A DNA stretch of 64,000 nt from NCBI GenBank assembly GCA_037138755.1, contig JBAXHT010000002.1, forward strand, positions 1 to 64,000, given 5' to 3'. A model generated the notes under the pieces. That model worked only from the letters and a program-made list of their open reading frames with translations, did not search any database and was not told where the DNA came from. Position numbers and translations under genes: made by a program. Numbering within the stretch: the stretch's first letter is position 1; the number at the start of each line of letters is the position of its first letter. The DNA is from Armatimonadota bacterium. Its GTDB lineage: Bacteria > Armatimonadota > Fimbriimonadia > Fimbriimonadales > Fimbriimonadaceae. This document shows positions 1-64,000 of the stretch, piece by piece.

Positions 1-127
1 GGACAACCGGTTCAACAACGACTGGCACAACAGGAGCAACCGGGTCTACGACGGGCACGACTGGCACAACGGGGACAACCGGTTCAACAACGACTGGCAC
101 AACAGGAGCAACCGGGTCTACGACGGG
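1..127 (+). repeat. 72-bp-period tandem repeat encoding Thr/Gly stalk
   Basis: A 55-base unit at 1-55 recurs identically at 73-127, giving a 72-bp (24-codon) period inside the Thr/Gly-coding region. Such exact long-period repeats inside a low-complexity stalk are prone to slippage and can change stalk length in frame. Confidence 0.9.
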
Positions 128-1076
128 GACGACCGGGACAACCGGCACGACCGGAACGACAGGTACAACCGGAACAACGACAACCGGAGCAACCGGAACT
201 ACGACCGGTACCACCGGCACCACCGGTACGACGGGAACGACAGGCACAACCGGAACCACTGGAACTACCGGGACAACAGGCACTTCAGGAACGACCGGAT
301 CGACAACGACAACCGGAGGAGCGATGACAGGATCGACCGGGAACACGACTACCATCACCACCGACTCGCTTTATCGCTACATCACGGGCAACGGAATTCC
401 GGGGCACGTCACCGGGGCCTTCCCAAACCCGAACAACCCAAACTCAATCTCGGCGCAGAGCTACAACTGGCGATGCTTCAAATCCCCATCAGCGGCGGGT
501 AGCTACACGGCTGGTGGCCTCGGAAAGAAGGCTGGAACTGCTCGAAACAGCGTGCCGTTTGACCCTTACGCCAACGAGTGGTACCAGAATAACCCGGCGA
601 CAGGCTGGCAATACGAACCTAAAGGTGGAGGCGTCAATCTGGGCATCGACTCGAGCAATGCGCACGTCCAGCCTAATGGGGCATACCATTACCATGGGCT
701 GCCCATGGGGCTGCTCAACCTGTTGAGCTACACGACTCAGATGGCGATCGTCGGTTGGGCAGCAGACGGATTTCCGATCTACGGACCTTACTGTTACAGC
801 GTTGCAAACAACTCGTCGAGCGGACTGCGGCAGATGACCTCCAGCTTCCGGCTTAAATCCGGGACCCGGTCGGGCGGCCCGGGAGGAGTCTACGACGGCA
901 CATTCGAGCAAGACTGGGAGTACGTAGCGGGACTTGGTGACCTCGACCAGGCAAACGGGCGCACCGGCGTGACACCCGAATTTCCCGGCAGCACCTACTA
1001 CTATGTTCTCACCAATGCCTATCCCTATATTCCTCGCTACATGCGCGGTACGCCTGACCGTTCGTTTGGATACTGA
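1..1076 (+). CDS. YHYH-domain secreted protein with Thr/Gly repeat region (5' truncated)
   Basis: The reading frame is open from base 3 to the stop at 1074-1076, so the gene begins before the window; the first in-frame ATG (324) is probably not the start. About 107 visible N-terminal residues are nearly uninterrupted Gly-Thr-Thr triplets with occasional Ser or Ala, resembling the GXT collagen-like stalks of bacterial surface proteins. The following 250 residues carry YHYHG (codons at 684-698), a [13 protein letters not shown] stretch and a C-terminal region rich in Tyr and Gly, the hallmarks of the YHYH domain (PF14240). The function of that domain is not established; a surface or cell-wall location is inferred from the stalk. 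The next gene begins 3 bases after its stop, so the two are probably cotranscribed. Confidence 0.85.
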
Positions 1077-1079
1077 GAC

Positions 1080-2144
1080 ATGCGCTGGATTCTCATCGTC
1101 GCAAGCTTGCTCCTCAGTACCCTCTCGCTTGGGCATGACTTGCTCGTCGATACCGTTCGGATTCTCGATTCCGGATCTGAACGGTTCATTTCAGTCGGAT
1201 TGCATAAATCTGATCCACTAGCGGGGAGAGCAGATTCCGAACTTCGCAAGCGCCTCAAGTTGACCCAAGCCGGAGTCCGGGTCGAAGTAGGCAAGATGGT
1301 CACGGTCAACCAAGTTAAGGGCGACATGCTGTACTGGCAAGCACGCTTGGTCGGGACCGGTTCCGGCGAGTACGCGCTGGGTGGTCAACTCCGACCCGAG
1401 CTACCAACAATTCTGCTCGTGTTTCGCAATGGACTTCTTGACAAGCAGACCGTCTACCAGCAGCCAACCGCCTCGAAGAAGCCGAGAGAAGAGAGTGGCT
1501 TTCTCAGCTTCTTCCGGCTTGGCGTCGACCACCTCTTGGCGGGACCAGACCATATCTTGTTCGTCCTTTCGCTTGTCTTAGTCGCTCGGAGGTTCAAGCA
1601 GATTGCCAAGGTTGTGACTGCGTTCACCGTCGCTCACTGTTGCACGCTCGCGTTGGTGGTTCTCAAAGGAGTCACACTCCCTTCCCGCATCGTCGAACCG
1701 CTTATCGCTCTAAGCATCGCGGTTGTGGCAATCCAGGCATTTCAGAAAGTGACCTTACGGAAAGGTGGAGGCGATGAGTTTCCTTCGAACCCGCCGGGAA
1801 GCTCTGACGAAGAAAAACCTAAAGACTCGCAGGAAGCTGTTTTAAGTCGGACCGAGCGAAACGAGGCTGTTCTCGTGGCTTTTGGCTTCGGTCTGGTTCA
1901 CGGCTTTGGCTTTGCTGGTGGACTGATGGATCGAGGGTTTGACCAGTCGAACATCTGGTCAGCGCTTCTCAGTTTCAATCTCGGCCTTGAGCTAGCTCAG
2001 CTTTCAATCGCGTTACTCAGCTGTGGCGCGATCTGGATATTGTCGAAACGGCCGTCGTTGCAATCCCGCGTCATCCAAATCGCGAGCGGGAGTTTTGCTT
2101 TGATCGCCGCCTTCTGGTTTGTCCAACGACTCCTTGGTTCTTAA
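1080..2144 (+). CDS. HupE/UreJ-type membrane protein
   Basis: This 354-residue protein begins with a signal-peptide-like segment (1-19), followed by a soluble region of about 120 residues and then membrane helices from about residue 143. The HupE/UreJ_2 family pattern is clear: VDHLLAGPDHILF (H151, D157, H158), AHCCTLAL near 185 (H186) and HGFGFAG (H274) supply conserved His/Asp residues within helices. Family members are linked to nickel or cobalt uptake for hydrogenase/urease, but this subgroup with an N-terminal soluble domain has no assigned substrate. No hydrogenase or urease gene is in the window. It lies 3 bases downstream of the YHYH protein and is likely in its operon. A charged insert (about 228-260) separates two helix groups. 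Confidence 0.85.
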   Translation: MRWILIVASLLLSTLSLGHDLLVDTVRILDSGSERFISVGLHKSDPLAGRADSELRKRLKLTQAGVRVEVGKMVTVNQVKGDMLYWQARLVGTGSGEYALGGQLRPELPTILLVFRNGLLDKQTVYQQPTASKKPREESGFLSFFRLGVDHLLAGPDHILFVLSLVLVARRFKQIAKVVTAFTVAHCCTLALVVLKGVTLPSRIVEPLIALSIAVVAIQAFQKVTLRKGGGDEFPSNPPGSSDEEKPKDSQEAVLSRTERNEAVLVAFGFGLVHGFGFAGGLMDRGFDQSNIWSALLSFNLGLELAQLSIALLSCGAIWILSKRPSLQSRVIQIASGSFALIAAFWFVQRLLGS

Positions 2145-2156
2145 CCCGCTCGGGCG

Positions 2157-2579
2157 TCAGGGACGGGGCCAAAATGCGTCGGTCCAACGAGCTTCGTCGC
2201 CCTTTCGGTAGACCATCGCGCATCCGACCAAAAGTGCGATGAAGCCGAAAGCAGCAAGCAAAGCGCCTAGCGCCATAATCATTCTTCCAACCGATTCCGC
2301 AGTGTGCGCCGTGTCGAATTGCTGCCTTGCGGCCAAGAGGCTCGCTGGTTGTTTTGGCTTGACCAATGAGGCTGCACCAATCATCTTTGCCGACGAGATG
2401 ATAGCTAGCACCAACCCTGCGCCAGACATCAGCATTCCCAGAAGGAACGCCCAGAGACCCCATTTTCGGGTTCGATACCCATCCCGCCACCGTTTCGCAA
2501 GTTCGCAAATACAGATCGGCTCATCGGGGTTCACAAACGCCCCAATCTGCCCTCTGCATTGCGGACACCTCGGATTCAA
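2157..2579 (-). CDS. Zinc-ribbon membrane protein (array member 9)
   Basis: This 140-residue protein is the last gene of a nine-gene minus-strand array. It opens with CPQCRGQIG and a second, degenerate Cys pair CIC (C23, C25), an altered zinc ribbon, followed by two predicted membrane segments (about 42-64 and 100-124) that flank a 35-residue loop. There are 9 bases between it and the preceding gene. The function is unknown; the shared architecture with its eight upstream neighbours is the main clue. It converges on the HupE-like gene with only 12 bases between stops. Confidence 0.75.
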   Translation of the reverse strand: MNPRCPQCRGQIGAFVNPDEPICICELAKRWRDGYRTRKWGLWAFLLGMLMSGAGLVLAIISSAKMIGAASLVKPKQPASLLAARQQFDTAHTAESVGRMIMALGALLAAFGFIALLVGCAMVYRKGDEARWTDAFWPRP

Positions 2580-2588
2580 CGCTTCACC

Positions 2589-3113
2589 CTACCCCTTCCG
2601 AATGCTGCCCAACAGTATAAGTACGAGCGCCATAATCATCCCGTTACAACCCATGACGGCTCCGCCCAGCCACCAGAGATGCGCCGGATGAAAGCCCTCC
2701 GCGCAACTGCCAAAGCTCACAAGCGTCGCACCTATTAGCAGCGCTGTGCCGATCAACATTTGCCGAATTCCGTGCTGAGTTCGGCTCACGACTTCACCGC
2801 AGTGAGAGCAGTGGCGTCGACGACGTTCCACTCTTGCCCCACAATTGTCACACACAGAATAGTCCCCGTCGGCCCCTGGGAGAAACGCGTTCTTCGCGTC
2901 ACTCTGCTCAGCCCGGACCAGGGCAATCAGGCAACCAAACAGTCCCACCGCCCCTAGTGCCATAGACCAACCGGGCCAAGCTGACTTGCCGAATGCGTCA
3001 ATGAACTCCCAAAACTGACCTCGCCGGGAAGGACTCCAAAGAAGAAACGACAGAAATGTTCCGATCCCGATAAACGAGGAAATGACCATTCCCGCCCAAA
3101 GCCATTTCCTCAC
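2589..3113 (-). CDS. Zinc-ribbon membrane protein (array member 8, ribbon between two helix pairs)
   Basis: This 174-residue protein is the largest array member. Unlike the others, its ribbon lies in the middle: two hydrophobic segments (about 5-27 and 48-67), then CDNCGARVERRRRHCSHCG (about 87-105), then two more hydrophobic segments. It looks like a fusion of an extra helix pair to the standard ribbon-plus-two-helices unit. The start overlaps the stop of the upstream gene by 4 bases (3110-3113), indicating translational coupling. The function is unknown. Confidence 0.75.
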   Translation of the reverse strand: MRKWLWAGMVISSFIGIGTFLSFLLWSPSRRGQFWEFIDAFGKSAWPGWSMALGAVGLFGCLIALVRAEQSDAKNAFLPGADGDYSVCDNCGARVERRRRHCSHCGEVVSRTQHGIRQMLIGTALLIGATLVSFGSCAEGFHPAHLWWLGGAVMGCNGMIMALVLILLGSIRKG

Positions 3114-3406
3114 TTCCTATCGCCCCCGTCCCGTAAGAACGCCCAGTAGACAGCCCACAGCATCAAGCACGTGACGGCGATCCACAGCCAAAGTGACGCC
3201 AAGTACGGTGAGACGAAACGCCCAAGCGGATACCAAAGCACGCAGTATCCAAAACACATAAGAGGAGTGACCGACACGAGAAGGACGAGCCCGATAGTGT
3301 TCCGGGTGATCTTCCCCGGCTCCCAGCCGCACATTGGGCAGAATCTCGCACCAAGTTTCCAATCCGCACCGCACTTCCCGCACTGTTTAGGTTTATCTGG
3401 GCTCAC
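3110..3406 (-). CDS. Zinc-ribbon membrane protein (array member 7)
   Basis: This 98-residue protein has CGKCGADWKLGARFCPMCGW near the N-terminus (a CxxC-x11-CxxC ribbon) followed by two hydrophobic segments (about 38-60 and 68-89) and a short charged tail. The region between the helices (YPLGRFVSPY) resembles that of member 6 (GGPLAYVSPI), supporting common descent. It overlaps member 8 by 4 bases and is separated from member 6 by 46 bases. The function is unknown. Confidence 0.8.
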   Translation of the reverse strand: MSPDKPKQCGKCGADWKLGARFCPMCGWEPGKITRNTIGLVLLVSVTPLMCFGYCVLWYPLGRFVSPYLASLWLWIAVTCLMLWAVYWAFLRDGGDRK

Positions 3407-3452
3407 ATCACACGACCACTTTTTGCGACGCTGACACTTGCTTGCACAAGCA

Positions 3453-3746
3453 TCAGTCGCGCTTTTCTCCCGACGGCTGCATTACTTTCCAAACTACCCA
3501 AGCAAGCCACACCGCTAGGAGAATCCAGGGAAGCGGCTCGATAAAGATCGGAGACACATAGGCCAGAGGACCGCCGATGCAGCAGTAACCAATCGCCATA
3601 AACGGAAACACCGCCATCACGGCAAGGAACACCCCAAGTCCAGAGACTTGGTTGGCGACATCCCAGCCGCAGAATTCGCAGATCGTCCGTCCGGGATGCC
3701 AGCTTGCCCCGCACTTGGGGCATTCTGATGGTCGTGCCGAACTCAT
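3453..3746 (-). CDS. Zinc-ribbon membrane protein (array member 6)
   Basis: The 97-residue reading starts at the ATG at 3746, whose first base lies inside the upstream stop (ATGA overlap 3743-3746); the longer open frame to 4004 is an artefact. The N-terminus carries CPKCGASWHPGRTICEFCGW, then two hydrophobic segments with a GGPLAY motif between them. The same motif occurs in member 2. The function is unknown. Confidence 0.8.
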   Translation of the reverse strand: MSSARPSECPKCGASWHPGRTICEFCGWDVANQVSGLGVFLAVMAVFPFMAIGYCCIGGPLAYVSPIFIEPLPWILLAVWLAWVVWKVMQPSGEKRD

Positions 3747-4039
3747 GACCTCGACTTCCTTCGCCAATACTCTAACCCACCGATGATGCCGAGAAACACG
3801 AGAGCTCCGGGCCAGAACCACCACTGGGTGAATACCCAGTGCGCCGACCACGCAGAGAACCCTGTTAACCAGCAAGGTGCAAAGCACGCCAACGGACAGA
3901 CTGCCAGCGCTCCGAGCAGGAAGAAGATAGGAGCAACCGGGTCTTTTGAACTCCAGCCACAAACTGGGCAACAATTCGCCCTCATCTCGAGTCGAGCGTC
4001 GCACTTGGGGCAGGGCTTGAACTCAACCTCAATGCTCAT
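3743..4039 (-). CDS. Zinc-ribbon membrane protein (array member 5)
   Basis: This 98-residue protein starts at ATG 4039, which overlaps the upstream stop by 4 bases (4036-4039). It has CPKCDARLEMRANCCPVCGW near the N-terminus and a C-terminal Trp-rich hydrophobic half with two membrane segments, ending in a basic tail (YWRRKSRS). The basic tail suggests a cytoplasmic C-terminus by the positive-inside rule. The function is unknown. Confidence 0.8.
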   Translation of the reverse strand: MSIEVEFKPCPKCDARLEMRANCCPVCGWSSKDPVAPIFFLLGALAVCPLACFAPCWLTGFSAWSAHWVFTQWWFWPGALVFLGIIGGLEYWRRKSRS

Positions 4040-4374
4040 GGGTGATTTTTGAGGTCTAGGAACGCCGCGATAAAAACGAAGAACTGGAAAAGAATGAACA
4101 AGCCAACACCGGACCAAACCGCAATGAGAAACTCTTCGAGGTGTGCTGGTTGCTGACCGTAGCCCCACAGCATTCCAACTGGAGCGAAGCCGAACAGAAA
4201 GGCCCCCGCGTAAACAGCTCGAGTAATGCTAACCCTCATACGTACCTTCTGCTTTGCTTGGCGTGTGAGCGGGAGCTTGCACCGAGAGCAGACACCTTCC
4301 TCCTCGGGCAAAGCTATTTGACACCTCGGGCAGACGACCAGCGGATCAAAAATGCTCGACTCACTTCCCATCAT
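4036..4374 (-). CDS. Zinc-ribbon membrane protein (array member 4)
   Basis: This 112-residue reading starts at ATG 4374, which overlaps the end of the upstream gene by 14 bases; an upstream in-frame start at 4410 would overlap further and is less likely. It has CPRCQIALPEEEGVCSRCKL near residues 15-34, a basic linker, and two hydrophobic segments. It is less similar to its neighbours than they are to one another. The function is unknown. Confidence 0.75.
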   Translation of the reverse strand: MMGSESSIFDPLVVCPRCQIALPEEEGVCSRCKLPLTRQAKQKVRMRVSITRAVYAGAFLFGFAPVGMLWGYGQQPAHLEEFLIAVWSGVGLFILFQFFVFIAAFLDLKNHP

Positions 4375-4660
4375 CAAACCCCAATCCGATCCACCACTTG
4401 ACCGCGCCAACGATGCTGAGTGCGACGCCTGCCAACAGAAAGAGTGCGAATGTGTCTCCGGGGATCAACGAAGCCCCCATCGCCGTGCATCCGCCTCCGC
4501 AGGCCAGAAAAGCGGTGATCATCATCAAACACCCCTCCAGCCGCATCTTCTTCCCCTTCGCGATCATCTCGGGATTCCGCCAGCCGCAGTGAGCGCAGAA
4601 CTCCAAACCGTCACCGAGCGTTCGGCGACACTTTGGGCACGATCCACTTGTGTCCAGCAT
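4361..4660 (-). CDS. Zinc-ribbon membrane protein (array member 3, duplicate of member 2)
   Basis: This 99-residue protein starts at ATG 4660. CPKCRRTL and EFCAHCGWRNPEMIAKGKK are shared almost exactly with member 2 just upstream, and the DNA of that segment is also closely similar, pointing to a recent tandem duplication. The membrane halves have diverged much more than the ribbons. The spacing to member 2 is 7 bases. The function is unknown. Confidence 0.8.
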   Translation of the reverse strand: MLDTSGSCPKCRRTLGDGLEFCAHCGWRNPEMIAKGKKMRLEGCLMMITAFLACGGGCTAMGASLIPGDTFALFLLAGVALSIVGAVKWWIGLGFDDGK

Positions 4661-4667
4661 CTTTGAT

Positions 4668-4967
4668 TCAAGACCCCACAAAATAGCTGACTCCCTTGAG
4701 CCACTTGACAACTCCAATAAGCCCGAATCCGAACGCGCCACCAACCAGTGGATACCATGCCCAGTAGGCAAGCGGACCGCCTTCAAATGAGTAGCAACTC
4801 CCTCCGCAGCTGAGACAAGCAACCAACATCAAGACCAGTCCCTCCAGCCGCAACTTCTTCCCCTTAGCGATCATCTCAGGATTTCGCCAGCCGCAATGTG
4901 CGCAGAACTCTGCTCCCTCGGGAAGAGTCCGACGGCATTTCGGGCAAAATCCAAGTTCCAAGCTCAC
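4668..4967 (-). CDS. Zinc-ribbon membrane protein (array member 2)
   Basis: This 99-residue protein most likely starts at a GTG (4967) that forms a GTGA overlap with the stop of the first array gene; the longer open frame to 5048 lies within that gene. The ribbon (CPKCRRTL...EFCAHCGW) and the following basic linker are nearly identical to member 3. The inter-helix motif GGPLAY is shared with member 6. The function is unknown. Confidence 0.75.
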   Translation of the reverse strand: MSLELGFCPKCRRTLPEGAEFCAHCGWRNPEMIAKGKKLRLEGLVLMLVACLSCGGSCYSFEGGPLAYWAWYPLVGGAFGFGLIGVVKWLKGVSYFVGS

Positions 4968-5239
4968 TCGTCCCTCCGAAACCCTCCGCCGCGAGACTCC
5001 CACAAGCGGATGCACCCAAGCGCAACAAACACAATGACTAGCCACCAAGCGGTCGGTAAACCCTTTGCGAACAGAATGATGGCCGCTGTGATCGCGGCTA
5101 CGAGAAAGTTGATTGCAGCCATGGCAAGGCTTGTGTTTCGTTCATGCGTAACCACTCGGTATCCACACTGGAGGCAACTCTTGTCTTGCCGCAAAAGTTC
5201 CTTGCCGCAGTTTTCGCACCACCGCTGGTCTTTCCCCAC
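4964..5239 (-). CDS. Zinc-ribbon membrane protein (array member 1, promoter-proximal)
   Basis: This 91-residue protein begins at GTG 5239. It has CENCGKELL and CLQCGY (C8, C11, C22, C25), then two hydrophobic segments (about 37-60 and 63-80) and a charged C-terminus. A TAGAAT hexamer lies 6 bases upstream of the GTG and no Shine-Dalgarno sequence is present, so a leaderless transcript is likely. It is the first gene of the nine-gene array. The function is unknown; zinc ribbons of this kind can bind metal, nucleic acid or protein partners. Confidence 0.75.
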   Translation of the reverse strand: MGKDQRWCENCGKELLRQDKSCLQCGYRVVTHERNTSLAMAAINFLVAAITAAIILFAKGLPTAWWLVIVFVALGCIRLWESRGGGFRRDE

Positions 5240-5245
5240 ACCCCC

Positions 5246-5251
5246 ATTCTA
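5246..5251 (-). promoter_or_regulatory. -10-like hexamer of zinc-ribbon array
   Basis: TAGAAT on the minus strand ends 6 bases before the GTG at 5239, placing the expected transcription start at or beside the start codon. This is the same arrangement seen for many other genes in the window. Confidence 0.5.
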
Positions 5252-5284
5252 AACCAAAACTCCCGTCCGCGCGGCGGCGCGGGT

Positions 5285-5337
5285 CCCGATGGGTGTTGGG
5301 TCGGGGAGCGAAGCGAGTCGATCCGGCACCCATCGGG
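5285..5337. repeat. Inverted repeat between divergent genes
   Basis: CCCGATGGGTG (5285-5295) and CACCCATCGGG (5327-5337) form a perfect 11-bp inverted repeat with a 31-base loop. It lies in the 206-base gap between the zinc-ribbon array and the acyl-CoA dehydrogenase. The rest of the gap is GC-rich, then a short tandem run of CCTCACT-like units (about 5370-5405). Confidence 0.7.
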
Positions 5338-5424
5338 TGGGGTCTGGCATCGGGGCCGCGGCGGGATGTGAACTCTCAACTCCTCACTCCTCACTCCTCA
5401 CTCCCAACTCCCCACCCAATCCGC

Positions 5425-5430
5425 CATAAT
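5425..5430 (+). promoter_or_regulatory. -10-like hexamer of acyl-CoA dehydrogenase gene
   Basis: CATAAT lies 15 bases before the ATG at 5446, giving an expected leader of about 6-9 bases. GAGAGG at 5433-5438 resembles a ribosome binding site but would lie at or before the expected transcript start. Confidence 0.45.
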
Positions 5431-5445
5431 ATGAGAGGTACAACG

Positions 5446-7053
5446 ATGTCCGAAACCCTCATCCCCGGCGCCTCTTTTCTCTGCGGAACCCCTGCTCGGT
5501 CCTTCACGCCTGAAGACTTTAGCAGCGATGAGAAAATGATGATCGACACCGCCGAGCAGTTCTGCCGCGCGGAAATCATGCCTCATCTGGAGGCGATTGA
5601 TCATCAAGAGGAGGGTCTGATGCCCAAGCTGATCGCAAAAGCCGGCGAGCTAGGTTTGTGCGGAATCGACTCACCCGAAGCATACGGTGGACTCGGGCTA
5701 GGCAAAAACGTCGCCGCGCGAATCCTCGAATTCATGAGCCTCAACGGCTCTATGTCCGTCACCTACGGCATCACCAGCGGAATCAGCCAGGTCGGGCTGT
5801 CGCTCTTTGGAACTGAGGAGCAGAAGGCGAAGTTTCTGCCTGCTTTGACGAGTGGCGAGTCCATCGGCGCCTACGCCCTCAGCGAGCCGAATGCTGGCTC
5901 TGATGCTCTTTCCGCAACCACAACCGCCGTCCAAAAAGGCGACAAGTGGGTGCTGAACGGCACCAAAATGTGGATCAGTAACGCCAAGTGGGCCGACCAG
6001 TTCTTGGTCATGGCGAAGATCAACGGGACCGACTTCTCCGCTTTCATCGTTCCGCGCGATACCCCCGGGCTGACCATCGCCCGCGAAGAACACAAGATGG
6101 GGCTCAAGGGGTCATCGACGGCGCGGATCGTGCTTGAGGACGCTGAGATCCCCCTGGATCACCTCCTCTACGAACCGGGCAAAGGACACCATGTCGCCTT
6201 CAACGCCCTCAACATCGGTCGCTTCAAACTCTCGTCGATGTCCATCGGCCCTGCCCGAAACGCCATCGAACTCGCCGCTGGCTACGCCCGAGATCGGAAG
6301 CAGTTCGGCAAGTCTCTTTCGGAGTTCGGCCTGATCCAGAAGAAGCTCGGCCAAATGGCCGCGCTCTTCTTCGTCGCCGAGTCCATGATCTACCGCACCG
6401 GAGCCCTCATCGACGAGGCGTTCGATCTGTACGGCGGAACCATTGACGGCAACCGAAAAGCCGCCGAGGAGTACGCCATCGAGTGCTCGGCCTGCAAGGT
6501 CTTCAGCACCGAGGCCGAAGCGTGGATTATCGACGAAGCCCTCCAAATCTTCGGCGGCTACGGCTTCACCGAGGAGTTCCCGATGGCGCGCCACTACCGC
6601 GACGCCCGCGTCAGCCGAATCTACGAAGGCACAAACGAGATCAACCGCGTCTTCCTCGCCGACCGCTTCCAGCGCAAGCTCAAGTCCGGCTCCCTGGCTC
6701 CGCTCGTCGCGGACTCCTGGATCGCCGACCTCGCGATCAAGGCCCTCCACATGCAGCTCGACGGTCAGATCCAGATTGGCGCGGCTTCCGATCTGATTCT
6801 GCTTGCCTTTGCGGAGCAATCCGCAAGACTGCGCGCCCACGGTACCCCCGGCGTCTCGCCGGGCTCCGAAACCCGGCGAGACGCCGGGGATACCCTCTAC
6901 ACCGCCGCCCTCCCGTACCTCAACCTCAAAGCCGCCGAAGCCTGGCAACTCCTCAGCGAGGAGCCGCTGACTTTGCCGAAGGTCGAGAAAATCGACTACG
7001 CAACTTTGGCGGACTTGGTCCACCACCACAACGGCCCGGTTCGGTTCAACTAG
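5446..7053 (+). CDS. Acyl-CoA dehydrogenase
   Basis: This 535-residue flavoprotein catalyses the alpha,beta-dehydrogenation of acyl-CoA in beta-oxidation, passing electrons to ETF. Family signatures include YALSEPNAGSDA, WISNAKWADQF (FAD-binding beta domain) and QIFGGYGFTEEFP with IYEGTNEINR; E394 is the likely catalytic base. The length and extra C-terminal domain resemble the very-long-chain ACAD9/ACADVL type. The start is placed at 5446; open frame upstream to 5293 lies in a structured non-coding gap. Residues 466-483 are encoded by a 54-bp palindromic repeat inserted in frame in the C-terminal domain. Confidence 0.92.
   Translation: MSETLIPGASFLCGTPARSFTPEDFSSDEKMMIDTAEQFCRAEIMPHLEAIDHQEEGLMPKLIAKAGELGLCGIDSPEAYGGLGLGKNVAARILEFMSLNGSMSVTYGITSGISQVGLSLFGTEEQKAKFLPALTSGESIGAYALSEPNAGSDALSATTTAVQKGDKWVLNGTKMWISNAKWADQFLVMAKINGTDFSAFIVPRDTPGLTIAREEHKMGLKGSSTARIVLEDAEIPLDHLLYEPGKGHHVAFNALNIGRFKLSSMSIGPARNAIELAAGYARDRKQFGKSLSEFGLIQKKLGQMAALFFVAESMIYRTGALIDEAFDLYGGTIDGNRKAAEEYAIECSACKVFSTEAEAWIIDEALQIFGGYGFTEEFPMARHYRDARVSRIYEGTNEINRVFLADRFQRKLKSGSLAPLVADSWIADLAIKALHMQLDGQIQIGAASDLILLAFAEQSARLRAHGTPGVSPGSETRRDAGDTLYTAALPYLNLKAAEAWQLLSEEPLTLPKVEKIDYATLADLVHHHNGPVRFN
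6841..6894. repeat. REP-like palindrome inside the acyl-CoA dehydrogenase frame
   Basis: A 54-bp element begins GGTACCCCCGGCGTCTCGCC and ends with its near-complement. It matches, apart from a few loop-proximal bases, the element at 50906-50959. At 54 bp it adds exactly 18 codons and preserves the reading frame. Confidence 0.9.
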
Positions 7054-7056
7054 TTC

Positions 7057-7827
7057 TTACGCAGTTCGCTTGCGACGGCGCATCAGACCGGCAATTCCTA
7101 GGCCGATTGCCGCCATCGAAGCTGGCTCTGGAACAATTTGCATCGCAGGGAATGCTGCACCTAAGTTAGAAGCCGTCGTCGCATTGTACGACGTTGCACT
7201 AAGGGCTTGGTACTTCGTACCGTAGCCGGCCGCATTCGGCGGTGAGAACGAATCAAGCACGATACTACTCGTCGAAGTCGAAGGAGTATGACTGAGCATT
7301 ATGACCAGATCTCCGCCTTTGTAAATGTAAGGAGTCGTAAATTTGATCTCGAATCCCCACGGATTCACAGCTGGAGCGACCGCATTGCCAGGGTAAGCAT
7401 TTGCCGGAAGCGACAATCCGCCCGTCCTGACAACAACCGGATCCAACATGTTATTCGCAAATGTCGCACTCATAGAACCGACTGCGTTTCTCGCCTGAGC
7501 AAATGTCAAAGTCCAATCCGCAAACGAGTCTGCCTGAAACAACGGTGTCGCCTGTGAGGTTGCTCGAAAGTTGATCGCCTTTAGCGGAGTGTTCACCGTG
7601 AAATAGCTGAGCTCACTGGCGGCAATCTGAAACTGTACGGTTCGATTTGCCGAAGAGAAAACGTTTGCTGTAGACGATCCACCAGCGGCGGCGAGCGGAG
7701 ATGAGGTTGCGAATGCTGTCGGAACGGCGGTTTGACCTTGAACTCCAAGAACAAGCCCGACCCCGAGGGTTACGGAGATTGCCACTCGAACACGAGTGAT
7801 GACATTGATTGATTGATTTCGTTTCAT
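7057..7827 (-). CDS. PEP-CTERM secreted protein
   Basis: This 256-residue protein has a signal peptide (about 1-32) and a central Ala/Ser/Thr-rich region with no recognisable enzyme motif. The C-terminus reads VPEPASMAAIGLGIAGL followed by RRRK: a PEP motif, a hydrophobic helix and a basic tail. In known systems such tails are processed by an exosortase (XrtA type), which releases the protein to the outer surface. No exosortase is in this window. It converges on the acyl-CoA dehydrogenase with 3 bases between stops. Confidence 0.85.
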   Translation of the reverse strand: MKRNQSINVITRVRVAISVTLGVGLVLGVQGQTAVPTAFATSSPLAAAGGSSTANVFSSANRTVQFQIAASELSYFTVNTPLKAINFRATSQATPLFQADSFADWTLTFAQARNAVGSMSATFANNMLDPVVVRTGGLSLPANAYPGNAVAPAVNPWGFEIKFTTPYIYKGGDLVIMLSHTPSTSTSSIVLDSFSPPNAAGYGTKYQALSATSYNATTASNLGAAFPAMQIVPEPASMAAIGLGIAGLMRRRKRTA

Positions 7828-8124
7828 TTTGTCCCAAGCCTACAGAGGCCGCGTCGGCCCCGAAATGATCTCAAACTATTACATCTTGTAATAGTCTCAA
7901 TTGTAATATATCCCACTTTCTGGAAATCTGGGCTCTCTACTCGTTTTTTTGGCAGAAATTTGGTCGGCTGATTCGAGCATGCTGGATTTGGCACGAGGGA
8001 ACGCTGTCGAAGAACCGCTGTCTGCTCAAAGTGGGTACCAATCACAAGGGGAAAGCCGGGATCAAAGACGCTTTTTCGTTGCGAAACATTGGAACGAATC
8101 GCAGCCAAGCGCGATAGGAACTTC

Positions 8125-8547
8125 ATGAACCGCGACGTTCCCTTCCGCCTTGCTAAACTCCTCCTCGGAGCTGCGTTTGTCGTTTTCGGCCTCAACGGAT
8201 TCCTCAATTTTCTCCCAGTTCCGCCCATCGAAGGCGAGAATGCCAAGGCGTTCCTTGGCGCCTTGGGCGCAAGCCGATTTATGTCGTTGGTCAAAGGACT
8301 CGAAATCATCGGCGGAATCCTGCTCCTCTCTGGTCGCCTCGCCCCGCTCGGACTGCTGATTCTTGGGCCGATCATCGTCGTCATCGCCCTTTTCGACGCG
8401 ACGATGGACCCCAAAGGGCTCCCCGTTATCGTGGTGCTCGGACTCCTATCGCTCTACATCGCCAGCCGGCACAAAGAGCATTTCGCGCCGTTCTTCAAGC
8501 CAAGAGGCGAACATTGCACATTCCACCCCGAGGAACCCAAAGGCTAA
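8125..8547 (+). CDS. DoxX-like membrane protein
   Basis: This 140-residue protein has four hydrophobic segments and the DoxX-type opening (RLAKLLLGAAFVVFGLNGF) and middle (SRFMSLVKGLEIIGGILLL). DoxX-like proteins are integral membrane proteins connected in some bacteria with thiol or redox homeostasis; the substrate here is unknown. The start at 8125 is preceded by AGGAA at a suitable distance; the frame upstream to 8089 is less likely. The 297-base gap before it (7828-8124) holds AT-rich sequence near 7880-7920 but no other feature I can support. Confidence 0.8.
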   Translation: MNRDVPFRLAKLLLGAAFVVFGLNGFLNFLPVPPIEGENAKAFLGALGASRFMSLVKGLEIIGGILLLSGRLAPLGLLILGPIIVVIALFDATMDPKGLPVIVVLGLLSLYIASRHKEHFAPFFKPRGEHCTFHPEEPKG

Positions 8548-9455
8548 TCTTGCCACTTCGGCAGATCAGATAGGGTCAGAACCCGCGAGTCTCGATAGAC
8601 CCGCCGAATCCACTCCTTCGTGTTCCCTTTCTTCTCGTCCTCGATCATATACGCCCAGGTGAGAAAGTACAGCCAAGGCCGCTTTCCAAGCGAGACAGGG
8701 TCCGGCAGCTTCCCTTCCTCGCCTAACCCGAGCATCTTTCGGCCCCCAAACCGCGAATTCAGATTCCCCCAAGAAGCCGGATTCTCGTAGTCACAAACCA
8801 CAAGGTCAACCATCTCATCGCCGGGGTACCAATCCTCCTTCTCTCCGGCATAGCTCGTCCAGGTCCAGACCAGGTTGTGAGCGTCATGAACTTTGGTAAT
8901 TCGCTCAAACATCAGCCGGTAGAGCTTCTTGCAAGCGTCTCCACCCGATTTGCCCCACCAGAACCACTTCCCTTCTGCCTCGTGTAGCGGCCGCCAGATC
9001 ACTGGAACTCCGGCCTTATCGAGTCGCTTCAAAGCGACTCCAACCAAGTCGATGTCCCTCACCAAGTTCTTGTAAGAAGCCGAACCAGGTGCCGCCAAAG
9101 CCTTCGCAAGATTGAACTTGTCCGTATAAAAATCTCCATCGGCATCGGGCGAAATCCAGTGCCACTGAAACGTCACCAGCCCGCCCCGTTTGTGCCAGGC
9201 AATCGCTTTCTCAACATCAAAGTTCCCCTTCTGCGAAGGACAGATCCCGTTAAAGTCGTAACCCATCATCGCGGGCTCTAACCCACCCGTAGCTTCCTTG
9301 ATGAAGGGTAGGTACTTGTCGTCGCACTGCCCGCTGATAATCCGCCTGCCGTACACCTGATCCAGTAGCCGTTTGAGGCGAAGCGCCGACGGCGACGCCT
9401 TCGGATCGCAGAGCGATGTGGTCAGCATTCCAAGACAAGCTATCGCCGTGATCAT
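8544..9455 (-). CDS. GH26-family glycoside hydrolase (beta-mannanase-like)
   Basis: The protein is 303 residues from ATG 9455, with a short hydrophobic N-terminus suggesting export. GH26 features are present: WRPLHEAEGKWFWWG places the acid/base at E159, and LGLGEEGKLPDP places the nucleophile at E246. FQWHW and WTWTSY are typical substrate-cleft tryptophan motifs. GH26 enzymes are mostly beta-1,4-mannanases, with some xylanases and lichenases, so mannan degradation is inferred rather than shown. The upstream open frame to 9497 adds 14 unlikely residues. It overlaps the DoxX stop by 4 bases, convergently. Confidence 0.87.
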   Translation of the reverse strand: MITAIACLGMLTTSLCDPKASPSALRLKRLLDQVYGRRIISGQCDDKYLPFIKEATGGLEPAMMGYDFNGICPSQKGNFDVEKAIAWHKRGGLVTFQWHWISPDADGDFYTDKFNLAKALAAPGSASYKNLVRDIDLVGVALKRLDKAGVPVIWRPLHEAEGKWFWWGKSGGDACKKLYRLMFERITKVHDAHNLVWTWTSYAGEKEDWYPGDEMVDLVVCDYENPASWGNLNSRFGGRKMLGLGEEGKLPDPVSLGKRPWLYFLTWAYMIEDEKKGNTKEWIRRVYRDSRVLTLSDLPKWQD

Positions 9456-9490
9456 TTCCTGAATCCTAACAAAAACTGTCGAAAAAGTGG

Positions 9491-9523
9491 TTGACAAATC
9501 GCCTCTGAGATCGCTTATATAGT
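9491..9523 (+). promoter_or_regulatory. Sigma70-type promoter of HTH gene
   Basis: A consensus TTGACA (9491-9496) is followed after 18 bases by TTATAT (9515-9520), in an AT-rich stretch that continues to TATAGT. It is the clearest two-part promoter in the window and points to the gene at 9569. Confidence 0.6.
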
Positions 9524-9568
9524 AAACACTTGTCTACTACTAATTAGTTACCAATTGGGAACTCTACA

Positions 9569-9988
9569 ATGAACAATCACAACGAACCACAATCTCAATC
9601 CAGCGGCTATCTCGGGGTTCCGTCCGACGAAGAGCACCCTTTCTTTAGCGATGCAGGTCTTGAGCGCAGAATTGCTTACAGCCGACGTCAAGCACTTCTG
9701 CATGCGAACATCATCAACCAAGATCAGAGCAATCCATTCAAAAACGGAGAGCTCCGAAACATCTTGAAAGAGGCAAAGCTCACTCGTCGGCAATACGAGG
9801 TCATCAAGCTCCGGGCAAGGGGCCTAACGTTCGAGGAAATTGGAAAGTACTGGAACCGAACGAAGCAAGGTGCCCAGCGGGTTTACCAGCAGGCGGTTAG
9901 GAAACTGCAGCGAGCCAGGCGCGTCTATCCGTTCACGGGGCTCAACGAAGTGTATCGCCAGGAGATTCACCGGGGCGGAATCCGATAA
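9569..9988 (+). CDS. Sigma-70 region 4-like HTH protein
   Basis: This 139-residue protein has a C-terminal half (about 70-120) reading LTRRQYEVIKLRARGLTFEE and continuing with IGKYWNRTKQGAQ, typical of the region-4 helix-turn-helix of sigma factors and related regulators. No region 2 is visible, so it is not a complete sigma factor. The N-terminal 65 residues are polar and unassigned. It may be a small regulator or a diverged sigma fragment. It has its own strong promoter and is followed closely by the zinc-ribbon/TPR gene. Confidence 0.75.
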   Translation: MNNHNEPQSQSSGYLGVPSDEEHPFFSDAGLERRIAYSRRQALLHANIINQDQSNPFKNGELRNILKEAKLTRRQYEVIKLRARGLTFEEIGKYWNRTKQGAQRVYQQAVRKLQRARRVYPFTGLNEVYRQEIHRGGIR

Positions 9989-9996
9989 TCCTGCTG

Positions 9997-10002
9997 TACA
10001 AT
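9997..10002 (+). promoter_or_regulatory. -10 hexamer TACAAT before zinc-ribbon/TPR operon
   Basis: TACAAT at 9997-10002 predicts a transcript start near 10009. The resulting 20-base leader contains TTGGAG (about 10017-10022) as a ribosome binding site for the ATG at 10029, so this is a conventional leadered start. Confidence 0.5.
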
Positions 10003-10028
10003 GGAAGTACAAGCCCTTGGAGTGAACT

Positions 10029-11282
10029 ATGGTTGCCTGCCCAAAATGTGCCCTTAACAACACCATCGACAGCGCGTTCTGCCGAAAGTGCGGCTACGCT
10101 CTGCCCCAGGACCTCGTCGCCGAGTCACAACAGAAATTGAAGGAGTTGGTCAATAAGGGAATGACTTCCTTCAATGAAGGCAATACCGAAGAAGCGATGG
10201 GAATCGCCGAGCACGCCGTTATGGCAAACCCCGCCTACCCGGAGGGACACGCTTTGAAGGGAATGGTTCACGAACGACGATCCGAGTACGCTCAGGCGCT
10301 TGACTGCTTCGAGACCGTCGTTTCGCTCAACCCAGATTCGACAATTGACAAGATCAAGCTCAACCAGCTTCGCAATGCGTTTGCTCAGCGAACTGCCGAG
10401 CCAAAGGTTGACCGAAAAGGCGCGCTGATGGCGGCGATGGCGGCTGTTCTGCTCGTTTCTTCGGTTGGCGCAATCACATATCGCGTCGTCAGCAGCTCTA
10501 AGGAGACGTCAGGTACTTCAGCTCCGCCTTCTGCGACGCCTCAAGGGAACTTGGTGTCGAATCAGAGCCCAGTGAATCCTGTCAATCCGGGCAACACGAT
10601 TTCAAACCCTGCACCAAGTACTCCGGGTAACCAGTTGACCGATGATGGTGTGAAACCGCTTGGCGGGGATGAGAGTACAGACAACTCATCAAATCGCGGC
10701 GGTCTGCCAAAGCCACGAGATAACGGCTGGCGAACAAATCAGATTGATCCAGTGACTCCTAATGGCCCCATCGGTTCCCGCCCTTCGCGTAACCCGAACA
10801 ATGGTGGCGGAGCAGGAACTGGGCTGCCTCCGGTCACTGGCAATGGTAACAACGGGGGTGGCAGCGTGCCTTCACCATCAAATCCGCCAAACAAAGGCAC
10901 CGAAGACACTCCTCCGCCCACGAAGCCGATTACGGATGGAGACAAAGACCCGGGCCAAATCGACATCAAAATTACGAATGCGAAGGGCGCAAGCGGTACT
11001 GAGGCGGTCCGCCGTAGCGCAAACGAAATGCTAAAAGGCGGCGACAACGAAAGCGCGGCAAAAGCATTTGAGAGCGCGGCCAAGGCGGGAAGCGGCGGTA
11101 AATCTCACCAACGACAAGCCCAAGCTCTGAACGCTTCCGGGAAACGCGCCGAAGCAATTGCGGCATACGAGCGAGCAATCAGTGCTTACGAGAGCGATCT
11201 CAAGGCAGGGAAGGGCAACGCGGATGCAAACCAAGCGGGCCTCAACTCATCCAAAGCCGCGCTTCGTGCCCTGAAAAACTAA
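10029..11282 (+). CDS. Zinc-ribbon, TPR and single-helix membrane protein
   Basis: This 417-residue protein has, in order: a zinc ribbon (C4, C7, C18, C21), TPR-like helices (about 30-118), a membrane helix (about 131-154), a long Pro/Asn/Gly/Ser-rich low-complexity linker (about 158-310), and a C-terminal TPR-like helical region (about 325-415). The likely topology is ribbon and first TPR in the cytoplasm, linker and second TPR outside the membrane. It shares a one-base TAATG overlap with the next gene. Its function is not known; the layout suggests a scaffold linking a cytoplasmic signal to an envelope partner. Confidence 0.8.
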   Translation: MVACPKCALNNTIDSAFCRKCGYALPQDLVAESQQKLKELVNKGMTSFNEGNTEEAMGIAEHAVMANPAYPEGHALKGMVHERRSEYAQALDCFETVVSLNPDSTIDKIKLNQLRNAFAQRTAEPKVDRKGALMAAMAAVLLVSSVGAITYRVVSSSKETSGTSAPPSATPQGNLVSNQSPVNPVNPGNTISNPAPSTPGNQLTDDGVKPLGGDESTDNSSNRGGLPKPRDNGWRTNQIDPVTPNGPIGSRPSRNPNNGGGAGTGLPPVTGNGNNGGGSVPSPSNPPNKGTEDTPPPTKPITDGDKDPGQIDIKITNAKGASGTEAVRRSANEMLKGGDNESAAKAFESAAKAGSGGKSHQRQAQALNASGKRAEAIAAYERAISAYESDLKAGKGNADANQAGLNSSKAALRALKN

Positions 11283-12838
11283 TGCGCCCCCTCGTTGGTC
11301 TCCTGATTCTTGTTACCTGCTCGCTTGCAAAGGCACAGGCAGCAACCTGCCTGGTCGCTCAACCGATGCCGCTCGGCGATCAGACGCTTGATTACATCAA
11401 CACGATGGCGACCGAGCTCGATAGAGTCGGTCAAGTCTCTGCTGTCACCTACTCTCTGAGCGATCCTGTCATCAGGGGGTTGGTAAACGACTCAAAACTC
11501 CCTGCTCCATCCACAAAACCCATCCGGGCTGAAGCTCTTGAGGCAGCCAAGGTCATCGGAGCCGTCTACACGCTCTGGCTTGAACCTGCCGAGAACAAGG
11601 CTAATCGCAAAACAAGAGGAGTCCACTTAGTCGCAACGCTGTTTAGGAACGGGAAACAGATTTGGACCGACGAGCAAAACCTTGATATTCAAGTTGGTAG
11701 CTCAAATGGTGCGCAAGCTTCCGTCCAAGGGATTTGTGTTTCGTTCGTTGAAACCCTCTCTAAAACGACCTTCAAAGACCTTCCCAAGTCAACCAGAATC
11801 CGGAGCGACGAACCGAGCAAGGGTCAGGCTCCTATCGTTCCTGATACCTCGGACGATGATGGCGAACTGAACGATTTCGCGGCCGTTCTGGAACGAGTCA
11901 AACAGCTTCTCGCGTCTGGGCGCTTGTCAGCCGCCGAGATGTTGCTGCGTGATGCGGTCGACGCCGCTCCTCAGGATGGAAAAAGGCGCCGCGAACTCAT
12001 CGACTTTCTCCGCTCTAACGGACGCACTGACGAGGCCATCGCCGCCACCGTCGCCAGCGGCAAAGCACTGGGTGACCCCAACCTGACACCACTCGCCGCC
12101 CGAATCTTGATTGACGCTGGTCGAACTGGGGATGCCCAGGCGATTTGTAACGAGGCACTGGTTGGGAATCCAAATAGTTCAGGGCTTAGGCTGATTCTCG
12201 CCGAGCTTCGACTCCGCGCATCTGCACCCGATCAAGCTCTGAAACATCTGGAGACAGCAATTAAAACCGAGCCTTCGAGCGAAGCCTTCGCACTGCGCTC
12301 ACTTTGCAGAGCGCTACTGGGTGCCGAAGACGGTTCTCGACTCGATATGGAGAGGGTCCGAAAAGACTCGCCTTCGCTACCGGAAACTCACTACTGGCTT
12401 TGGGCGGCGATTTTGGATAGCGCGACGACCGTCGAGGGTCCTGATGTTCGCGCACTATTCCAGAAAGCCGTATTGAACCGTAAGTCTGATGAAGTCGCCG
12501 ACGAGATTGATGCCCAGGAAAGACTCGCAAAAGCGTGCGTGGCGTTCCTTGGAGATAATCCGGCAAATTTGCGGTATGAGAAGTCCCATGCGAACCGACT
12601 ATTGGCAATGAACTTGCTCATTCAGTCCATGAGCGAACTCCGCGCATACTGCGCCAAGGGTGATGAGGATAGCCTCTCCGAAGCAAGAATTGACTTCGGC
12701 GAGATGCTAAAAGCCCTCGAAAACGCAAAGCTGGAGTTCGCAAAGGAGAGCAAGGATGCAAGAAATGCTGGCACTGATCGGATCGCTAACAATCGTTTTC
12801 TTGGTGGGCTACTTGCTCGCCAAGGCATTCGGCCGTAA
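11282..12838 (+). CDS. Secreted TPR protein
   Basis: This 518-residue protein has a signal peptide ending at about residue 20 (SLAKAQA), an N-terminal domain of about 160 residues, an acidic linker (about 180-200), then repeated helical pairs typical of TPRs (about 205-420). The C-terminal helix region is charged. Its A of ATG is the last A of the upstream TAA, implying coupled translation with the zinc-ribbon/TPR protein. The 3' end overlaps the PilZ gene by 83 bases. The role is unknown; an envelope partner of its neighbours is inferred. Confidence 0.75.
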   Translation: MRPLVGLLILVTCSLAKAQAATCLVAQPMPLGDQTLDYINTMATELDRVGQVSAVTYSLSDPVIRGLVNDSKLPAPSTKPIRAEALEAAKVIGAVYTLWLEPAENKANRKTRGVHLVATLFRNGKQIWTDEQNLDIQVGSSNGAQASVQGICVSFVETLSKTTFKDLPKSTRIRSDEPSKGQAPIVPDTSDDDGELNDFAAVLERVKQLLASGRLSAAEMLLRDAVDAAPQDGKRRRELIDFLRSNGRTDEAIAATVASGKALGDPNLTPLAARILIDAGRTGDAQAICNEALVGNPNSSGLRLILAELRLRASAPDQALKHLETAIKTEPSSEAFALRSLCRALLGAEDGSRLDMERVRKDSPSLPETHYWLWAAILDSATTVEGPDVRALFQKAVLNRKSDEVADEIDAQERLAKACVAFLGDNPANLRYEKSHANRLLAMNLLIQSMSELRAYCAKGDEDSLSEARIDFGEMLKALENAKLEFAKESKDARNAGTDRIANNRFLGGLLARQGIRP

Positions 12839-13382
12839 GTCCGTTCTGGATGCTCGTCAGCGCCGGACTCCCGTCGATAACGCCCGAGTTCGCTTCAAGA
12901 CTAGCAGTGCCGTTTACCGTTCGCGATTGATCTCTCATGACGACAAGCAGTGGGTCTTCGCAGCTCCCATGCAACGCGACAGCTACATCCCCGTGCCGGT
13001 CGGTGAAGAGTGTGTGTGCGAAGTCGTAGCTCGTGGCGGCGTCTTGCTCTTCACATCCAAGGTGATCGCCCGCCAGAGCCAAGAAGGCAGAATCGTCATC
13101 GAAGCCCCTGTGAATCCAAAACTCAGGAATCGCCGCGACGACGCCCGACGAATTGACATCCCCATGACGCTGCTCGTCGGAAACCACGGCGGCGAGGTCC
13201 TCGATTTATCCACTAACGGAGCCAAAGTCAAACTCTCCGGATTCCAGAAGGAAGGCCAAACTGTAAGAGTCGACCTTCCCGACGGCGAGAGCCGAGCGGG
13301 AACCGTCATCGAATCAACCCACGACAGCATCGGTAGCACGGTCCGAATTTCGTTCGATCGCCCAATTCATTTGCCGGATTGA
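12756..13382 (+). CDS. PilZ-domain membrane-anchored c-di-GMP receptor
   Basis: This 208-residue protein has an N-terminal membrane helix (about 4-24), a YcgR-N-like beta domain (about 45-120), and a PilZ domain with RRDDARR (126-132) and DLSTNG (D150, S152, G155). These match the RxxxR and D/NxSxxG motifs that bind cyclic di-GMP. Such proteins transmit c-di-GMP levels to motility, secretion or polysaccharide machinery. The ATG at 12756 lies inside the upstream TPR gene in another frame, after an AAGGAG-containing stretch. Confidence 0.88.
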   Translation: MQEMLALIGSLTIVFLVGYLLAKAFGRKSVLDARQRRTPVDNARVRFKTSSAVYRSRLISHDDKQWVFAAPMQRDSYIPVPVGEECVCEVVARGGVLLFTSKVIARQSQEGRIVIEAPVNPKLRNRRDDARRIDIPMTLLVGNHGGEVLDLSTNGAKVKLSGFQKEGQTVRVDLPDGESRAGTVIESTHDSIGSTVRISFDRPIHLPD

Positions 13383-13387
13383 GTTCG

Positions 13388-13708
13388 CTACTCGATTTCA
13401 ATTAGCCGACTTGTTTCGAGATTCTCCAGCACGAGTCGTAGCTTTGGGACAAGGGGAATCAAGCAGTCTAGGCGAGTGTCTGGCACCGAAAGCAAGACGA
13501 CAGAGATGCGGCGGCCAGCAAAGTTTTGCTGAGATTTGAAGCCCTTGTCAACGGTGATCAGAGCCGAGTAGCCTGCATCTTAGCTGGCGGTAAGCAGCTT
13601 TCCGTTGGCGAGCTGTGCCCATCCTAGCTTGCCGGCAAAATCGATATCAAATTCCGGGAGATGAGCCAGCAACGGCCGTGAAACACAGTGATCAAGGACA
13701 AACTTCAT
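13388..13708 (-). pseudogene. PIN-like (DUF5615/Mut7-C type) toxin with internal stop
   Basis: Read from ATG 13708, this 107-codon frame starts MKFVLDHCVSRPLLAHL, as in DUF5615-type PIN-like toxins paired with DUF433 antitoxins, and continues with ALITVDKGF and SVVLLSVPDT, the usual conserved blocks. Codon 43 is TAA (13582-13580), so only the first 42 residues would be made. The remainder is otherwise intact, suggesting recent inactivation or a sequencing error. The start forms an ATGA overlap with the antitoxin stop (13705-13708). Confidence 0.75.
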
Positions 13709-13947
13709 GCCGACTTAGCAAAGCCGTAGTCGGCTGAGATTCGGCTCCGTTCCCAGTCAAGAACCTTCAGAGCTTGTTCTTTCGAGACGTCAGGAAAATG
13801 ATCAAGAAACACTTCAAGTTTCTCGCCGGCCAAAACGTAGTCAAAAAGACTTTGAGCAAACACTCTAGTTCCGGCGAACCTTACCGCACCGTGTAACGTG
13901 TCTGGAGTACTCACAAGCACACCTTCGAGTTCAACCGGGATTTTCAT
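13705..13947 (-). CDS. DUF433 antitoxin
   Basis: This 80-residue protein has the DUF433 winged-HTH-type pattern: GVLVSTPDTLHGAVRFAGTR near the N-terminus, then LFDYVLAGEKLEVFLDHFP and the C-terminal ALKVLDWERSR. DUF433 proteins are antitoxins of type II systems and usually precede a PIN-like toxin gene, as here. The toxin frame is interrupted by a stop, so the antitoxin may be an orphan now. Confidence 0.82.
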   Translation of the reverse strand: MKIPVELEGVLVSTPDTLHGAVRFAGTRVFAQSLFDYVLAGEKLEVFLDHFPDVSKEQALKVLDWERSRISADYGFAKSA

Positions 13948-14012
13948 TTCAGTCCTTCGCCGCCTAGCTTACTTATTGTATCGCGTTGCCGCGCCACCAC
14001 CACTCCTCTAGG

Positions 14013-14018
14013 TACAAT
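14013..14018 (+). promoter_or_regulatory. -10 hexamer TACAAT of nuoG
   Basis: TACAAT lies 39 bases before the nuoG ATG (14058). AGAGG at 14037-14041 is a possible ribosome binding site. Confidence 0.45.
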
Positions 14019-14057
14019 TCAAGCCAACGAAGCCACTAGAGGCTCGTAGAAAACACC

Positions 14058-15992
14058 ATGGCAGCGGCGACCGACATCCAGACCGTCAATATCATCGTCA
14101 ACGGAATCGAACTTGCGGTTCCGAAAGGCGAACTGGTCGTCGAAGCGGTCAAGCGTCTCGGTCTCGAAATTCCCATCTTCTGCTACCACCCTCGCCTCAA
14201 GCCGGTTGGGATGTGCCGAATGTGCTTGGTCGAAACCGGCATGAAGAACCCAGCGGACGGCACCATCCGAATGATGCCCAAGCCCGCCGCCGCCTGCACC
14301 CTGCCCGTCAGTGAAGGTCTGGTCATCAACACCGAATCCGACGCCCTCCACAAAGACCGCAAAGGCGTCCTCGAATTCCTCCTTATCAACCACCCGCTCG
14401 ACTGCCCAATCTGCGACCGTGGGGGCGAGTGCCCACTCCAAAACAACACCCTTTTCTATGGTCCCGCCACCAGCCGATTTATCGAGCAAAAGCGTCACGC
14501 CGTCAAAGCCTTCCCTCTCAGCGACTACGTCACCCTCGACCTCGAGCGATGCATCCAGTGCGCCCGCTGCATCCGCTTCACCGAGGAAATCTCCGGCGAC
14601 AGCCAACTCGCATTCCGATTCCGAGGCAACAAGACACAGCCAATCACCTTCGATGAGACCAAGTTCACCTCAAAGTTCAGCGGAAACGTCATCGAAATCT
14701 GCCCGGTCGGAGCCCTAACCAACCGCAAGTACCGCTTCCGAGCTCGCCCGTGGGACCTACAAACTTCTGAGGCCGTCTGCCTCAACTGCAGCAACGGTTG
14801 CAACATCTGGTTCGACCATCGCGCTGGTAAAGTCGTCCGAATCAACGCCCGCACCAACGAGTCAATCAACGAAGAGTGGACCTGCGACAAGGGCAAGTTT
14901 GGTCACGACTTCTACAACGACGAAAAGCGACTCGAAACCCCGTTCGCCAGAACGAACGACGAGCTACAGAAGGCTGAGTACGCGACCGTCTACGCAAAAC
15001 TCCTCGAAGCCTTCCAAGGCAACAACGTAGGCATGATCGTTGGCGAAGGCCTCAGCAACGAAACCTACATCACCGCCCAAAGCTTCTTCACTGGCCAGGT
15101 CGGAAGCGCGAATATTGACTATCGCCTCTCCGCCAATCAGCACTCCGGGCCGAGCCGAGTCGATAACTCCATCGAGTCACTTGAGCATGCCAAGAACACC
15201 CTTGTCTTCGGTACCCACCTTGCCGATGACCTCCCTATAGTCTTCCTCCGCGTCCGCAAGGGATGGTTCAACCGAGGCAACAACGTCATCGTCGCCGTCG
15301 ACCGACCCGACGAAGTCTCCGACTTCGCCACCCAAACCCTCGTCTACAAGCCCGGCACCGAGGCGATCCTCGCCCAAGCATTTGCAGGAAAAGTCTCGAT
15401 CGAAGACGCGTCAAACAAAACCGGAATCCCTGCGGCCGAACTCGAGCAAGCCATCACCAAGGCCGCCGGAGCAACCGTCATCACCACGACCCGCCTCATT
15501 TCCGAAGCCGCCGAAGCCTTGAAGTCTCTCGAAGGAACCTTCAACGCGTACCCACTCGGCTCCAACGAGCGCGGCGCCCAGCTCGCCCTCGCCACCAACG
15601 GACTTACCGCCCTCGATCAACTCAAACGAGCTGCCAACGGCGAGCTCAAAGCCCTTTGGGTCGTCGGGGTTGATCTGTTCTCCGTTGGTCTGCCCCGCGA
15701 AGAAGTCATCAAAGCCCTTGAAAATGTCGACTTCCTCGCCGTCCAAGACAGCCGCCGCTCCGAAACCTTCTACTACGCAAGCGTCGCGCTTCCGATGACC
15801 CTGCCCGCCGAGCAAGACGGAAGCTACACCAACTGCGAAGGCACCACCCAGTTCATGAAGGCGATCATCCCACCCGTCGGCGAAGCCAAGCCCGCCTGGC
15901 GAGTCTTCGAAGAGCTCAGTATCCGCCTCAATCCCCGAATGCCGTTCAGCCAAGCCAGCGAAATCCTCGCCACTGCTCCGGCATTCGCCTAA
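14058..15992 (+). CDS. nuoG: NADH-quinone oxidoreductase subunit G
   Basis: This 644-residue complex I subunit carries the electron-transfer iron-sulfur clusters of the peripheral arm. It has the N-terminal [2Fe-2S] ferredoxin domain with GMCRMC, the His/Cys motif HPLDCPICDRGGECPLQ, the [4Fe-4S] motif CIQCARCIRF paired with EICPVGALT, and CLNCSNGCN, a fourth cluster motif at the start of the molybdopterin-like domain. It is shorter than the roughly 900-residue E. coli protein because the C-terminal domain is reduced. It is separated by about 15 kb from the membrane-arm genes at 31493-39215, which lie on the other strand. Confidence 0.93.
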   Translation: MAAATDIQTVNIIVNGIELAVPKGELVVEAVKRLGLEIPIFCYHPRLKPVGMCRMCLVETGMKNPADGTIRMMPKPAAACTLPVSEGLVINTESDALHKDRKGVLEFLLINHPLDCPICDRGGECPLQNNTLFYGPATSRFIEQKRHAVKAFPLSDYVTLDLERCIQCARCIRFTEEISGDSQLAFRFRGNKTQPITFDETKFTSKFSGNVIEICPVGALTNRKYRFRARPWDLQTSEAVCLNCSNGCNIWFDHRAGKVVRINARTNESINEEWTCDKGKFGHDFYNDEKRLETPFARTNDELQKAEYATVYAKLLEAFQGNNVGMIVGEGLSNETYITAQSFFTGQVGSANIDYRLSANQHSGPSRVDNSIESLEHAKNTLVFGTHLADDLPIVFLRVRKGWFNRGNNVIVAVDRPDEVSDFATQTLVYKPGTEAILAQAFAGKVSIEDASNKTGIPAAELEQAITKAAGATVITTTRLISEAAEALKSLEGTFNAYPLGSNERGAQLALATNGLTALDQLKRAANGELKALWVVGVDLFSVGLPREEVIKALENVDFLAVQDSRRSETFYYASVALPMTLPAEQDGSYTNCEGTTQFMKAIIPPVGEAKPAWRVFEELSIRLNPRMPFSQASEILATAPAFA

Positions 15993-16462
15993 TGAAAACC
16001 CCGGAAGAAATCTTCGCAGCTCTCTTTGCAGTCCAACCCCTGCAAGAGAGCTTTCGAGACCTCATCCAGCCCAAATCGGTCAACCCGGCCCTCCACCACG
16101 CGGTCAATAGCGCCATCGCCCAAGTCACGGGCGACCCCTGCCTCACCGCCGCGATCTACCTTTACGCCGACGACCTCGACTCCGCCCACATCGAAGCCCA
16201 ACGTGACGAAGCCGACCCCGAATCGGCCTACTGGCACGGCATCATGCACCGCCGCGAAGGCGATTTCAGCAATGCCAACTATTGGTTCCGCCGCACCAGC
16301 ACTCTGCGCGCCCAAGTCGGCTCCGACCCCGTCTCCCTCACCGAGCGCGCCGAAATCGCCCACCGCTCGGGCACCATGCCCGAAGACCTCCTCCAAGACA
16401 TCCGCGAAGAATTCCGAAATCTTGCCCAGATTGGTATTGATCGGCTTTTTGCAGTGCGGTAA
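15992..16462 (+). CDS. Conserved hypothetical protein
   Basis: This 156-residue protein begins at the last base of the nuoG stop codon (TAATG). A central block YWHGIMHRREGDFSNANYWF resembles a conserved hypothetical family in which a His-rich HGIMHRREGD stretch precedes a YWFRR motif; I know of no assigned function. The protein is probably soluble, with no signal peptide or membrane segment. Coupling to nuoG may be incidental. Confidence 0.7.
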   Translation: MKTPEEIFAALFAVQPLQESFRDLIQPKSVNPALHHAVNSAIAQVTGDPCLTAAIYLYADDLDSAHIEAQRDEADPESAYWHGIMHRREGDFSNANYWFRRTSTLRAQVGSDPVSLTERAEIAHRSGTMPEDLLQDIREEFRNLAQIGIDRLFAVR

Positions 16463-16473
16463 CTCGTTACCGC
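16456..16473. repeat. 18-bp palindrome, copy 1
   Basis: GCGGTAACTCGTTACCGC is an 8+2+8 palindrome. It overlaps the stop codon of the upstream hypothetical gene, and an identical copy follows at 16550-16567. Confidence 0.9.
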
Positions 16474-16549
16474 TTTAGATTCCAGCCATTCATCGCGGCC
16501 GGGAGTTTGAACCTAACTCCACGCCGAGCAAGGCTCGCGCTGTTCAAAA

Positions 16550-16567
16550 GCGGTAACTCGTTACCGC
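16550..16567. repeat. 18-bp palindrome, copy 2
   Basis: Identical to 16456-16473 and 94 bases away. Both lie in the 278-base gap before the rhamnosidase gene, suggesting a REP-like or protein-binding element. Confidence 0.9.
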
Positions 16568-16591
16568 ACTCCAAACCAACCCACTGGGACC

Positions 16592-16608
16592 GCAGGCGTC
16601 TCGCCTGC
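16592..16608. repeat. REP-like palindrome with GGCGTCTCGCC core
   Basis: GCAGGCGTCTCGCCTGC shares the core GGCGTCTCGCC with the 54-bp elements at 6841 and 50906 but has different flanks, so it may be a shorter member of the same family. Confidence 0.6.
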
Positions 16609-16740
16609 TACGCGAGCGAAGCGAGGCGTGACTACGACCAAAAGACGACTGAAAGCGAAAGCGCGGCTTGCCCCTCGCACTCCAAAAAAACAACCCCCTT
16701 AACCCCAAATCCCCACAGAACCGACTAAAATACCGATACC

Positions 16741-19266
16741 GTGCTCGCAAAGCCGCAACATCTGCCTCCGTCGGAAACCGTCGAGTACGAACACCCGGCC
16801 GAGCCGCGCATGAGCGCGTACGACCCCGAAAAGGCTGCAAGCACCTTCAGCATGAAGCCCGCCCGGTGGATATGGCTCCCAAGCAACCGAACCCTCGCCA
16901 ACACTCTCGTCTACTTCCGCAAAGAGTTCGACCTGGACGAGATTCCCAAGGAGTCCAAAGGCTGGATCTGCGCCGATAGCCGGTACGTCCTTTACATCAA
17001 CGGTCAGCGCGTCCAGTTCGGCCCCGCCCCCTTTGACCCCCGCCACCCCGAAGCCGACCCCATCGACCTCGCGCCCTACCTCGTCAAGGGCCGAAACTGC
17101 ATCGGCGTCCACGTCCTCTTCTACGGCCACGGCGACGGAACCTGGCCCACCGGTAAACCCGGCCTCATCCTCCGCGCCCAAGCCGGACGCGAGGTGATCG
17201 CCACCGACCAAACCTGGTCCTGCTCGGTTGACCGCGCCATCAAGCCCGGCGGCCACAAACGCTGGTTCCTCCGCGCCCTCCAAGAAACCGACGACGCCCG
17301 CCTCTGGCCCCAAGGCTGGTGCTTCGCGGACTACAAAGAGGACCTCTACTGGTACAAAGCCATGGAGCTCGACGCCTCCCCCGAGCAGTCCCCCGCCATG
17401 GCCGGCTACAGCAACTACCTCGAAGACACCTACTTCGAGGACACCTGGCGCTCTAGCCTGACACCGCGCTCGATCCCGATGATGAGCGAGGTTTACGTTC
17501 AAGCACGGAAAGTCTACGAGGGCCGGGTCCATTGGAAAGGCAACCCGAACGACTACTGGGACTTCGGTGCCGATGTCATCCACAGAATCACGTCCGTGGA
17601 ACAAGCCGACCTGACTAAGCCCTATTCTGTCGTGATGCGCTTCGAACTCCCGGAGTGCATGGTCGGCTGGCCGTCGGTCGAGCTGGAAGCCGACGCGGGA
17701 GTTATCGTAGAAGTCAGCGTCCAAGAATCCGTTCCCGAAACGGCCACCTGGCAAAACCCCAAGTTCCACGGCTACTGCCGGCACATCAGCTTGAAGGGCG
17801 ACTACGGCTTCACATCCTACGACTACGAAACCGGTCGGTACATCCAACTCCACATCGATGTCCCGCGAGGGGCAAAATTCGTCATCAAGCGAGTCGGAAT
17901 GCGCCGACGACGGCTGATTACTGACTACGAGAACAGCACCGTCACGTCCGACGGCGCGCTCAACTTGGTCCTCACCGCCGCCCACAACACCCTCGTCAAC
18001 TCCTGCCAAGACATCGCCGTAGACGGCATGGCCCGCGAGCGCCAGCAATACAGCGGCGACGGGGGGCACCAGCTCCACGCCGCCCGCCAGGCCCACGGCC
18101 TCGCCTCCATCTCCAGCCGCTTCCTTCGCACTTTCGCGCACGGGCAAACCCTGAGCGGAGTCTGGTTCGACTCCTGGCCCGGATACGACCGCTACGCCAG
18201 GGTCGGCCAACGCCAAATCGGTGCCACTAACTGGGGTCCGCTTGTTGACCACAGCATCGGCTTCGTTTGCGACCACGTCCACCACTGGCTCCAAACTGGC
18301 GACCGCAAGCCGTACGAGGAGAACAAACCGAAGATCCTCAAATTCCTCGGCTACCTCGACACCATCCGCGACGACCACGGCATGCTCCGCGTCCAAGCCC
18401 TCGGCAACGAAGCCGTCTGGATCGACCACGAAGCCTACAAAACTCAAGAGCAAAAGCAGCTCGCCTACAACCTGTACGAGGCGTACATGCACTGCCTCCT
18501 CGCCATGATCGACGGCCTCGAACCTCGCATCGACCCGTTTCTGGACGCCAACGTCGGTCGCTACTGCCGCGAAGGCAACCTCGTTAACAATCCCCTCGCC
18601 AAAACCGGCTACCAAATCGACGACCGCGCCCTCGCCCATTTCATCTGGCTGAACGCGCACACGAACTGGAACCACGTCCACCTTCAAGCCGCCATCAACG
18701 CCCTCGTCAACCAGAAATGCACCCACAGCTACCCCGCCAACTCCGTCTGGCGGCACTGGGCGTACGCCCAAGTCGGCCGAGTCGACCTCATCCTCGACGA
18801 GCTCCGCACCAAGTGGCGCAAGATGAACAGCATCGACGAATGCAACACCCTCTCCGAGTTCTGGACCGCCCGGCCCAACACCGACGACCTCTACAGCCAC
18901 TGCGCCGTCTCGCCGACCATCATGATGCACCAGGCCGTCCTCGGCCTTGGCAACTTCCGCAACGGCCAGCTCCGACTCCGACCCCAACTCGCCGACCTCC
19001 CCAAGTTCGCCATCAAGAGCGACACACCGAAAGGCGTCATCGAGTTCGGAGCCGAACGAGCTGGCGATACGCATCTGTGCCATCTCAACAAACCCAAAGG
19101 GTTGGAGCTCATCCTTTGCTCCCCCATCCCAATCGATCATCCAGAGCTCGATTTTGACTTCGAGTCAGACTTCAAAACTGAGTTCCGCTACGACCTCACC
19201 GGAATCGACACCCTCGAAAACTTCCAGATCGATCCGTACCCGCAAAGCCAACTCATTCTCGACTGA
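16741..19266 (+). CDS. GH78-family alpha-L-rhamnosidase-like protein
   Basis: This 841-residue protein has an N-terminal beta-sandwich like the alpha-L-rhamnosidase N domain (about 35-200), a second beta domain, and an (alpha/alpha)6 barrel. The barrel contains the GH78 signature with D428, E433 and D440 (VDGMARERQQYSGDG), matching the catalytic triad region of characterised rhamnosidases. GH78 enzymes cleave terminal L-rhamnose from plant glycosides and pectin fragments. No signal peptide is evident. The GTG at 16741 follows a TAAAAT hexamer by 9 bases; ATG 16810 (MSAYDPEK) is an alternative start. Confidence 0.85.
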   Translation: MLAKPQHLPPSETVEYEHPAEPRMSAYDPEKAASTFSMKPARWIWLPSNRTLANTLVYFRKEFDLDEIPKESKGWICADSRYVLYINGQRVQFGPAPFDPRHPEADPIDLAPYLVKGRNCIGVHVLFYGHGDGTWPTGKPGLILRAQAGREVIATDQTWSCSVDRAIKPGGHKRWFLRALQETDDARLWPQGWCFADYKEDLYWYKAMELDASPEQSPAMAGYSNYLEDTYFEDTWRSSLTPRSIPMMSEVYVQARKVYEGRVHWKGNPNDYWDFGADVIHRITSVEQADLTKPYSVVMRFELPECMVGWPSVELEADAGVIVEVSVQESVPETATWQNPKFHGYCRHISLKGDYGFTSYDYETGRYIQLHIDVPRGAKFVIKRVGMRRRRLITDYENSTVTSDGALNLVLTAAHNTLVNSCQDIAVDGMARERQQYSGDGGHQLHAARQAHGLASISSRFLRTFAHGQTLSGVWFDSWPGYDRYARVGQRQIGATNWGPLVDHSIGFVCDHVHHWLQTGDRKPYEENKPKILKFLGYLDTIRDDHGMLRVQALGNEAVWIDHEAYKTQEQKQLAYNLYEAYMHCLLAMIDGLEPRIDPFLDANVGRYCREGNLVNNPLAKTGYQIDDRALAHFIWLNAHTNWNHVHLQAAINALVNQKCTHSYPANSVWRHWAYAQVGRVDLILDELRTKWRKMNSIDECNTLSEFWTARPNTDDLYSHCAVSPTIMMHQAVLGLGNFRNGQLRLRPQLADLPKFAIKSDTPKGVIEFGAERAGDTHLCHLNKPKGLELILCSPIPIDHPELDFDFESDFKTEFRYDLTGIDTLENFQIDPYPQSQLILD

Positions 19267-19272
19267 CTATCC

Positions 19273-19278
19273 CATAAT
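19273..19278 (+). promoter_or_regulatory. -10-like CATAAT of the DUF1289 gene
   Basis: CATAAT is separated by 7 bases from the ATG at 19286, so transcription would begin at or next to the start codon. There is no room for a ribosome binding site downstream of the expected start. Confidence 0.55.
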
Positions 19279-19285
19279 AGAGGTC

Positions 19286-19501
19286 ATGGACGCGCAGCCC
19301 CAACTTCCCTGCCCGTCTCCATGCGTGCGCCATTGCGGGATTGACGAATCTTTGCACTGCTCCGGTTGCATGCGAACTGGGCGAGAGGTTGGAGCTTGGC
19401 TCACGATGAGCGACGCGGAAAAGTGGAATTTGCTCGAAGAGCTTGGGAAAAGAAAATTGCCCTCCGGAGAGGGCAATAAGGGCAAGCTTAGTTCGCGCTA
19501 A
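19286..19501 (+). CDS. DUF1289 family small cysteine protein
   Basis: This 71-residue protein has PCPSPCVRHCGIDESLHCSG with a further Cys, then GAWLTMSDAEKW. This is the DUF1289 pattern (SPC...C..C.GC.RT..E...W..MS..E), found in short proteins sometimes described as Fe-S-binding. Its function is not established. The start at 19286 is chosen because upstream frame lies within the rhamnosidase gene and a -10-like hexamer sits directly before it. The last 14 bases overlap the convergent gene on the other strand. Confidence 0.8.
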   Translation: MDAQPQLPCPSPCVRHCGIDESLHCSGCMRTGREVGAWLTMSDAEKWNLLEELGKRKLPSGEGNKGKLSSR

Positions 19502-20525
19502 CGCTCGACTTTACGCGGAACATGAAGTCCCGATTCAGCTTGACACCAAACTTCATTTGTGATGTGGTCAGAACATCCGTCGGCTTCTTCTCGTTCGGGT
19601 TCAGTTGTCCGAGCAAGTAGCCAAGGGCACCACCAAGAAGGGCGTTATTCACGACGTTTCCCCTAGAGACCAGTGAGACCAATATCCCGCCAGCGACGCC
19701 ATAACCTACCAGTTTCAGATCGTCTTCTTTCGACGATGACCTTGCAACAATTCGGCCCGTGGCAGGATCAATATCCACCTTTTCCAATCCTGAGAGGGAG
19801 CCGTATATTCGATACGACTGACCGTCAGGGAGGCGGACCCAATCAAAACTCAGTCCAAGCACACCAGGGTTAGAGCCTTCCTTTGGCTTAGCTAAATCAA
19901 CATGCCCTTCGATGACTGTGCCCATGGGAAGGCCCTGATAGCTTTCCTCTCCTTGGGTATCCAATGTAGCTTTGAATGGATCGCCGACTCGCGAAGCTTG
20001 GGATCCCAGAATCTGATCAAGACGAAACGGAACGACTGTGCCTGTGGTCAAAGTAATCGTCTTGAAACCAGGAATGTCCATTAGAGAGCCGAGCTTGGTT
20101 TTTGTTAGAATCTCAACGCTTTGAGTCGCCTCAACCCAATCGACTTCGGCCTTCATGGCTTCGCTAATGAATCTGAGCGGAACCATCGTGCTTCCGTCTT
20201 TTGTGTAAGGAGCGACTTCGATCGCTAAGTCTGAGCCATTGATCGCCGCAACCTTTGACCCAAGAGTCAAGCGAATGTTGTCGCCACCGCTTTGGGCCGT
20301 AACAGTATGCGAAATCGCATCGTACTCGACGCTGGCATTCATCTTTTCGAAAACACCTCGCAGGGGCACCATCACTCGATTGTTAATCATCATGGGCTGG
20401 GCATCTGGAAAGTTTACTGCGGCACCGTCTACTCTAGCTCGGATACCTCCTTGCCCAAAGGAGGCTAGGCCAGAAGCCACTAAGGTGACTAAAAGGGTTG
20501 GGGTTGTGTATCGCAAAGTCTTCAC
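19488..20525 (-). CDS. Copper amine oxidase N-terminal-type stalk domain protein
   Basis: This 345-residue secreted protein has a signal peptide (about 1-25) and two repeats of the stalk-domain motif, MVPLRGVFEKMNASVEYD near 52 and MVPLRFISEAMKAEVDW near 115, as in Cu_amine_oxidN1 domains. This domain occurs in many non-enzymatic surface proteins; no oxidase domain is present. The C-terminal half is beta-rich with a Gly-rich hydrophobic segment (about 285-315) that may insert into or cross a membrane. It starts at GTG 20525. Confidence 0.78.
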   Translation of the reverse strand: MKTLRYTTPTLLVTLVASGLASFGQGGIRARVDGAAVNFPDAQPMMINNRVMVPLRGVFEKMNASVEYDAISHTVTAQSGGDNIRLTLGSKVAAINGSDLAIEVAPYTKDGSTMVPLRFISEAMKAEVDWVEATQSVEILTKTKLGSLMDIPGFKTITLTTGTVVPFRLDQILGSQASRVGDPFKATLDTQGEESYQGLPMGTVIEGHVDLAKPKEGSNPGVLGLSFDWVRLPDGQSYRIYGSLSGLEKVDIDPATGRIVARSSSKEDDLKLVGYGVAGGILVSLVSRGNVVNNALLGGALGYLLGQLNPNEKKPTDVLTTSQMKFGVKLNRDFMFRVKSSVSAN

Positions 20526-20642
20526 TTTTCTAGACTACTTGACGTCCTACCAAGTAGAACAGTCTGCTCTTTCTTGTCGTTTATAACACGGACAGATAAG
20601 AAGCTACTTCGCTCTGAAAGCAAATTTCGGGAAACTACTGGA

Positions 20643-20792
20643 GTGCGAACAATCATTCTGATATTGCTACTTTTATGGGTCATAGGAGCCGTCAGCTCAA
20701 ATACCGTTGGTGGCGCTCTGCACCTACTTCTGCTGATTGCCCTCGTGCTCTTGATCTTTGATTTACTCGGCCGTCGAAGGACATCGATTTGA
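20643..20792 (+). CDS. Lmo0937-type small membrane protein
   Basis: The 49-residue reading starts at GTG 20643 and consists of two hydrophobic segments around VIGAVSSNTVGGALH and a basic end (GRRRTSI). This matches the small lmo0937/DUF5670 family, which is stress-associated in several bacteria but has no known biochemical role. A longer frame from 20574 adds 23 polar residues that the family lacks. The exact start is uncertain. Confidence 0.65.
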   Translation: MRTIILILLLLWVIGAVSSNTVGGALHLLLLIALVLLIFDLLGRRRTSI

Positions 20793-20801
20793 TTCAAAAC
20801 A

Positions 20802-20834
20802 AATAGCTTAGTATCTTATGGATACTAAGCTATT
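20802..20834. terminator. Bidirectional terminator-like hairpin
   Basis: AATAGCTTAGTATC (20802-20815) and GATACTAAGCTATT (20821-20834) form a perfect 14-bp stem with a 5-base loop. It sits between the converging ends of the lmo0937-type gene and the Met/His-rich protein gene. There is no strong U tract, so the terminator role is inferred from position. Confidence 0.6.
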
Positions 20835-20860
20835 AGCGACTTTGTAATGATCTTCCTCGA

Positions 20861-21274
20861 CTACTGAGAAGCCATGGGAGAATCCATCATTGGGCAGCTC
20901 ATACGTCCGCTCTTGCTATGCATCATCATGTGCATGTGCATTTTTCTGTCCATTCGCATCTGCATGCCACGGTTAGATGTTCGCTGGGCGACTAGCTCAG
21001 TGATAACGGCGGCAGTTGCGTTCGCCTTGGCTTCACCTGTGGATTCATTCATTGTGGTGACCAAAAGATCCACCTTGCGATCCATCGCCAACTGTGTATC
21101 TGCCATCCCTGCCATATCCGACATCATTTGTCGGCACGACTCTGGCGACATATTTGATTTCTCTTGAACAAGAGAATCGGGGAAGTAATTCGAAGGGATT
21201 TTTTCTTGGGCGAAAGCCATGTAGGCGCCGCCAACTGTGAGAGCGGCAAATGCCGCAAGGGTTAGTTTTTTCAT
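20861..21274 (-). CDS. Exported Met/His-rich protein
   Basis: This 137-residue protein has a signal peptide ending near AFAQ (about 23). The last 40 residues are dominated by Met, His, Arg and Lys (MQMRMDRKMHMHMMMH), with SCPMMDSPM at the end. Such Met/His clusters commonly bind Cu(I) or other soft metals in the periplasm, though no specific family could be assigned. It follows the Cys-rich four-helix gene by 8 bases and is likely cotranscribed, which fits a role in metal handling. Confidence 0.7.
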   Translation of the reverse strand: MKKLTLAAFAALTVGGAYMAFAQEKIPSNYFPDSLVQEKSNMSPESCRQMMSDMAGMADTQLAMDRKVDLLVTTMNESTGEAKANATAAVITELVAQRTSNRGMQMRMDRKMHMHMMMHSKSGRMSCPMMDSPMASQ

Positions 21275-21282
21275 TAGTCTCT

Positions 21283-21624
21283 TTACTTCGGTTGAACCGA
21301 AGACAACTTGGAAGCATTGCTACATGCCGCGCTGGCAGTGCGGCATGCGTCCGCGCACTTCATACGGATCGTGGACATCGGGCCACCATGCTCGCACTCG
21401 GCGAGGCACGCGTCGCAGGCTGCTTTGAATCGGTTGGAGTTGGCCCGTGGATTCTTAACGAGCTGTTGGCGCAGTTCCCGGCTCTCACCGGCGCATTCGG
21501 TAGCTCTCTTTGCGACCTTCTCCTGACCGCTAGCTGCCGCGCTTTCAGTTGCGCATGCGATGCATGCTGCCTCGCAAGCAGCTGCAGCGGAAAGTAGAGT
21601 TGTTATTTCCTTTGGTTGTGTCAT
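21283..21624 (-). CDS. Cys-rich four-helix-bundle protein (copper storage-like)
   Basis: This 113-residue protein has ten Cys residues (17, 21, 24, 44, 70, 73, 77, 90, 94, 101) in CxxxC and CxxC spacings on helical sequence, as in four-helix-bundle copper-binding proteins of the Csp/DUF326 type. Those line the bundle with thiolates and store Cu(I). There is no signal peptide, so it resembles cytosolic Csp3-type proteins. It lies directly upstream of the Met/His-rich exported protein in the same orientation. Confidence 0.82.
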   Translation of the reverse strand: MTQPKEITTLLSAAAACEAACIACATESAAASGQEKVAKRATECAGESRELRQQLVKNPRANSNRFKAACDACLAECEHGGPMSTIRMKCADACRTASAACSNASKLSSVQPK

Positions 21625-21725
21625 GTTGTTCCTTTGTGTAAAGCATCGGAATGCTTGTTCTTGTCGTGTCAGAATTCTGTTAGAAGTCGTTTGGATCAGT
21701 CATCGCTGCGTCCAATCTCGTTCTC

Positions 21726-22136
21726 TTACTTCGATTGAACTTCTAACCGATTGTCGATCGTTTGCTTTGCGTCGTTTTCCTTTAAGATGCGCGCAGTAAT
21801 TTCTGAGGCTAATAGTTTCATCTCCTCAGATGTCACATGTCCAACAAGAGTGACGTTCGAAGACGTCGTATCAACGTTTATCGAGTTGCCATCTGCGTTG
21901 AGACGCTTGTCACCTGAAATGGCGAGTTTAATCTTTGGAGTTAGTACGGCTGCAATTCCCATTTGCTGCCCAGAGTTACTGGCATCGTTAGCCATGTTGC
22001 TCGCTCCGCTCGCTATATCTTGCCTAGCTTTCTCGTTGTCTTTCTTGATTCCCTCGGCGGTGTTCCCACATCCGATCAGTGATCCCAACAAGATGCTTGT
22101 CAAAAGGAGCGTCGTTTTCTTAATGAAGTTTTTCAA
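21726..22136 (-). CDS. BON-domain lipoprotein
   Basis: This 136-residue protein has a lipoprotein signal with lipobox SLIGC (C23), a helical linker, and a BON domain (about 68-134) including NVTLVGHVTS, a typical GxVxS turn. BON domains bind phospholipid membranes, as in OsmY, and help protect the envelope from stress. It overlaps the upstream small membrane protein by 4 bases and precedes the Cys-rich gene by about 100 bases. Confidence 0.85.
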   Translation of the reverse strand: MKNFIKKTTLLLTSILLGSLIGCGNTAEGIKKDNEKARQDIASGASNMANDASNSGQQMGIAAVLTPKIKLAISGDKRLNADGNSINVDTTSSNVTLVGHVTSEEMKLLASEITARILKENDAKQTIDNRLEVQSK

Positions 22137-22345
22137 TAGGTTCCTGTTGGATCACTGCAATCCATCGACTCGGCCAATGCGGAATCCAGCTTCGTGTCAA
22201 CTCTGCTCCTTTCCACATTTCTAGCAACAGTATTTCGATAGATATTTGCAATAACGACCGCTATCATCACTAAGGAAATTCCTACCGCAAATTGAATAGC
22301 TCCAATTCTTGGATCAAATGATGAGTCCGGCTGTTCGCTTTCCAC
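22133..22345 (-). CDS. Small single-pass membrane protein
   Basis: This 70-residue protein starts at GTG 22345. It has a membrane helix (about 15-35) and a basic, then acidic, C-terminus. No family was recognised. It is the first gene of a run leading to the BON lipoprotein, the Cys-rich bundle protein and the Met/His-rich protein. The ATGA overlap (22133-22136) couples it to the BON gene. Confidence 0.6.
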   Translation of the reverse strand: MESEQPDSSFDPRIGAIQFAVGISLVMIAVVIANIYRNTVARNVERSRVDTKLDSALAESMDCSDPTGTY

Positions 22346-22393
22346 TACTCAATATGGCTTTTATCTAACTGTGACGCAAGCCTGCTCTAGTAC

Positions 22394-22413
22394 TGTCAGT
22401 AATCTCACTGACA
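22394..22413. promoter_or_regulatory. Inverted-repeat operator candidate
   Basis: TGTCAGT (22394-22400) and ACTGACA (22407-22413) form a perfect 7-bp inverted repeat spaced by 6 bases, and GGTCAGTG recurs near 22424-22431. It sits in the 170-base gap between the divergent stress-like operon (22345) and the PEP-CTERM gene (22516), suggesting a repressor or activator site. Confidence 0.4.
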
Positions 22414-22515
22414 CTCACCTGCCGGTCAGTGCAAGCGGCGACTGGTCTCCCAGAGAACACAACCTCAATACTATTTCTAGTTCGGCTCAACTAGGGTCGG
22501 AAAGGATTGGAGAAA

Positions 22516-23148
22516 ATGACTACACACTTTTCATCTCGAACAACACTTGTATTTGGGCTAGCACTGCTTGCTGGAATCGCTTCTGCTGGCGAAGTCACCC
22601 TTGTGGGATCAACGCTAGGAAGCTTTAACGGCAATCCGTTCACCCCAACTGGATCGCTCTTGGGTCTAAGCTACTCAAACTCAACCTTCAACAACACAAC
22701 CACCGGAAACATGCTGGATCTCGGCGGAAACCCGAGTCCAGGCTCCAACTTCAACAACTTAGGTTCTTTTGCACTGGACAATGTGGATCACAACTACAAT
22801 GGGAATACGTTCCAGGTTAAAGTCACCTTCACAGCGCCGTTCACCATATCTGGTGGAAGTACGACCACGTTCAATGACATCATCACGGGCACGGTGACAA
22901 ACGGCAACGGGGGCGTTTTTATCGACTTTGATAACACTCCACAAACCTTCAACTATCTAAATGGATCAGAGAGTGGTTCGTTCACAATGGCTATAAATGA
23001 CTTGTCAATTGCTCCGAACCAGTTAGGTTCGGTCACTGCCCACGTCACCGGATTTTCTCAGCCAGTTCCAGAGCCAGTATCGATTACGGGAATCCTATGC
23101 GGTGCGATTGGTCTGATCAGACGTAAGCGAATGACGAAAGTCGCCTAA
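22516..23148 (+). CDS. PEP-CTERM secreted protein
   Basis: This 210-residue protein has a signal peptide (about 1-25, ending ASAG), an Asn/Thr/Gly-rich beta-type body, and a C-terminal tail VPEPVSITGILCGAIGLI followed by RRKR. That is the PEP-CTERM sorting signal recognised by exosortases. The start at 22516 is preceded by GGAG at 22509-22512; an upstream TTG at 22507 is less likely. No enzymatic motif is visible, so a structural or matrix role is inferred. Confidence 0.83.
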   Translation: MTTHFSSRTTLVFGLALLAGIASAGEVTLVGSTLGSFNGNPFTPTGSLLGLSYSNSTFNNTTTGNMLDLGGNPSPGSNFNNLGSFALDNVDHNYNGNTFQVKVTFTAPFTISGGSTTTFNDIITGTVTNGNGGVFIDFDNTPQTFNYLNGSESGSFTMAINDLSIAPNQLGSVTAHVTGFSQPVPEPVSITGILCGAIGLIRRKRMTKVA

Positions 23149-23154
23149 CCGGTT

Positions 23155-23207
23155 TAGCCTGGTCAAGGGGTCACCGAGCTTTCCTTCGGACCCCAACCGC
23201 CAGGCTA
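23155..23207 (+). terminator. Hairpin after the PEP-CTERM gene
   Basis: TAGCCTGG (23155-23162) pairs with CCAGGCTA (23200-23207), and GGGGTC pairs with GACCCC inside it, giving a long interrupted stem directly after the stop codon. The downstream bases are only moderately T-rich. Confidence 0.6.
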
Positions 23208-23232
23208 TTTAGTTGGTCATAATCATTCTTGA

Positions 23233-23976
23233 ATGACCATCGCGCTTTGCCAGATACCGATGGATCTGACCATAAGCGGAAATACCCGCCACATCACCGA
23301 AGCGATAGCTACCTCCGGTGCCGACTTGGCAATATTCCCCGAGTGCGCGCTGACGGGCTACAACTACGTAATGGGCGGAGACATTTCGCGGCCGAACCTC
23401 ACCACAGCGTTCTCCGCGATCAAAGATGCCTGCCAGCAATCCAGCACCGCCGCTATTCTCGGCGCGCCATGGTTCGCTCGCGACGACCATGAAAAGCCCT
23501 GGAACGCCGCCGTCGTGATCGACCGGCAAGGAGAAATCGTCTCCGTTCAGCCCAAGATCGTCTTCACGGACGACGAGATTCGTAACGACATCTTCCTGCC
23601 CGCCGACGTCGAAACCCGGACCGCATTTCGCCTTAACGGCAAAACCTGCGCGATTCTGATCTGTTCCGAGTTCGCCGGAGTCGTTGGAAGCTACACCAGC
23701 AGCCACTGCTACCGACTTCTCGAAGGACTGAATACCAAACTCGACATCGTATTCGTGATCGGAGTCATGGATATGAGCCCGAATTCAAAGGGCAGCCCGC
23801 TCTCGCAAGAAGCGGCTCGGTACTTTGATGCCGACTTCGTGATCGTCAACACTGCCGAATGGGGCTTTGGAACCCCGAGCGGCAACCTCGGGGGAAGCAA
23901 GGTTGTTTCAAGGAGTGGCGAATTGCTTGTTCAAGCCCCATTTGATCAGACGGCAATTACGCTGATCACTCTTTAG
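23233..23976 (+). CDS. Carbon-nitrogen hydrolase (nitrilase superfamily)
   Basis: This 247-residue protein has the Glu-Lys-Cys catalytic triad of the family: E37 in FPECALTGY, K108 in QPKIVFTDDE and C144 in ILICSE. Members hydrolyse amides or nitriles, or transfer acyl groups; the substrate cannot be read from sequence. It is not an Lnt homologue, as it has no membrane region. CATAAT at 23218-23223 lies 9 bases before the ATG. Its 3' end overlaps the convergent next gene by 11 bases. Confidence 0.85.
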   Translation: MTIALCQIPMDLTISGNTRHITEAIATSGADLAIFPECALTGYNYVMGGDISRPNLTTAFSAIKDACQQSSTAAILGAPWFARDDHEKPWNAAVVIDRQGEIVSVQPKIVFTDDEIRNDIFLPADVETRTAFRLNGKTCAILICSEFAGVVGSYTSSHCYRLLEGLNTKLDIVFVIGVMDMSPNSKGSPLSQEAARYFDADFVIVNTAEWGFGTPSGNLGGSKVVSRSGELLVQAPFDQTAITLITL

Positions 23977-25591
23977 GCTTCTTGGTCGTGTACCAATCGG
24001 ACCTATCCGCCAAGTTTGTCCAACTCATGGGGAGGTCTAACCGGTCTTTTAGAATGATGATCTTGACTCCGTCCGAGAAGCTAGTGGAGCTACCGACCCG
24101 ATACTTCTTCTCCTTCAGCTTGTACGAGTCAACCATCCCGTTTCGGAACTGCTCGAACTTCGTGTAATTCAAGGTCAAGATATCTTCCTGGATCGTCCAC
24201 GTTCCGCTTCCCTTCTGCCCACCAAACTGGGCGGCACTTCCGTAGCTACTCGAGGCACCTCCGTAAGTGAACGTAAACGTGCCGTCCGCTTTCAAGTTGA
24301 GGGTTCCGCCGTAGGACGTGTAACTCGTTGAGCTTGCTCCAGAATAAACGTTGACGTAGTCCATACTTGCATACGAGCCGTAGCCGAACTCGCCCACGAG
24401 AGAAGACTTGTCGAACAGAGGCTTGCCCTTGGTCGCGTCGCACTTGATCGTCGCCAAATACTCCTCAAGATAGGCCACGGTCGTGTTCAAGGAAAATCGA
24501 GCGGACATTTCCACTCCAACCCGAAAGTCGCCCGTTTCCTCGTATGTCTGTGCCATCACGATTGGCTGCCAATGAGATTCGCAATCCACAAGCATGAGAG
24601 TGAAGATTGAATCTGCTTCGCGCCCTTTTTCGCGCCCTGCTCCAACAATGAAATATGCAGGAACTCCGGACCCGACATACCGCCGGTAAATAATCCCGCC
24701 ATTCTTTCCGGCGAGCTCTTGGGGAACGTACTTGGCCCACAGGTCACTAAGGATTTGGCCAACGCTGACTCCGGGCGTCACCGCAGGCAGCAAACGGGCG
24801 AGCCCGGAAGTGAGCCGGGTTCCATCAGCCACCGTCTTGACCATCCAAACATCCTTTTGGGTCCAACCAGTCGGTAAGCCAGAACCGAAGTTGGAAGCAA
24901 TCCCGGTTGCCGTTTTGATGGGAGCGGCTTCAGCTGGCGTCTTTTGAACAGGAAGTTTAACGGCTTTCACCTCAAAGCTCTTGGCTGAATAGTTCACTGA
25001 ATCGACCGAGGCACCCGTTACCAGAGTGAACAACAGTCCGGCGACTTGCCTGAACTGCGCTTTCTGCTCGTCATCTTTCACAGCCGCAAGTAGCGATCCC
25101 GAAATCGCGTAGAGAGCAACCACCTTTTCTCCCGCAAGTTCCTTGTCTGCGTCGGACATATCTCTAACAGAAGTGCTATCGAGCAACCTTTGGATTCCGC
25201 CGATCGTGGCGATGAAGGCATCGTCGGCAAGCTCGACATTCTTCGCCGTTGTATACAGTCCGAGCAAACCGAGGGCAATATTTGCCGAGGCATCGCCCTC
25301 GAACGGAGTCGCAACAAATCCCTTTTCCAGGCCCTCAACAACTGCCAGGGCCGATTCTCGAAAGGCTTTCCGCTCTTCGTCGGTCGATGCTAGTTCGGTA
25401 ACCGCCGCCTCAACCCCTTTGCGGTTCCTCGTTGGCTTGTACTTTGTTGGGCTTGACGAAACGACGCCACCAGACTTGAAACCGCTCGTGTTTAGACCTC
25501 TAAGTGCATCCAGGATCGGATTCCCTGCCAATGCTGTCGAACCGAATGCAAGCATCACAAGGCACCCTAGGAGAGAGATTTTGCCCTTCAT
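23966..25591 (-). CDS. Secreted lipocalin-like/DUF6683-like protein
   Basis: Starting at ATG 25591, the 541-residue protein has a signal peptide (about 1-22, ending ALAG), an N-terminal helical region (about 45-190) that weakly resembles DUF6683, a middle domain (about 235-395), and a Gly/Ser/Tyr-rich beta C-terminus (about 410-530) with LNLKADGTFTFTYGG, as in lipocalin-like lipid-binding folds. The longer frame to 25642 is unlikely: TATTCT lies exactly 7 bases before ATG 25591. The domain calls are tentative and the function unknown. Confidence 0.65.
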   Translation of the reverse strand: MKGKISLLGCLVMLAFGSTALAGNPILDALRGLNTSGFKSGGVVSSSPTKYKPTRNRKGVEAAVTELASTDEERKAFRESALAVVEGLEKGFVATPFEGDASANIALGLLGLYTTAKNVELADDAFIATIGGIQRLLDSTSVRDMSDADKELAGEKVVALYAISGSLLAAVKDDEQKAQFRQVAGLLFTLVTGASVDSVNYSAKSFEVKAVKLPVQKTPAEAAPIKTATGIASNFGSGLPTGWTQKDVWMVKTVADGTRLTSGLARLLPAVTPGVSVGQILSDLWAKYVPQELAGKNGGIIYRRYVGSGVPAYFIVGAGREKGREADSIFTLMLVDCESHWQPIVMAQTYEETGDFRVGVEMSARFSLNTTVAYLEEYLATIKCDATKGKPLFDKSSLVGEFGYGSYASMDYVNVYSGASSTSYTSYGGTLNLKADGTFTFTYGGASSSYGSAAQFGGQKGSGTWTIQEDILTLNYTKFEQFRNGMVDSYKLKEKKYRVGSSTSFSDGVKIIILKDRLDLPMSWTNLADRSDWYTTKKPKE

Positions 25592-25598
25592 CAAATCC

Positions 25599-25604
25599 AG
25601 AATA
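25599..25604 (-). promoter_or_regulatory. -10-like TATTCT of the lipocalin-like gene
   Basis: TATTCT on the minus strand is followed by 7 bases and then ATG 25591, which supports both a leaderless transcript and the chosen start. Confidence 0.45.
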
Positions 25605-25647
25605 GCCGATTCGCTTCCCGATTCTGACGGCGGCGAATTCAATGTGC

Positions 25648-25653
25648 CATAAT
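25648..25653 (+). promoter_or_regulatory. -10-like CATAAT of rplS
   Basis: CATAAT predicts a transcript start near 25660 and a leader of about 115 bases before rplS, unlike the leaderless genes. The leader contains two hairpins. Confidence 0.45.
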
Positions 25654-25704
25654 ATAGTTTCCGTCTAAGCGTGGAACTTCTGTCGCGCCTCTTGACGTTA
25701 ACAC

Positions 25705-25747
25705 TGCCAGGTTCACTGAACTTGGCATCGTCCCGAGTCTTCGGGAC
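25705..25747 (+). promoter_or_regulatory. Tandem hairpins in the rplS leader
   Basis: Hairpin 1 (25705-25727) has a 10-bp stem with one G-U pair and a 3-base loop. Hairpin 2 (25730-25747) is GTCCCGA/TCGGGAC with a 4-base loop. They lie 28 bases or more before the ATG with no strong Shine-Dalgarno, so they may form an L19 autoregulatory leader. Known L19 leaders exist in other phyla; homology to them was not tested. Confidence 0.45.
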
Positions 25748-25774
25748 AAAACGGATACAGAAGTAAAACAGAAC

Positions 25775-26125
25775 ATGTCAAAACAAGCAATTTTGGAGAG
25801 CGTGGTCGCGCCTAACATCAAGACCGACGTTCCAGACATCTGGCCTGGTGACACCGTTAAGGTTCACGTTAAGGTCCGCGAAGGAAACAAAGAGCGAATC
25901 CAGCTTTTTGAAGGAACCTGCATCGCCGTCAAGCACGGTGGAATCGCTAAGACCATCACACTCCGCAAGATCACCAGCGGCGTCGGAGTCGAGCGAACCT
26001 TTCCCATCCACTCGCCAAACGTCGCCCGATTTGAAGTCACTCGTCGCGGTAAGGTTCGCCGAGCCAAGCTTTACTACCTTCGAGGCAAGGTCGGTAAGGA
26101 AGCCCGAATCAAAGAGCGACGATAA
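25775..26125 (+). CDS. rplS: Ribosomal protein L19
   Basis: This 116-residue protein of the large ribosomal subunit lies near the 30S-50S interface. It has typical L19 sequence: FRPGDTV-like [41 protein letters not shown] and the C-terminal [20 protein letters not shown]. The length is normal for the family. It is followed after 3 bases by the signal peptidase gene, a common arrangement in bacteria. Confidence 0.97.
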
Positions 26126-26128
26126 TCG

Positions 26129-27109
26129 ATGCCGTCGTCAACGCTTGAATATGTGGACATGGTTGCGCGGACTCCGCTCAGCCAAATCCTTGTCTTCTCA
26201 GTGTCTCTGACGGCAATTCGAATCGTATCCCACTTCGTATCCGCTAAAACCCCAAAGCATAAACAGGGCTTCGGGGTTAAGTTCTTAAGTGGCATCAGCG
26301 ATCTGTTCGATTCGTTGATCTACGCAGCCGTGTTCATCTTCATGGTGATCCGGCCCTACTTCTTCCAGACCTTCCAGATTCCGACCGGATCTTTGAACCC
26401 GACATTGAAAGTGGGAGACTTTATCGGCCTGAACAAGGCCATCTACCGATATTCCGAGCCAAAACGCGGGGACATCGTCGTTTTTCACCCCCCGGCCTAC
26501 GCCTGCTCGCCCGAGCAGCTTCGACCGAACGGGGACCCGAAGGTCGACTTCGTGAAGCGCCTCATCGGTCTGCCCGGAGACGTGATCGAGATGAAGAACG
26601 GCGTGATCTACGTCAATGGCAAACTGCTTTGGGAACCCTATTGGCACTTTGCCGAACAGACCAGCCAGGGCGATTTCCGGCTGTTTTCCCAAGCCGAGAC
26701 GGCGGCTTTTCAAAAGCAGAGTTGGAAACTTGTCAACTACAAAGGCAAGCTGATCCCGCTGAACTACACCCAGTATGATGCCAACGCGGCCTCGCCGCGG
26801 TCGGAGAATTTTGGTCGGCAACCCTACTACGCCGCCGAGCCGTTCATCATCCGTGATCCCGCCGAGGCAAGCTCGCCGGAAGTGCGAAATCTTCCCGCGC
26901 AAAAGATTCCCGAAGGCAAGTTCCTATTCATGGGCGACAACCGCAACAACTCGTTCGACGGACGCGGATGGGGTCTCATTGACCGAGACAACATCATCGG
27001 CCGCGCCGAGTTCGTCTGGCTTCCCATGAACCGCTTTGGCGGCATCCGGTACGTCGACAATGGTTCGCCAAAGGCTCCAGACGCGATTGTTGCCGAAGGG
27101 ATGCGATAG
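26129..27109 (+). CDS. lepB: Signal peptidase I
   Basis: This 326-residue membrane protease removes signal peptides from exported proteins. The catalytic serine is S88 in IPTGSLNPTL and the general-base lysine is K143 in FVKRLIGLPGD; the GDNRNNSFDGRGWG box E is near 270. The residue after the catalytic Ser is Leu instead of the usual Met. An N-terminal hydrophobic segment (about 17-38) and a second (about 62-80) anchor the protein. It is likely cotranscribed with rplS. Confidence 0.94.
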   Translation: MPSSTLEYVDMVARTPLSQILVFSVSLTAIRIVSHFVSAKTPKHKQGFGVKFLSGISDLFDSLIYAAVFIFMVIRPYFFQTFQIPTGSLNPTLKVGDFIGLNKAIYRYSEPKRGDIVVFHPPAYACSPEQLRPNGDPKVDFVKRLIGLPGDVIEMKNGVIYVNGKLLWEPYWHFAEQTSQGDFRLFSQAETAAFQKQSWKLVNYKGKLIPLNYTQYDANAASPRSENFGRQPYYAAEPFIIRDPAEASSPEVRNLPAQKIPEGKFLFMGDNRNNSFDGRGWGLIDRDNIIGRAEFVWLPMNRFGGIRYVDNGSPKAPDAIVAEGMR

Positions 27110-27168
27110 GCGCACCCTAAATCCGAAGTCGCTTCCAACTCCCTCCTTCCAACCTCCAACTGTACGAT

Positions 27169-27244
27169 TGGTGGGCCCGGCGGGGATCGAACCCGCGACC
27201 AAACGGTTATGAGCCGTCCGCTCTAACCCCTGAGCTACAGGCCC
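27169..27244 (-). tRNA. tRNA with CAU anticodon, probably tRNA-Ile2
   Basis: The 76-base minus-strand gene folds into a full cloverleaf: acceptor GGGCCTG/CGGGCCC, D stem GCTC/GAGC, anticodon stem GACGG/CCGTT with loop CTCATAA, and T stem GCGGG/CCCGC with TTCGATC; CCA is encoded. The anticodon is CAU. The anticodon arm and variable region resemble the Bacillus and E. coli tRNA-Ile(CAU), in which C34 becomes lysidine; elongator tRNA-Met is the alternative. It is not an initiator tRNA, since the first base pair is G-C. Confidence 0.9.
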
Positions 27245-27246
27245 TC

Positions 27247-27272
27247 GGAGGTAACTCCTAAAGGTTACCTCC
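27247..27272 (-). repeat. Hairpin between ABC ATPase gene and tRNA
   Basis: GGAGGTAAC (27247-27255) and GTTACCTCC (27264-27272) form a perfect 9-bp stem with an 8-base loop. It may separate ABC transporter transcripts from the tRNA. CCCTGAGCTAC occurs both in the tRNA (27228-27238) and just beyond this hairpin (27271-27281). Confidence 0.6.
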
Positions 27273-27303
27273 CTGAGCTACTTCACACTCTTCTGACCTC
27301 AGT

Positions 27304-28035
27304 TCAACCCCGCTGAACATATTCAGCAATTACCGCTGAAGGTTCGCCCTGCATTTCTACAACCCCGTCCTTCAGCCAGACCACCCGGTCGGCGAACTTC
27401 TCGACTGTCGGCAACTGGTGCGAGACCAGCAATATCGCCCCGCCGTCGCGGCGGAACTGTTCGACTCTCTCCAGGCACTTCTGCTCAAACCGCTGGTCAC
27501 CAACCGCCAATACTTCGTCGACGATCAAGACCTCGGCATCGACATGAATCGCTATAGCGAACCCCAGCCGCGCCATCATTCCGCTAGAATATGTCCGCAC
27601 AGGAGCCTGAATCGCTTCTCCGAGTTCCGAGAACTCAACGATTGAATCCAATCGCTCCTTGACCTGCTCGCGAGTCAACCCAAGAATCACCGCATTGAAA
27701 TAGATGTTCTCTAGACCAGAAAGGTCGTTGTGAAAGCCTGCGCCCAGTTCCAGCAACGGGGCGACTCGGCCCTTGACTTCAAGCGATCCTGAAGTTGGCA
27801 GATAGATTCGAGCCAGCAAGGAAAGCAACGTTGACTTACCTGCCCCATTCTTACCGATGACCGCCACGCATTCACCGCCTCTGACCTCCAGAGAAACGCC
27901 TTTTAGAACTTCAAGATGGACATAAGACCGCTTGCGCCAGAAGAGCAGCAAGGACTTGATGGAAGCAATTCCTGAATGCGAAACCACGAACTGCTTCCGC
28001 AAATCCTTGATAGCTACTTTGACTTCGCCCGTCAT
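27304..28035 (-). CDS. Polysaccharide/teichoic-type ABC exporter ATPase
   Basis: The 243-residue protein starts at ATG 28035, in an ATGA overlap with the permease stop. Walker A is GKNGAGKST, the signature YSSGMMARL, Walker B VLIVDEVLAVGD and the H-loop VSHQ. The insert before Walker A and the GAGFHNDLSGLENI motif are typical of Wzt/TagH/KpsT ATPases that export polysaccharides. It lacks the C-terminal carbohydrate-binding domain of Wzt from O9a-type systems. The preceding 285-residue permease is its partner. Confidence 0.92.
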   Translation of the reverse strand: MTGEVKVAIKDLRKQFVVSHSGIASIKSLLLFWRKRSYVHLEVLKGVSLEVRGGECVAVIGKNGAGKSTLLSLLARIYLPTSGSLEVKGRVAPLLELGAGFHNDLSGLENIYFNAVILGLTREQVKERLDSIVEFSELGEAIQAPVRTYSSGMMARLGFAIAIHVDAEVLIVDEVLAVGDQRFEQKCLERVEQFRRDGGAILLVSHQLPTVEKFADRVVWLKDGVVEMQGEPSAVIAEYVQRG

Positions 28036-28889
28036 GGCCGCTCCACAAACTTCCACTTGAGCCGGTTGAACAGCCAATAGCCGAACAAGAAAACGAAGAA
28101 CGAACCAACACTATGAACCGCCAAGTATTTCCAAGGCATACCGGTTGGCATCCCCATCCCAGTGGCGGACATTGTAGGAACAGGCGCGACGAGGGCCTTG
28201 CGATATGCCACGCACTGAACCGCGACGGGGTTCAACATGTACAGCTTGAATAGAAGCCAGCCCGAATCGTAGTTCTTCTTCGAGTTCGCTACTTGCTCAA
28301 CAAAGTAAACAATGGGGCACAGATACATGAGCAAGTACAGCCCGATTTGGACGATGTACTTCACATCCTCATAGAATGTATTCAGCGCGGAAACAACGAA
28401 CGAGATTCCGGTGGCAAACAGAGTCGAAACAATCAGCAGGAACGGCAAGTAAACCGTTGTGGCTTGGAATGGGAAGACTCGAGGATCACGCAGATAGCCC
28501 AGAAACATGAGTCCAAACATGATCAAAAATCCAATGGCGAGGTGGATCATGTTGGCGATCACTGCCGCTAACGGCAAGATTTCGCGCGGGAAATAAATCT
28601 TCTTGATCAGACCATACTGGTTCAAAATCGACTGTGCGGAGTCCAGGACACTTGACTGAAAGAAGATGAACGGCAGATAAGCCGCGAGCATGTAAACGGT
28701 GAAACTGGGGACATCTTGCCGCAAGAAGTTGCTGAAGACAAAGCTCATCACCGCAACCTGTGCGAGCGGATTCAAGAACGACCACAGGACGCCGAGAGCG
28801 GAGTTTTTGTACCGAATTCTCAGTTCCCGTTGGACCATCACATAAAGGAGCTCGCGGTACCGCCACAGCTCGGCAAACTCTCTTCTCAA
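28032..28889 (-). CDS. ABC-2 type polysaccharide exporter permease
   Basis: This 285-residue protein has about six membrane helices and the ABC-2 signature at the N-terminus (YRELLYVMVQRELRIRYKNS, then LGVLWSFLNPLAQV). It is the Wzm-type partner of the following ATPase and probably exports a cell-surface polysaccharide or related glycan. It shares 4-base overlaps with both neighbours, consistent with one three-gene operon. Confidence 0.92.
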   Translation of the reverse strand: MRREFAELWRYRELLYVMVQRELRIRYKNSALGVLWSFLNPLAQVAVMSFVFSNFLRQDVPSFTVYMLAAYLPFIFFQSSVLDSAQSILNQYGLIKKIYFPREILPLAAVIANMIHLAIGFLIMFGLMFLGYLRDPRVFPFQATTVYLPFLLIVSTLFATGISFVVSALNTFYEDVKYIVQIGLYLLMYLCPIVYFVEQVANSKKNYDSGWLLFKLYMLNPVAVQCVAYRKALVAPVPTMSATGMGMPTGMPWKYLAVHSVGSFFVFLFGYWLFNRLKWKFVERP

Positions 28890-29212
28890 CCTTCCACCTT
28901 CTTGATGTTCACAACGCGAACCCAGGCAAACTGGCCACTTTCCGGATCAGAGACGACCCGCTTTCCACCTGCACCGAGTCCATTCACTGCAAACTCTAAC
29001 AACGAAGTCGGCGTCGATGTCATCAAAACTTTCATCGGCAGCCCGCGTTTTTTGGTGTCTAACAAAACAAGTGCCTTTCTCCCGATCATTCGAACCTCAC
29101 AAACTGATACGTAAGTTCCGGGCGCCTTCGGGAGGGTTCCTGGCTCCTCCTCATCAACGAGAAAAAACGTCGGCGGAGTTTGGAGGGCGATGGCGAAAAT
29201 TGCGGCGAGCAT
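28886..29212 (-). CDS. Small secreted protein at the head of the ABC operon
   Basis: This 108-residue protein has a short hydrophobic N-terminus (LAAIFAIAL) that may act as a signal. The rest is soluble, with several beta-type segments and no known domain. It overlaps the permease by 4 bases. It shares a symmetrical promoter region with the divergent ribokinase gene. Function unknown. Confidence 0.6.
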   Translation of the reverse strand: MLAAIFAIALQTPPTFFLVDEEEPGTLPKAPGTYVSVCEVRMIGRKALVLLDTKKRGLPMKVLMTSTPTSLLEFAVNGLGAGGKRVVSDPESGQFAWVRVVNIKKVEG

Positions 29213-29216
29213 CAGC

Positions 29217-29224
29217 TAAGATAA
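29217..29224. promoter_or_regulatory. Symmetric bidirectional -10 element TAAGATAA
   Basis: The plus-strand TAAGAT (29217-29222) is 9 bases before the ATG at 29232. The minus-strand TATCTT (29223-29218) is 5 bases before the ATG at 29212. The same bases could therefore serve both genes, which lie only 19 bases apart. Confidence 0.45.
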
Positions 29225-29231
29225 GCCTCGA

Positions 29232-30152
29232 ATGGAGAGCGTCCGGATTCTAGTCGTGGGAAGCATTGTACTCGACAGGGTGCTCCGAGTCGCCGAATTC
29301 CCCCGTCCTGGCGAGAGCATCCGGGGAGAAGTCGTCGGAGTGTTTCCTGGCGGAAAGGGTGCCAATCAAGCGGTTTGTACGGCCCGACTCGGGGCGATCA
29401 CCTCCTTCTGCGGAGCGATTGGCCCAGACCCCGATGGCGCGGAGATGATTCTCAAGCTCCGATCAGAGCAGATTGATTGCACACTGGTTCACTCGATTGA
29501 GCACTCTGCGACTGGCACAGCGGGGATCACACTCAACGACTTGGGGCAAAACACAATCGTTGTAGCCCTTGGCGCGAACATGCTGTTCGAACCCGAGCAA
29601 GCACTTAAAGCTGCCCATCAGCAGTTGCACCATATTCTCCTTTTGCAAGGCGAGATCCCTTTGGAGGCCTCCCGCGCGGCGGCTGAGGCGTCGCAGGGGC
29701 ATGTGATCTTCAACCCTGCGCCGGCGATTGCACCACCGCTCTCGATGTATCCGATGATCGACGTTCTCACCCCCAACGAGGTCGAAGCCGAGTATTTAGT
29801 GGGCTACCCAATTTACGACGAGAAAACCGCCGAGAAGGCGGCCAAAGAGCTTTTGGTAAGGGGTTGCAGGTCGGTTGTCATCACCTTGGGAGCTAAGGGA
29901 GCATACTTCCGCTCTGAGGACGACGAGGGCTTGATCCGGGCACCACTGGTTCCCGCGGTGGACACCGTCGGAGCTGGAGACTGTTTTAACGGTGCGCTAG
30001 CCTTCGCTCTGGCCCAAAAGCTTGAACTCCGCCAGGCAACCCGCTTCGCCGTCCACTGCGCCTCTCACAGCGTCCAGCACGTTGGCGCCCAAACCGGAAT
30101 GCCCTACTTTGACGAACTCGACAAAGAAGTTCGGGAGCTGATTCCGGCATGA
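29232..30152 (+). CDS. rbsK: Ribokinase (PfkB family)
   Basis: This 306-residue protein has both PfkB signatures: the N-terminal GGKGANQA near 40-47 and the C-terminal DTVGAGDCFNGALA, whose Asp is the catalytic base. The length and the VGSIVLDRVLRV opening fit ribokinase, which phosphorylates ribose at O5. Other PfkB sugar kinases cannot be excluded. It overlaps the peptidase gene by 4 bases (ATGA at 30149). Confidence 0.87.
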   Translation: MESVRILVVGSIVLDRVLRVAEFPRPGESIRGEVVGVFPGGKGANQAVCTARLGAITSFCGAIGPDPDGAEMILKLRSEQIDCTLVHSIEHSATGTAGITLNDLGQNTIVVALGANMLFEPEQALKAAHQQLHHILLLQGEIPLEASRAAAEASQGHVIFNPAPAIAPPLSMYPMIDVLTPNEVEAEYLVGYPIYDEKTAEKAAKELLVRGCRSVVITLGAKGAYFRSEDDEGLIRAPLVPAVDTVGAGDCFNGALAFALAQKLELRQATRFAVHCASHSVQHVGAQTGMPYFDELDKEVRELIPA

Positions 30153-30670
30153 ACCTTCTAGTCACCGGATTTGGCCCATTTCGGGACATCACGGATAACC
30201 CTTCTTCGAAGCTCGCAGAGGCGCTGCATGGCAACACCGAGTTGCTCCCCGTGCAATATGGCAAAGTAGAATCGTTTGCGATTTCGCTACGCTCGCGATC
30301 TGAAGATACGATTCTTTGCCTCGGACTCAACGCACGGGCGACTGATTTGAGATTTGAACTATACGCTCACAACCAAATTGGAGCCGAGCGTGGATTCGGC
30401 AGCCGCAGACACACTCGGACGGTCATCAAGCCGTCCGGCCCTCGAACTCTCGGACAAACCCTGTTGACGCCAAAACACCTCGGTGAGCTTGCTCTGGCGA
30501 CCAGCTTTACACCTGGCGACTATTTGTGCAACTTCTTGCTCTATTCACTGCTGGTTCGGTATCCCGAGCGGAGAATCGGTTTCGTCCATGTCCCGTTGTT
30601 TGAAAAGGTGACGATGAGCGATCAGCTCGAACAGCTTAAGGGGCTGATTCAACTGGTCGGGTCGAGCTGA
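30149..30670 (+). CDS. Pyroglutamyl-peptidase I-like protein (C15)
   Basis: This 173-residue protein opens with VTGFGPFRDITDNPS, typical of peptidase family C15. Putative catalytic residues are E70 (DLRFELYAHN), C127 (DYLCNFLLYSLL) and H147 (FVHVP). The enzyme removes N-terminal pyroglutamate from peptides. It is about 30-40 residues shorter than usual, mainly in the middle. It overlaps ribokinase by 4 bases and overlaps the converging isomerase by 22 bases. Confidence 0.85.
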   Translation: MNLLVTGFGPFRDITDNPSSKLAEALHGNTELLPVQYGKVESFAISLRSRSEDTILCLGLNARATDLRFELYAHNQIGAERGFGSRRHTRTVIKPSGPRTLGQTLLTPKHLGELALATSFTPGDYLCNFLLYSLLVRYPERRIGFVHVPLFEKVTMSDQLEQLKGLIQLVGSS

Positions 30671-31506
30671 GCCAAGAGCGATCTCAACCAACTGACTCCC
30701 TCCCGAGTTGCCTCGACCCCTTGATCGCCACATTCCAGCTCCAGATCGATTGGCACGGGTCTTCGGTCAGGGCGGCTGAACAATGCCCGGAGAGTCTCCT
30801 GAATCGGTACGACTCCTTCTCCAAGAAACGCGCCTTGCAGCTTCTCACCCTCCGGGGTTTGGTAGCTGCCGCTGGGATCAGTGGCAAAATCTTTGACGTG
30901 AACCAGATCAGGAAACGGTAGTTCACACGCCGCGCGAACTGGATCGACCCCAGCAAGGAGCCAGTTTCCGATATCGAAGCAAATCCCCGTACCCGCACCT
31001 CGAGAGATCGTGAGGACTTCGGAAGGTGTGCCGAAGTGCACACCATGGTTCTCCAACGCAAGCACCCTGCCTTGTGGGTCGACTCCGCTGAGACCATTGA
31101 TCGCGCGAAGGCGGCTCAATTCTTTCGTTTCTTCATCTGGATGAGCGGAGAACACCCGGACGATTCCCGATCCGAACTCGACCGCCAGGGCGACCCCTAG
31201 TTCAACCTTTTCTTTCTCCAGCTCCAGACGAGCAGCACCTTCATGGGAGAAATCATTAGTCACCGCCACGGCATGCAGATGCAACTCGCCGAGAGATTCC
31301 CGAAGCTTGTCTCGAAAAGACTCTATCTCCGGCAAGTGATCTCGCGAAACGCCTGGCGCATACAAGAACGCGTCGAGGATCTCAATACCGTCAGCCCCGC
31401 AGGAGCGAGCGAGATCGCAGAAACTCCCAATCGACATTTCTCCACCTCTCCAAGCAGACAGCACGGAGTACCAGGAGATGCCGATCGGAAGGCTAGCGCA
31501 GTCCAA
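30649..31506 (-). CDS. Sugar phosphate isomerase/epimerase (TIM barrel)
   Basis: This 285-residue protein is of the xylose-isomerase-like TIM-barrel/AP-endonuclease-2 family: GISWYSVLS at the first strand, ADGIEIL, LENHG, GICFDIGNW and HVKDF, where Glu, Asp and His residues are expected metal ligands. The substrate is not predictable. The start is taken as TTG 31506, inside nuoN's last 14 bases, because the first beta strand needs the upstream residues; ATG 31437 would remove it. Confidence 0.82.
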   Translation of the reverse strand: MDCASLPIGISWYSVLSAWRGGEMSIGSFCDLARSCGADGIEILDAFLYAPGVSRDHLPEIESFRDKLRESLGELHLHAVAVTNDFSHEGAARLELEKEKVELGVALAVEFGSGIVRVFSAHPDEETKELSRLRAINGLSGVDPQGRVLALENHGVHFGTPSEVLTISRGAGTGICFDIGNWLLAGVDPVRAACELPFPDLVHVKDFATDPSGSYQTPEGEKLQGAFLGEGVVPIQETLRALFSRPDRRPVPIDLELECGDQGVEATREGVSWLRSLLAQLDPTS

Positions 31507-32932
31507 GATGATTCATGAGCGGCGTGAAGCCCACGACGGAGCCGACGACGCCGAGGACGCACAATCCTAATGCTGCGATTTGAGCTCCCGAAAGCGAGAT
31601 CGCCCTCGAGTCGCCTTCCGCCGGTGAGAAGATCGCTTTTAGGATTCCGAAGTAGTAAAAAGCTCCGAAGATGCTGTTGAGCACCATGACGACTGCAAGC
31701 CAGGTCATGTTCACTGAAACTGCATCGCGTAGGATGAGAACTTTGCCCAGGAAACCTGAAACTGGTCCAAGGCCGATCAGAGACAGGACAAACACAACCA
31801 TCGAGTAGGCGAGAACTGGCGAGCGGCCAGACAACCCCCTCAAATCGTCAATTGTTTCGGCCTCGGACCCGTTCTTTGCCGATGCAAGAAGAACCACGAA
31901 GAAGCCTGCACTCGTAAGCACGTATCCGACCAAGAAGTAGAGTAAGGTGACGTGGGTGAGCTTATAGGAAGCCGCGACACTTGCCGCCGTCACCGCGACA
32001 TATCCTGCGTTAGCAATCGACGAGTAAGCAAGAAGCCGTTTGATGTTCTTCTGCCTCATAGCCAGAACGTTGCCAACGATCATCGAAGCGACTGAGAGCG
32101 CCGCGAAAGTTGTCGCGACAAACTTTCCGGCAGTTCCAAACCCGTCAGCAAAGTTCCAGAGTGCGACGAAAGCGGCGACTTTACCTCCGGTTGCCATGAA
32201 CGCGACAACGTTCGTTGGCGCACCTTCATACACATCTGGGGTCCATTGGTGGAACGGCACAAGACTACATTTGAACCCAAGACCTACGGTTATCAGGGCG
32301 AAGGACATCGCCAAAAGGACCCGATTTTCTGGATTACCGTGGCTCCAATAGGCGACCAACGTGGACGAGTCTAGTGACCCCGTTGCTCCGTAAAACATGG
32401 CGATGCCATAAAGAAGGAAGCCCGTAGCGAAGGCTCCCAGTAAGAAGTATTTCATTGCCGACTCCTCCGACTTTCGGGAAGTGCGGTGAAGTCCGGCAAG
32501 AACGTAGAGGCTTATTGAAAGGATCTCGATGCCCACGAACATGTTGAGAAGATGACGAGTGCCACAGACCAGCATTCCACCCGCAGTTGCCCAGGCAAGC
32601 AGCGGATAGAACTCCCCAAGCTTGATCCGCTTTTCTGAGAAGTATTGTGGGCTAACTAATGTGACAATCAGCGCCGCGAGAACCGTAAGAAGTTGGCCAA
32701 TTGAACCTAGTCGATCCAAAACAAGAGTCTGATCAAATGTCGATCTGTCTGATCCACCAGCACCCAGGAGTACGGTCGCCGCGACGAGCAGACCTAGGGC
32801 AGTGACTTTTTGAGTCCATTGACGCTCGGAATTCCCAGTGAGCATATGAACGATCAACGCGATCATTCCTGTCACAGCGACAATTCCCAATGGAGCAACG
32901 ACGGTCCAATCAATTACCGGTACGTAACCCAT
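31493..32932 (-). CDS. nuoN: NADH-quinone oxidoreductase subunit N
   Basis: This 479-residue antiporter-like proton-channel subunit of complex I has about 14 membrane helices. LVPFHQWTPDVYEGAPT is the family's transmembrane signature, with the conserved Lys in GGKVAAF. It is the last nuo gene of the operon; its ATG overlaps the preceding stop as TAATG. Confidence 0.95.
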   Translation of the reverse strand: MGYVPVIDWTVVAPLGIVAVTGMIALIVHMLTGNSERQWTQKVTALGLLVAATVLLGAGGSDRSTFDQTLVLDRLGSIGQLLTVLAALIVTLVSPQYFSEKRIKLGEFYPLLAWATAGGMLVCGTRHLLNMFVGIEILSISLYVLAGLHRTSRKSEESAMKYFLLGAFATGFLLYGIAMFYGATGSLDSSTLVAYWSHGNPENRVLLAMSFALITVGLGFKCSLVPFHQWTPDVYEGAPTNVVAFMATGGKVAAFVALWNFADGFGTAGKFVATTFAALSVASMIVGNVLAMRQKNIKRLLAYSSIANAGYVAVTAASVAASYKLTHVTLLYFLVGYVLTSAGFFVVLLASAKNGSEAETIDDLRGLSGRSPVLAYSMVVFVLSLIGLGPVSGFLGKVLILRDAVSVNMTWLAVVMVLNSIFGAFYYFGILKAIFSPAEGDSRAISLSGAQIAALGLCVLGVVGSVVGFTPLMNHLGLR

Positions 32933-33441
32933 TAGTTCACACTTCCTGCGTTGAGGTACGGAAAGAAGTTCACACTTGTAATCGGAGTTGCTGTGGTCAT
33001 TCGGGAAACTTCATGGGGGTCGACCGGATTCGTCTCCGGATTCCAGATCAAATAGCTTTTGGCGATATCGGAGACAACATCGATGTAGGTTTCCGGCCCT
33101 CCGATCAGAGTTATCGCTGGCGAAGACGTTCCAATCAGCTCGCGGTCGAGCTCAAGAAAATGGCCGCCATACTGCATCGGTGAAGTCACGTCTGGCTCAG
33201 CCCCAGCGACGATGTAGTTTAGCGGTCCGCTGACCTGGCGCATTTCATGGGAGCACTGGCTTACCAGTTCGGCAAGAACTCGGTCACCCTCGGCAGGATT
33301 TTCTTCTAACAGACCCACAACATCAATACCTTGCGAGATCGCTCGGCTCAACGGAGAGAGAATGCCTTGGTGGCGCGTTCCAGAAATGACGCAGGAATAG
33401 CCATCAAATTCGGCTGTAAGCAACTCGGGCGCCATGGTCAT
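32932..33441 (-). CDS. Unknown soluble protein inside the nuo operon
   Basis: This 169-residue protein is inserted between nuoM and nuoN. It overlaps nuoM by 4 bases (ATGA) and nuoN by one base (TAATG), so it is translated as part of the operon. It has no signal peptide, membrane segment or Cys motif typical of a complex I subunit. Short conserved-looking pieces (CVISGTRHQGILS, PLNYIVAGAEPD) match no family I recognise. It may be an assembly factor or an accessory subunit, which is inference from position. Confidence 0.7.
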   Translation of the reverse strand: MTMAPELLTAEFDGYSCVISGTRHQGILSPLSRAISQGIDVVGLLEENPAEGDRVLAELVSQCSHEMRQVSGPLNYIVAGAEPDVTSPMQYGGHFLELDRELIGTSSPAITLIGGPETYIDVVSDIAKSYLIWNPETNPVDPHEVSRMTTATPITSVNFFPYLNAGSVN

Positions 33442-35015
33442 TTAGCACCTCCCGAAGCTTGACCATAGATACGCGCTGGATCAGGTTCGCGCCCACCGGC
33501 TGCCCAAGTCGTTCCGTAGTTTGGAGTCGTCATGCTTCCCGTCACGGCCACGGCGCGATCCATTCGGGAGAGCACGTAGGTTGGAAGGATTCCGCCGATG
33601 AGAATCGCAGCAGCAAAAACTCCGCCTAGGAGAAGTTCATTCATGCTAAGGTCCTTCGTCTCCTTCGGGTTTGCGGCTCCGTAGAACATTCGCTGGTAGG
33701 CGTACAGCATGTAGGAGGCAGAGAGAATCGCGCCGATTCCAGCAGCGACTGCGTAGCCCACGTTGAGGCCGAGCACGTTTGCGTAGCCCGACTCGAACGA
33801 TCCCATAAGCGCCAGGATTTCGCCGACGAATCCGCTTGTGAGCGGAAGTCCCAGGTTCGCGAGCATCGCGATCATAAACATACTTGCAAACACGGGCATC
33901 GACCGCTTCAGACCGCCCAGCTCTTTGAACTCTCCACTAAAACCGCGTTCCATCAAAAACGACATCAGGACAAAAACCGCAGCCGAGGCGAGGCCATGAT
34001 TGAACTGTTGGAAAGCCGCACCGACCATTCCGACGTGACTGAAGGAGAACAGCCCGATGAGAATGAAGCCAACGTGGCTGATTGTCGAAAATGCCATCAC
34101 CCGGAAGACATTGCTCTGATTGATCGCGAGAATGCCACCGTAGATGATTCCGACGACACCAATGAACGTCACGATTGGCGCATTTGCTGCGGCCGCGTGG
34201 GGGAACAAGGGAAGACAGAATCGGAAGAGACCGTAGGTGCCAACCTTTAGCACAACACCGGCAACCGTCGCTCCAATCGGAGCAGACTCATAAGTCGAAG
34301 CCAACCAGCTGTGCCCAGGGACCGCCGGCGACTTGACCAGGAAGGCAATCAAGAATCCCCAAAATGCTAAGTTCTCAAGTCCTTCCTTCCCTGCCCAAAG
34401 TTTGCCTGAAGCCGCGAGTTTCTGAATTTCGATGATCGACATCGAACCGGTACTGGTGACTCTGGTGTACTCAAGGCCGATCACGATGATCGAAAGCAAC
34501 ATCAAGAGTGAGCCTCCGAACAACATGGCGAGGTACCTGGTGGCCGCCTTCGACCGATCTCCACGTCCCCAACCGAGAATCAGCATGGCCACGGGGACCA
34601 GGCTGAGTTCGAAGAAGATGTAGAAGAGGACCAAGTCCAATGCTGCGAAGACGCCAAGAAGCACTCCGCTCAGGATCAGAATCTGGCCAAAAAACTGCGA
34701 AACTCTCTCCTTAGGCTTTGAGATCAGAACTGCAACCAAGCCGAGGAACGCAGTGAGGACAAACATCCAGATCGAGATTCCGTCGAGGCCCAGCGAATAG
34801 TTAATGCCAAGTGAACGAATCCAAGGAGCATTCTCAGCAAACTGAAAACCGGTGGCGTCGCTTTTGAACTGAGCGAGCAAACCGACGCTCACTCCCAGAG
34901 TGAACAGCATCACGATGACGCTGGCAAACTTTGCGAACAAAGAAGTTGAATTTCCGCCGAGCAGAAGGACAACACCAACGATGATTGGCACCCAAATTTC
35001 TAGGCTGAGCATCAC
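33438..35015 (-). CDS. nuoM: NADH-quinone oxidoreductase subunit M
   Basis: This 525-residue antiporter-like complex I subunit has about 14 membrane helices. It has the KSPAVPGHSWLASTYESAPI stretch, in which the Lys is conserved, followed by GVVLKVGTYG. The start is GTG 35015 (GTGA overlap with nuoL) or the adjacent ATG 35012. Confidence 0.95.
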   Translation of the reverse strand: MMLSLEIWVPIIVGVVLLLGGNSTSLFAKFASVIVMLFTLGVSVGLLAQFKSDATGFQFAENAPWIRSLGINYSLGLDGISIWMFVLTAFLGLVAVLISKPKERVSQFFGQILILSGVLLGVFAALDLVLFYIFFELSLVPVAMLILGWGRGDRSKAATRYLAMLFGGSLLMLLSIIVIGLEYTRVTSTGSMSIIEIQKLAASGKLWAGKEGLENLAFWGFLIAFLVKSPAVPGHSWLASTYESAPIGATVAGVVLKVGTYGLFRFCLPLFPHAAAANAPIVTFIGVVGIIYGGILAINQSNVFRVMAFSTISHVGFILIGLFSFSHVGMVGAAFQQFNHGLASAAVFVLMSFLMERGFSGEFKELGGLKRSMPVFASMFMIAMLANLGLPLTSGFVGEILALMGSFESGYANVLGLNVGYAVAAGIGAILSASYMLYAYQRMFYGAANPKETKDLSMNELLLGGVFAAAILIGGILPTYVLSRMDRAVAVTGSMTTPNYGTTWAAGGREPDPARIYGQASGGAK

Positions 35016-37030
35016 TTCACACCCCCGAAGCTCACGATCACGTAGAGGACGAGCGCAACGACTCCAATCAGCATCACCGAGGCATACATTCGCACCAGAC
35101 CAGTCTGTACAGAATTGAAAATGCCTCCGAGCGACTTTGTTAGGTTGCCAGCACCCTCACCAATTCCTTCGATCACTCCGTGATCGAACCCAGAGTTAGC
35201 GGCCGCGGAGAACGCGGCGGAGTCAGTGGTTACACTGTTCACCATCAGCCGGTCGTATCCGAACTGATCGCGAGCACGAAGCCTAAACTTAGCCCAGAGC
35301 GATTCATCCCAGCCTTCTTTGGCGGGAAGCCCCTTGAAGTAGACCGCAAGTCCGGCAAGGATTCCAAGAGCGGCTGCGCCAATCGAGAGAGCCATCAGCG
35401 GAATTCCCTCGGGATGCGTAGGAGGCGGAACCTTTGCTCCAATCTGCGAGGCCATGATCCAGTGCTCAAACCGATCTCCTTGGGCAAGATAGAATCCACC
35501 AACTGCGCTGAGGAAAGCCAAGACAACCAAGGGAACCCACATTGAAACCGGAACCTCGTGTGGCTTGTGATCGGCGTTAAGATGATGGTGCCCGTCGTCC
35601 TCGCCATGATGAGGCTCGAGTTTGCGCCACTGTTCTGTGTTGCCAAAGAATGTCAGCCACATCATCCGGGTCATGTACATCGCTGTGAGCGCGGCGACGA
35701 TTAAGCAAATCCAACCCGACCACTTCCCGACTTCAAGTGCACCCGTGAGCGCAAGATCGCCGGCGAGTGCCGATCCGATCACTTCTTCCTTGGAATAAAA
35801 CCCTGATAGCCCCGGTACACCCGAGATCGCCAAGTAACCAACCATCATCGTCCCGAATGTGATCGGCAGGTACTTCGCCAGCTTCCCGTAGTTTCGCATA
35901 TCCTGCTCGTGCGACATTGCGTGGATGACCGCTCCCGAACCGAGGAACAACAGAGCTTTGAAAAAGGCGTGAGTCGTCACGTGGAACATTCCAACCCAGT
36001 AGGCACCCGCTCCGCAGGCCACAAACATGAAGCCGAGCTGAGAGACCGTCGAGTAAGCCAAAACCTTTTTGATGTCAGTTTGACCGATGGCAATGATTGC
36101 CGCGAAAAGCGCAGTGAATGCTCCGACTGCGCAAACAACCGCCGAGGCGACGGGTGACGTCTCGAAAAGCATCGACATTCGGTTCATCAGAACAACACCC
36201 GACGTGACCATCGTCGCAGCGTGAATCAGAGCCGATACAGGCGTGGGACCCGCCATGGCGTCGGGAAGCCAAAGGTAAAGCGGGAACTGCGCAGACTTAC
36301 CGCAAGCTCCGACAAACAGCAACAACGCCGCCACCGTCCCCATCGCTGGGTTCAAAGCCAGGATCTTTGGCAAGTGCTGGAAGATCACATCGTAGCTGAA
36401 AAGCCGCGTCTCACCCTGCATTGCTGGTGACGTAGCAACAAGCGTAGCAATGAGAAGCAGTCCGAGAGTGAGCCCCCAGTCGCCGATACGGTTGACGATA
36501 AACGCCTTGTTGGCCGCCTTGGCGTTCGCGATGTCCTCGTACCAAAACCCGATCAGCAGGTAAGAACAAAGGCCAACTCCTTCCCATCCGATGAACAGCA
36601 TCAGAAGGTTGTTGCCAAGAACCAGGATCAGCATCGCCGCGATGAAGAGGTTCAAGTATGCGAAAAACCGAGCGAAATCCTTTTCCTCAGACATGTAGCC
36701 CGTGGCGTACAGATGGATCAAGGCGCCGATGCCTGTGATGATGAGCACCATCGTCATCGACAAGGTGTCTATCCGAAGCTCGAACGGAACCGAGAGGCCC
36801 TTGAGTTCTATCCAAGGAATGCTGGAAACAACCACGGCCTTGCTGGGATTGAGTGACTTGGTCACCATCACTCCGATCAAAAACGCTATCGCAACCGGAG
36901 CAACCGCGAGCAACCCAACAAGCTTCTTGCCAGCGACAGTTTTATCCAAGAAACGACCGCACAAGCCCTGGAACAAGAAGCCGAGAATCGGCAGCCCAAG
37001 AGTTAACCAAATAAGTGAGTTTCCTTCCAA
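35012..37030 (-). CDS. nuoL: NADH-quinone oxidoreductase subunit L
   Basis: This 672-residue, largest antiporter-like subunit of complex I has about 16 membrane helices and the long C-terminal lateral helix region. GWEGVGLCSYLLIGFWY and QFPLYLWLPDAMAGPTPVSA are characteristic. A His-rich loop (about 470-490) lies before the last helices. The likely start is a TTG at 37030; the upstream sequence has GGGG as a weak ribosome binding site. Confidence 0.95.
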   Translation of the reverse strand: MEGNSLIWLTLGLPILGFLFQGLCGRFLDKTVAGKKLVGLLAVAPVAIAFLIGVMVTKSLNPSKAVVVSSIPWIELKGLSVPFELRIDTLSMTMVLIITGIGALIHLYATGYMSEEKDFARFFAYLNLFIAAMLILVLGNNLLMLFIGWEGVGLCSYLLIGFWYEDIANAKAANKAFIVNRIGDWGLTLGLLLIATLVATSPAMQGETRLFSYDVIFQHLPKILALNPAMGTVAALLLFVGACGKSAQFPLYLWLPDAMAGPTPVSALIHAATMVTSGVVLMNRMSMLFETSPVASAVVCAVGAFTALFAAIIAIGQTDIKKVLAYSTVSQLGFMFVACGAGAYWVGMFHVTTHAFFKALLFLGSGAVIHAMSHEQDMRNYGKLAKYLPITFGTMMVGYLAISGVPGLSGFYSKEEVIGSALAGDLALTGALEVGKWSGWICLIVAALTAMYMTRMMWLTFFGNTEQWRKLEPHHGEDDGHHHLNADHKPHEVPVSMWVPLVVLAFLSAVGGFYLAQGDRFEHWIMASQIGAKVPPPTHPEGIPLMALSIGAAALGILAGLAVYFKGLPAKEGWDESLWAKFRLRARDQFGYDRLMVNSVTTDSAAFSAAANSGFDHGVIEGIGEGAGNLTKSLGGIFNSVQTGLVRMYASVMLIGVVALVLYVIVSFGGVK

Positions 37031-37048
37031 ATTCTTATCCCCTGTGCG

Positions 37049-37381
37049 TCATCCTTTGAGCAAGTTCAGTTCGTCAACGTCAATGTTCTCTTTCAGCCTG
37101 TAGATCGCCATGATGATGCCCAGCCCAACCGCGACTTCCGCCGCAGCAACCGCCATGATGAACACAACCATCATCTGTCCCGCAGCCCCTTGCGACTCGT
37201 TTCCGATTCCGGAGAAGCGGTAGCGGGCAAAGGCGATAAAAGCGAGATTGACTGCATTGAGCATCAGCTCAATGCACATAAAAATGACGATTGGGTTTCG
37301 TCGCAAAATGACTCCGACAACCCCTGTGGAAAACATAAAAAGACTCAGGCCGATAAAAGCCGCGAGAGGCACTCCGTTCAT
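37049..37381 (-). CDS. nuoK: NADH-quinone oxidoreductase subunit K
   Basis: This 110-residue complex I membrane subunit has three helices. The conserved Glu residues in MCIELMLNAVNLAF and in AAEVAVGLG are part of the proton-coupling path. It overlaps nuoJ by 4 bases. Confidence 0.95.
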   Translation of the reverse strand: MNGVPLAAFIGLSLFMFSTGVVGVILRRNPIVIFMCIELMLNAVNLAFIAFARYRFSGIGNESQGAAGQMMVVFIMAVAAAEVAVGLGIIMAIYRLKENIDVDELNLLKG

Positions 37382-37890
37382 GACATTCTCCTTTTGGCTA
37401 GCAAGACCGAGCCGACCACGCCCAGCAAAAGCAGCACACTGACTGCTTCAAACGGCAAGACATAATCCGTAAACAGAACCTTTCCAATCACTTGGGGCGA
37501 ACCAAATTCCTTCGTCGGGATCGGTGCCTTGAATTTCAGTAGCAGGGGAACTACTTGGCTTGCTAGTAGCGCTGCAAGACTAACACCGAAGGCAATTCCA
37601 ACCGCTTTCTTCGGATCGCTCTTTTCCTCAAGGACATGCGAGGCTCCAAGGTTCAGCAACATGATTACGAACAGGAACAGCACCATGATCGCTCCGGTAT
37701 AGACCACGATCTGGGTGATTCCAAGCATCTCAGCATTCAACGCGAAGTAGAGGAATCCAAGGATGAAGAACGTGAAGACCAGACACAGTGCTGATCGCAC
37801 GGCATTCTTGAATGCCACGACTCCAACGGCGGATAGCGCCGCCATTCCGGCGAGCATTCCAAAAACAATCAATTCTGGGGTGATCGTCAT
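37378..37890 (-). CDS. nuoJ: NADH-quinone oxidoreductase subunit J
   Basis: This 170-residue membrane subunit of complex I has about five helices. QIVVYTGAIMVLFLFVIML is the family signature. It overlaps nuoH by 4 bases; there is no nuoI between them, unlike the usual H-I-J order. Confidence 0.94.
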   Translation of the reverse strand: MTITPELIVFGMLAGMAALSAVGVVAFKNAVRSALCLVFTFFILGFLYFALNAEMLGITQIVVYTGAIMVLFLFVIMLLNLGASHVLEEKSDPKKAVGIAFGVSLAALLASQVVPLLLKFKAPIPTKEFGSPQVIGKVLFTDYVLPFEAVSVLLLLGVVGSVLLAKRRMS

Positions 37891-39215
37891 GCTATCACCT
37901 CTTCAGGCTTCGACTCGACCAGATCAACCGTGCGCCGAGCGGGCTGATTGATCATATCCACCGATCGAGTGTCAAGATACTGAGTCGACTTCTTTGAACG
38001 AAGCAAAACGTAGACCGCAGCAGCAACAGCATACAGACCGAGAGTGAACATCCAGCCGGGCGCCGCACCGTAGATCTTGGTGATCATAATCCAAGCCGCC
38101 GTCACAATCAGGTTCCCGGTTGCGACCGGCAAAAGGAACTTCCAACCAAGATTCATAAGCTGGTCATAGCGGAACCGCGGATAGGTCGCGCGAACCCAAA
38201 TGTAAAGCGTCAAACCGACGACTCCCTTTAGCATCATGATACTGAGACCGCCGAGGTAGGAATTCTCAATGCTGGTCATGAAGTCCATCCCAATCGCCTC
38301 CCAGCGAATTGGAAGGTGATAACCACCGAGGAAGACGGTCGAGAACACCATGGAGAACGTGAACATCGCCATATACTCCGCCATCATAAACAGCCCCCAG
38401 CGTTTGGTGCTGTACTCCGTATGGTATCCGGCGACGAGTTCATTTTCCGCTTCCGCAAGGTCAAACGGAGGTCGGTTCGTCTCTGCGAAGATACAAATGA
38501 GGAAGATGAATGCAGACACCAAGCCGAATGGGGTGAAGATGTTCCAGTTCGGCAAGAAGCCGATGAACCCGAGCAACGGGCCTTCCTGAGCGGCGACGAT
38601 TTCGGTCATCTTGAGCGAGCCAGTGACCATCACCATCGAAGCGAGAGAGACTCCCATCGCAAGCTCGTAAGAAATCAGCTGAGCTGATGCTCGCAGGGCA
38701 CCCAAAAGAGAATACTTGTTATTGGACGAGTATCCAGCCAGAACCAATCCGTAGGCTCCAAGCGAGGAGATCGCCATCACGTAGAGCAGACCAACATTGA
38801 TGTCCGCAACTGGCGTGAAGCGCCGGTCGCCCGCCCAGGGAATCGTTCCGCCAAGAGTGAGAGCGACAAACAGAGCAATGAGCGGGCCAAGGATGAACAA
38901 AAACTTGTCCGTCTTGGTCGGCATGATGTCTTCTTTGGTGAACAGCTTGATACCGTCGGCAATCGACTGCGCTAGGCCAAACAGTTTGAATTTCTTCCCT
39001 TTCAGGAACGAAGGAATCAATTTGCTTGTTCTAGAAAAGGTGATGTTGCCAGTTCGATTTGGCCCGATGCGGTCTTGCATCCAGCTCAGCAACCGTCGCT
39101 CATACCAAATGATGAATGGAACCGGAGCGAAAACCGGAATAATGGCAAGGATGGCGCGCCCTAGTGCCGCTAGCACGTCTTGAAGGGTGGGGTCGAGGCT
39201 CCGTAACCAATCCAT
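37887..39215 (-). CDS. nuoH: NADH-quinone oxidoreductase subunit H
   Basis: This 442-residue quinone-site membrane subunit of complex I has RTPFDLAEAE-like NRPPFDLAEAENELVAGY and the N-terminal ERRLLSWMQDRIGPNR. It is longer than most homologues (about 330-400) because of a polar C-terminal extension. It is the first gene of the membrane-arm operon; TCTACT lies 7 bases before the ATG. Confidence 0.95.
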   Translation of the reverse strand: MDWLRSLDPTLQDVLAALGRAILAIIPVFAPVPFIIWYERRLLSWMQDRIGPNRTGNITFSRTSKLIPSFLKGKKFKLFGLAQSIADGIKLFTKEDIMPTKTDKFLFILGPLIALFVALTLGGTIPWAGDRRFTPVADINVGLLYVMAISSLGAYGLVLAGYSSNNKYSLLGALRASAQLISYELAMGVSLASMVMVTGSLKMTEIVAAQEGPLLGFIGFLPNWNIFTPFGLVSAFIFLICIFAETNRPPFDLAEAENELVAGYHTEYSTKRWGLFMMAEYMAMFTFSMVFSTVFLGGYHLPIRWEAIGMDFMTSIENSYLGGLSIMMLKGVVGLTLYIWVRATYPRFRYDQLMNLGWKFLLPVATGNLIVTAAWIMITKIYGAAPGWMFTLGLYAVAAAVYVLLRSKKSTQYLDTRSVDMINQPARRTVDLVESKPEEVIA

Positions 39216-39291
39216 AAAGGCCAGTAGAAAATTTACCTGACTTCACCTTGCAGGTTTCTGGTTCTTCGCAACCAAACTCGCAGATTCCCAG

Positions 39292-39297
39292 TAAGAT
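39292..39297 (+). promoter_or_regulatory. -10-like TAAGAT of the YgiB-like gene
   Basis: TAAGAT is followed by 7 bases and the GTG at 39305, again indicating a leaderless start on a GTG codon. Confidence 0.5.
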
Positions 39298-39304
39298 ACT
39301 AATT

Positions 39305-39784
39305 GTGAAGAAATCGAGTGCCGTACCTGCGGCTCTCTGCGCTGCTGTCGGAGTCGCTATCCTTGAGGGATGCTCCGGTCCATCGTCGGTTCGCCGCTGT
39401 GTGGACCCCAAAACGGGTCAGATCCTGCCGGATTCGATGTGCTCCTCCCCCATCGCCGCGACTCCCTATCGAGGAGGACGATATGCACTTGTTCCTGATT
39501 CCAAGGGCGTCGACATCTGTTTCGACACGACGACAAACTTAGCTGTTGACCGGTCGTTCTGCCGATCCGGACACCGATATACTCCAGGATTCGTGTACAT
39601 GGGTCTTGGCCATGCTCTCAGCCGACCGGGTTGGGGCTATGATGGTCAGGTGAGCAACGGCCGGTTGCGTGGCTACTCCTCCTCGCCACCATCAGGAGCT
39701 TCGGTTAGAACACCCAGCGGAACCACGATCACTCGCGGCGGATTCGGAAGTTCCGGTCGATCGTCGGGCAGCTTCTCAAGCTAA
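39305..39784 (+). CDS. YgiB-like (DUF1190) lipoprotein-type protein
   Basis: The 159-residue protein starts at GTG 39305. It has an N-terminal hydrophobic segment with a possible lipobox (ILEGC), four or more Cys residues in a CVDPKTG...MCSS region, and a C-terminus TTITRGGFGSSGRSSGSFS. The TTxTRGGFG segment resembles the end of E. coli YgiB (UPF0441/DUF1190), and the next gene is YgiC-like, the usual partner of YgiB. The function of this pair is unknown. Confidence 0.72.
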   Translation: MKKSSAVPAALCAAVGVAILEGCSGPSSVRRCVDPKTGQILPDSMCSSPIAATPYRGGRYALVPDSKGVDICFDTTTNLAVDRSFCRSGHRYTPGFVYMGLGHALSRPGWGYDGQVSNGRLRGYSSSPPSGASVRTPSGTTITRGGFGSSGRSSGSFSS

Positions 39785-40917
39785 TGAGAAGAGTTCAAAT
39801 TCAGCCGCGTGAGAACTGGCAGGCCACGGTCGAAGCGCAAGGTCTGATATTCCATACCGAGGCAGACCGCCCCTACTGGTTCGAATCGGCTTGCTACGAG
39901 TTCACGGAGAGCGAAACCGACGGCTTAGAAATCGCCACCAACGAATTGCACAAGATGTGCATTCAGGCTGTCGAGCATGTCATTTCGCATCGTCGGTACG
40001 CTGAGTTTGGAATCCCCGCTCACGCGGTTCCCGCAATCGAGACGACCTGGGAAACCGATCCGCCCTCTCTCTACGGTAGATTCGACTTGGTTTATGACGG
40101 CAACTGGCCGCCAAAGATGCTCGAGTACAACGCGGACACGCCCACTTCCCTACTCGAGGCGGCGGTGATCCAGTGGAAGTGGCTCGAGGAAGTCTCCCCG
40201 AGTTCCGATCAGTTCAATTCGATTTGGGAAGGGCTCGTCGATGAATGGGCATGGATGAAGGAGAATCGCAAGCTCAACGGAGTCCTGGTTCACTTCGGCC
40301 ATTGCGGCACGATTGAAGACGAGATGACGGTCGCCGTTCTGCGCGATACCGCGCAAGAAGCTGGAATCCCTGGCAAAGCCCTTTTGATGGAAGAACTCGG
40401 CTTCGATAACCGCCGAGGACGGTTCATCGACCTCGAAAACATCGACATCCATACCATCTTCAAGCTCTACCCCTGGGAGTGGATGATGAACGAGAGTTTC
40501 GCCCAGCAGTGCCTACAAACGATGGATCGAACCCAATGGATCGAGCCCATCTGGAAGATGATCTTATCGAACAAGGCGCTCCTTGCGATTCTTTGGGAGC
40601 TTTATCCGGGTTCGCCGTATCTCGTTCCAGCGTTTTTGGATTCGCCCCGGTCTCTGTCGCAGTGGGTGAAGAAGCCGCTGTTGGGCCGCGAAGGGGCGAA
40701 CGTGACGATCAGCGGATTGGAGTCATCTGAGGGCGAATACGGAACTGGCGGCTTCGTGTATCAGGAGTACGTTCCCTTGCCCACGTTCGATGGCGCGCAC
40801 CCGGTGATAGGGAGTTGGGTGGTTGGGACCGAGTCGCGGGGCATCGGCATTCGCGAGACGGACAATCTGATCACTGACAATCTTGCTAGGTTTGTGCCTC
40901 ATCGAATTGCTAGCTAG
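39784..40917 (+). CDS. Glutathionylspermidine synthase-like ATP-grasp protein (YgiC/YjfC type)
   Basis: This 377-residue protein matches the GSP_synth/ATP-grasp family: YGRFDLVYDG, MLEYNADTPTSLLE, KPLLGREGANV and GGFVYQEY are the conserved nucleotide- and substrate-site blocks. E. coli homologues YgiC/YjfC are ligase-like proteins without established substrates. It shares a one-base TAATG overlap with the YgiB-like gene, so the two are cotranscribed. It lacks the amidase domain of full Gsp. Confidence 0.85.
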   Translation: MRRVQIQPRENWQATVEAQGLIFHTEADRPYWFESACYEFTESETDGLEIATNELHKMCIQAVEHVISHRRYAEFGIPAHAVPAIETTWETDPPSLYGRFDLVYDGNWPPKMLEYNADTPTSLLEAAVIQWKWLEEVSPSSDQFNSIWEGLVDEWAWMKENRKLNGVLVHFGHCGTIEDEMTVAVLRDTAQEAGIPGKALLMEELGFDNRRGRFIDLENIDIHTIFKLYPWEWMMNESFAQQCLQTMDRTQWIEPIWKMILSNKALLAILWELYPGSPYLVPAFLDSPRSLSQWVKKPLLGREGANVTISGLESSEGEYGTGGFVYQEYVPLPTFDGAHPVIGSWVVGTESRGIGIRETDNLITDNLARFVPHRIAS

Positions 40918-41002
40918 CATTCTTAACGTCATTTTCACTGAAAATCGCGAAAAAGCTGATAGATTAAATTAGGTTTAGCAGATTGCAAACCTGGGACTTC
41001 TT

Positions 41003-41827
41003 ATGAAATTTCGATCGCTTGCCGCTTCGGCACTTATTGGCTTGCCATTCATCGTGAACGCTCAGGCGTTCTCCGACGACTTCTCTTCGGCTGCCCAGCT
41101 GAGTTACTACGGCCCGGACCGATCTGCCCCGCAATCGGCAGTCACGGGTACGTTCTTCGGAAAAACTGCGCTCAAGATGACGATCTGGGATAACCCCGGA
41201 GTAACCGACCCCTTCTACAATTTCCAGGGTCTACAGCGCTATGCTGACGTCGCGCACACCCAAGGGTTCGGAATCACCGCCCAGAACAGCAACTTAAGCA
41301 TGGATGTTTACATTCCATCGTCTTGGAATGCGACAACTGGTGGCACCGCGGATCGACGCGGTGGTGACCTTTGGGCGCGTTTCGACGATGTAACTCAAAC
41401 CGTTGGGAATGACGCGTACCCAACTCTTGGCTTCTACAACGAAGGCAACGGTAATGGCGTTGGACTGGAAGTTTTCCGACCTTACACCGGAAACATCGAG
41501 GTCTTCAGCCTGTCGGCTCTGACAACACTCGGCGCAGCGCCGCAGTTGAACGGCTGGAACAACCTCCGCATGCGGTTTGTGAACAACACCGTTGAACACT
41601 ACCTGAACAACGTGTTGGTCTACACCGACTCGGACGCTGGCTGGAACAACGTGGCTTCACTCGAGGGTGCGTTTGTGCAAGGTTGGCGGTCCTCTGCGAT
41701 GATCGGCAGCGGGTCGACTTACGATGTAGTCGCGACGAACCTCACCGCCGTTCCTGAGCCAGCGACGATGACAGCTCTCGCTCTTGGCGGACTCGCCCTT
41801 CTGCGACGCCGCAAGACCTCGGTCTAA
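41003..41827 (+). CDS. PEP-CTERM secreted protein
   Basis: This 274-residue protein has a signal peptide (about 1-22, ending VNAQA), a beta-rich concanavalin-like body with aromatic and Asn-rich motifs, and the sorting tail VPEPATMTALALGGLALL then RRRK. The body (FSDDFSSAAQ, GNGVGLEVF, LNNVLVYTD) resembles LamG-type jelly-roll domains that bind carbohydrate. It is presumably exported and anchored or released by exosortase. Confidence 0.82.
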   Translation: MKFRSLAASALIGLPFIVNAQAFSDDFSSAAQLSYYGPDRSAPQSAVTGTFFGKTALKMTIWDNPGVTDPFYNFQGLQRYADVAHTQGFGITAQNSNLSMDVYIPSSWNATTGGTADRRGGDLWARFDDVTQTVGNDAYPTLGFYNEGNGNGVGLEVFRPYTGNIEVFSLSALTTLGAAPQLNGWNNLRMRFVNNTVEHYLNNVLVYTDSDAGWNNVASLEGAFVQGWRSSAMIGSGSTYDVVATNLTAVPEPATMTALALGGLALLRRRKTSV

Positions 41828-41850
41828 CGCACCCATGATCTGCGGCGGTG

Positions 41851-41856
41851 CATAAT
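41851..41856 (+). promoter_or_regulatory. -10-like CATAAT of the ChaN-like gene
   Basis: CATAAT is followed by 6 bases and the ATG at 41863, predicting a leaderless transcript. The upstream in-frame start at 41848 lies inside the hexamer region and is rejected. Confidence 0.5.
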
Positions 41857-41862
41857 TCAGTT

Positions 41863-42747
41863 ATGCCCGCCGCAGTTGCGCTCGCCGTCGCCCTCCAACT
41901 TGACCCGAACAATCTTCCCATAGGTCCGAAAGGCACTTTGCTTGTTCAGCCAGGCCAGATTGTTGAGACCAAGACGGGTCGGGTGATGACCGCTTTTGAG
42001 GTTGCCGAGGCTTGTAAGGGCCAGAAATTCCTGTTCATCGGAGAGAATCACGCGACGTCGTTGCACCAGCAGATGGAAGCCAAGCTCGTGGAAAGCCTCG
42101 CCTTCGCCGGACGAACCCCCGCCGTCGGCGTCGAGTTCTTCCACCGCACCAAGCAAGACGTTTTGGACCAGTGGACAAAGGGGGCTCTCAATGAAGCCGA
42201 CTTCCTCATCCAAAGCGAATGGAAGACTCAATGGGGCTACGACTATAACTTCTACCGCCCCTTGTTCGAGGTGATCAAAGCCAAGTCGATGCCCGTGGTC
42301 GGCCTCAACGTTCCCCGCGACTGGGTTCGCACCGTTTCCAAGGGTGGATTCGATTCTCTGCCTCTTTCGGCGCGGATGCAGCTTCCCGCGACGCTGGATT
42401 TGAACAACAAGAACCACAAGATGGTATTTGAATCGCTGATGGGTGGCCACGACATGGGCCCTGCGATGGCTAACATCTACCAAAGCCAAATGCTCTGGGA
42501 CCATGGCATGGCCGACACCGCCGCCAAGTATATCGCCGTCCGTAAACCGACCTCAAAGGACATTTTCGTTGTCATCGCAGGAAGTGGACACATCATGTAT
42601 AGTCAAGGAATCAACTACCGCCTTGCCCAGCGTGGCGCCGGCAGGGGGTTGAACTTTGTGATGATCCAGTCGGAAAAGACAGTCGAGGTCGCCAAGGGGC
42701 TTGGCGACTTCGTCTACTGCACCACTCCTGAGCCGATCAAGAAGTAG
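41863..42747 (+). CDS. ChaN-like haem/iron-binding protein
   Basis: This 294-residue protein has a short hydrophobic N-terminus and the ChaN/Tiki-superfamily motifs LFIGENHAT (about 60) and GVEFFHR (about 88), plus a second Glu/His-rich strand pair near the C-terminus (VIAGSGHIMYSQGI). ChaN proteins bind haem or act as metal-dependent hydrolases on the membrane surface. No haem-uptake genes are next to it. Confidence 0.8.
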   Translation: MPAAVALAVALQLDPNNLPIGPKGTLLVQPGQIVETKTGRVMTAFEVAEACKGQKFLFIGENHATSLHQQMEAKLVESLAFAGRTPAVGVEFFHRTKQDVLDQWTKGALNEADFLIQSEWKTQWGYDYNFYRPLFEVIKAKSMPVVGLNVPRDWVRTVSKGGFDSLPLSARMQLPATLDLNNKNHKMVFESLMGGHDMGPAMANIYQSQMLWDHGMADTAAKYIAVRKPTSKDIFVVIAGSGHIMYSQGINYRLAQRGAGRGLNFVMIQSEKTVEVAKGLGDFVYCTTPEPIKK

Positions 42748-42769
42748 CGTACAGGTAACCTAAGGGTTC

Positions 42770-45463
42770 ATGTACGACCGTTATTCTCCGGGTGATTTCG
42801 AAGCAAAGTGGCGAGAGCGATGGCTCAAGGCTGACCTCTTTCGAACCCGCGAGGAGGCTGGTCGACCCAAGTTTTATACGCTCGACTTCTTCCCCTACCC
42901 CTCGGGCGCGGGGCTGAGCGTTGGGCACTGCCGGAACTACGTTCCAACCGACGTTCTTAGCCGGATGAAGTACATGCAGGGTTTCAATGTCCTGCACCCG
43001 ATGGGCTTTGACGCCTTCGGACTCCCCGCCGAAAACGAGGCGATCAAACGCAAGAGCCATCCGGCGCCGATGATCGAGAAGTACGCGGCAAACTACAAAC
43101 GGCAGATGGATCTGATCGGGTGCGGCTTCGACTGGCACCGTTCGTTTAAGTCGTCTGATCCGAGCTATTACAAATGGACGCAGTGGATATTTGGGTTGCT
43201 TTACGAGCGCGGCCTGGCGGTTCGGAAGCTGGCAGCGGTCAACTGGGATCCGGTTGACAAAACTGTTCTTGCCGACGAAGAAGTCATCGCGGGTCGAGCC
43301 GAGCGGTCCGGCGCACTGGTCGAAAAGAAGTGGATTCCGCAGTGGTATTTCCGCATCACCGAATACGCGCAGGAGCTCATTGACGACCTCGAAACGATCG
43401 ACTGGCCGGAAGGAATCAAGGCAATGCAGCGCAACTGGATCGGGCGATCTGAGGGCTGTCAGTTCACGTTTCAGGTGGTTGGCACTGCGAACGAAGCTCG
43501 AATTGATCTAGACTCTGCGGTGGAGACCGGTAAAGCTCGTCCTCAGTCGGGCGGACTGCACTTTGATGTCTTCACAACGCGTATCGACACCATTTATGGT
43601 GTCACCTTCTGCGTCCTGGCTCCTGAACACGGGATTGTCGATCAGTTGCCAATCACGGACGAAGATCGAGCACGTATCCGCCAGTACCAGGAGGCGGCGA
43701 AGAGCCTGAGCGAGACGGATCGCACAGCTGAGAACCGGGAGAAGACCGGAGTCTTCACCGGAGCGTATGCGCACCACCCATTTACCGGAGAACGAATCCC
43801 AATCTGGTTGGCCGACTACGTACTTGCTACCTACGGAACCGGGGCAATCATGGCGGTTCCAGGTCACGACCAGCGTGACTTCGACTTTGCTACCAAATTC
43901 CGAATCCCCATCGAGCCAGTCATCATCGGTCCTGGAGGAATTGACGAGATCAGAGCTCTAAGGGCTCAAGGAAAGGCTTTTGAACCGAAAGATGGCACGC
44001 TCATTAACTCGTCGCATTACGACGGACTATCAGTGCTGGAAGCCCAAGAAAAGCTCGGCCTCCGGCTGGAGGCGGAAGGGATTGGCGAGCGAAAGATTCA
44101 ATACAAACTACGTGACTGGCTGATTTCGCGCCAGCGCTACTGGGGCTGTCCCATCCCGGTGATTCACACCAAAGACGGCGAGGAACAACTTGTTCCGCTG
44201 AGCCAGCTCCCGGTCGAGCTGCCGATGGTGGACTCATACGAGCCTGCTGGAGATGGTTCGTCTCCGCTTGCCCATATCGATGAGTTTGTGAACTGCACCG
44301 ACCTCGACGGCTCTCTCGCCCGCCGAGAGACGGACACGATGGGCGGCTTTGCATGCTCGTCGTGGTACTTCCTCCGCTTCTGCGATCCGGAAAATTTTGA
44401 AGCTGCGTTTGACTCCGAAAAGCTCAAATACTGGATGCCGGTCGACTGCTACGTCGGCGGAGCCGAGCACGCTGTCATGCACCTCCTCTATGCACGGTTC
44501 TGGACGAAGGTTCTTTACGACGCCGGAGTGGTTCCAGTCAAAGAGCCGTTCCAGACGCTGCGCAATCAGGGCCAGGTACTGGCGATGTCGCCTTACCGCA
44601 AGCCTCGCGAAAACGAGACGCTCGGCGTTGGTGAAGACGGAATTCTCGTCAGCTTCGAGGAAGCAAAGCTGATGCCCGAAGACGAACTGACCTGGAAATG
44701 GGTGAGGATGTCGAAGTCGAAGGGAAATGTCGTTACCCCCGACGAGGCCGTCGAACAGTACGGAGCGGACGCGCTTCGGATGTATTTGTTGTTCGTCGCG
44801 CCGTTCCACGCCGACGTTCAGTGGAGCAACGAGGGCATGCAGGGCATCTCGCGGTTCTTGGGGCGAATCTTCAAGTTCGCAGGCGAGGTTCAGCCTCACT
44901 TCGCAGAAAACTGGATGGACATCTTGCCTTTTGAAGAGCTGGACGATCTGAGCAAGCGAATCCGCAGAGCAACCCACCAGGCAATCCGGAACTGCACCAA
45001 GGACCTGGAGAACTTCGGGTTCAACACTTATGTTTCGTGGCTGATGAAGTTCATGAACGAGATCACGGATTGTCTCGACTTGGCTCGGACCCGAATTGCC
45101 AATGAGCGTCCTTTGCAACTCGCGATGAGCGAGGCGCTGGAAACTCTCGTGCTGCTGATCGCCCCGAGTGCGCCGCACTCGGCAGACCAGATTTGGGAGG
45201 ATCTTGGAAAGACCGGATTCACCTACCACGCTCAGTGGCCCCTACACGATGACGAGTTGGCCGCTGAAGATAGCTTGACCATCGCCGTCCAGGTGAACGG
45301 AAAACTTCGGGATACAATCACGGTTCCGGCGAATACGCCTAAAGAGCAGATTGAGGCGGAAGCCCAGGCGAGCGTCAAGGTAAAGATCTACACCGATGGC
45401 AAAGAAGTCAAAAAGATAATCACCGTCCCTGGTCGGCTTGTTAATATTGTGGTGGCAGGATGA
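42770..45463 (+). CDS. leuS: Leucyl-tRNA synthetase
   Basis: This 897-residue class I aminoacyl-tRNA synthetase has the HIGH-equivalent motif within SGAGLSVGH (45-53), a CP1 editing domain with TRIDTIYGVTF and the GTGAIMAVPGHDQRD segment, and a KMSKS motif as VRMSKSKGNVVTPDE. The anticodon-binding and C-terminal domains are complete. It is of normal bacterial length. There is no clear Shine-Dalgarno sequence; the ATG lies 22 bases after the ChaN-like stop. Confidence 0.97.
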   Translation: MYDRYSPGDFEAKWRERWLKADLFRTREEAGRPKFYTLDFFPYPSGAGLSVGHCRNYVPTDVLSRMKYMQGFNVLHPMGFDAFGLPAENEAIKRKSHPAPMIEKYAANYKRQMDLIGCGFDWHRSFKSSDPSYYKWTQWIFGLLYERGLAVRKLAAVNWDPVDKTVLADEEVIAGRAERSGALVEKKWIPQWYFRITEYAQELIDDLETIDWPEGIKAMQRNWIGRSEGCQFTFQVVGTANEARIDLDSAVETGKARPQSGGLHFDVFTTRIDTIYGVTFCVLAPEHGIVDQLPITDEDRARIRQYQEAAKSLSETDRTAENREKTGVFTGAYAHHPFTGERIPIWLADYVLATYGTGAIMAVPGHDQRDFDFATKFRIPIEPVIIGPGGIDEIRALRAQGKAFEPKDGTLINSSHYDGLSVLEAQEKLGLRLEAEGIGERKIQYKLRDWLISRQRYWGCPIPVIHTKDGEEQLVPLSQLPVELPMVDSYEPAGDGSSPLAHIDEFVNCTDLDGSLARRETDTMGGFACSSWYFLRFCDPENFEAAFDSEKLKYWMPVDCYVGGAEHAVMHLLYARFWTKVLYDAGVVPVKEPFQTLRNQGQVLAMSPYRKPRENETLGVGEDGILVSFEEAKLMPEDELTWKWVRMSKSKGNVVTPDEAVEQYGADALRMYLLFVAPFHADVQWSNEGMQGISRFLGRIFKFAGEVQPHFAENWMDILPFEELDDLSKRIRRATHQAIRNCTKDLENFGFNTYVSWLMKFMNEITDCLDLARTRIANERPLQLAMSEALETLVLLIAPSAPHSADQIWEDLGKTGFTYHAQWPLHDDELAAEDSLTIAVQVNGKLRDTITVPANTPKEQIEAEAQASVKVKIYTDGKEVKKIITVPGRLVNIVVAG

Positions 45464-46197
45464 AGGTGAACAAAACGGCGATTGGGGCGGGAGCGGCGGT
45501 TGCGGCGCTAGTCGCGGTCATCATGCTGTCAGACCGTCCGGTCGAGACTCGCGACGGCGTCGTTTTACCGCGAACTCGAACCGAGTACGAGAAGTTGAAC
45601 AAGGAGTCTGCCGACCTAGTGCTCGAGATTTTTGGCCGGGCGGATAGTGGCCAATCGATCACGGAAGCGGATCGCGTCAAACTCCGTGAGGCTATTACAA
45701 AGTTTGAGGCAATGAAGGCTTTCGAGCCGCGTCAGGTAGCCGCACTGTTTGGTTCCGGAAAATGCTACTTACTGCTCGGCGAGGCACAGCTCGCGGCGGA
45801 CCGCTTGTCTCAGTCATGGGAGAACCGCATGGTGGATCCAATGAAGGAAATGGAGGCCGTCCGCTTGACCGCAATCGAAGCCGCAGCCTTGGCGAGTGAG
45901 GCCACTCTGGAGCTGGCAGCGCTGGAGGTTTCAACGATGAATACTAACGCGGCTTCGGGCCAGAAAGCAGAGGCCGAAGAAGCTCGAAAACGAGCGCAGA
46001 TTCTTTATCAACGAGCGTTCTCGCTGGCTGATGAGGCGGTGAAGCTTGTTCCAAATGCTCCGAGGTATCTCGCCGCGCGTGGTCAGGCAGCATTGGCGGC
46101 TGGGCGGAAGGATGAAGCGAAGGCCGACCTTGCCCGTGCGGTCAGGCTAGACCCGAACAGTCCTAAGGTGAAAGAGCTGGCGAAGTTGTTGCCCTAG
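45460..46197 (+). CDS. Membrane-anchored TPR protein
   Basis: This 245-residue protein has an N-terminal membrane helix (about 6-23) and helical repeats (about 55-245), including the TPR-like AARGQAALAAGRKDEAKADL near the end. The start forms a 4-base ATGA overlap with leuS. It may scaffold a periplasmic complex, but no partner is evident. Confidence 0.72.
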   Translation: MKVNKTAIGAGAAVAALVAVIMLSDRPVETRDGVVLPRTRTEYEKLNKESADLVLEIFGRADSGQSITEADRVKLREAITKFEAMKAFEPRQVAALFGSGKCYLLLGEAQLAADRLSQSWENRMVDPMKEMEAVRLTAIEAAALASEATLELAALEVSTMNTNAASGQKAEAEEARKRAQILYQRAFSLADEAVKLVPNAPRYLAARGQAALAAGRKDEAKADLARAVRLDPNSPKVKELAKLLP

Positions 46198-46281
46198 GGT
46201 CCCAAGGCATTCGACTCTCCCGGTTCGCTGCGCTTACCGACCTCCCTTATCCAAAGGAGGTGCTTTCCAAACAATTCCGCC

Positions 46282-48561
46282 CTAAAGCAATGGCGGGACG
46301 GGAGGAGGTGATGCAGGTGCCCCGAAGTTCGGCGGAGCCAGTCGCTCTTGCATCTTCTTCGGAAGCTCATCTTTGCGATAGGTTCGAGAGTTGTCAACCG
46401 TCACATCGTAGAGCGACGTGAAGTAGGACGCTTTCTTCGCGAAGTCAAACGTAAACATGAGAGTCGACTGCTGGGCGAGCTTGTACATGTTGTAGCTACG
46501 CTTCATGCCAGAGAACACCGGAGCCTGGGGATTGTCGCCTTCAAACATCGCCATCATCTCCGGAACGCCAATGGTATTCACGCCGGTGTCGGTGTTCATC
46601 GCCATCAGGCTCTTCATGTTGAACCGTTTGAGCTTCATGGTTCCAAACGAGGGAATCCCGACGGGGAGGAGGTTGGTACGCTCGTTCATCACGGTGACGC
46701 CGCCCATCCCGAACATCGACATCATTGGGGCCGCCATCGCCATTCCCATTCCCGCCATTGCACCCATTCCCGAATCGTCATCGTCGCCACCGACTGAGTC
46801 AGTTTTGATCGTGACCTGGCCATCTGGCGAAGTGGTCGAGGTGGACGCTCCTTCCATCATTCCGGCGAGCGGGTTATCCGCTCCCATGGGGGGAACCATG
46901 CCGTTGTAGACCATTCTGCCGAGAATTTCTCGTTGACCCGGGAAGAGGCTTGCGAGGGCGATTGGCTTGCCCGCTTCGAGGGTGGCCCGTTGGGTTTGGT
47001 CGAACGTTCCGTAAAACTTGAGTGCATCGAAACCGAGGCCGGTCAACGCTGTCGCGGCTCCCATGTCGGAAGTGCGGAACAACGCTTGCGTGTAAGGGAT
47101 CGCCAGAGTTTCAGAGCCTCGGGCCAGCGTCTGTTGGGATGCAAACTTCAGGCAGTCTTCGAGGTTGATATAGCCGCGAGTCCCAGCACCGGTGATCAAA
47201 TTCTTCAGAGCGGTGCGGTTGCAGAACGCCGATCTCAGCTCCAACGGTGACGAAGCGCGGATGATCGTCCAGGTCCCGTCGGTGTCTACTTCTTGGGTGA
47301 TGGCGCGGTCTATGGCGTCGAGAACGCCTTCCACCGTCGGGTTCTTGCCATTGATCGCAGTGACCAGAGAACCAAGGATATCATCTGACGGAGACGCGAT
47401 GACGTTTTGTCCCTTCGCTGCCTGGGAATCCAGCACTTCGCCGAGTGTCATCGCGAATGGCTCATTGGTGACCGGATCAAGTAGCTTGGCGCGTAGACCG
47501 GGGGAAATCGGTTTCGTAATCGGTGCTACGGGCTGCCCCATTCCCTCGGCCCCGCCGAGCACCATTCCCATCACGGAGCTGATGTTGCCATTGAAGTTAA
47601 CGATCATGCTCGTGAAGGGGTCGAGCGTGCTGTTCTCTCCTAGAGCCTTGACGTACTCTTGGGTTGCGGCCGAAAGACTGATCGGCGTTCCGGTCGTCAC
47701 CAGCGGACGGCTCGCTTCGGGATTAACCATCGGAAGCGACACCTGTTTGGTGTAGATGGCGGCGCCGTCCGGCGTGTAGGCGTTGATCGTCACGTTAAGC
47801 GTGTTGCGCTTCTGAATCTGGAAAGCTGCCTGGATCAGGCTGACCTTGTTCACAAGCTCTGGCTTGCTGAGTCCGCCCCCAAACATAGCACCGAACATCG
47901 CCATCGGATCCTCCGCTTTGGTATCGGACTTCGGAGCTTTGGCGGCGAGTTTCCGCATCTCAGCCATGATCAGATTGACCGAGTTTGCGTTGAGCAACCC
48001 CTGCATCTGGTTTGGATTGCTGCTCAAAACTACTCGGCGACCTTCGATGATGGTGCTAAGATCCTTCGCACCGATTGCCTGAATCAGCTTCATGCTCGCC
48101 TCGTCCGGGTTGTACATGTTAGCGAAGATCTTGCCGACCATCTCCATCGCAACTTTTTGATCCTTTTCAGCACTCCTCTCGACCTTCTTGAAGTCGTCTT
48201 CGGTCATCGGCGGTTTGATCGGTGTGTTGATTGTGGCTTCAAGGGCCTTTACGATCTCCGGATCGCCTTCTCGATCCTGACGAGTTCTGACGTCAGATTC
48301 GAGGCTGAGATACAGATTTCCGTCTCGCTTCGACCACTCGCCACCAACCGTCTTTCCGATACGGGTGAGCAAATCGTTGAGGGGAACGTTCTTGACATTG
48401 ATGTACAGAGGAAAGTTTTTCAGCTCACCGGTCGCCAGCATCGGCTGCCCGGTTTGTGCCGCAATCTGCTGGATCACCGTTTCTACAGGAAGAAAATTCG
48501 CCCGAAGGGTCACGGTTTGAGTCTGAGTGGCAAGAACACAAGCAAGCGCGGCAGTAAACAT
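46282..48561 (-). CDS. Large secreted protein with STN-like N-terminus
   Basis: This 759-residue protein has a signal peptide (about 1-15) and an N-terminal STN-like segment (LRANFLPVETVIQQIAAQTG, then YINVKNVPLNDLLTRIG), the fold found at the entrance of secretins and TonB receptors. No secretin barrel or TonB box follows. A Met/Gly-rich low-complexity segment lies near 600-640. The rest is of unknown fold. TATAAC 8 bases before the ATG suggests a near-leaderless promoter, back-to-back with the pseudouridine synthase gene. Confidence 0.65.
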   Translation of the reverse strand: MFTAALACVLATQTQTVTLRANFLPVETVIQQIAAQTGQPMLATGELKNFPLYINVKNVPLNDLLTRIGKTVGGEWSKRDGNLYLSLESDVRTRQDREGDPEIVKALEATINTPIKPPMTEDDFKKVERSAEKDQKVAMEMVGKIFANMYNPDEASMKLIQAIGAKDLSTIIEGRRVVLSSNPNQMQGLLNANSVNLIMAEMRKLAAKAPKSDTKAEDPMAMFGAMFGGGLSKPELVNKVSLIQAAFQIQKRNTLNVTINAYTPDGAAIYTKQVSLPMVNPEASRPLVTTGTPISLSAATQEYVKALGENSTLDPFTSMIVNFNGNISSVMGMVLGGAEGMGQPVAPITKPISPGLRAKLLDPVTNEPFAMTLGEVLDSQAAKGQNVIASPSDDILGSLVTAINGKNPTVEGVLDAIDRAITQEVDTDGTWTIIRASSPLELRSAFCNRTALKNLITGAGTRGYINLEDCLKFASQQTLARGSETLAIPYTQALFRTSDMGAATALTGLGFDALKFYGTFDQTQRATLEAGKPIALASLFPGQREILGRMVYNGMVPPMGADNPLAGMMEGASTSTTSPDGQVTIKTDSVGGDDDDSGMGAMAGMGMAMAAPMMSMFGMGGVTVMNERTNLLPVGIPSFGTMKLKRFNMKSLMAMNTDTGVNTIGVPEMMAMFEGDNPQAPVFSGMKRSYNMYKLAQQSTLMFTFDFAKKASYFTSLYDVTVDNSRTYRKDELPKKMQERLAPPNFGAPASPPPVPPLL

Positions 48562-48569
48562 TTCACACT

Positions 48570-48575
48570 GTTATA
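48570..48575 (-). promoter_or_regulatory. -10-like TATAAC of the STN-type gene
   Basis: On the minus strand, TATAAC is separated by 8 bases from the ATG at 48561. Confidence 0.45.
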
Positions 48576-48625
48576 CGCGGTTTCTGTTCTTGGGCTACAG
48601 CCTGGGACTAAAAGCCGAAACAAAA

Positions 48626-49528
48626 ATGCGATTACAAGTCGAAACCCCCGAACGCTTGGACAAGTTCCTCAGCGCGGCCCTTCCCGAGCATTCTCGCTCG
48701 AAACTCGCCAAGATGGCGGACGAGGGCACGGTTCTGGTGAACGGCGAGGCGGCCAAACCGTCGCACAAGTTGCGAGCTGGTGACGTGGTTGAGCTTGACG
48801 CGCCCGAGGAAGCCGCGCCGCACGATTTGACTCCCGCATCGATTCCTCTTGAGATCCTGTATGAAGACGAAGTGATGCTGATCGTGAACAAGCCTCGCGG
48901 GCTTGCGTCGCACCCGGCGGCTTCTCTCAAGGAGCCTTCTTTGGTCAATGCGCTGCTTGGGCGCGGCGGACCGCTCTCGGAGATTGGGGGCGAATTTCGA
49001 CCGGGGATTGTTCACCGTTTAGACCGCGAGACGACGGGATTGATGGTGGTTGCAAAGACCGACGCGGCGCACGTTTCGCTCGCGGCTCAGATTGAGAAGA
49101 AATCCGCCGAGCGTCGCTACTTTGCCGTCGTGGCGGGGGATGTTGATCGAGAGAAGTTTACGATTGACGCTCCGATGGCTCGAAACCAGGCGAACCGCCA
49201 GCAGATGACGGTGGACATGCACGGCAAGCCCGCTGTCACGCATGTGAAGAACGTTGCCAACCTTGCCCACGGGACGTTGGTGGCTTGCCGGTTGGAGACC
49301 GGACGCACTCACCAGATTCGAGTTCATCTTCGAGCGATGGGGCATCCTGTTTTGGGAGACAATCTTTACGCTCCGAAGGAGTTTCGCGAGGGCCCGATGC
49401 AGCTTCATGCAGCTTTTCTGGCGTTGGTGCATCCCGTTTCGGGGGAGCCAGTAGTTGCTTTCTGCGCTGCTCCAGATGACTTCCTAGGTGCGGAGTACGC
49501 AACCCGAAGATGGGTTGAAGAGTGGTAA
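48626..49528 (+). CDS. RluA-family pseudouridine synthase (RluD type)
   Basis: The 300-residue protein starts at ATG 48626 and has an N-terminal S4 RNA-binding domain (RLDKFLSAALPEHSRSKLAK) and the catalytic motif HRLDRETTGLMV, in which the Asp attacks uracil. The GRTHQIRVHLRAMGHPVLGD block is also typical. The S4-containing form resembles RluD/RluC, acting on 23S rRNA; the exact target cannot be assigned. The longer upstream frame crosses the divergent promoter region. Confidence 0.9.
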   Translation: MRLQVETPERLDKFLSAALPEHSRSKLAKMADEGTVLVNGEAAKPSHKLRAGDVVELDAPEEAAPHDLTPASIPLEILYEDEVMLIVNKPRGLASHPAASLKEPSLVNALLGRGGPLSEIGGEFRPGIVHRLDRETTGLMVVAKTDAAHVSLAAQIEKKSAERRYFAVVAGDVDREKFTIDAPMARNQANRQQMTVDMHGKPAVTHVKNVANLAHGTLVACRLETGRTHQIRVHLRAMGHPVLGDNLYAPKEFREGPMQLHAAFLALVHPVSGEPVVAFCAAPDDFLGAEYATRRWVEEW

Positions 49529-49535
49529 TCGGGCA

Positions 49536-50897
49536 GTGAAGAGTCAGCCTCAAGACATCCTCAAGCGCCTCGGCTCCAGCTGGGGCTTGCTTTCGATGGG
49601 CTTCGGGCTAACCTTCATCCACCTCTTCTGGTACGGCTCCGTATGGACCGCCTGGCTCGCTCTCGTCTGTTACGCCCCCTTCCTGGCCTGGTTGCGCATC
49701 CACTCAAGACGTCCTTTCCTAGCGGGTTGGGTATTCGGCCTCTGGTACGCCGTCCTTAACAACTACTGGCTTGGTCAGTTCATTGGCAAATGGACGCAGA
49801 GCGTATTTATTGGGGGGCTCGCGGTTTTCATTGTTGGGGCCGTTTGGGGGCTTTTTGGCGGAGCAGCAGCCAGCACGACGAAGAGACTCATTCCGCTTGA
49901 TGGATGGGCACGGCTCGCGGTGCCGTTCGTTCTTTGGATTCCTGACGTACTTCGCTCGTACATCCCAGAATTCGCCTACCCCTTCACGCCACTAGGTGAG
50001 CCATTGGTGGCGTACCCGTATCTCGCGGGAGCACTGGCGCATTGCTATACGTCAAGTTTTATTGTCGTTTGTGTTAATGCCTTTTGGGGACTGGGAGGGG
50101 TGCGTAAGAACCCACTGCATCCTGCGATCACGGTTGGGTTTCCTTTTCTACTTTGCATGGCCCTGAACGCAAAAGCGTCGCAGATTCCGACGCAAACCAA
50201 AATCGCCCTTGGCCAGCTCGGCTTCGACCTCGCCTACACGGAAGACGGTCTCAAGCCCTTCAAAATCCGCGAGGCTGCCAACGACCTCATCCGCCAAGCG
50301 CGCGCTCAGAAAGCCGACGTCCTCATCCTCCCCGAAGCTGTTGCCGCGTTCTCAACCTTCCCCAACACCGCCTTCGACCTCCCCCCTGACTTGCCCGTCC
50401 TCTTCGGAGCCCAGCGCGGAACCTCGCCCCGCTACCAATCCGCCTACCTCTGGGACACAAAGGGCTTCCAATTCACCGACAAAACTCGCCTCGTCGTCTT
50501 CGGCGAGTATGTTCCTCTGCGCGGAATCATCCCCTACCCCGCCGGCTTCCAGCTCCCTGCCGGAGACCTCGCCGAAGGCGAAGCCAAGCTCCTCACCCTC
50601 CCGAACGGCCTCAAGATCGGCACCATGATCTGCTTCGAATCCCTCTTCCCCGGCGCCGCTCGCAATCTCAAAAACCTCGAACCCGACGTCCTCTCGATCA
50701 TCTCCCTCGACGACTGGTATATGGGCACCAGCGCGATCCCCCGCCTAGAAATCGCCGCCCGCTGGCGCGCTGTCGAAACTGGCAAGTGGATCTTCCGAGT
50801 TGGCTCTCTTGGCAAGACGATGGTGATTGACCCGAAGGGACGCATTCGTGCCGAGCTCGCGACGGGTGAACGGAAGTTGTTGGTCTACGATTTGTGA
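49536..50897 (+). CDS. lnt: Apolipoprotein N-acyltransferase-like protein
   Basis: This 453-residue protein has about six N-terminal membrane helices and a C-terminal nitrilase-fold domain. Triad residues are seen in LILPEAV (Glu), a Lys in KTRLVVFGEYVPLRG, and GTMICFESLFP (Cys), which is the Lnt pattern. Lnt adds the third acyl chain to lipoproteins in Gram-negative bacteria. The start is GTG 49536, 8 bases after the preceding stop; later ATG starts would lose the first helix. Confidence 0.85.
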   Translation: MKSQPQDILKRLGSSWGLLSMGFGLTFIHLFWYGSVWTAWLALVCYAPFLAWLRIHSRRPFLAGWVFGLWYAVLNNYWLGQFIGKWTQSVFIGGLAVFIVGAVWGLFGGAAASTTKRLIPLDGWARLAVPFVLWIPDVLRSYIPEFAYPFTPLGEPLVAYPYLAGALAHCYTSSFIVVCVNAFWGLGGVRKNPLHPAITVGFPFLLCMALNAKASQIPTQTKIALGQLGFDLAYTEDGLKPFKIREAANDLIRQARAQKADVLILPEAVAAFSTFPNTAFDLPPDLPVLFGAQRGTSPRYQSAYLWDTKGFQFTDKTRLVVFGEYVPLRGIIPYPAGFQLPAGDLAEGEAKLLTLPNGLKIGTMICFESLFPGAARNLKNLEPDVLSIISLDDWYMGTSAIPRLEIAARWRAVETGKWIFRVGSLGKTMVIDPKGRIRAELATGERKLLVYDL

Positions 50898-50905
50898 GTT
50901 CCAAA

Positions 50906-50959
50906 GGTACCCCCGGCGTCTCGCCGGGTTCCAGATCCCGGCGAGACGCCGGGGATACC
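50906..50959. repeat. REP-like palindrome after the Lnt gene
   Basis: This 54-bp element has the same length and nearly the same sequence as the one inside the acyl-CoA dehydrogenase gene at 6841-6894. It starts GGTACCCCCGGCGTCTCGCC and ends with its near-complement. It can form a long hairpin immediately after the stop codon at 50897. Confidence 0.9.
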
Positions 50960-50981
50960 TTTCAGATAAACTCCATGCGAA

Positions 50982-51464
50982 ATGACTGACTTCGCCATCT
51001 CCTGGAATCTCTGCCGCGGACGCTTCGCTGACTCCGTCTCTGGACTCACAAACGAGCAACTCAACTACCGCCTCCACTCCGAAACTCTGACCATTGGTGA
51101 AATGGCCCTCCACATCGCCGGAACCGAGCTTTGGTTCGTGAGTCAGCTCACCAAGCGCGAGAATGACGCTTACGAAGCCAAGCTCATTAAAGCCGCCACC
51201 GACAGCGTCGTCAACGATCTCCCTTTCCCTTATTCATCTGAAGAAGTGAACGATGCAAGCGTTAAAGAAGCCTTAGAATACGTTGCAAAGATCGTCCAGC
51301 CCCATGTTGAAAACCCGTCCGAAGAGTTCTTGACGACCGAAATCCAGTCAGTTCTCGGTCCAATCATCACGGGCCAGGGCGCGCTTGCCCGCTTCGCGTT
51401 TCATCCCGGTTACCACCAGGGTCAGGTTCACATCATCAAAACCGCACCCGGCTACCCTGCCTAA
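50982..51464 (+). CDS. DinB-like protein
   Basis: This 160-residue four-helix-bundle protein has HIAGTELWF (about 46-54) and [10 protein letters not shown] near 141-150, giving the His triad that binds a metal in the DinB/YfiT family. Members include thiol-transferases dependent on bacillithiol or mycothiol and proteins induced by DNA damage. The activity here is unknown. Its start is the ATG at 50982. Confidence 0.8.
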
Positions 51465-51472
51465 CCCGGTAC

Positions 51473-51478
51473 CATAAT
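51473..51478 (+). promoter_or_regulatory. -10-like CATAAT of the acyl-CoA carboxylase beta gene
   Basis: CATAAT is followed by 6 bases and TTG 51485, so a leaderless transcript starting on TTG is predicted. The next ATG in frame (51548) would drop conserved N-terminal residues. Confidence 0.5.
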
Positions 51479-51484
51479 TCCATC

Positions 51485-53092
51485 TTGGAACCGATTCTCT
51501 CGCAGGTAGACCTCAACGACGACGAACACCAGCAGAACCGCGCCGCGATGGACGCGATCATGGCTGACTACCGTACTCGCATGGCTAAAGCCATGGAGGG
51601 CGGCGGTCAGAAAGCAGTTGACCGGCACAAATCGCGAGGCAAGCTACTCGCTCGCGAGAGAATCGATGGCTGCCTAGACCCCGGCTCGCCATTCCTTGAA
51701 TTCAGCACACTTGCCGCCAACGGGATGTACGGCGATGGCGCACCCTCCGCGGGAGTCGTGACTGGGATTGGTCGGGTTCATGGCCGCGAATGTATGTTTG
51801 TCGCCAACGATGCCACCGTCAAAGGCGGCAGCTACTTCCCTCTCACCGTAAAGAAGCACCTGCGCGCCCAAGAAGTCGCGCTCGAGAACCACCTACCATG
51901 CATCTATCTCGTCGACTCAGGCGGAGCTAACCTTCCCTATCAAGCCGATGTCTTCCCCGATCGCGACCACTTCGGACGAATCTTCTACAACCAAGCCCAG
52001 ATGAGCGCGAAGGGGATTCCGCAGATCGCGGCTGTCCTTGGCTCCTGTACTGCCGGCGGCGCTTACGTGCCTGCAATGAGCGATGAAAGCATCATCGTCA
52101 AGAATCAAGGCACAATTTTTCTGGGCGGTCCTCCCCTGGTCAAAGCCGCGACAGGAGAGGTTGTTACGGACGAAGACCTCGGCGGCGGAGACGTCCATAC
52201 TCGGGTTTCTGGAGTCGCTGACCACCTTGCCGAAGACGACCAGCACGCCCTCGAACTGATCCGAAACGTCGTCGAAAACCTTGGAACCCCGCGCAAAGCA
52301 AACCGAGACCAAGACGAACCGCAAGATCCACTGTTCGATCCAACCGAACTTTACTCTCTGGTGCCGAACGACAGCAAGACGCCGATGGACATGCGCGCCG
52401 TCCTTGCCCGCATTCTCGACGGTAGCAAGATGCACGAATTTAAGGCCCGTTACGGCTCCACGCTCATCTGCGGCTTCGCCCGAATCCACGGTCACAAAGT
52501 CGGAATCATCGCCAACGACGGCATTCTCTTTTCTGAAAGTGCACTGAAAGGTGCCCACTTTATCGAGCTTTGTTGCCAGCGCGGGATTCCGCTGGTGTTT
52601 GTTCAGAACATCACCGGCTTCATGGTCGGGCGAAAGTATGAGAACGAGGGAATCGCACGGAACGGGGCAAAGCTCGTCACCGCCGTCAGCACAGCCAACG
52701 TGCCGAAGTTCACTGTCATCGTCGGCGGGAGCTATGGAGCCGGTAACTATGGGATGTGCGGACGAGCCTACGGCCCTCGCCAACTCTGGATGTGGCCCAA
52801 CGCAAAGATTAGCGTCATGGGCGGCGAGCAGGCGGCCAACGTTTTGCTAACAATTAAGCTCGACCAGCTTGAGCGGGAAGGCAAAACGATGTCTCCTGAA
52901 GACCAACAAGCCGAGAAAGATCCGATTCTGACGAAGTACAACGAGGAAGGCTCCTGCTACTATTCCACGGCACGTCTATGGGATGACGGCATTATCGACC
53001 CGGTCGATACCCGCCGAGTTTTGGGGCTCGGACTTGAAGCAGCGCTTTATTCTCCAGAGGAACCCGCAGGATTCTCGCTGTTCAGAATGTAA
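51485..53092 (+). CDS. Acyl-CoA carboxylase carboxyltransferase beta subunit (MccB/PccB-like)
   Basis: This 535-residue carboxyltransferase transfers CO2 from biotin to an acyl-CoA. The two crotonase-like domains are present: [23 protein letters not shown] and [16 protein letters not shown] in the N half, and [20 protein letters not shown] with [15 protein letters not shown] in the C half. The NITGFMVG and [10 protein letters not shown] motifs resemble the methylcrotonyl-CoA carboxylase beta subunit of leucine catabolism more than the propionyl type. The biotin carboxylase partner is not in the window. The start is TTG. Confidence 0.9.
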
Positions 53093-53158
53093 AGAATCGT
53101 TTACCGTATTTCGGGCGTCTTTGGCAGTGAGCTGTCTTTACATGACAGCGGGAGACTC

Positions 53159-53575
53159 ATGCTCAAAGAATTTAGGGATTTTGTATCGAGGGGCAATATG
53201 CTTGACCTCGCAATCGGTGTCGTCATCGGCGCTGCGTTCGGAAAGGTAACGGAGGGCTTCATGAATTTCATCATCAACCCTCTTGTGGGACTCATCGGTG
53301 GGACCGACTTCAGCAATCTCTTCGTGGTGTTGAAAGAAGGTAAGACTCCTGGCCCATACAACTCGCTCAAGGCCGCTACGGATGCTGGAGCATCAGCACT
53401 CGGATACGGTGCTTTCATCAGCGCATTTATCAACTTTTTGATTGTCGCCTTTGTGATGTTCATGGTCATCAAGGCCTACAACAAGTTCAAGAAAGGTGAG
53501 GCCGAAGCGGTTCTCGCCCCACCCGCCGACGTCGCTCTACTGACCGAGATTCGCGACCTTCTCGCAAAGAACTAG
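53159..53575 (+). CDS. mscL: Large-conductance mechanosensitive channel
   Basis: This 138-residue protein opens as MLKEFRDFVSRGNMLDLAIG, typical of MscL, then GVVIGAAFGKV with the first helix, a periplasmic loop, the second helix (about 85-110) and a C-terminal cytoplasmic helix. It protects cells against hypo-osmotic rupture by opening under membrane tension. A GGGA sequence lies just before the ATG. Confidence 0.95.
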   Translation: MLKEFRDFVSRGNMLDLAIGVVIGAAFGKVTEGFMNFIINPLVGLIGGTDFSNLFVVLKEGKTPGPYNSLKAATDAGASALGYGAFISAFINFLIVAFVMFMVIKAYNKFKKGEAEAVLAPPADVALLTEIRDLLAKN

Positions 53576-53587
53576 AAAATCATCAAA

Positions 53588-53630
53588 GAGAAACAAAATC
53601 GCCCCCGGGGTATCTCGAGGGCGGTTTCTC
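53588..53630. terminator. Terminator hairpin after mscL
   Basis: GAGAAAC (53588-53594) pairs with GTTTCTC (53624-53630), with CGCCC/GGGCG inside it, directly after mscL and before the converging accA end. It could serve both strands. The following TTGTTGG gives a weak T-run. Confidence 0.7.
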
Positions 53631-53645
53631 TTGTTGGAACCTGGC

Positions 53646-54632
53646 TTAAGCCGGAACTTCCTCGAAAATCCCCATCGCGCGGAACTTGCTGAATCGCTCA
53701 GCTTTCACCTGCTCTGGAGTCATTTTCTGGAGCTCGTCGAGGTGCCGACCAATCCCTTCTTTGACCGTTGCGTACACCTCAATCGGCTTTCGGTGCGCCC
53801 CGCCAACTGGTTCCGGCAGAATCTCATCGATAATCCCGTACTCGAGAGCACTCCTCGACGAAATCTTGAGAGCCTCGGCGGCTTGCTTGCCCATCTCTGG
53901 CTTGCGCCAAAGTATCGCAGCACACCCCTCGGGGGGAATGACGGAGTAAACCGAGTGCTCCAACATCAAGACCCGTGACGAGGCTGCAATTCCAATTGCA
54001 CCACCTGATCCGCCTTCGCCGATGACGACGGCAACCGTCGGAACCGTCAGGGCAAACATCTTCATAATCGAAGCCGCAATCGCTTCACTGATCCCTCGTG
54101 ATTCACTCTCAACTCCCGGGTCTGCCGCCGGGGTGTCCACGAACGAAATCACCGGCATCTTAAACCGCTCCGCCATCTCGAACAGCCGTATCGCCTTTCG
54201 GTAGCCCTCTGGCTTCGCCATTCCGAAGTTTCGGAACTGCCGACTCTGGATGTCCCGTCCCTTCTGGTGACCGATGATCATGACCGGGGTGCCTTCAAAT
54301 GTCGCGGGACCCCCAATAATCGCGTTATCCGCAAAGCCGTTGCGGTCACCTTGCAACTCCGTAAAGTCCTGGCAAAGTGCAGTTACATAGTCCAATGTGT
54401 ACGGTCGCTTTGGTGCGCGAGCAATGAGAGTTTTCTCCCAGGGACCGAGGTTTTCGGGGTCGTACATCATTTCCAAGTACCGATCCCGAGTCTTCTCAAG
54501 ATCAATGATCTTGGCTTGCCCGGTTTCGAGGGCGGTCGGATTCGTCTCTTTCCGAGCTTCAAGCTTCATCTTCTCGATGAACTCGTCAATCTCACGAAGC
54601 TCTTTCTCGAATTCATTAAAGTTCGAAGGCAT
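53646..54632 (-). CDS. accA: Acetyl-CoA carboxylase carboxyltransferase subunit alpha
   Basis: This 328-residue subunit of acetyl-CoA carboxylase contributes to malonyl-CoA synthesis. It has VIGEGGSGGAIGI, PPEGCAAILWR and GHQKGRD, the AccA signatures. Its ATG at 54632 overlaps the accD stop by one base (TAATG), replacing the longer artefactual frame to 55040. Alpha and beta subunits form the transcarboxylase; biotin carboxylase and BCCP are not in the window. Confidence 0.95.
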   Translation of the reverse strand: MPSNFNEFEKELREIDEFIEKMKLEARKETNPTALETGQAKIIDLEKTRDRYLEMMYDPENLGPWEKTLIARAPKRPYTLDYVTALCQDFTELQGDRNGFADNAIIGGPATFEGTPVMIIGHQKGRDIQSRQFRNFGMAKPEGYRKAIRLFEMAERFKMPVISFVDTPAADPGVESESRGISEAIAASIMKMFALTVPTVAVVIGEGGSGGAIGIAASSRVLMLEHSVYSVIPPEGCAAILWRKPEMGKQAAEALKISSRSALEYGIIDEILPEPVGGAHRKPIEVYATVKEGIGRHLDELQKMTPEQVKAERFSKFRAMGIFEEVPA

Positions 54633-55471
54633 TAGGCCATTTTCTCCTTCACGACGCTTCCGAGGGAGAGAAACAAGTGGCCGCCGAGCGTCTTTACTAA
54701 AGACGTCAGCGTGGCTCGCATCTCCTTTCGAGGCACAATGGCGTCGATCATGCCGTGTTTGAACACAAACTCGGCGGTCTGAAAATCGTCGGGCACCTTG
54801 CCTACTCCGGCCTGCTTCGCAACCCGAGCTCCGGCGAAGCCCACGAGCGACTTCGGCTCGGCAACGATCACATCCGCAATCGAAGCGTAAGAAGCTAAGA
54901 CGCCCGCCATCGTTGGGTCGGTAAACACACAGATGTAAGGAACCCCAACCTCTCGGCACTGCTGCACCGCCGCCGATGTCTTTGCCATCTGCATCAGGCT
55001 CAAAATTCCTTCCTGCATTCTGGCTCCGCCCGAAGCGCAAAAGATGATCGCCGGAATTCGTTGCTGGGCGGCACGCTCCAGCGTTCGGGTGATTTTTTCG
55101 CCCGCAACCGAGCCCATTGAGCCTCCCATGAACGAGAAGTCGGCGACCGCAACTGAGACAGGCATGTCATCCAGCTTTGCCCGACCCGACACAATAGAAT
55201 CGTGCATCCGAGTCTTCTCCTCGGCGGCGACCAACTTCTCGGCGTACTCGGGGAACTTCAGGGTGTCGAGCGAGCGCAGGTCAGTGTCCAGCTCTTCAAA
55301 AGAGTCTTCATCAAAAGTCCAACGCATCCTGGTTAGAGCGGGAATTCGGTGATGATGGTTGCAGTATCCGCAGACGTGCAGGTTCTGCTCAAAATCCACT
55401 CGAAAGAGGATTTTCTTACAGCCTTGGCATTGTAAGAAGGCATCGCCTTGTTTCAGTGATTTGGCACTCAA
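54632..55471 (-). CDS. accD: Acetyl-CoA carboxylase carboxyltransferase subunit beta
   Basis: This 279-residue beta subunit has the N-terminal zinc ribbon (CQGCKKILF and CGYCNHHHRI) and the carboxyltransferase motifs ASGGARMQEGILSLMQMAKT and AEPKSLVGFAGARV. The start is probably TTG 55471. TACGAT on the minus strand (55485-55480) lies 8 bases before it, with no ribosome binding site, so the transcript may be leaderless. Confidence 0.94.
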   Translation of the reverse strand: MSAKSLKQGDAFLQCQGCKKILFRVDFEQNLHVCGYCNHHHRIPALTRMRWTFDEDSFEELDTDLRSLDTLKFPEYAEKLVAAEEKTRMHDSIVSGRAKLDDMPVSVAVADFSFMGGSMGSVAGEKITRTLERAAQQRIPAIIFCASGGARMQEGILSLMQMAKTSAAVQQCREVGVPYICVFTDPTMAGVLASYASIADVIVAEPKSLVGFAGARVAKQAGVGKVPDDFQTAEFVFKHGMIDAIVPRKEMRATLTSLVKTLGGHLFLSLGSVVKEKMA

Positions 55472-55479
55472 GGTGGTTT

Positions 55480-55485
55480 ATCGTA
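55480..55485 (-). promoter_or_regulatory. -10-like TACGAT of accD-accA
   Basis: TACGAT on the minus strand ends 8 bases before the accD TTG (55471). It is preceded by the short hairpin CCCCG/CGGGG (55486-55499). Confidence 0.4.
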
Positions 55486-55519
55486 CCCCGTTTCCGGGGT
55501 TTTGGTTGCAGTAAGTGCA

Positions 55520-55553
55520 CCTTCCAGGCGGTTTGCGGAGACCTCCTGGAAGG
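55520..55553. terminator. Hairpin between phage portal gene and accD
   Basis: CCTTCCAGG (55520-55528) and CCTGGAAGG (55545-55553) form a perfect 9-bp stem with a 16-base loop, 11 bases after the portal gene stop. It may terminate phage-gene transcription before accD. No T-run follows on the minus strand. Confidence 0.5.
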
Positions 55554-55563
55554 CGGTGTTAGC

Positions 55564-56616
55564 TTACACTTGACCCGTCACAAATACCGACAGCGGCGTC
55601 TGCTCGAACTCAAATCTCGGCATCTCAACTCGGCCAAAGTTCAACATGACGAGCGGCTTAATGATCTGCTCGTTCATCACGGTATCGGCAAGGTCTCGGC
55701 GAATCGCTTCGAGCTGCAACAGAAGCACTTGCAGGTGAACCCGGCCCATTGCTAATGAGCCGACTCGGGTGCCCTCGCTGGTGGTTAGCGTCTGACCAAG
55801 GATCGCGCGGGTGATCTCACGATTGTGAAACTCGATCGCATCCATAAACCCTTGGCTCGCGCCATCCCGGTCACCCAAGGCACGCACCTCGAACTCCTCG
55901 GGAAAGACTATCGCAGAGTTCTTCGCAAGAGCCTCTAGCGAGCGGAGCATTGCCGCCTGGTCCTCGCTGGTGGCTCCCTTTCCAAATTTGGCCAGCAGGG
56001 TCGGAGAGGCGAATTTTTCCAAATGCACCCTCCATGCCTCCATCAGCCGCTTCTTCTCTCGGAAATGGGGCATTGCCGCTTCGAGGTCACTTTGCCCGTA
56101 GGGCTTACCATAGCCGGGACGGTGGCGATAGATTACGAATCGGTCGGGTGAAAAGCTCTGCTCGGGTTCCCCGGGCAGGTTCAGCTTCAGGCTCTTTGTA
56201 GTTTCATACTCATCAACTTCAATGGTGAAGTACCGGGAGTCTTTCGGTCGGACGCTTTGGATCCACCACTTCCCTCCGTCTGCGCCGTACACGAGTTCCT
56301 GAATGCTCCAGCCGTGGACGAAGGCATCCATGGCGTTCTGCAGCACAGTATGAACCGAGCCCTGCATCCGGCTGAACGCTTCTCGAACAAAGTCCGACTG
56401 ATCGCTTTCACCCACGACTTTCCACCCGGAGGCGAGCACTCCGAGAGTTTTGATTGTTAGAGAAGTCTGGATCATGGAATCCTTCGCCATTTCGGCAAGG
56501 AGCTCGGGCCGGTTAGGGTTCGGGAATCCTCCATAGGCTGCCTGAAGCTGCCACGCAGGGATCGTTGGGGTTTGAGTTGATGTTGAAGGTTTTGGTTTCT
56601 TGTTGAAGAGTTTCAT
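55564..56616 (-). CDS. Phage portal protein (DUF935, Mu gp29-like)
   Basis: This 350-residue protein belongs to the DUF935 portal family: SDFVREAF, DAFVHGWSIQELVYG, GQTLTTSEGTRVGSLAMGRV and the RFVIYRHRPGYGKPYGQSDLE block are typical. Portals form the dodecameric ring through which DNA enters the phage head. The protein is shorter than the roughly 500-residue Mu protein. It is paired with a terminase large subunit upstream; no capsid, tail or integrase gene is near it. Confidence 0.82.
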   Translation of the reverse strand: MKLFNKKPKPSTSTQTPTIPAWQLQAAYGGFPNPNRPELLAEMAKDSMIQTSLTIKTLGVLASGWKVVGESDQSDFVREAFSRMQGSVHTVLQNAMDAFVHGWSIQELVYGADGGKWWIQSVRPKDSRYFTIEVDEYETTKSLKLNLPGEPEQSFSPDRFVIYRHRPGYGKPYGQSDLEAAMPHFREKKRLMEAWRVHLEKFASPTLLAKFGKGATSEDQAAMLRSLEALAKNSAIVFPEEFEVRALGDRDGASQGFMDAIEFHNREITRAILGQTLTTSEGTRVGSLAMGRVHLQVLLLQLEAIRRDLADTVMNEQIIKPLVMLNFGRVEMPRFEFEQTPLSVFVTGQV

Positions 56617-56680
56617 GTTGTTTGGAGCGGGCAGGCGTCAGCATTCAGCCCTCCGCAATTGCGCAGAAGGCTCAAGAGAG

Positions 56681-57946
56681 CTAATTTCTTGGATTCGTCG
56701 TCAAGATCATTCGGTGAGCATGTGGAAGGTCTCTCACGGCCATCGCCAGAGCCATTACGAGGTCGTCGTGACCGCTCTTAGCCGCCAAGCGGGTGTGGCC
56801 ACTGCCCGTCCGAGTTGCGTGGACGTTTTCGAGTTCCTTCTTCAGGTCCTCGTGCGGAGGAATCTGGAGCGCGCGCTGCTCGAAGGCACTCACCAGGCCG
56901 TCAATCAAGGCGGGCTTCGACTCCGCGGTGAAGACAAACGACCGGATCGAAACGCTAGGTAGCTCCTTTCGGAGCCAGGCCGTAATGCTATCCCCACCGC
57001 CGGTGGTGTCACAAATCAGCCGGGCGTTGGGATGACGTTCAAGAACGCCTTTGACCCAAGCAATCTGATCCTGCCACTCGGTGCCCTGCCTTCGATCAAT
57101 CTCGAGCACGCTTGCCTTCGCCCGGAATCCCTTGATCACCACCAATGCGGAATGGTCTCGGTAGTGCGCCCAGTCGACGGCGATGATCGTAGGACCCGGA
57201 ATGTCAATCTCCGTTTCGGCAACCGTGCACGCCTCTACCGCTTTGCGATCGAAGACGAGGCCTTCGCGTTGCACAAACTGAGCCTCGTACTCAGTAGCGT
57301 ATGCACTGGCGCTCAGACGGCTCCTCTGTTGCTCCAAAAACTCCCGCCGAACTTTGGGATTATCGCTGCTTGGTGCCTGAAGCGACCAGAACTCGTCGGT
57401 GTTCGCTAAGCCCTCCTGGAACGCTTCATAGAAGTGATCCTGCCCATTCGGCGTGCTGATCATCGTGAGGGTTCCTTCCGAGGTCGCCATCATTGGAGTC
57501 AGGATTTCGTGAACGATTTCGCCTTTTACAAACGCGGCTTCATCAATGATGATGTCCGTCGCCTCATCGCCTCGCAGATTGTTCCCGGAATGAGCCGAAC
57601 GGGCAACCACCGAGTGATCACCCATGATTAGGTCCATCTTCTTCTCCCGAAACGTGGGAACCGACCGAAAGCGAAGCTCCCAAATCCCCTTGTTCACAAG
57701 TTGCTCGATCAGCCGTCGAAGGCGCCGGAACAGAAAGCTGGCTTGCTCTAGAGTGGGCGCAACCAGAAGCGTCCGCTTCGGCTCATCGCTATGAAGCCCA
57801 GCAATGACTTGTACGGCACACGCATCCGTCTTGCCCCACCGCCGACCACAAGCAAGCACCTTTGTGCTGGCCCGAGCCAGCAAAAACCTCTCCTGCCCAG
57901 GATGCGGCCGCCATACGGGGGCGAGCCACTGAAGAAAACTTTGCAT
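56681..57946 (-). CDS. Phage terminase large subunit
   Basis: This 421-residue packaging motor has Walker A CGRRWGKTDA, Walker B IIIDEAAF, the ISTPNG coupling motif, and an RNase H-like nuclease domain with VDWAHYRDHSAL, CDTTGGGDS and GHDDLVMALAMA acidic residues. It cuts and translocates DNA into the head. It is complete, so it could be active or recently decayed. It has AGGTGA 1-2 bases before the ATG. Confidence 0.88.
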   Translation of the reverse strand: MQSFLQWLAPVWRPHPGQERFLLARASTKVLACGRRWGKTDACAVQVIAGLHSDEPKRTLLVAPTLEQASFLFRRLRRLIEQLVNKGIWELRFRSVPTFREKKMDLIMGDHSVVARSAHSGNNLRGDEATDIIIDEAAFVKGEIVHEILTPMMATSEGTLTMISTPNGQDHFYEAFQEGLANTDEFWSLQAPSSDNPKVRREFLEQQRSRLSASAYATEYEAQFVQREGLVFDRKAVEACTVAETEIDIPGPTIIAVDWAHYRDHSALVVIKGFRAKASVLEIDRRQGTEWQDQIAWVKGVLERHPNARLICDTTGGGDSITAWLRKELPSVSIRSFVFTAESKPALIDGLVSAFEQRALQIPPHEDLKKELENVHATRTGSGHTRLAAKSGHDDLVMALAMAVRDLPHAHRMILTTNPRN

Positions 57947-57990
57947 TCACCTACTAGGCAACAATCTAGGTGGTTTGTCAACCTTGAATC

Positions 57991-58031
57991 TTGATTCTTG
58001 TCAGAGAATGCTTCGATGTGACAAGAATCAA
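57991..58031. repeat. 13-bp inverted repeat upstream of terminase
   Basis: TTGATTCTTGTCA (57991-58003) and TGACAAGAATCAA (58019-58031) are perfect complements with a 15-base loop, located between the GlmL end (58070) and the terminase start (57946). It could be a terminator for GlmL, an operator, or a border element of the phage pair. Confidence 0.6.
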
Positions 58032-58069
58032 TGGCTGCTCGCAGGATCTCGGCGAGGCGCAAGAACCGG

Positions 58070-59974
58070 TTACTTCGGCAGAGGCAACCCAAACGCCGTC
58101 AAGAACGACCGCAGAGCCTCGATCCGCCCCGGAGTCCCGAGCTCAACATTATAAGGCCGGCCCCGAGCATCGATGATCAGCCCCACCGTCCCCTCAATCA
58201 GGTTAGTCGTCTGATTTCGAGAACCCCGAGCCTTGTCAAACTTCGTCACCGTCACCGGCTTGCCCTTTCCGGCACCAACATCAAAGTTCCGCCCCGGCTC
58301 CACCGTAATCGAATCACCCATCGAATCCAAGAACGGAACAACCTTAATCTCCCCAAAAGGAACCGACTCGTCAATGCCCGATCCGTGCACCCGAACGCAG
58401 TGCTCGCCCGGCTTGCCAACTCCAGTAGGAGCAACACAGGTCCCAACCCGAACGATACAATCTCGCTCAAAGACCTCTTTCGCCGCATCATACAAGTGCT
58501 CAGAAAGCACCCCAAGGTGCGGCATCATGAAGATCGAGTCAACCGTCAGCATCGTAATGCCCTCAGGCTGGTAGGAGTCCATCATCATCAGCGCCGCCTG
58601 AGCCCGGTTCGGCGCGTGCGAAAGCACCCCACCCGAACCAATCACCATATCCAGCTTCATCATGTTAACCAGAGTCGAACCCGACGACTCCTGGTCAAAA
58701 ATCTGTCCAACATCGCGCTGCTGCGACGACCCCGTCAGGTTCCGCGCCAGCGACTTGTGGTGCTCAAACGCCAACCGCAAAGCCTCGCGCGAAACCGCGT
58801 GCTCAATCAACAAATCCTCATAAGTCTGCGGAATCGTCGTCGGACGAATCATCTTATTCCGCAACCGGTTCCGAACCTCAGCCGGGTCGATCTCGAACGG
58901 CAGCCAGCGAGCAATGTTCTCAACCCCCGCTTCCTTCAAAACGTTACAAATCGAGTACGACATCCCCAGGTTCGCCGAAACCGTTCGGTTATAGATCCGC
59001 TCCCCACCCGGAGTTGCCTCAAACACCGAGAAAACGTCGGTAGTCGCTCCGCCAATATCCACGCCCAGAACGTTAATCCCCTCCTGCCGCGCATATTCGT
59101 TCAGCAACTTACCAACCGCGTTCGGAGTCGCCATGACCTCAAACGAAGCCCAATCCAGCAACTTCGAATACCCCGGAGCCTGCTGCATAACGTGCTCCAA
59201 AAACATCTCGTGAATCTCTTCTCGCGCCGGACCCAGGTTCTCCGCATCCAAAGCCGGACGCAAATTGTCAACGATCTTCGTCGCAATCCCGTCGCCCAAA
59301 ACGCCCGCAACCTTCTCCCGAGCCTGCACGTTCCCGGCAAAAATAACCGGCAGCTGCATATCTCCAAACCGCGGCTTCGGATCCGCCCGGCGAATGACCT
59401 CCGCCATCTCGACCAACCGATCAACGTTCCCGCCGTCCGTTCCGCCCGACATCAGAATAATGTCCGGCCGCAACTGCCGAAGCCGCTCAACCTTCTGGAA
59501 GTCCTTTCGGCCATCATCAACCGCCAAGGTGTCCATCAAAATCGCCCCCGCGCCCAGCGCCGCGCGCTCCGCCGACTCCGCGCTCATCGCCTTAACAACG
59601 CCCGCGACCATCATCTGCAATCCGCCGCCCGCCGAAGAAGTCGAAACGTAATAGTCCGACCCATCCAAAGGCCCGCTCGAAGTCCCCGTAGCCACATCAT
59701 CCTTAGAAAGCCGATGAACCGTCCCGTCCTTCAAAAGCGTCCGACGACCAGCTTCATAGCCAGAAGGAACCGTCTGCTCAGTAATCTCCTCAAGCTCGGT
59801 CAGCGCGTTCAAAACCCCAATCGTAACGTCCTCAAACGGCCGCTCAACCGTCGTCGGAGCCTCACCCCGAGCAACAAGGCGATACTCGCCCTTGTCATTC
59901 CGTTCAATCAGAATCGCCTTGGTAGTAGTCGATCCACAGTCGGTTGCAACGATGCGCCGGATATCTTTGGACAT
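58070..59974 (-). CDS. GlmL/MutL-family ATPase (B12-mutase accessory)
   Basis: This 634-residue protein has an ASKHA-type nucleotide fold: IVATDCGSTTTKAILIE at the N-terminus and LGVDIGGATTDVFSVFE near 315. The family name is GlmL/MutL, an accessory protein of glutamate mutase (methylaspartate mutase) that probably reactivates the cobalamin enzyme. No GlmS/GlmE mutase subunit is in the window, so its partner may be another B12-dependent enzyme elsewhere. Its divergent neighbour is the transaldolase gene. Confidence 0.85.
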   Translation of the reverse strand: MSKDIRRIVATDCGSTTTKAILIERNDKGEYRLVARGEAPTTVERPFEDVTIGVLNALTELEEITEQTVPSGYEAGRRTLLKDGTVHRLSKDDVATGTSSGPLDGSDYYVSTSSAGGGLQMMVAGVVKAMSAESAERAALGAGAILMDTLAVDDGRKDFQKVERLRQLRPDIILMSGGTDGGNVDRLVEMAEVIRRADPKPRFGDMQLPVIFAGNVQAREKVAGVLGDGIATKIVDNLRPALDAENLGPAREEIHEMFLEHVMQQAPGYSKLLDWASFEVMATPNAVGKLLNEYARQEGINVLGVDIGGATTDVFSVFEATPGGERIYNRTVSANLGMSYSICNVLKEAGVENIARWLPFEIDPAEVRNRLRNKMIRPTTIPQTYEDLLIEHAVSREALRLAFEHHKSLARNLTGSSQQRDVGQIFDQESSGSTLVNMMKLDMVIGSGGVLSHAPNRAQAALMMMDSYQPEGITMLTVDSIFMMPHLGVLSEHLYDAAKEVFERDCIVRVGTCVAPTGVGKPGEHCVRVHGSGIDESVPFGEIKVVPFLDSMGDSITVEPGRNFDVGAGKGKPVTVTKFDKARGSRNQTTNLIEGTVGLIIDARGRPYNVELGTPGRIEALRSFLTAFGLPLPK

Positions 59975-59994
59975 GATAGGTAACGCTTAGTATG

Positions 59995-60010
59995 TACCGT
60001 TCAAACGGTA
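59995..60010. promoter_or_regulatory. Palindromic operator candidate in the divergent promoter
   Basis: TACCGTTCAAACGGTA (59995-60010) is a perfect 7+2+7 palindrome in the 48-base gap between the GlmL and transaldolase starts. It overlaps the likely -10 of the transaldolase gene (TAAACT, 60009-60014). Repressor binding there would block that gene. Confidence 0.45.
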
Positions 60011-60022
60011 AACTGCAAAGCG

Positions 60023-60679
60023 ATGAAGCTCTTTGTTGATACCGGTGATTTGGACGAAGTAAAAAAGGCGGCTGAATGGGGCGTGATCGACGGAGTCACC
60101 ACCAACCCAACCCTCATCGCCAAAACCGGAAAACCCTTCAAAGAAGTCGTCCTCAAGATCTGCGAACTGATGCCCGAAGGCGCAATCTCCGCCGAAGTCG
60201 TCGCCACCGACTACGACACCATGCTCAAAGAAGCCCTGGAAATCAGCAGCTGGTCCCCCCAAATCGTCGTCAAGGTCCCCCTCATCGAGAACGGCGTCAA
60301 GCTCGTCTCCACCCTCACCGACAAAGGAATCCGCACCAACGTCACCCTCGTCTTCTCCGTCAGCCAGGCCCTCATGGCCGCCAAAGCCGGCGCAACCTAC
60401 ATCTCCAACTTCGTCGGCCGAGTCGACGATAACGGAGCCGACGGAATGGACGCCGTCCGCGACACCGTCGAAATGGTCAACACCTACGGCTTCGACAGCG
60501 AAGTCCTCGTCGCCTCCGTCCGACACCCGCTCCACGTCCTAGAGTCAATCCGAGCCGGCGCCCACGTCGCCACCATGCCGCTCAAGACGCTAGAAATGAT
60601 GTTCAAACACCCCATGACCGACTCCGGCCTCGACCGCTTCCTAGCTGACTGGAACAAAGCCGGCCTCAGCATTTTCTAG
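60023..60679 (+). CDS. tal: Transaldolase (fructose-6-phosphate aldolase type)
   Basis: This 218-residue short transaldolase has FVDTGDLDEVKK, DGVTTNPTLIA, IVVKVPLIENGVK (the Schiff-base Lys in VKVP) and ISNFVGRVDDNG. Such proteins transfer a dihydroxyacetone unit in the pentose phosphate pathway or act as fructose-6-phosphate aldolase. A TAAACT hexamer 8 bases before the ATG and no ribosome binding site suggest a leaderless start. Confidence 0.93.
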   Translation: MKLFVDTGDLDEVKKAAEWGVIDGVTTNPTLIAKTGKPFKEVVLKICELMPEGAISAEVVATDYDTMLKEALEISSWSPQIVVKVPLIENGVKLVSTLTDKGIRTNVTLVFSVSQALMAAKAGATYISNFVGRVDDNGADGMDAVRDTVEMVNTYGFDSEVLVASVRHPLHVLESIRAGAHVATMPLKTLEMMFKHPMTDSGLDRFLADWNKAGLSIF

Positions 60680-60691
60680 TCCTATCTTGCC

Positions 60692-61118
60692 ATGCCCACT
60701 TTGGATGCGTCGGTTCTAACTGGTGTGATCGCAGCAACTACGTCGGTTGCGGTCGTGCATTACCTCACAGAAGAAGAGAGAAGATACGAAAGTCGCTCGG
60801 GATGAGAAGCTTGCTTTTTATCGCGAGTTGATAAGAGTGATGTCTGACTGCGTTGATGGTAATCGGGCAGTTGATGGAGCAAACCGATTTGCCGAGGCTT
60901 CCAATCTTGCTCCTTTGTATGTTTCGAATGGTGTGATGAGCGCCTTGTATTCCTTTAGACATGTAACTCGAGACTCAGCTACGCTCGACGAACAATCTCA
61001 CCATGATCGATTGTTGACCCTGCTCGTACAGGAGATACGCAAAGTCATCGGAGTTGGCGGTGACCTTGTCCAAGACCGGATCACAGTCAGATTCTGGGCC
61101 GCAGGGAAAGGAAAGTAG
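60692..61118 (+). pseudogene. Frameshifted small membrane-anchored protein
   Basis: From ATG 60692 the frame gives 37 residues with a membrane helix (LTGVIAATTSVAVVHYL) and ends at a TGA at 60803-60805. A second frame, +1 relative to the first, is open from 60747 to 61118. It gives a basic then helical region (KVARDEKLAFYRELIRVMSD) that continues naturally from the first. The fused product would be about 140 residues. The shift probably lies in the AGAAGAAGAGAGAAG run near 60768-60783. A decayed gene, sequencing error or programmed shift are possible. Confidence 0.55.
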
Positions 61119-61220
61119 CTGCCCCTGGAACCCGGAGGCCCACGTCCGGTTAAGTCCCCGAGGCACCACTCCGAAAGAGCCCTCGAAGAACCCCTAACCT
61201 TCGGCTAATCCAGAGCTTCT

Positions 61221-61238
61221 GCGGACGAGGGCGTCCGC
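61221..61238. repeat. Hairpin upstream of the 308-residue gene
   Basis: GCGGACG (61221-61227) and CGTCCGC (61232-61238) form a perfect 7-bp stem with a 4-base loop, just before the TAAAAT hexamer. Confidence 0.6.
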
Positions 61239-61245
61239 GCTCCAG

Positions 61246-61251
61246 TAAAAT
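61246..61251 (+). promoter_or_regulatory. -10-like TAAAAT of the 308-residue gene
   Basis: TAAAAT is followed by 7 bases and the ATG at 61259, matching the leaderless pattern. Confidence 0.5.
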
Positions 61252-61258
61252 CCACCCC

Positions 61259-62185
61259 ATGAGCCTCCGCTCCCTCTTCGGCAGAAAGCCTAACCTCCCG
61301 TACTGGGCCCAAGGCGTAAAGCAGCAAGACTTCGACAACCTCCTCGACGCCGTCCGAACCTACTTCAAAGACCACGGAACGGAAGTAGAAGTCAACGAAG
61401 CCGAAGGCTTCGCAAGCCCCAAATCCGGCCCCCTGGCGGACCAGCAACTCGGCCTCCACAACCTCATTCGAATCATCCCCGGAATGAAATCAGAAGATGT
61501 CCAGCGCTTTATCAATGACCACTTCGGAAAATTCCTAGACATGGGGATCGAACAAGAGCGGATCGAAAACGGCACTTACGAGGAAGTCAAGAAGTACCTC
61601 CGCGTCAGAATCTTCTACACCGAACCCAGCAACCCTGAAGACCCCCTCTACACCTTCCCCGGAATTCAGCTTTGCGAAACTCTCAAGGCCTGCCCAATGT
61701 TCGATCTCGAACACTCCGCAGTGACTCTATCAAAAGACAAATTCGAGAGTTGGAACGTCCCAATTGAAGAAGTCCATCAACTCGCCCTCGACCAGACATT
61801 CGCCGACGTCGACCGCAACGGAACCTTCGAGAAAATCGACCTCTCAAACGGACGTCCCGCCTTCCTCGTCAGCGACGAGAACATCTACTTTGCCAGCATT
61901 GCACTTGATCTGAAAAGAGCAGTCACCGAAGAACCTCGCTGTGGCTATCTCGTCTTCATCCCTAGCCGCCAGTCACTGCTCATACAACCCCTAACCGATC
62001 GAGACTCCGTAAAGCAACTAACCAAACTCTGCGAAGCCGCCAACCAGATGTTCCTCGACCAAGTAGGAAAAGTCGGAGTCGACGCCTACTGGCTCAAAGA
62101 CAACGTTTTCAAACGTCTAGAACTCGGCGATCCCGGTACGGATCATCCCAACTTCGCCGCTATGTCCAATTGTATTGCTAACTAG
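61259..62185 (+). CDS. Uncharacterised protein, weakly DUF1444-like
   Basis: This 308-residue soluble protein has no signal peptide or membrane helix. It has a QQLGLHNLIRIIPGMKSEDV segment and a YLRVRIFYTEP beta strand that weakly recall DUF1444 proteins, a poorly understood family; I would not rely on this. No catalytic motif is evident. It is convergent with the alcohol dehydrogenase, whose stop lies 4 bases from its own. Confidence 0.6.
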   Translation: MSLRSLFGRKPNLPYWAQGVKQQDFDNLLDAVRTYFKDHGTEVEVNEAEGFASPKSGPLADQQLGLHNLIRIIPGMKSEDVQRFINDHFGKFLDMGIEQERIENGTYEEVKKYLRVRIFYTEPSNPEDPLYTFPGIQLCETLKACPMFDLEHSAVTLSKDKFESWNVPIEEVHQLALDQTFADVDRNGTFEKIDLSNGRPAFLVSDENIYFASIALDLKRAVTEEPRCGYLVFIPSRQSLLIQPLTDRDSVKQLTKLCEAANQMFLDQVGKVGVDAYWLKDNVFKRLELGDPGTDHPNFAAMSNCIAN

Positions 62186-62189
62186 CCCC

Positions 62190-63284
62190 TCAAGCCTCGA
62201 TAATCACCTTCAAAGCATGAGTCTTCGACGCCTGCCCAAAGGTCTCGTAAGCCGAAACAATATCCGCCAACTTAAAGTGGTGGGTGATCAGAAGAGAAGG
62301 ATCAATCTTCCCACTCTTAACAATCGCGAGCAGCATCCGAGTGCTCTCAGTATCAACCAGGCCCGTGGTGATCGAGATATTCCGATCCCAAAGCCGATTC
62401 AGCTCAAGATCAACCTTCTCGCCGTGAACGCCAATATTGGCAATCACTCCACCAACGCCAATCACCGCCTGACAAGTCTCAAACGAAGCCGCCATCCCAA
62501 CCGCCTCAATCGCCGTATCAACTCCCAGTCCATTGGTCAAAGCCATCACCTTCGCCACCGCCTGCCCGTCGCGATTATTAATCACATCCGTTGCCCCCAG
62601 CCGAGTCGCCGCCGCAAGCCGATTGTCATCCATGTCAATCACAATAATCTTCGCCGGCGAAAAGAACTGCGCCGTCAGAACAACTCCCAGCCCAATCGGC
62701 CCCGCGCCAATAATTGCAACCGTCCCGCCCGGCTTCACCTTCCCGTTCAAAACCCCCTTCTCAAACCCGGTCGGAATAATGTCACTCAACATGACCAGTG
62801 CCTCCTCATCAACCCCGACCGGAGCATGGTAAAGGCTATTGTCAGCATAAGGAATCCGCACAAACTCCGCCTGAGTCCCGTCAATCGTATTCCCCAAAAT
62901 CCACCCGCCCGTCGTACAGTGCGAATACATCTGCCGACGACAGAAATCACACTTCCCGCACGACGTAATGCAGGAGATCAAAACGTGGTCGCCGACCTTA
63001 AACTGCGAAACGCCCGAGCCAATTGACTCAACAATCCCAACCCCCTCATGTCCCAAAATCCGCCCCGGAGCACAGGACGGAATATCGCCCTTCATGATGT
63101 GCAAGTCCGTTCCGCAAATGGTCGTCTTCACCATCTTCACCACCGCATCACTAGGCTCCATGACCCTCGCCCGTGGCCGATTCTCAAGTTTCATCTGTCC
63201 CGGCGCAAGGTACACCAGCGCTTTCATCAGCCCCGTGCTGGCCAGTTCGTTTCGGACGGATGATTCTCGTTCCATTTGCTTCAT
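62190..63284 (-). CDS. Zinc-dependent alcohol dehydrogenase
   Basis: This 364-residue protein belongs to the medium-chain dehydrogenase family. It has the catalytic-zinc motif CGTDLHIMKGD and GHEGVGIV, the structural-zinc Cys lobe CGKCDFCRRQMYSHC, and the Rossmann motif GAGPIGLG. It probably oxidises a primary or secondary alcohol with NAD. AAGGAG precedes the start by 2 bases for ATG 63284 or 11 for ATG 63275; ATG 63227 (MKALVYL) is where many homologues begin. This is one of few genes here with a strong Shine-Dalgarno sequence. Confidence 0.92.
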   Translation of the reverse strand: MKQMERESSVRNELASTGLMKALVYLAPGQMKLENRPRARVMEPSDAVVKMVKTTICGTDLHIMKGDIPSCAPGRILGHEGVGIVESIGSGVSQFKVGDHVLISCITSCGKCDFCRRQMYSHCTTGGWILGNTIDGTQAEFVRIPYADNSLYHAPVGVDEEALVMLSDIIPTGFEKGVLNGKVKPGGTVAIIGAGPIGLGVVLTAQFFSPAKIIVIDMDDNRLAAATRLGATDVINNRDGQAVAKVMALTNGLGVDTAIEAVGMAASFETCQAVIGVGGVIANIGVHGEKVDLELNRLWDRNISITTGLVDTESTRMLLAIVKSGKIDPSLLITHHFKLADIVSAYETFGQASKTHALKVIIEA

Positions 63285-63518
63285 AACTCCTTAAGTCTGC
63301 GGCTCGGGAACGCCATATTCACAGTCGCAATAATTCAGTCCCCAAAACCCCTGTCAATCAAAACTAACCTCAGATATCGCATCCATGTCAAAATGCACCG
63401 CCAACTAGATCCGGGGATCGAAACTCCCAATTCACCAAACCCAACTGTCCAACCCAAGCCACACGCAACCAGATTAAGCTTCCGTTAAACCCCACTTGCC
63501 ACCAAAACAGATCACTGA

Positions 63519-63524
63519 TACAAT
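63519..63524 (+). promoter_or_regulatory. -10-like TACAAT before the last gene
   Basis: TACAAT is followed by 7 bases and the ATG at 63532. The 247-base gap before this gene (63285-63531) holds no other feature I could support. Confidence 0.5.
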
Positions 63525-63531
63525 GCCAACT

Positions 63532-64000
63532 ATGAAACCTGCATTGTTTCTAGGATTGCTTGGGCTTGCAACTCTCGGCTATGGCCAGAACCTCCTCCTC
63601 AACCCCGGATTCGAAGCCGTGCCCGACAACAGCCAAGGCCAGGGCTACTTGCCAAACGATTGGATCACAATTTCGTCATCACCAGACACCTACACCAACG
63701 ACGGCTCTTACGGCCTTGCCCCCACCGCCTTCGGAAACTTCACCGGGATCACTGCCCACAGCGGTAATGCCTGGGTCGCCGGCTGGTCCGCCGGACCCGA
63801 GGCCTTCGGCCAAACCCTCGCCGCTCCGCTTACCGGCAACCAAACCTACACCCTCTCCGGCTGGCTCCATCAAGCCGTCCGAGGAGACCTCGATAACCCT
63901 GGCGGCTACCAAATCAGCCTCCTCAACTCGTCCGACTCCAGTTTCGTGGTTCTCACCAACCTCGGCGACACCGTCTCCGTAGCCCAAGGTTGGCGCTTCT
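63532..64000 (+). CDS. Secreted protein, 3' truncated (probable PEP-CTERM type)
   Basis: The frame from ATG 63532 stays open to the window edge, giving 156 residues. It starts with a signal peptide (FLGLLGLATLGYGQ) followed by NLLLNPGFEAVPDN, the NPGFE motif that opens many carbohydrate-binding-type beta-sandwich modules in PEP-CTERM proteins. No C-terminus is visible, so the sorting tail is only expected. Confidence 0.75.
   Translation, partial: MKPALFLGLLGLATLGYGQNLLLNPGFEAVPDNSQGQGYLPNDWITISSSPDTYTNDGSYGLAPTAFGNFTGITAHSGNAWVAGWSAGPEAFGQTLAAPLTGNQTYTLSGWLHQAVRGDLDNPGGYQISLLNSSDSSFVVLTNLGDTVSVAQGWRF

What the first reader, a model, noticed from the sequence alone, without database searches (positions are those of the whole stretch)
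2157..5239. Array of nine small zinc-ribbon membrane proteins in one operon
Seen: nine consecutive minus-strand genes, each encoding a CxxC...CxxC ribbon with two to four membrane segments, most overlapping by 4 bases (ATGA or GTGA) and headed by a leaderless-type promoter. Members 2 and 3 are nearly identical in the ribbon and its flank; GGPLAY recurs in members 2 and 6. Inference: repeated tandem duplication with retained ribbons and diverging membrane halves suggests a membrane complex or a set of interchangeable sensors. I know of no described system with this layout.
Basis: partly seen in the sequence, partly recalled or inferred. Interest (0 to 1): 0.78.

Follow-up and report, generated by a model that had tools for sequence, protein, structure and literature searches.

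The report
Tandem ribbon-hairpin genes, radical-SAM operon family
Nine small neighbouring genes encode tiny membrane proteins with a zinc-binding knob; most belong to an undescribed protein family that elsewhere in the phylum Armatimonadota sits, in variable copy number, inside an operon with a radical enzyme of the lipid-joining type and a lipid-transfer-enzyme look-alike, so the array is probably an expanded offshoot of a membrane-modification system.

Summary
The array is real: nine same-strand genes (5239 to 2157), coding by codon usage, eight with a clean CxxC...CxxC ribbon plus a two-helix hairpin (W9 is degenerate). Only 4 of 8 junctions are 4-base overlaps. Clear tandem duplication holds for W2/W3 and W6/W7 only, and W2/W3 is old (silent sites saturated). 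The layout is not unique. A profile built only from proteins of OTHER genomes picks W2-W8 as the best seven matches in this genome. Those proteins come from an apparently undescribed operon: a Tes/TrsS-like radical SAM enzyme, an Lgt paralogue, 1-8 ribbon-hairpin genes, and a small membrane protein. The enzyme is in 25 of 291 genomes of the phylum, and carriers of strong ribbon-hairpin hits largely coincide with it (20 of 24). The window's genome has this operon on another contig; the array is an orphan expansion of its ribbon-hairpin family. The two nearest relatives lack the enzyme: one has a single array gene at the same site, the other none. Best guess: inner-membrane accessories or substrates (cytosolic ribbon; hairpin with conserved G-x-C near the outer face) of a lipid- or membrane-modifying pathway. 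Function remains inferred.

The parts
4964..5239 (-). W1: ribbon + two-helix protein, 91 aa, GTG start; has a single-copy orthologue at the same place in G001
5246..5251 (-). TAGAAT, -10-like element 6 bases before the W1 start (leaderless-type); also present before the G001 orthologue (7 bases before its start)
   Evidence: and sequence
4668..4967 (-). W2: ribbon-hairpin protein, 99 aa (GGPLAY; CGGSC motif); 4-base overlap with W1
4361..4660 (-). W3: ribbon-hairpin protein, 99 aa; paralogue of W2 (ribbon half 83%, membrane half 38% identical)
4036..4374 (-). W4: ribbon-hairpin protein, 112 aa, without the G-x-C motif
3743..4039 (-). W5: ribbon-hairpin protein, 98 aa
3453..3746 (-). W6: ribbon-hairpin protein, 97 aa (GGPLAY; GYC); AlphaFold model gives ribbon plus helices 31-61 and 71-89
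3110..3406 (-). W7: ribbon-hairpin protein, 98 aa; closest partner is W6
2589..3113 (-). W8: 174 aa, extra N-terminal membrane segments, then ribbon-hairpin with GSC motif
2157..2579 (-). W9: 140 aa, TTG start, degenerate ribbon (C-x2-C, C-x-C) and two membrane segments; not recognised by the family profile

Best explanation
The array is an orphan, expanded set of an undescribed 'ribbon-hairpin' family: cytosolic zinc ribbon, then a two-helix membrane hairpin with a P-x4-G-x-C motif near the outer end of helix 1, both ends inside. The family's home is an Armatimonadota operon of a Tes/TrsS-type radical SAM enzyme, an Lgt-family paralogue, 1-8 ribbon-hairpin genes and a small membrane protein. 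That operon is also present, apart from the array, in the window's own genome. Shown: gene content, homology of W2-W8, operon linkage in other genomes, repeated copy-number change. Inferred: the operon makes or attaches an unusual membrane lipid, with the ribbon-hairpin proteins as membrane-embedded partners (scaffolds that hold enzyme and lipid together, or lipid-carrying substrates), and the nine window copies serve the same pathway or a paralogous use of it. I put about 0.8 on the family and operon assignment, 0.4 on an accessory role in lipid modification, and 0.15 on the hairpins being lipidated substrates.
For: Leave-window-out profile (20 ribbon-hairpin proteins of other genomes): the best 7 matches in the whole genome are W3, W2, W5, W8, W6, W4, W7 (3.7e-9 to 1.1e-7), ahead of the genome's own operon pair (1.9e-7, 2.8e-7); the best unrelated ribbon protein scores 9.3e-6. 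The reverse search (window proteins only) finds mainly operon members as best hits elsewhere (mapped). Operon: nearly every tes-like locus with enough downstream sequence has hairpin genes by lgt, mostly with a ribbon, and in the flanks of up to 10 kb no other qualifying ribbon-membrane ORF appears. The enzyme is in 25 of 291 genomes; 20 of the 24 genomes with the strongest ribbon-hairpin hits carry it (Fisher 1e-22, not corrected for relatedness). Own operon at G000:C3:424-428 kb. Radical SAM: best solved match is the archaeal tetraether synthase 7TOL, 1.5e-31; best NCBIfam models TrsS and Tes. Lgt paralogue: PF01790; a second, better-scoring Lgt exists in the genome. G-x-C in 47 of 70 proteins against 12.6 in shuffles, maximum 22. 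K/R density 0.19 before helix 1, 0.02 in the loop, 0.23 in the tail, i.e. ribbon inside. Array-specific duplication: best partner in the same array for 35 of 61, shuffles mean 3.2.
Against: The window array is not next to the tes-like operon but between an acyl-CoA dehydrogenase gene and a HupE-like gene. Family members also occur in genomes without the enzyme (G001's W1 orthologue; G004, G036, G159). Much of the profile signal is in the ribbon: membrane halves alone match only weakly (W6 2e-4; others down to about 0.1, overlapping weak decoys). W1 alone does not beat generic ribbon proteins and W9 does not match. The radical SAM protein is far below the NCBIfam cut-offs for TrsS and Tes. The Lgt paralogue has L, C, C where the E. 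coli enzyme has H103, N146, E151 (alignment; numbering from memory), so its chemistry may not be Lgt chemistry. No expression or lipid data.
Confidence: 0.5

Rival explanations
1. The array is a functionally independent set: generic small zinc-ribbon membrane proteins, duplicated locally and used as adaptors or metal/redox sensors, related to the operon family only by descent.
For: Genomically separate from the operon; family members persist in genomes without the radical SAM gene; the nearby relative G001 keeps one copy without the operon; ribbons carry most of the similarity.
Against: W2-W8 match the operon family better than other ribbon proteins of the genome and better than the operon's own members; strong family hits co-occur with the radical SAM gene (20 of 24 genomes); the two nearest relatives lack both the enzyme and the expanded array.
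Confidence: 0.3
2. The hairpin proteins are the dedicated substrates of the operon: the Lgt paralogue lipidates the conserved cysteine (an internal, uncleaved lipobox-like G-[GAST]-C at the outer end of helix 1) and the radical SAM enzyme modifies the attached acyl chains.
For: G-x-C in 47 of 70 proteins, residue -1 being G, A, S or T in 35 of 47; N-in topology places this cysteine near the outer face, where a lipoprotein cysteine lies; an Lgt paralogue in almost every such operon; variable copy number suits substrates.
Against: W1, W4, W5 and W9 lack G-x-C and W6/W7 have G-Y-C; the Lgt paralogue lacks three catalytic-site residues of E. coli Lgt; no signal-peptidase-like cleavage or diacylglyceryl evidence.
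Confidence: 0.15
3. A defence or immunity-type array: fast-diverging small membrane proteins kept for protection against phage or toxins.
For: Tandem multiplication, fast protein divergence (W1 47% against 92% for the neighbouring dehydrogenase in G001), gain or loss between close relatives.
Against: No match to any PADLOC model; no toxin or phage gene seen next to the array; the home operon is biosynthetic in character.
Confidence: 0.05

Closest known systems
Pfam zinc-ribbon domains (DZR PF12773, Zn_Ribbon_1 PF13240)
   Same: The N-terminal CxxC...CxxC ribbon; W2 passes both cut-offs
   Different: These models cover only the ribbon; no Pfam or NCBIfam model covers the hairpin half, and eight of nine proteins fall below the cut-offs
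Tes / Mss membrane-spanning-lipid synthases (PMC8941075, PMC9433317, PMC13274423) and NCBIfam TrsS
   Same: The operon's radical SAM protein aligns with Tes (7TOL, 1.5e-31) and with the TrsS and Tes models, including the C-terminal CCxH...FC stretch
   Different: Scores 217 (TrsS) and 159 (Tes) bits against cut-offs of 490 and 450, so a separate subfamily; partners (Lgt paralogue, ribbon-hairpin array, small membrane protein) not found in the papers searched; it is not in the window itself
Prolipoprotein diacylglyceryl transferase Lgt (PF01790)
   Same: Operon paralogue has the fold family and keeps the GR...G and FRxxVEFFR-type positions
   Different: H103, N146 and E151 positions are L, C, C; a second, higher-scoring Lgt exists in the same genome

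Membership tests
Ribbon-hairpin family of the tes-like operon | Matches a profile built without window proteins better than other ribbon proteins of the genome | tested here: met
   W2-W8 ranked 1-7; W1 (2.0e-5) ranks below two generic ribbon proteins; W9 not found
Ribbon-hairpin family of the tes-like operon | Membrane half recognisable on its own | tested here: inconclusive
   W6 2e-4, others weaker, overlapping weak decoys
Ribbon-hairpin family of the tes-like operon | G-x-C motif near the outer end of helix 1 | tested here: inconclusive
   G-x-C in W2, W3, W6, W7, W8; absent in W1, W4, W5, W9
Ribbon-hairpin family of the tes-like operon | Encoded beside a Tes/TrsS-like radical SAM gene and an Lgt paralogue | tested here: not met
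   no tes-like, lgt-like or small-protein homologue in the window; the operon lies on contig C3. Membership claimed is therefore of the protein family, not of the operon
Tes / TrsS radical SAM enzymes (operon gene in C3, not window) | Score above the curated NCBIfam cut-off | tested here: not met
   217 against 490 (TrsS), 159 against 450 (Tes), measured on the G002 protein
Canonical Lgt (operon gene in C3, not window) | Catalytic-site residues H103, N146, E151, R143, R239 of E. coli Lgt | tested here: not met
   alignment: H, N, E replaced by L, C, C; the two arginines kept; residue numbers from memory
Known anti-phage defence systems | Match to a PADLOC model | tested here: not met
   no match for any of the nine

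The most novel reading that the evidence does not exclude
A new membrane-modification system: a Tes-like radical SAM enzyme and a rewired Lgt paralogue act on a multiplying set of dedicated two-helix proteins that carry an internal lipobox-like cysteine and a cytosolic zinc ribbon, giving protein-anchored, possibly membrane-spanning lipids; the window holds a nine-member detached substrate array.
Probability: 0.12. Interest if true: 0.88.

Novelty: new variant of a known kind. Interest (0 to 1): 0.6.

Why it matters
Bacterial membrane-spanning lipids are widely used as climate proxies, and their producers and helper proteins are still being sought. It gives named genes for a direct test in an Armatimonadota isolate or a heterologous host.

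Tried and rejected
Recent tandem expansion in this species: rejected for W2/W3 (silent sites saturated, pS 0.74; the neighbouring dehydrogenase has dS 1.0 against G001). Artefact ORFs: rejected by codon scores and by purifying selection in the W2/W3 ribbon half. Assembly artefact: made unlikely by the W1 orthologue between the same two flanking genes in G001. Defence system: no PADLOC match. Structural analogues: Foldseek on the W6 model gave only ribbon-sized matches, none with E below 0.9. Named Pfam/NCBIfam family for the hairpin: none. Published description: searches for Armatimonadetes with tetraether and radical SAM, and for zinc-ribbon arrays in Armatimonadota, returned nothing. A separate CQFC-type ribbon pair with three to four membrane segments found on the way is a different family.

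Full report
What is there. The window is the start of contig C2 of a 3.27 Mb genome. Its phylum, Armatimonadota, is inferred from the names of related records. Nine minus-strand genes run from 5239 to 2157. Own-frame codon scores exceed all other frames for eight; W5 is a near-tie. Spacings are -4, +7, -14, -4, -4, +46, -4, +9. W1-W8 have a CxxC-x10-CxxC ribbon; W9's is degenerate. Pfam sees only ribbons and NCBIfam nothing solid. K and R are dense before helix 1 and in the tail and nearly absent from the loop, so ribbon and tail should face the cytosol. An AlphaFold model of W6 (mean pLDDT 79, pTM 0.41) shows a small ribbon, a long helix 31-61 and a helix 71-89.

Age and origin. W2 and W3 share 83% of the ribbon half, but silent sites there are saturated (pS 0.74, pN 0.12), so the similarity is kept by selection. 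In G001, whose dehydrogenase protein is 92% identical (dS 1.0), the same site between the dehydrogenase and the HupE-like gene holds exactly one gene, an orthologue of W1 (47% identical) with a TAGAAT at nearly the same distance from the start. In G016 the sequence upstream of the dehydrogenase has neither array nor HupE. Because W2/W3 look at least as old as the split from G001, loss in G001 and G016, or arrival of the genes from elsewhere, is more likely than nine-fold duplication since the split; these cannot be told apart here.

Relatives. Searching 61 genomes with the nine window proteins gave clusters of similar genes in other genomes. Their flanks share three genes: a radical SAM protein, an Lgt-family protein and a small membrane protein. 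The radical SAM protein (G002 copy) matches NCBIfam TrsS (217 bits) and Tes (159 bits), both far below cut-off; the G000 copy matches the solved archaeal tetraether synthase at 1.5e-31. The Lgt-family protein passes PF01790, but the G000 copy has L, C, C at the positions aligned with E. coli H103, N146 and E151, and the genome has another, higher-scoring Lgt. The radical SAM gene occurs in 25 of 291 genomes of the phylum at E below 1e-100. A scan of GTDB-wide contigs found it mainly in Fimbriimonadales and Abditibacteriaceae records, plus one UBP7 and one Planctomycetales bin. In loci with enough downstream sequence 1 to 8 ribbon-hairpin genes lie on the same strand by lgt, and no other qualifying ribbon-membrane ORF appears in the flanks. 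In L176, L177 and L179 the hairpin occurs without a ribbon, and ribbon-less hairpins also lie beside ribbon versions in L129 and L170. The hairpin therefore looks like the core module and the ribbon an addition. The own-genome copy lies at C3:424-428 kb.

Link between window array and operon family. With window proteins left out, the family profile ranks W3, W2, W5, W8, W6, W4, W7 first to seventh in the whole genome, above the two operon members. Of 24 genomes with the strongest ribbon-hairpin matches, 20 carry the radical SAM gene (Fisher 1e-22). The genomes are related, so this number overstates the strength, and the threshold of about 1.5e-11 was set after seeing the list. Membrane halves alone give weak support, so the link rests on ribbon plus hairpin together. 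The window array is not beside the operon, which is the main weakness.

Copy-number dynamics. Of 61 ribbon-hairpin proteins in multi-copy loci, 35 have their best partner in the same array against 3.2 expected (maximum 11 in 1000 shuffles), so arrays multiply within lineages or are homogenised. In one genome (L051/L170) two copies share the ribbon even at silent sites (dS 0.25) while the membrane halves differ (dS 1.08), as after conversion or exchange of the ribbon half. In the window only W2/W3 and W6/W7 are mutual best partners.

Mechanism. Tes joins lipid tails (PMC8941075, PMC9433317) and bacterial Mss relatives are held to make membrane-spanning lipids (PMC13274423); Lgt transfers a diacylglyceryl group to a lipoprotein cysteine (general knowledge). 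An operon with a Tes/TrsS-type enzyme and an Lgt paralogue therefore suggests lipid or lipoprotein modification. The ribbon-hairpin proteins could hold the enzymes at the membrane (ribbon as protein-binding knob) or be lipidated at the conserved G-x-C cysteine, which resembles a lipobox (47 of 70 proteins; residue -1 small in 35 of 47). Both are inferences. The substrate reading is weakened by missing motifs in W1, W4, W5 and W9 and by the altered active site of the Lgt paralogue.

Verdict. The array is best described as an orphan expansion of an undescribed ribbon-hairpin family whose home is an apparently unreported radical SAM/Lgt-paralogue operon of Armatimonadota.

Noticed in passing
G000:C3:424000-428000 (L129): The window genome's own copy of the tes-like / lgt-like operon, with two ribbon-hairpin genes, two hairpin genes without ribbon and the small membrane protein, close to a contig end.
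   Followed up: yes
L170:2463-4910 (same operon as L051): Several ribbon-less hairpin genes followed by three ribbon-hairpin genes; two copies share the ribbon half even at silent sites while the membrane halves differ, as after ribbon exchange.
   Followed up: partly
L177 (UBP7) and L179 (Planctomycetales bin): The operon has a proline-rich protein with the same hairpin motif in place of the ribbon-hairpin protein.
   Followed up: partly
G001:C20, G002:C6:1178-1179 kb, G006:C1:1375 kb, G008:C1:23-24 kb: A conserved pair of adjacent ribbon proteins (CQFC type) with three to four membrane segments, a different family.
   Followed up: no
window 1080-27109 compared with L041: Gene order differs from G001: there the HupE-like gene adjoins signal peptidase, L19 and a 542-aa gene that match window genes near 23966-27109, so this region is rearranged.
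   Followed up: partly
window 324-1076: YHYH-domain protein (PF14240, 5.7e-63) just upstream of the HupE-like gene.
   Followed up: no
L129:9935-10375: ORF made almost entirely of V-V-P repeats at the end of contig C3, next to the radical SAM gene.
   Followed up: no
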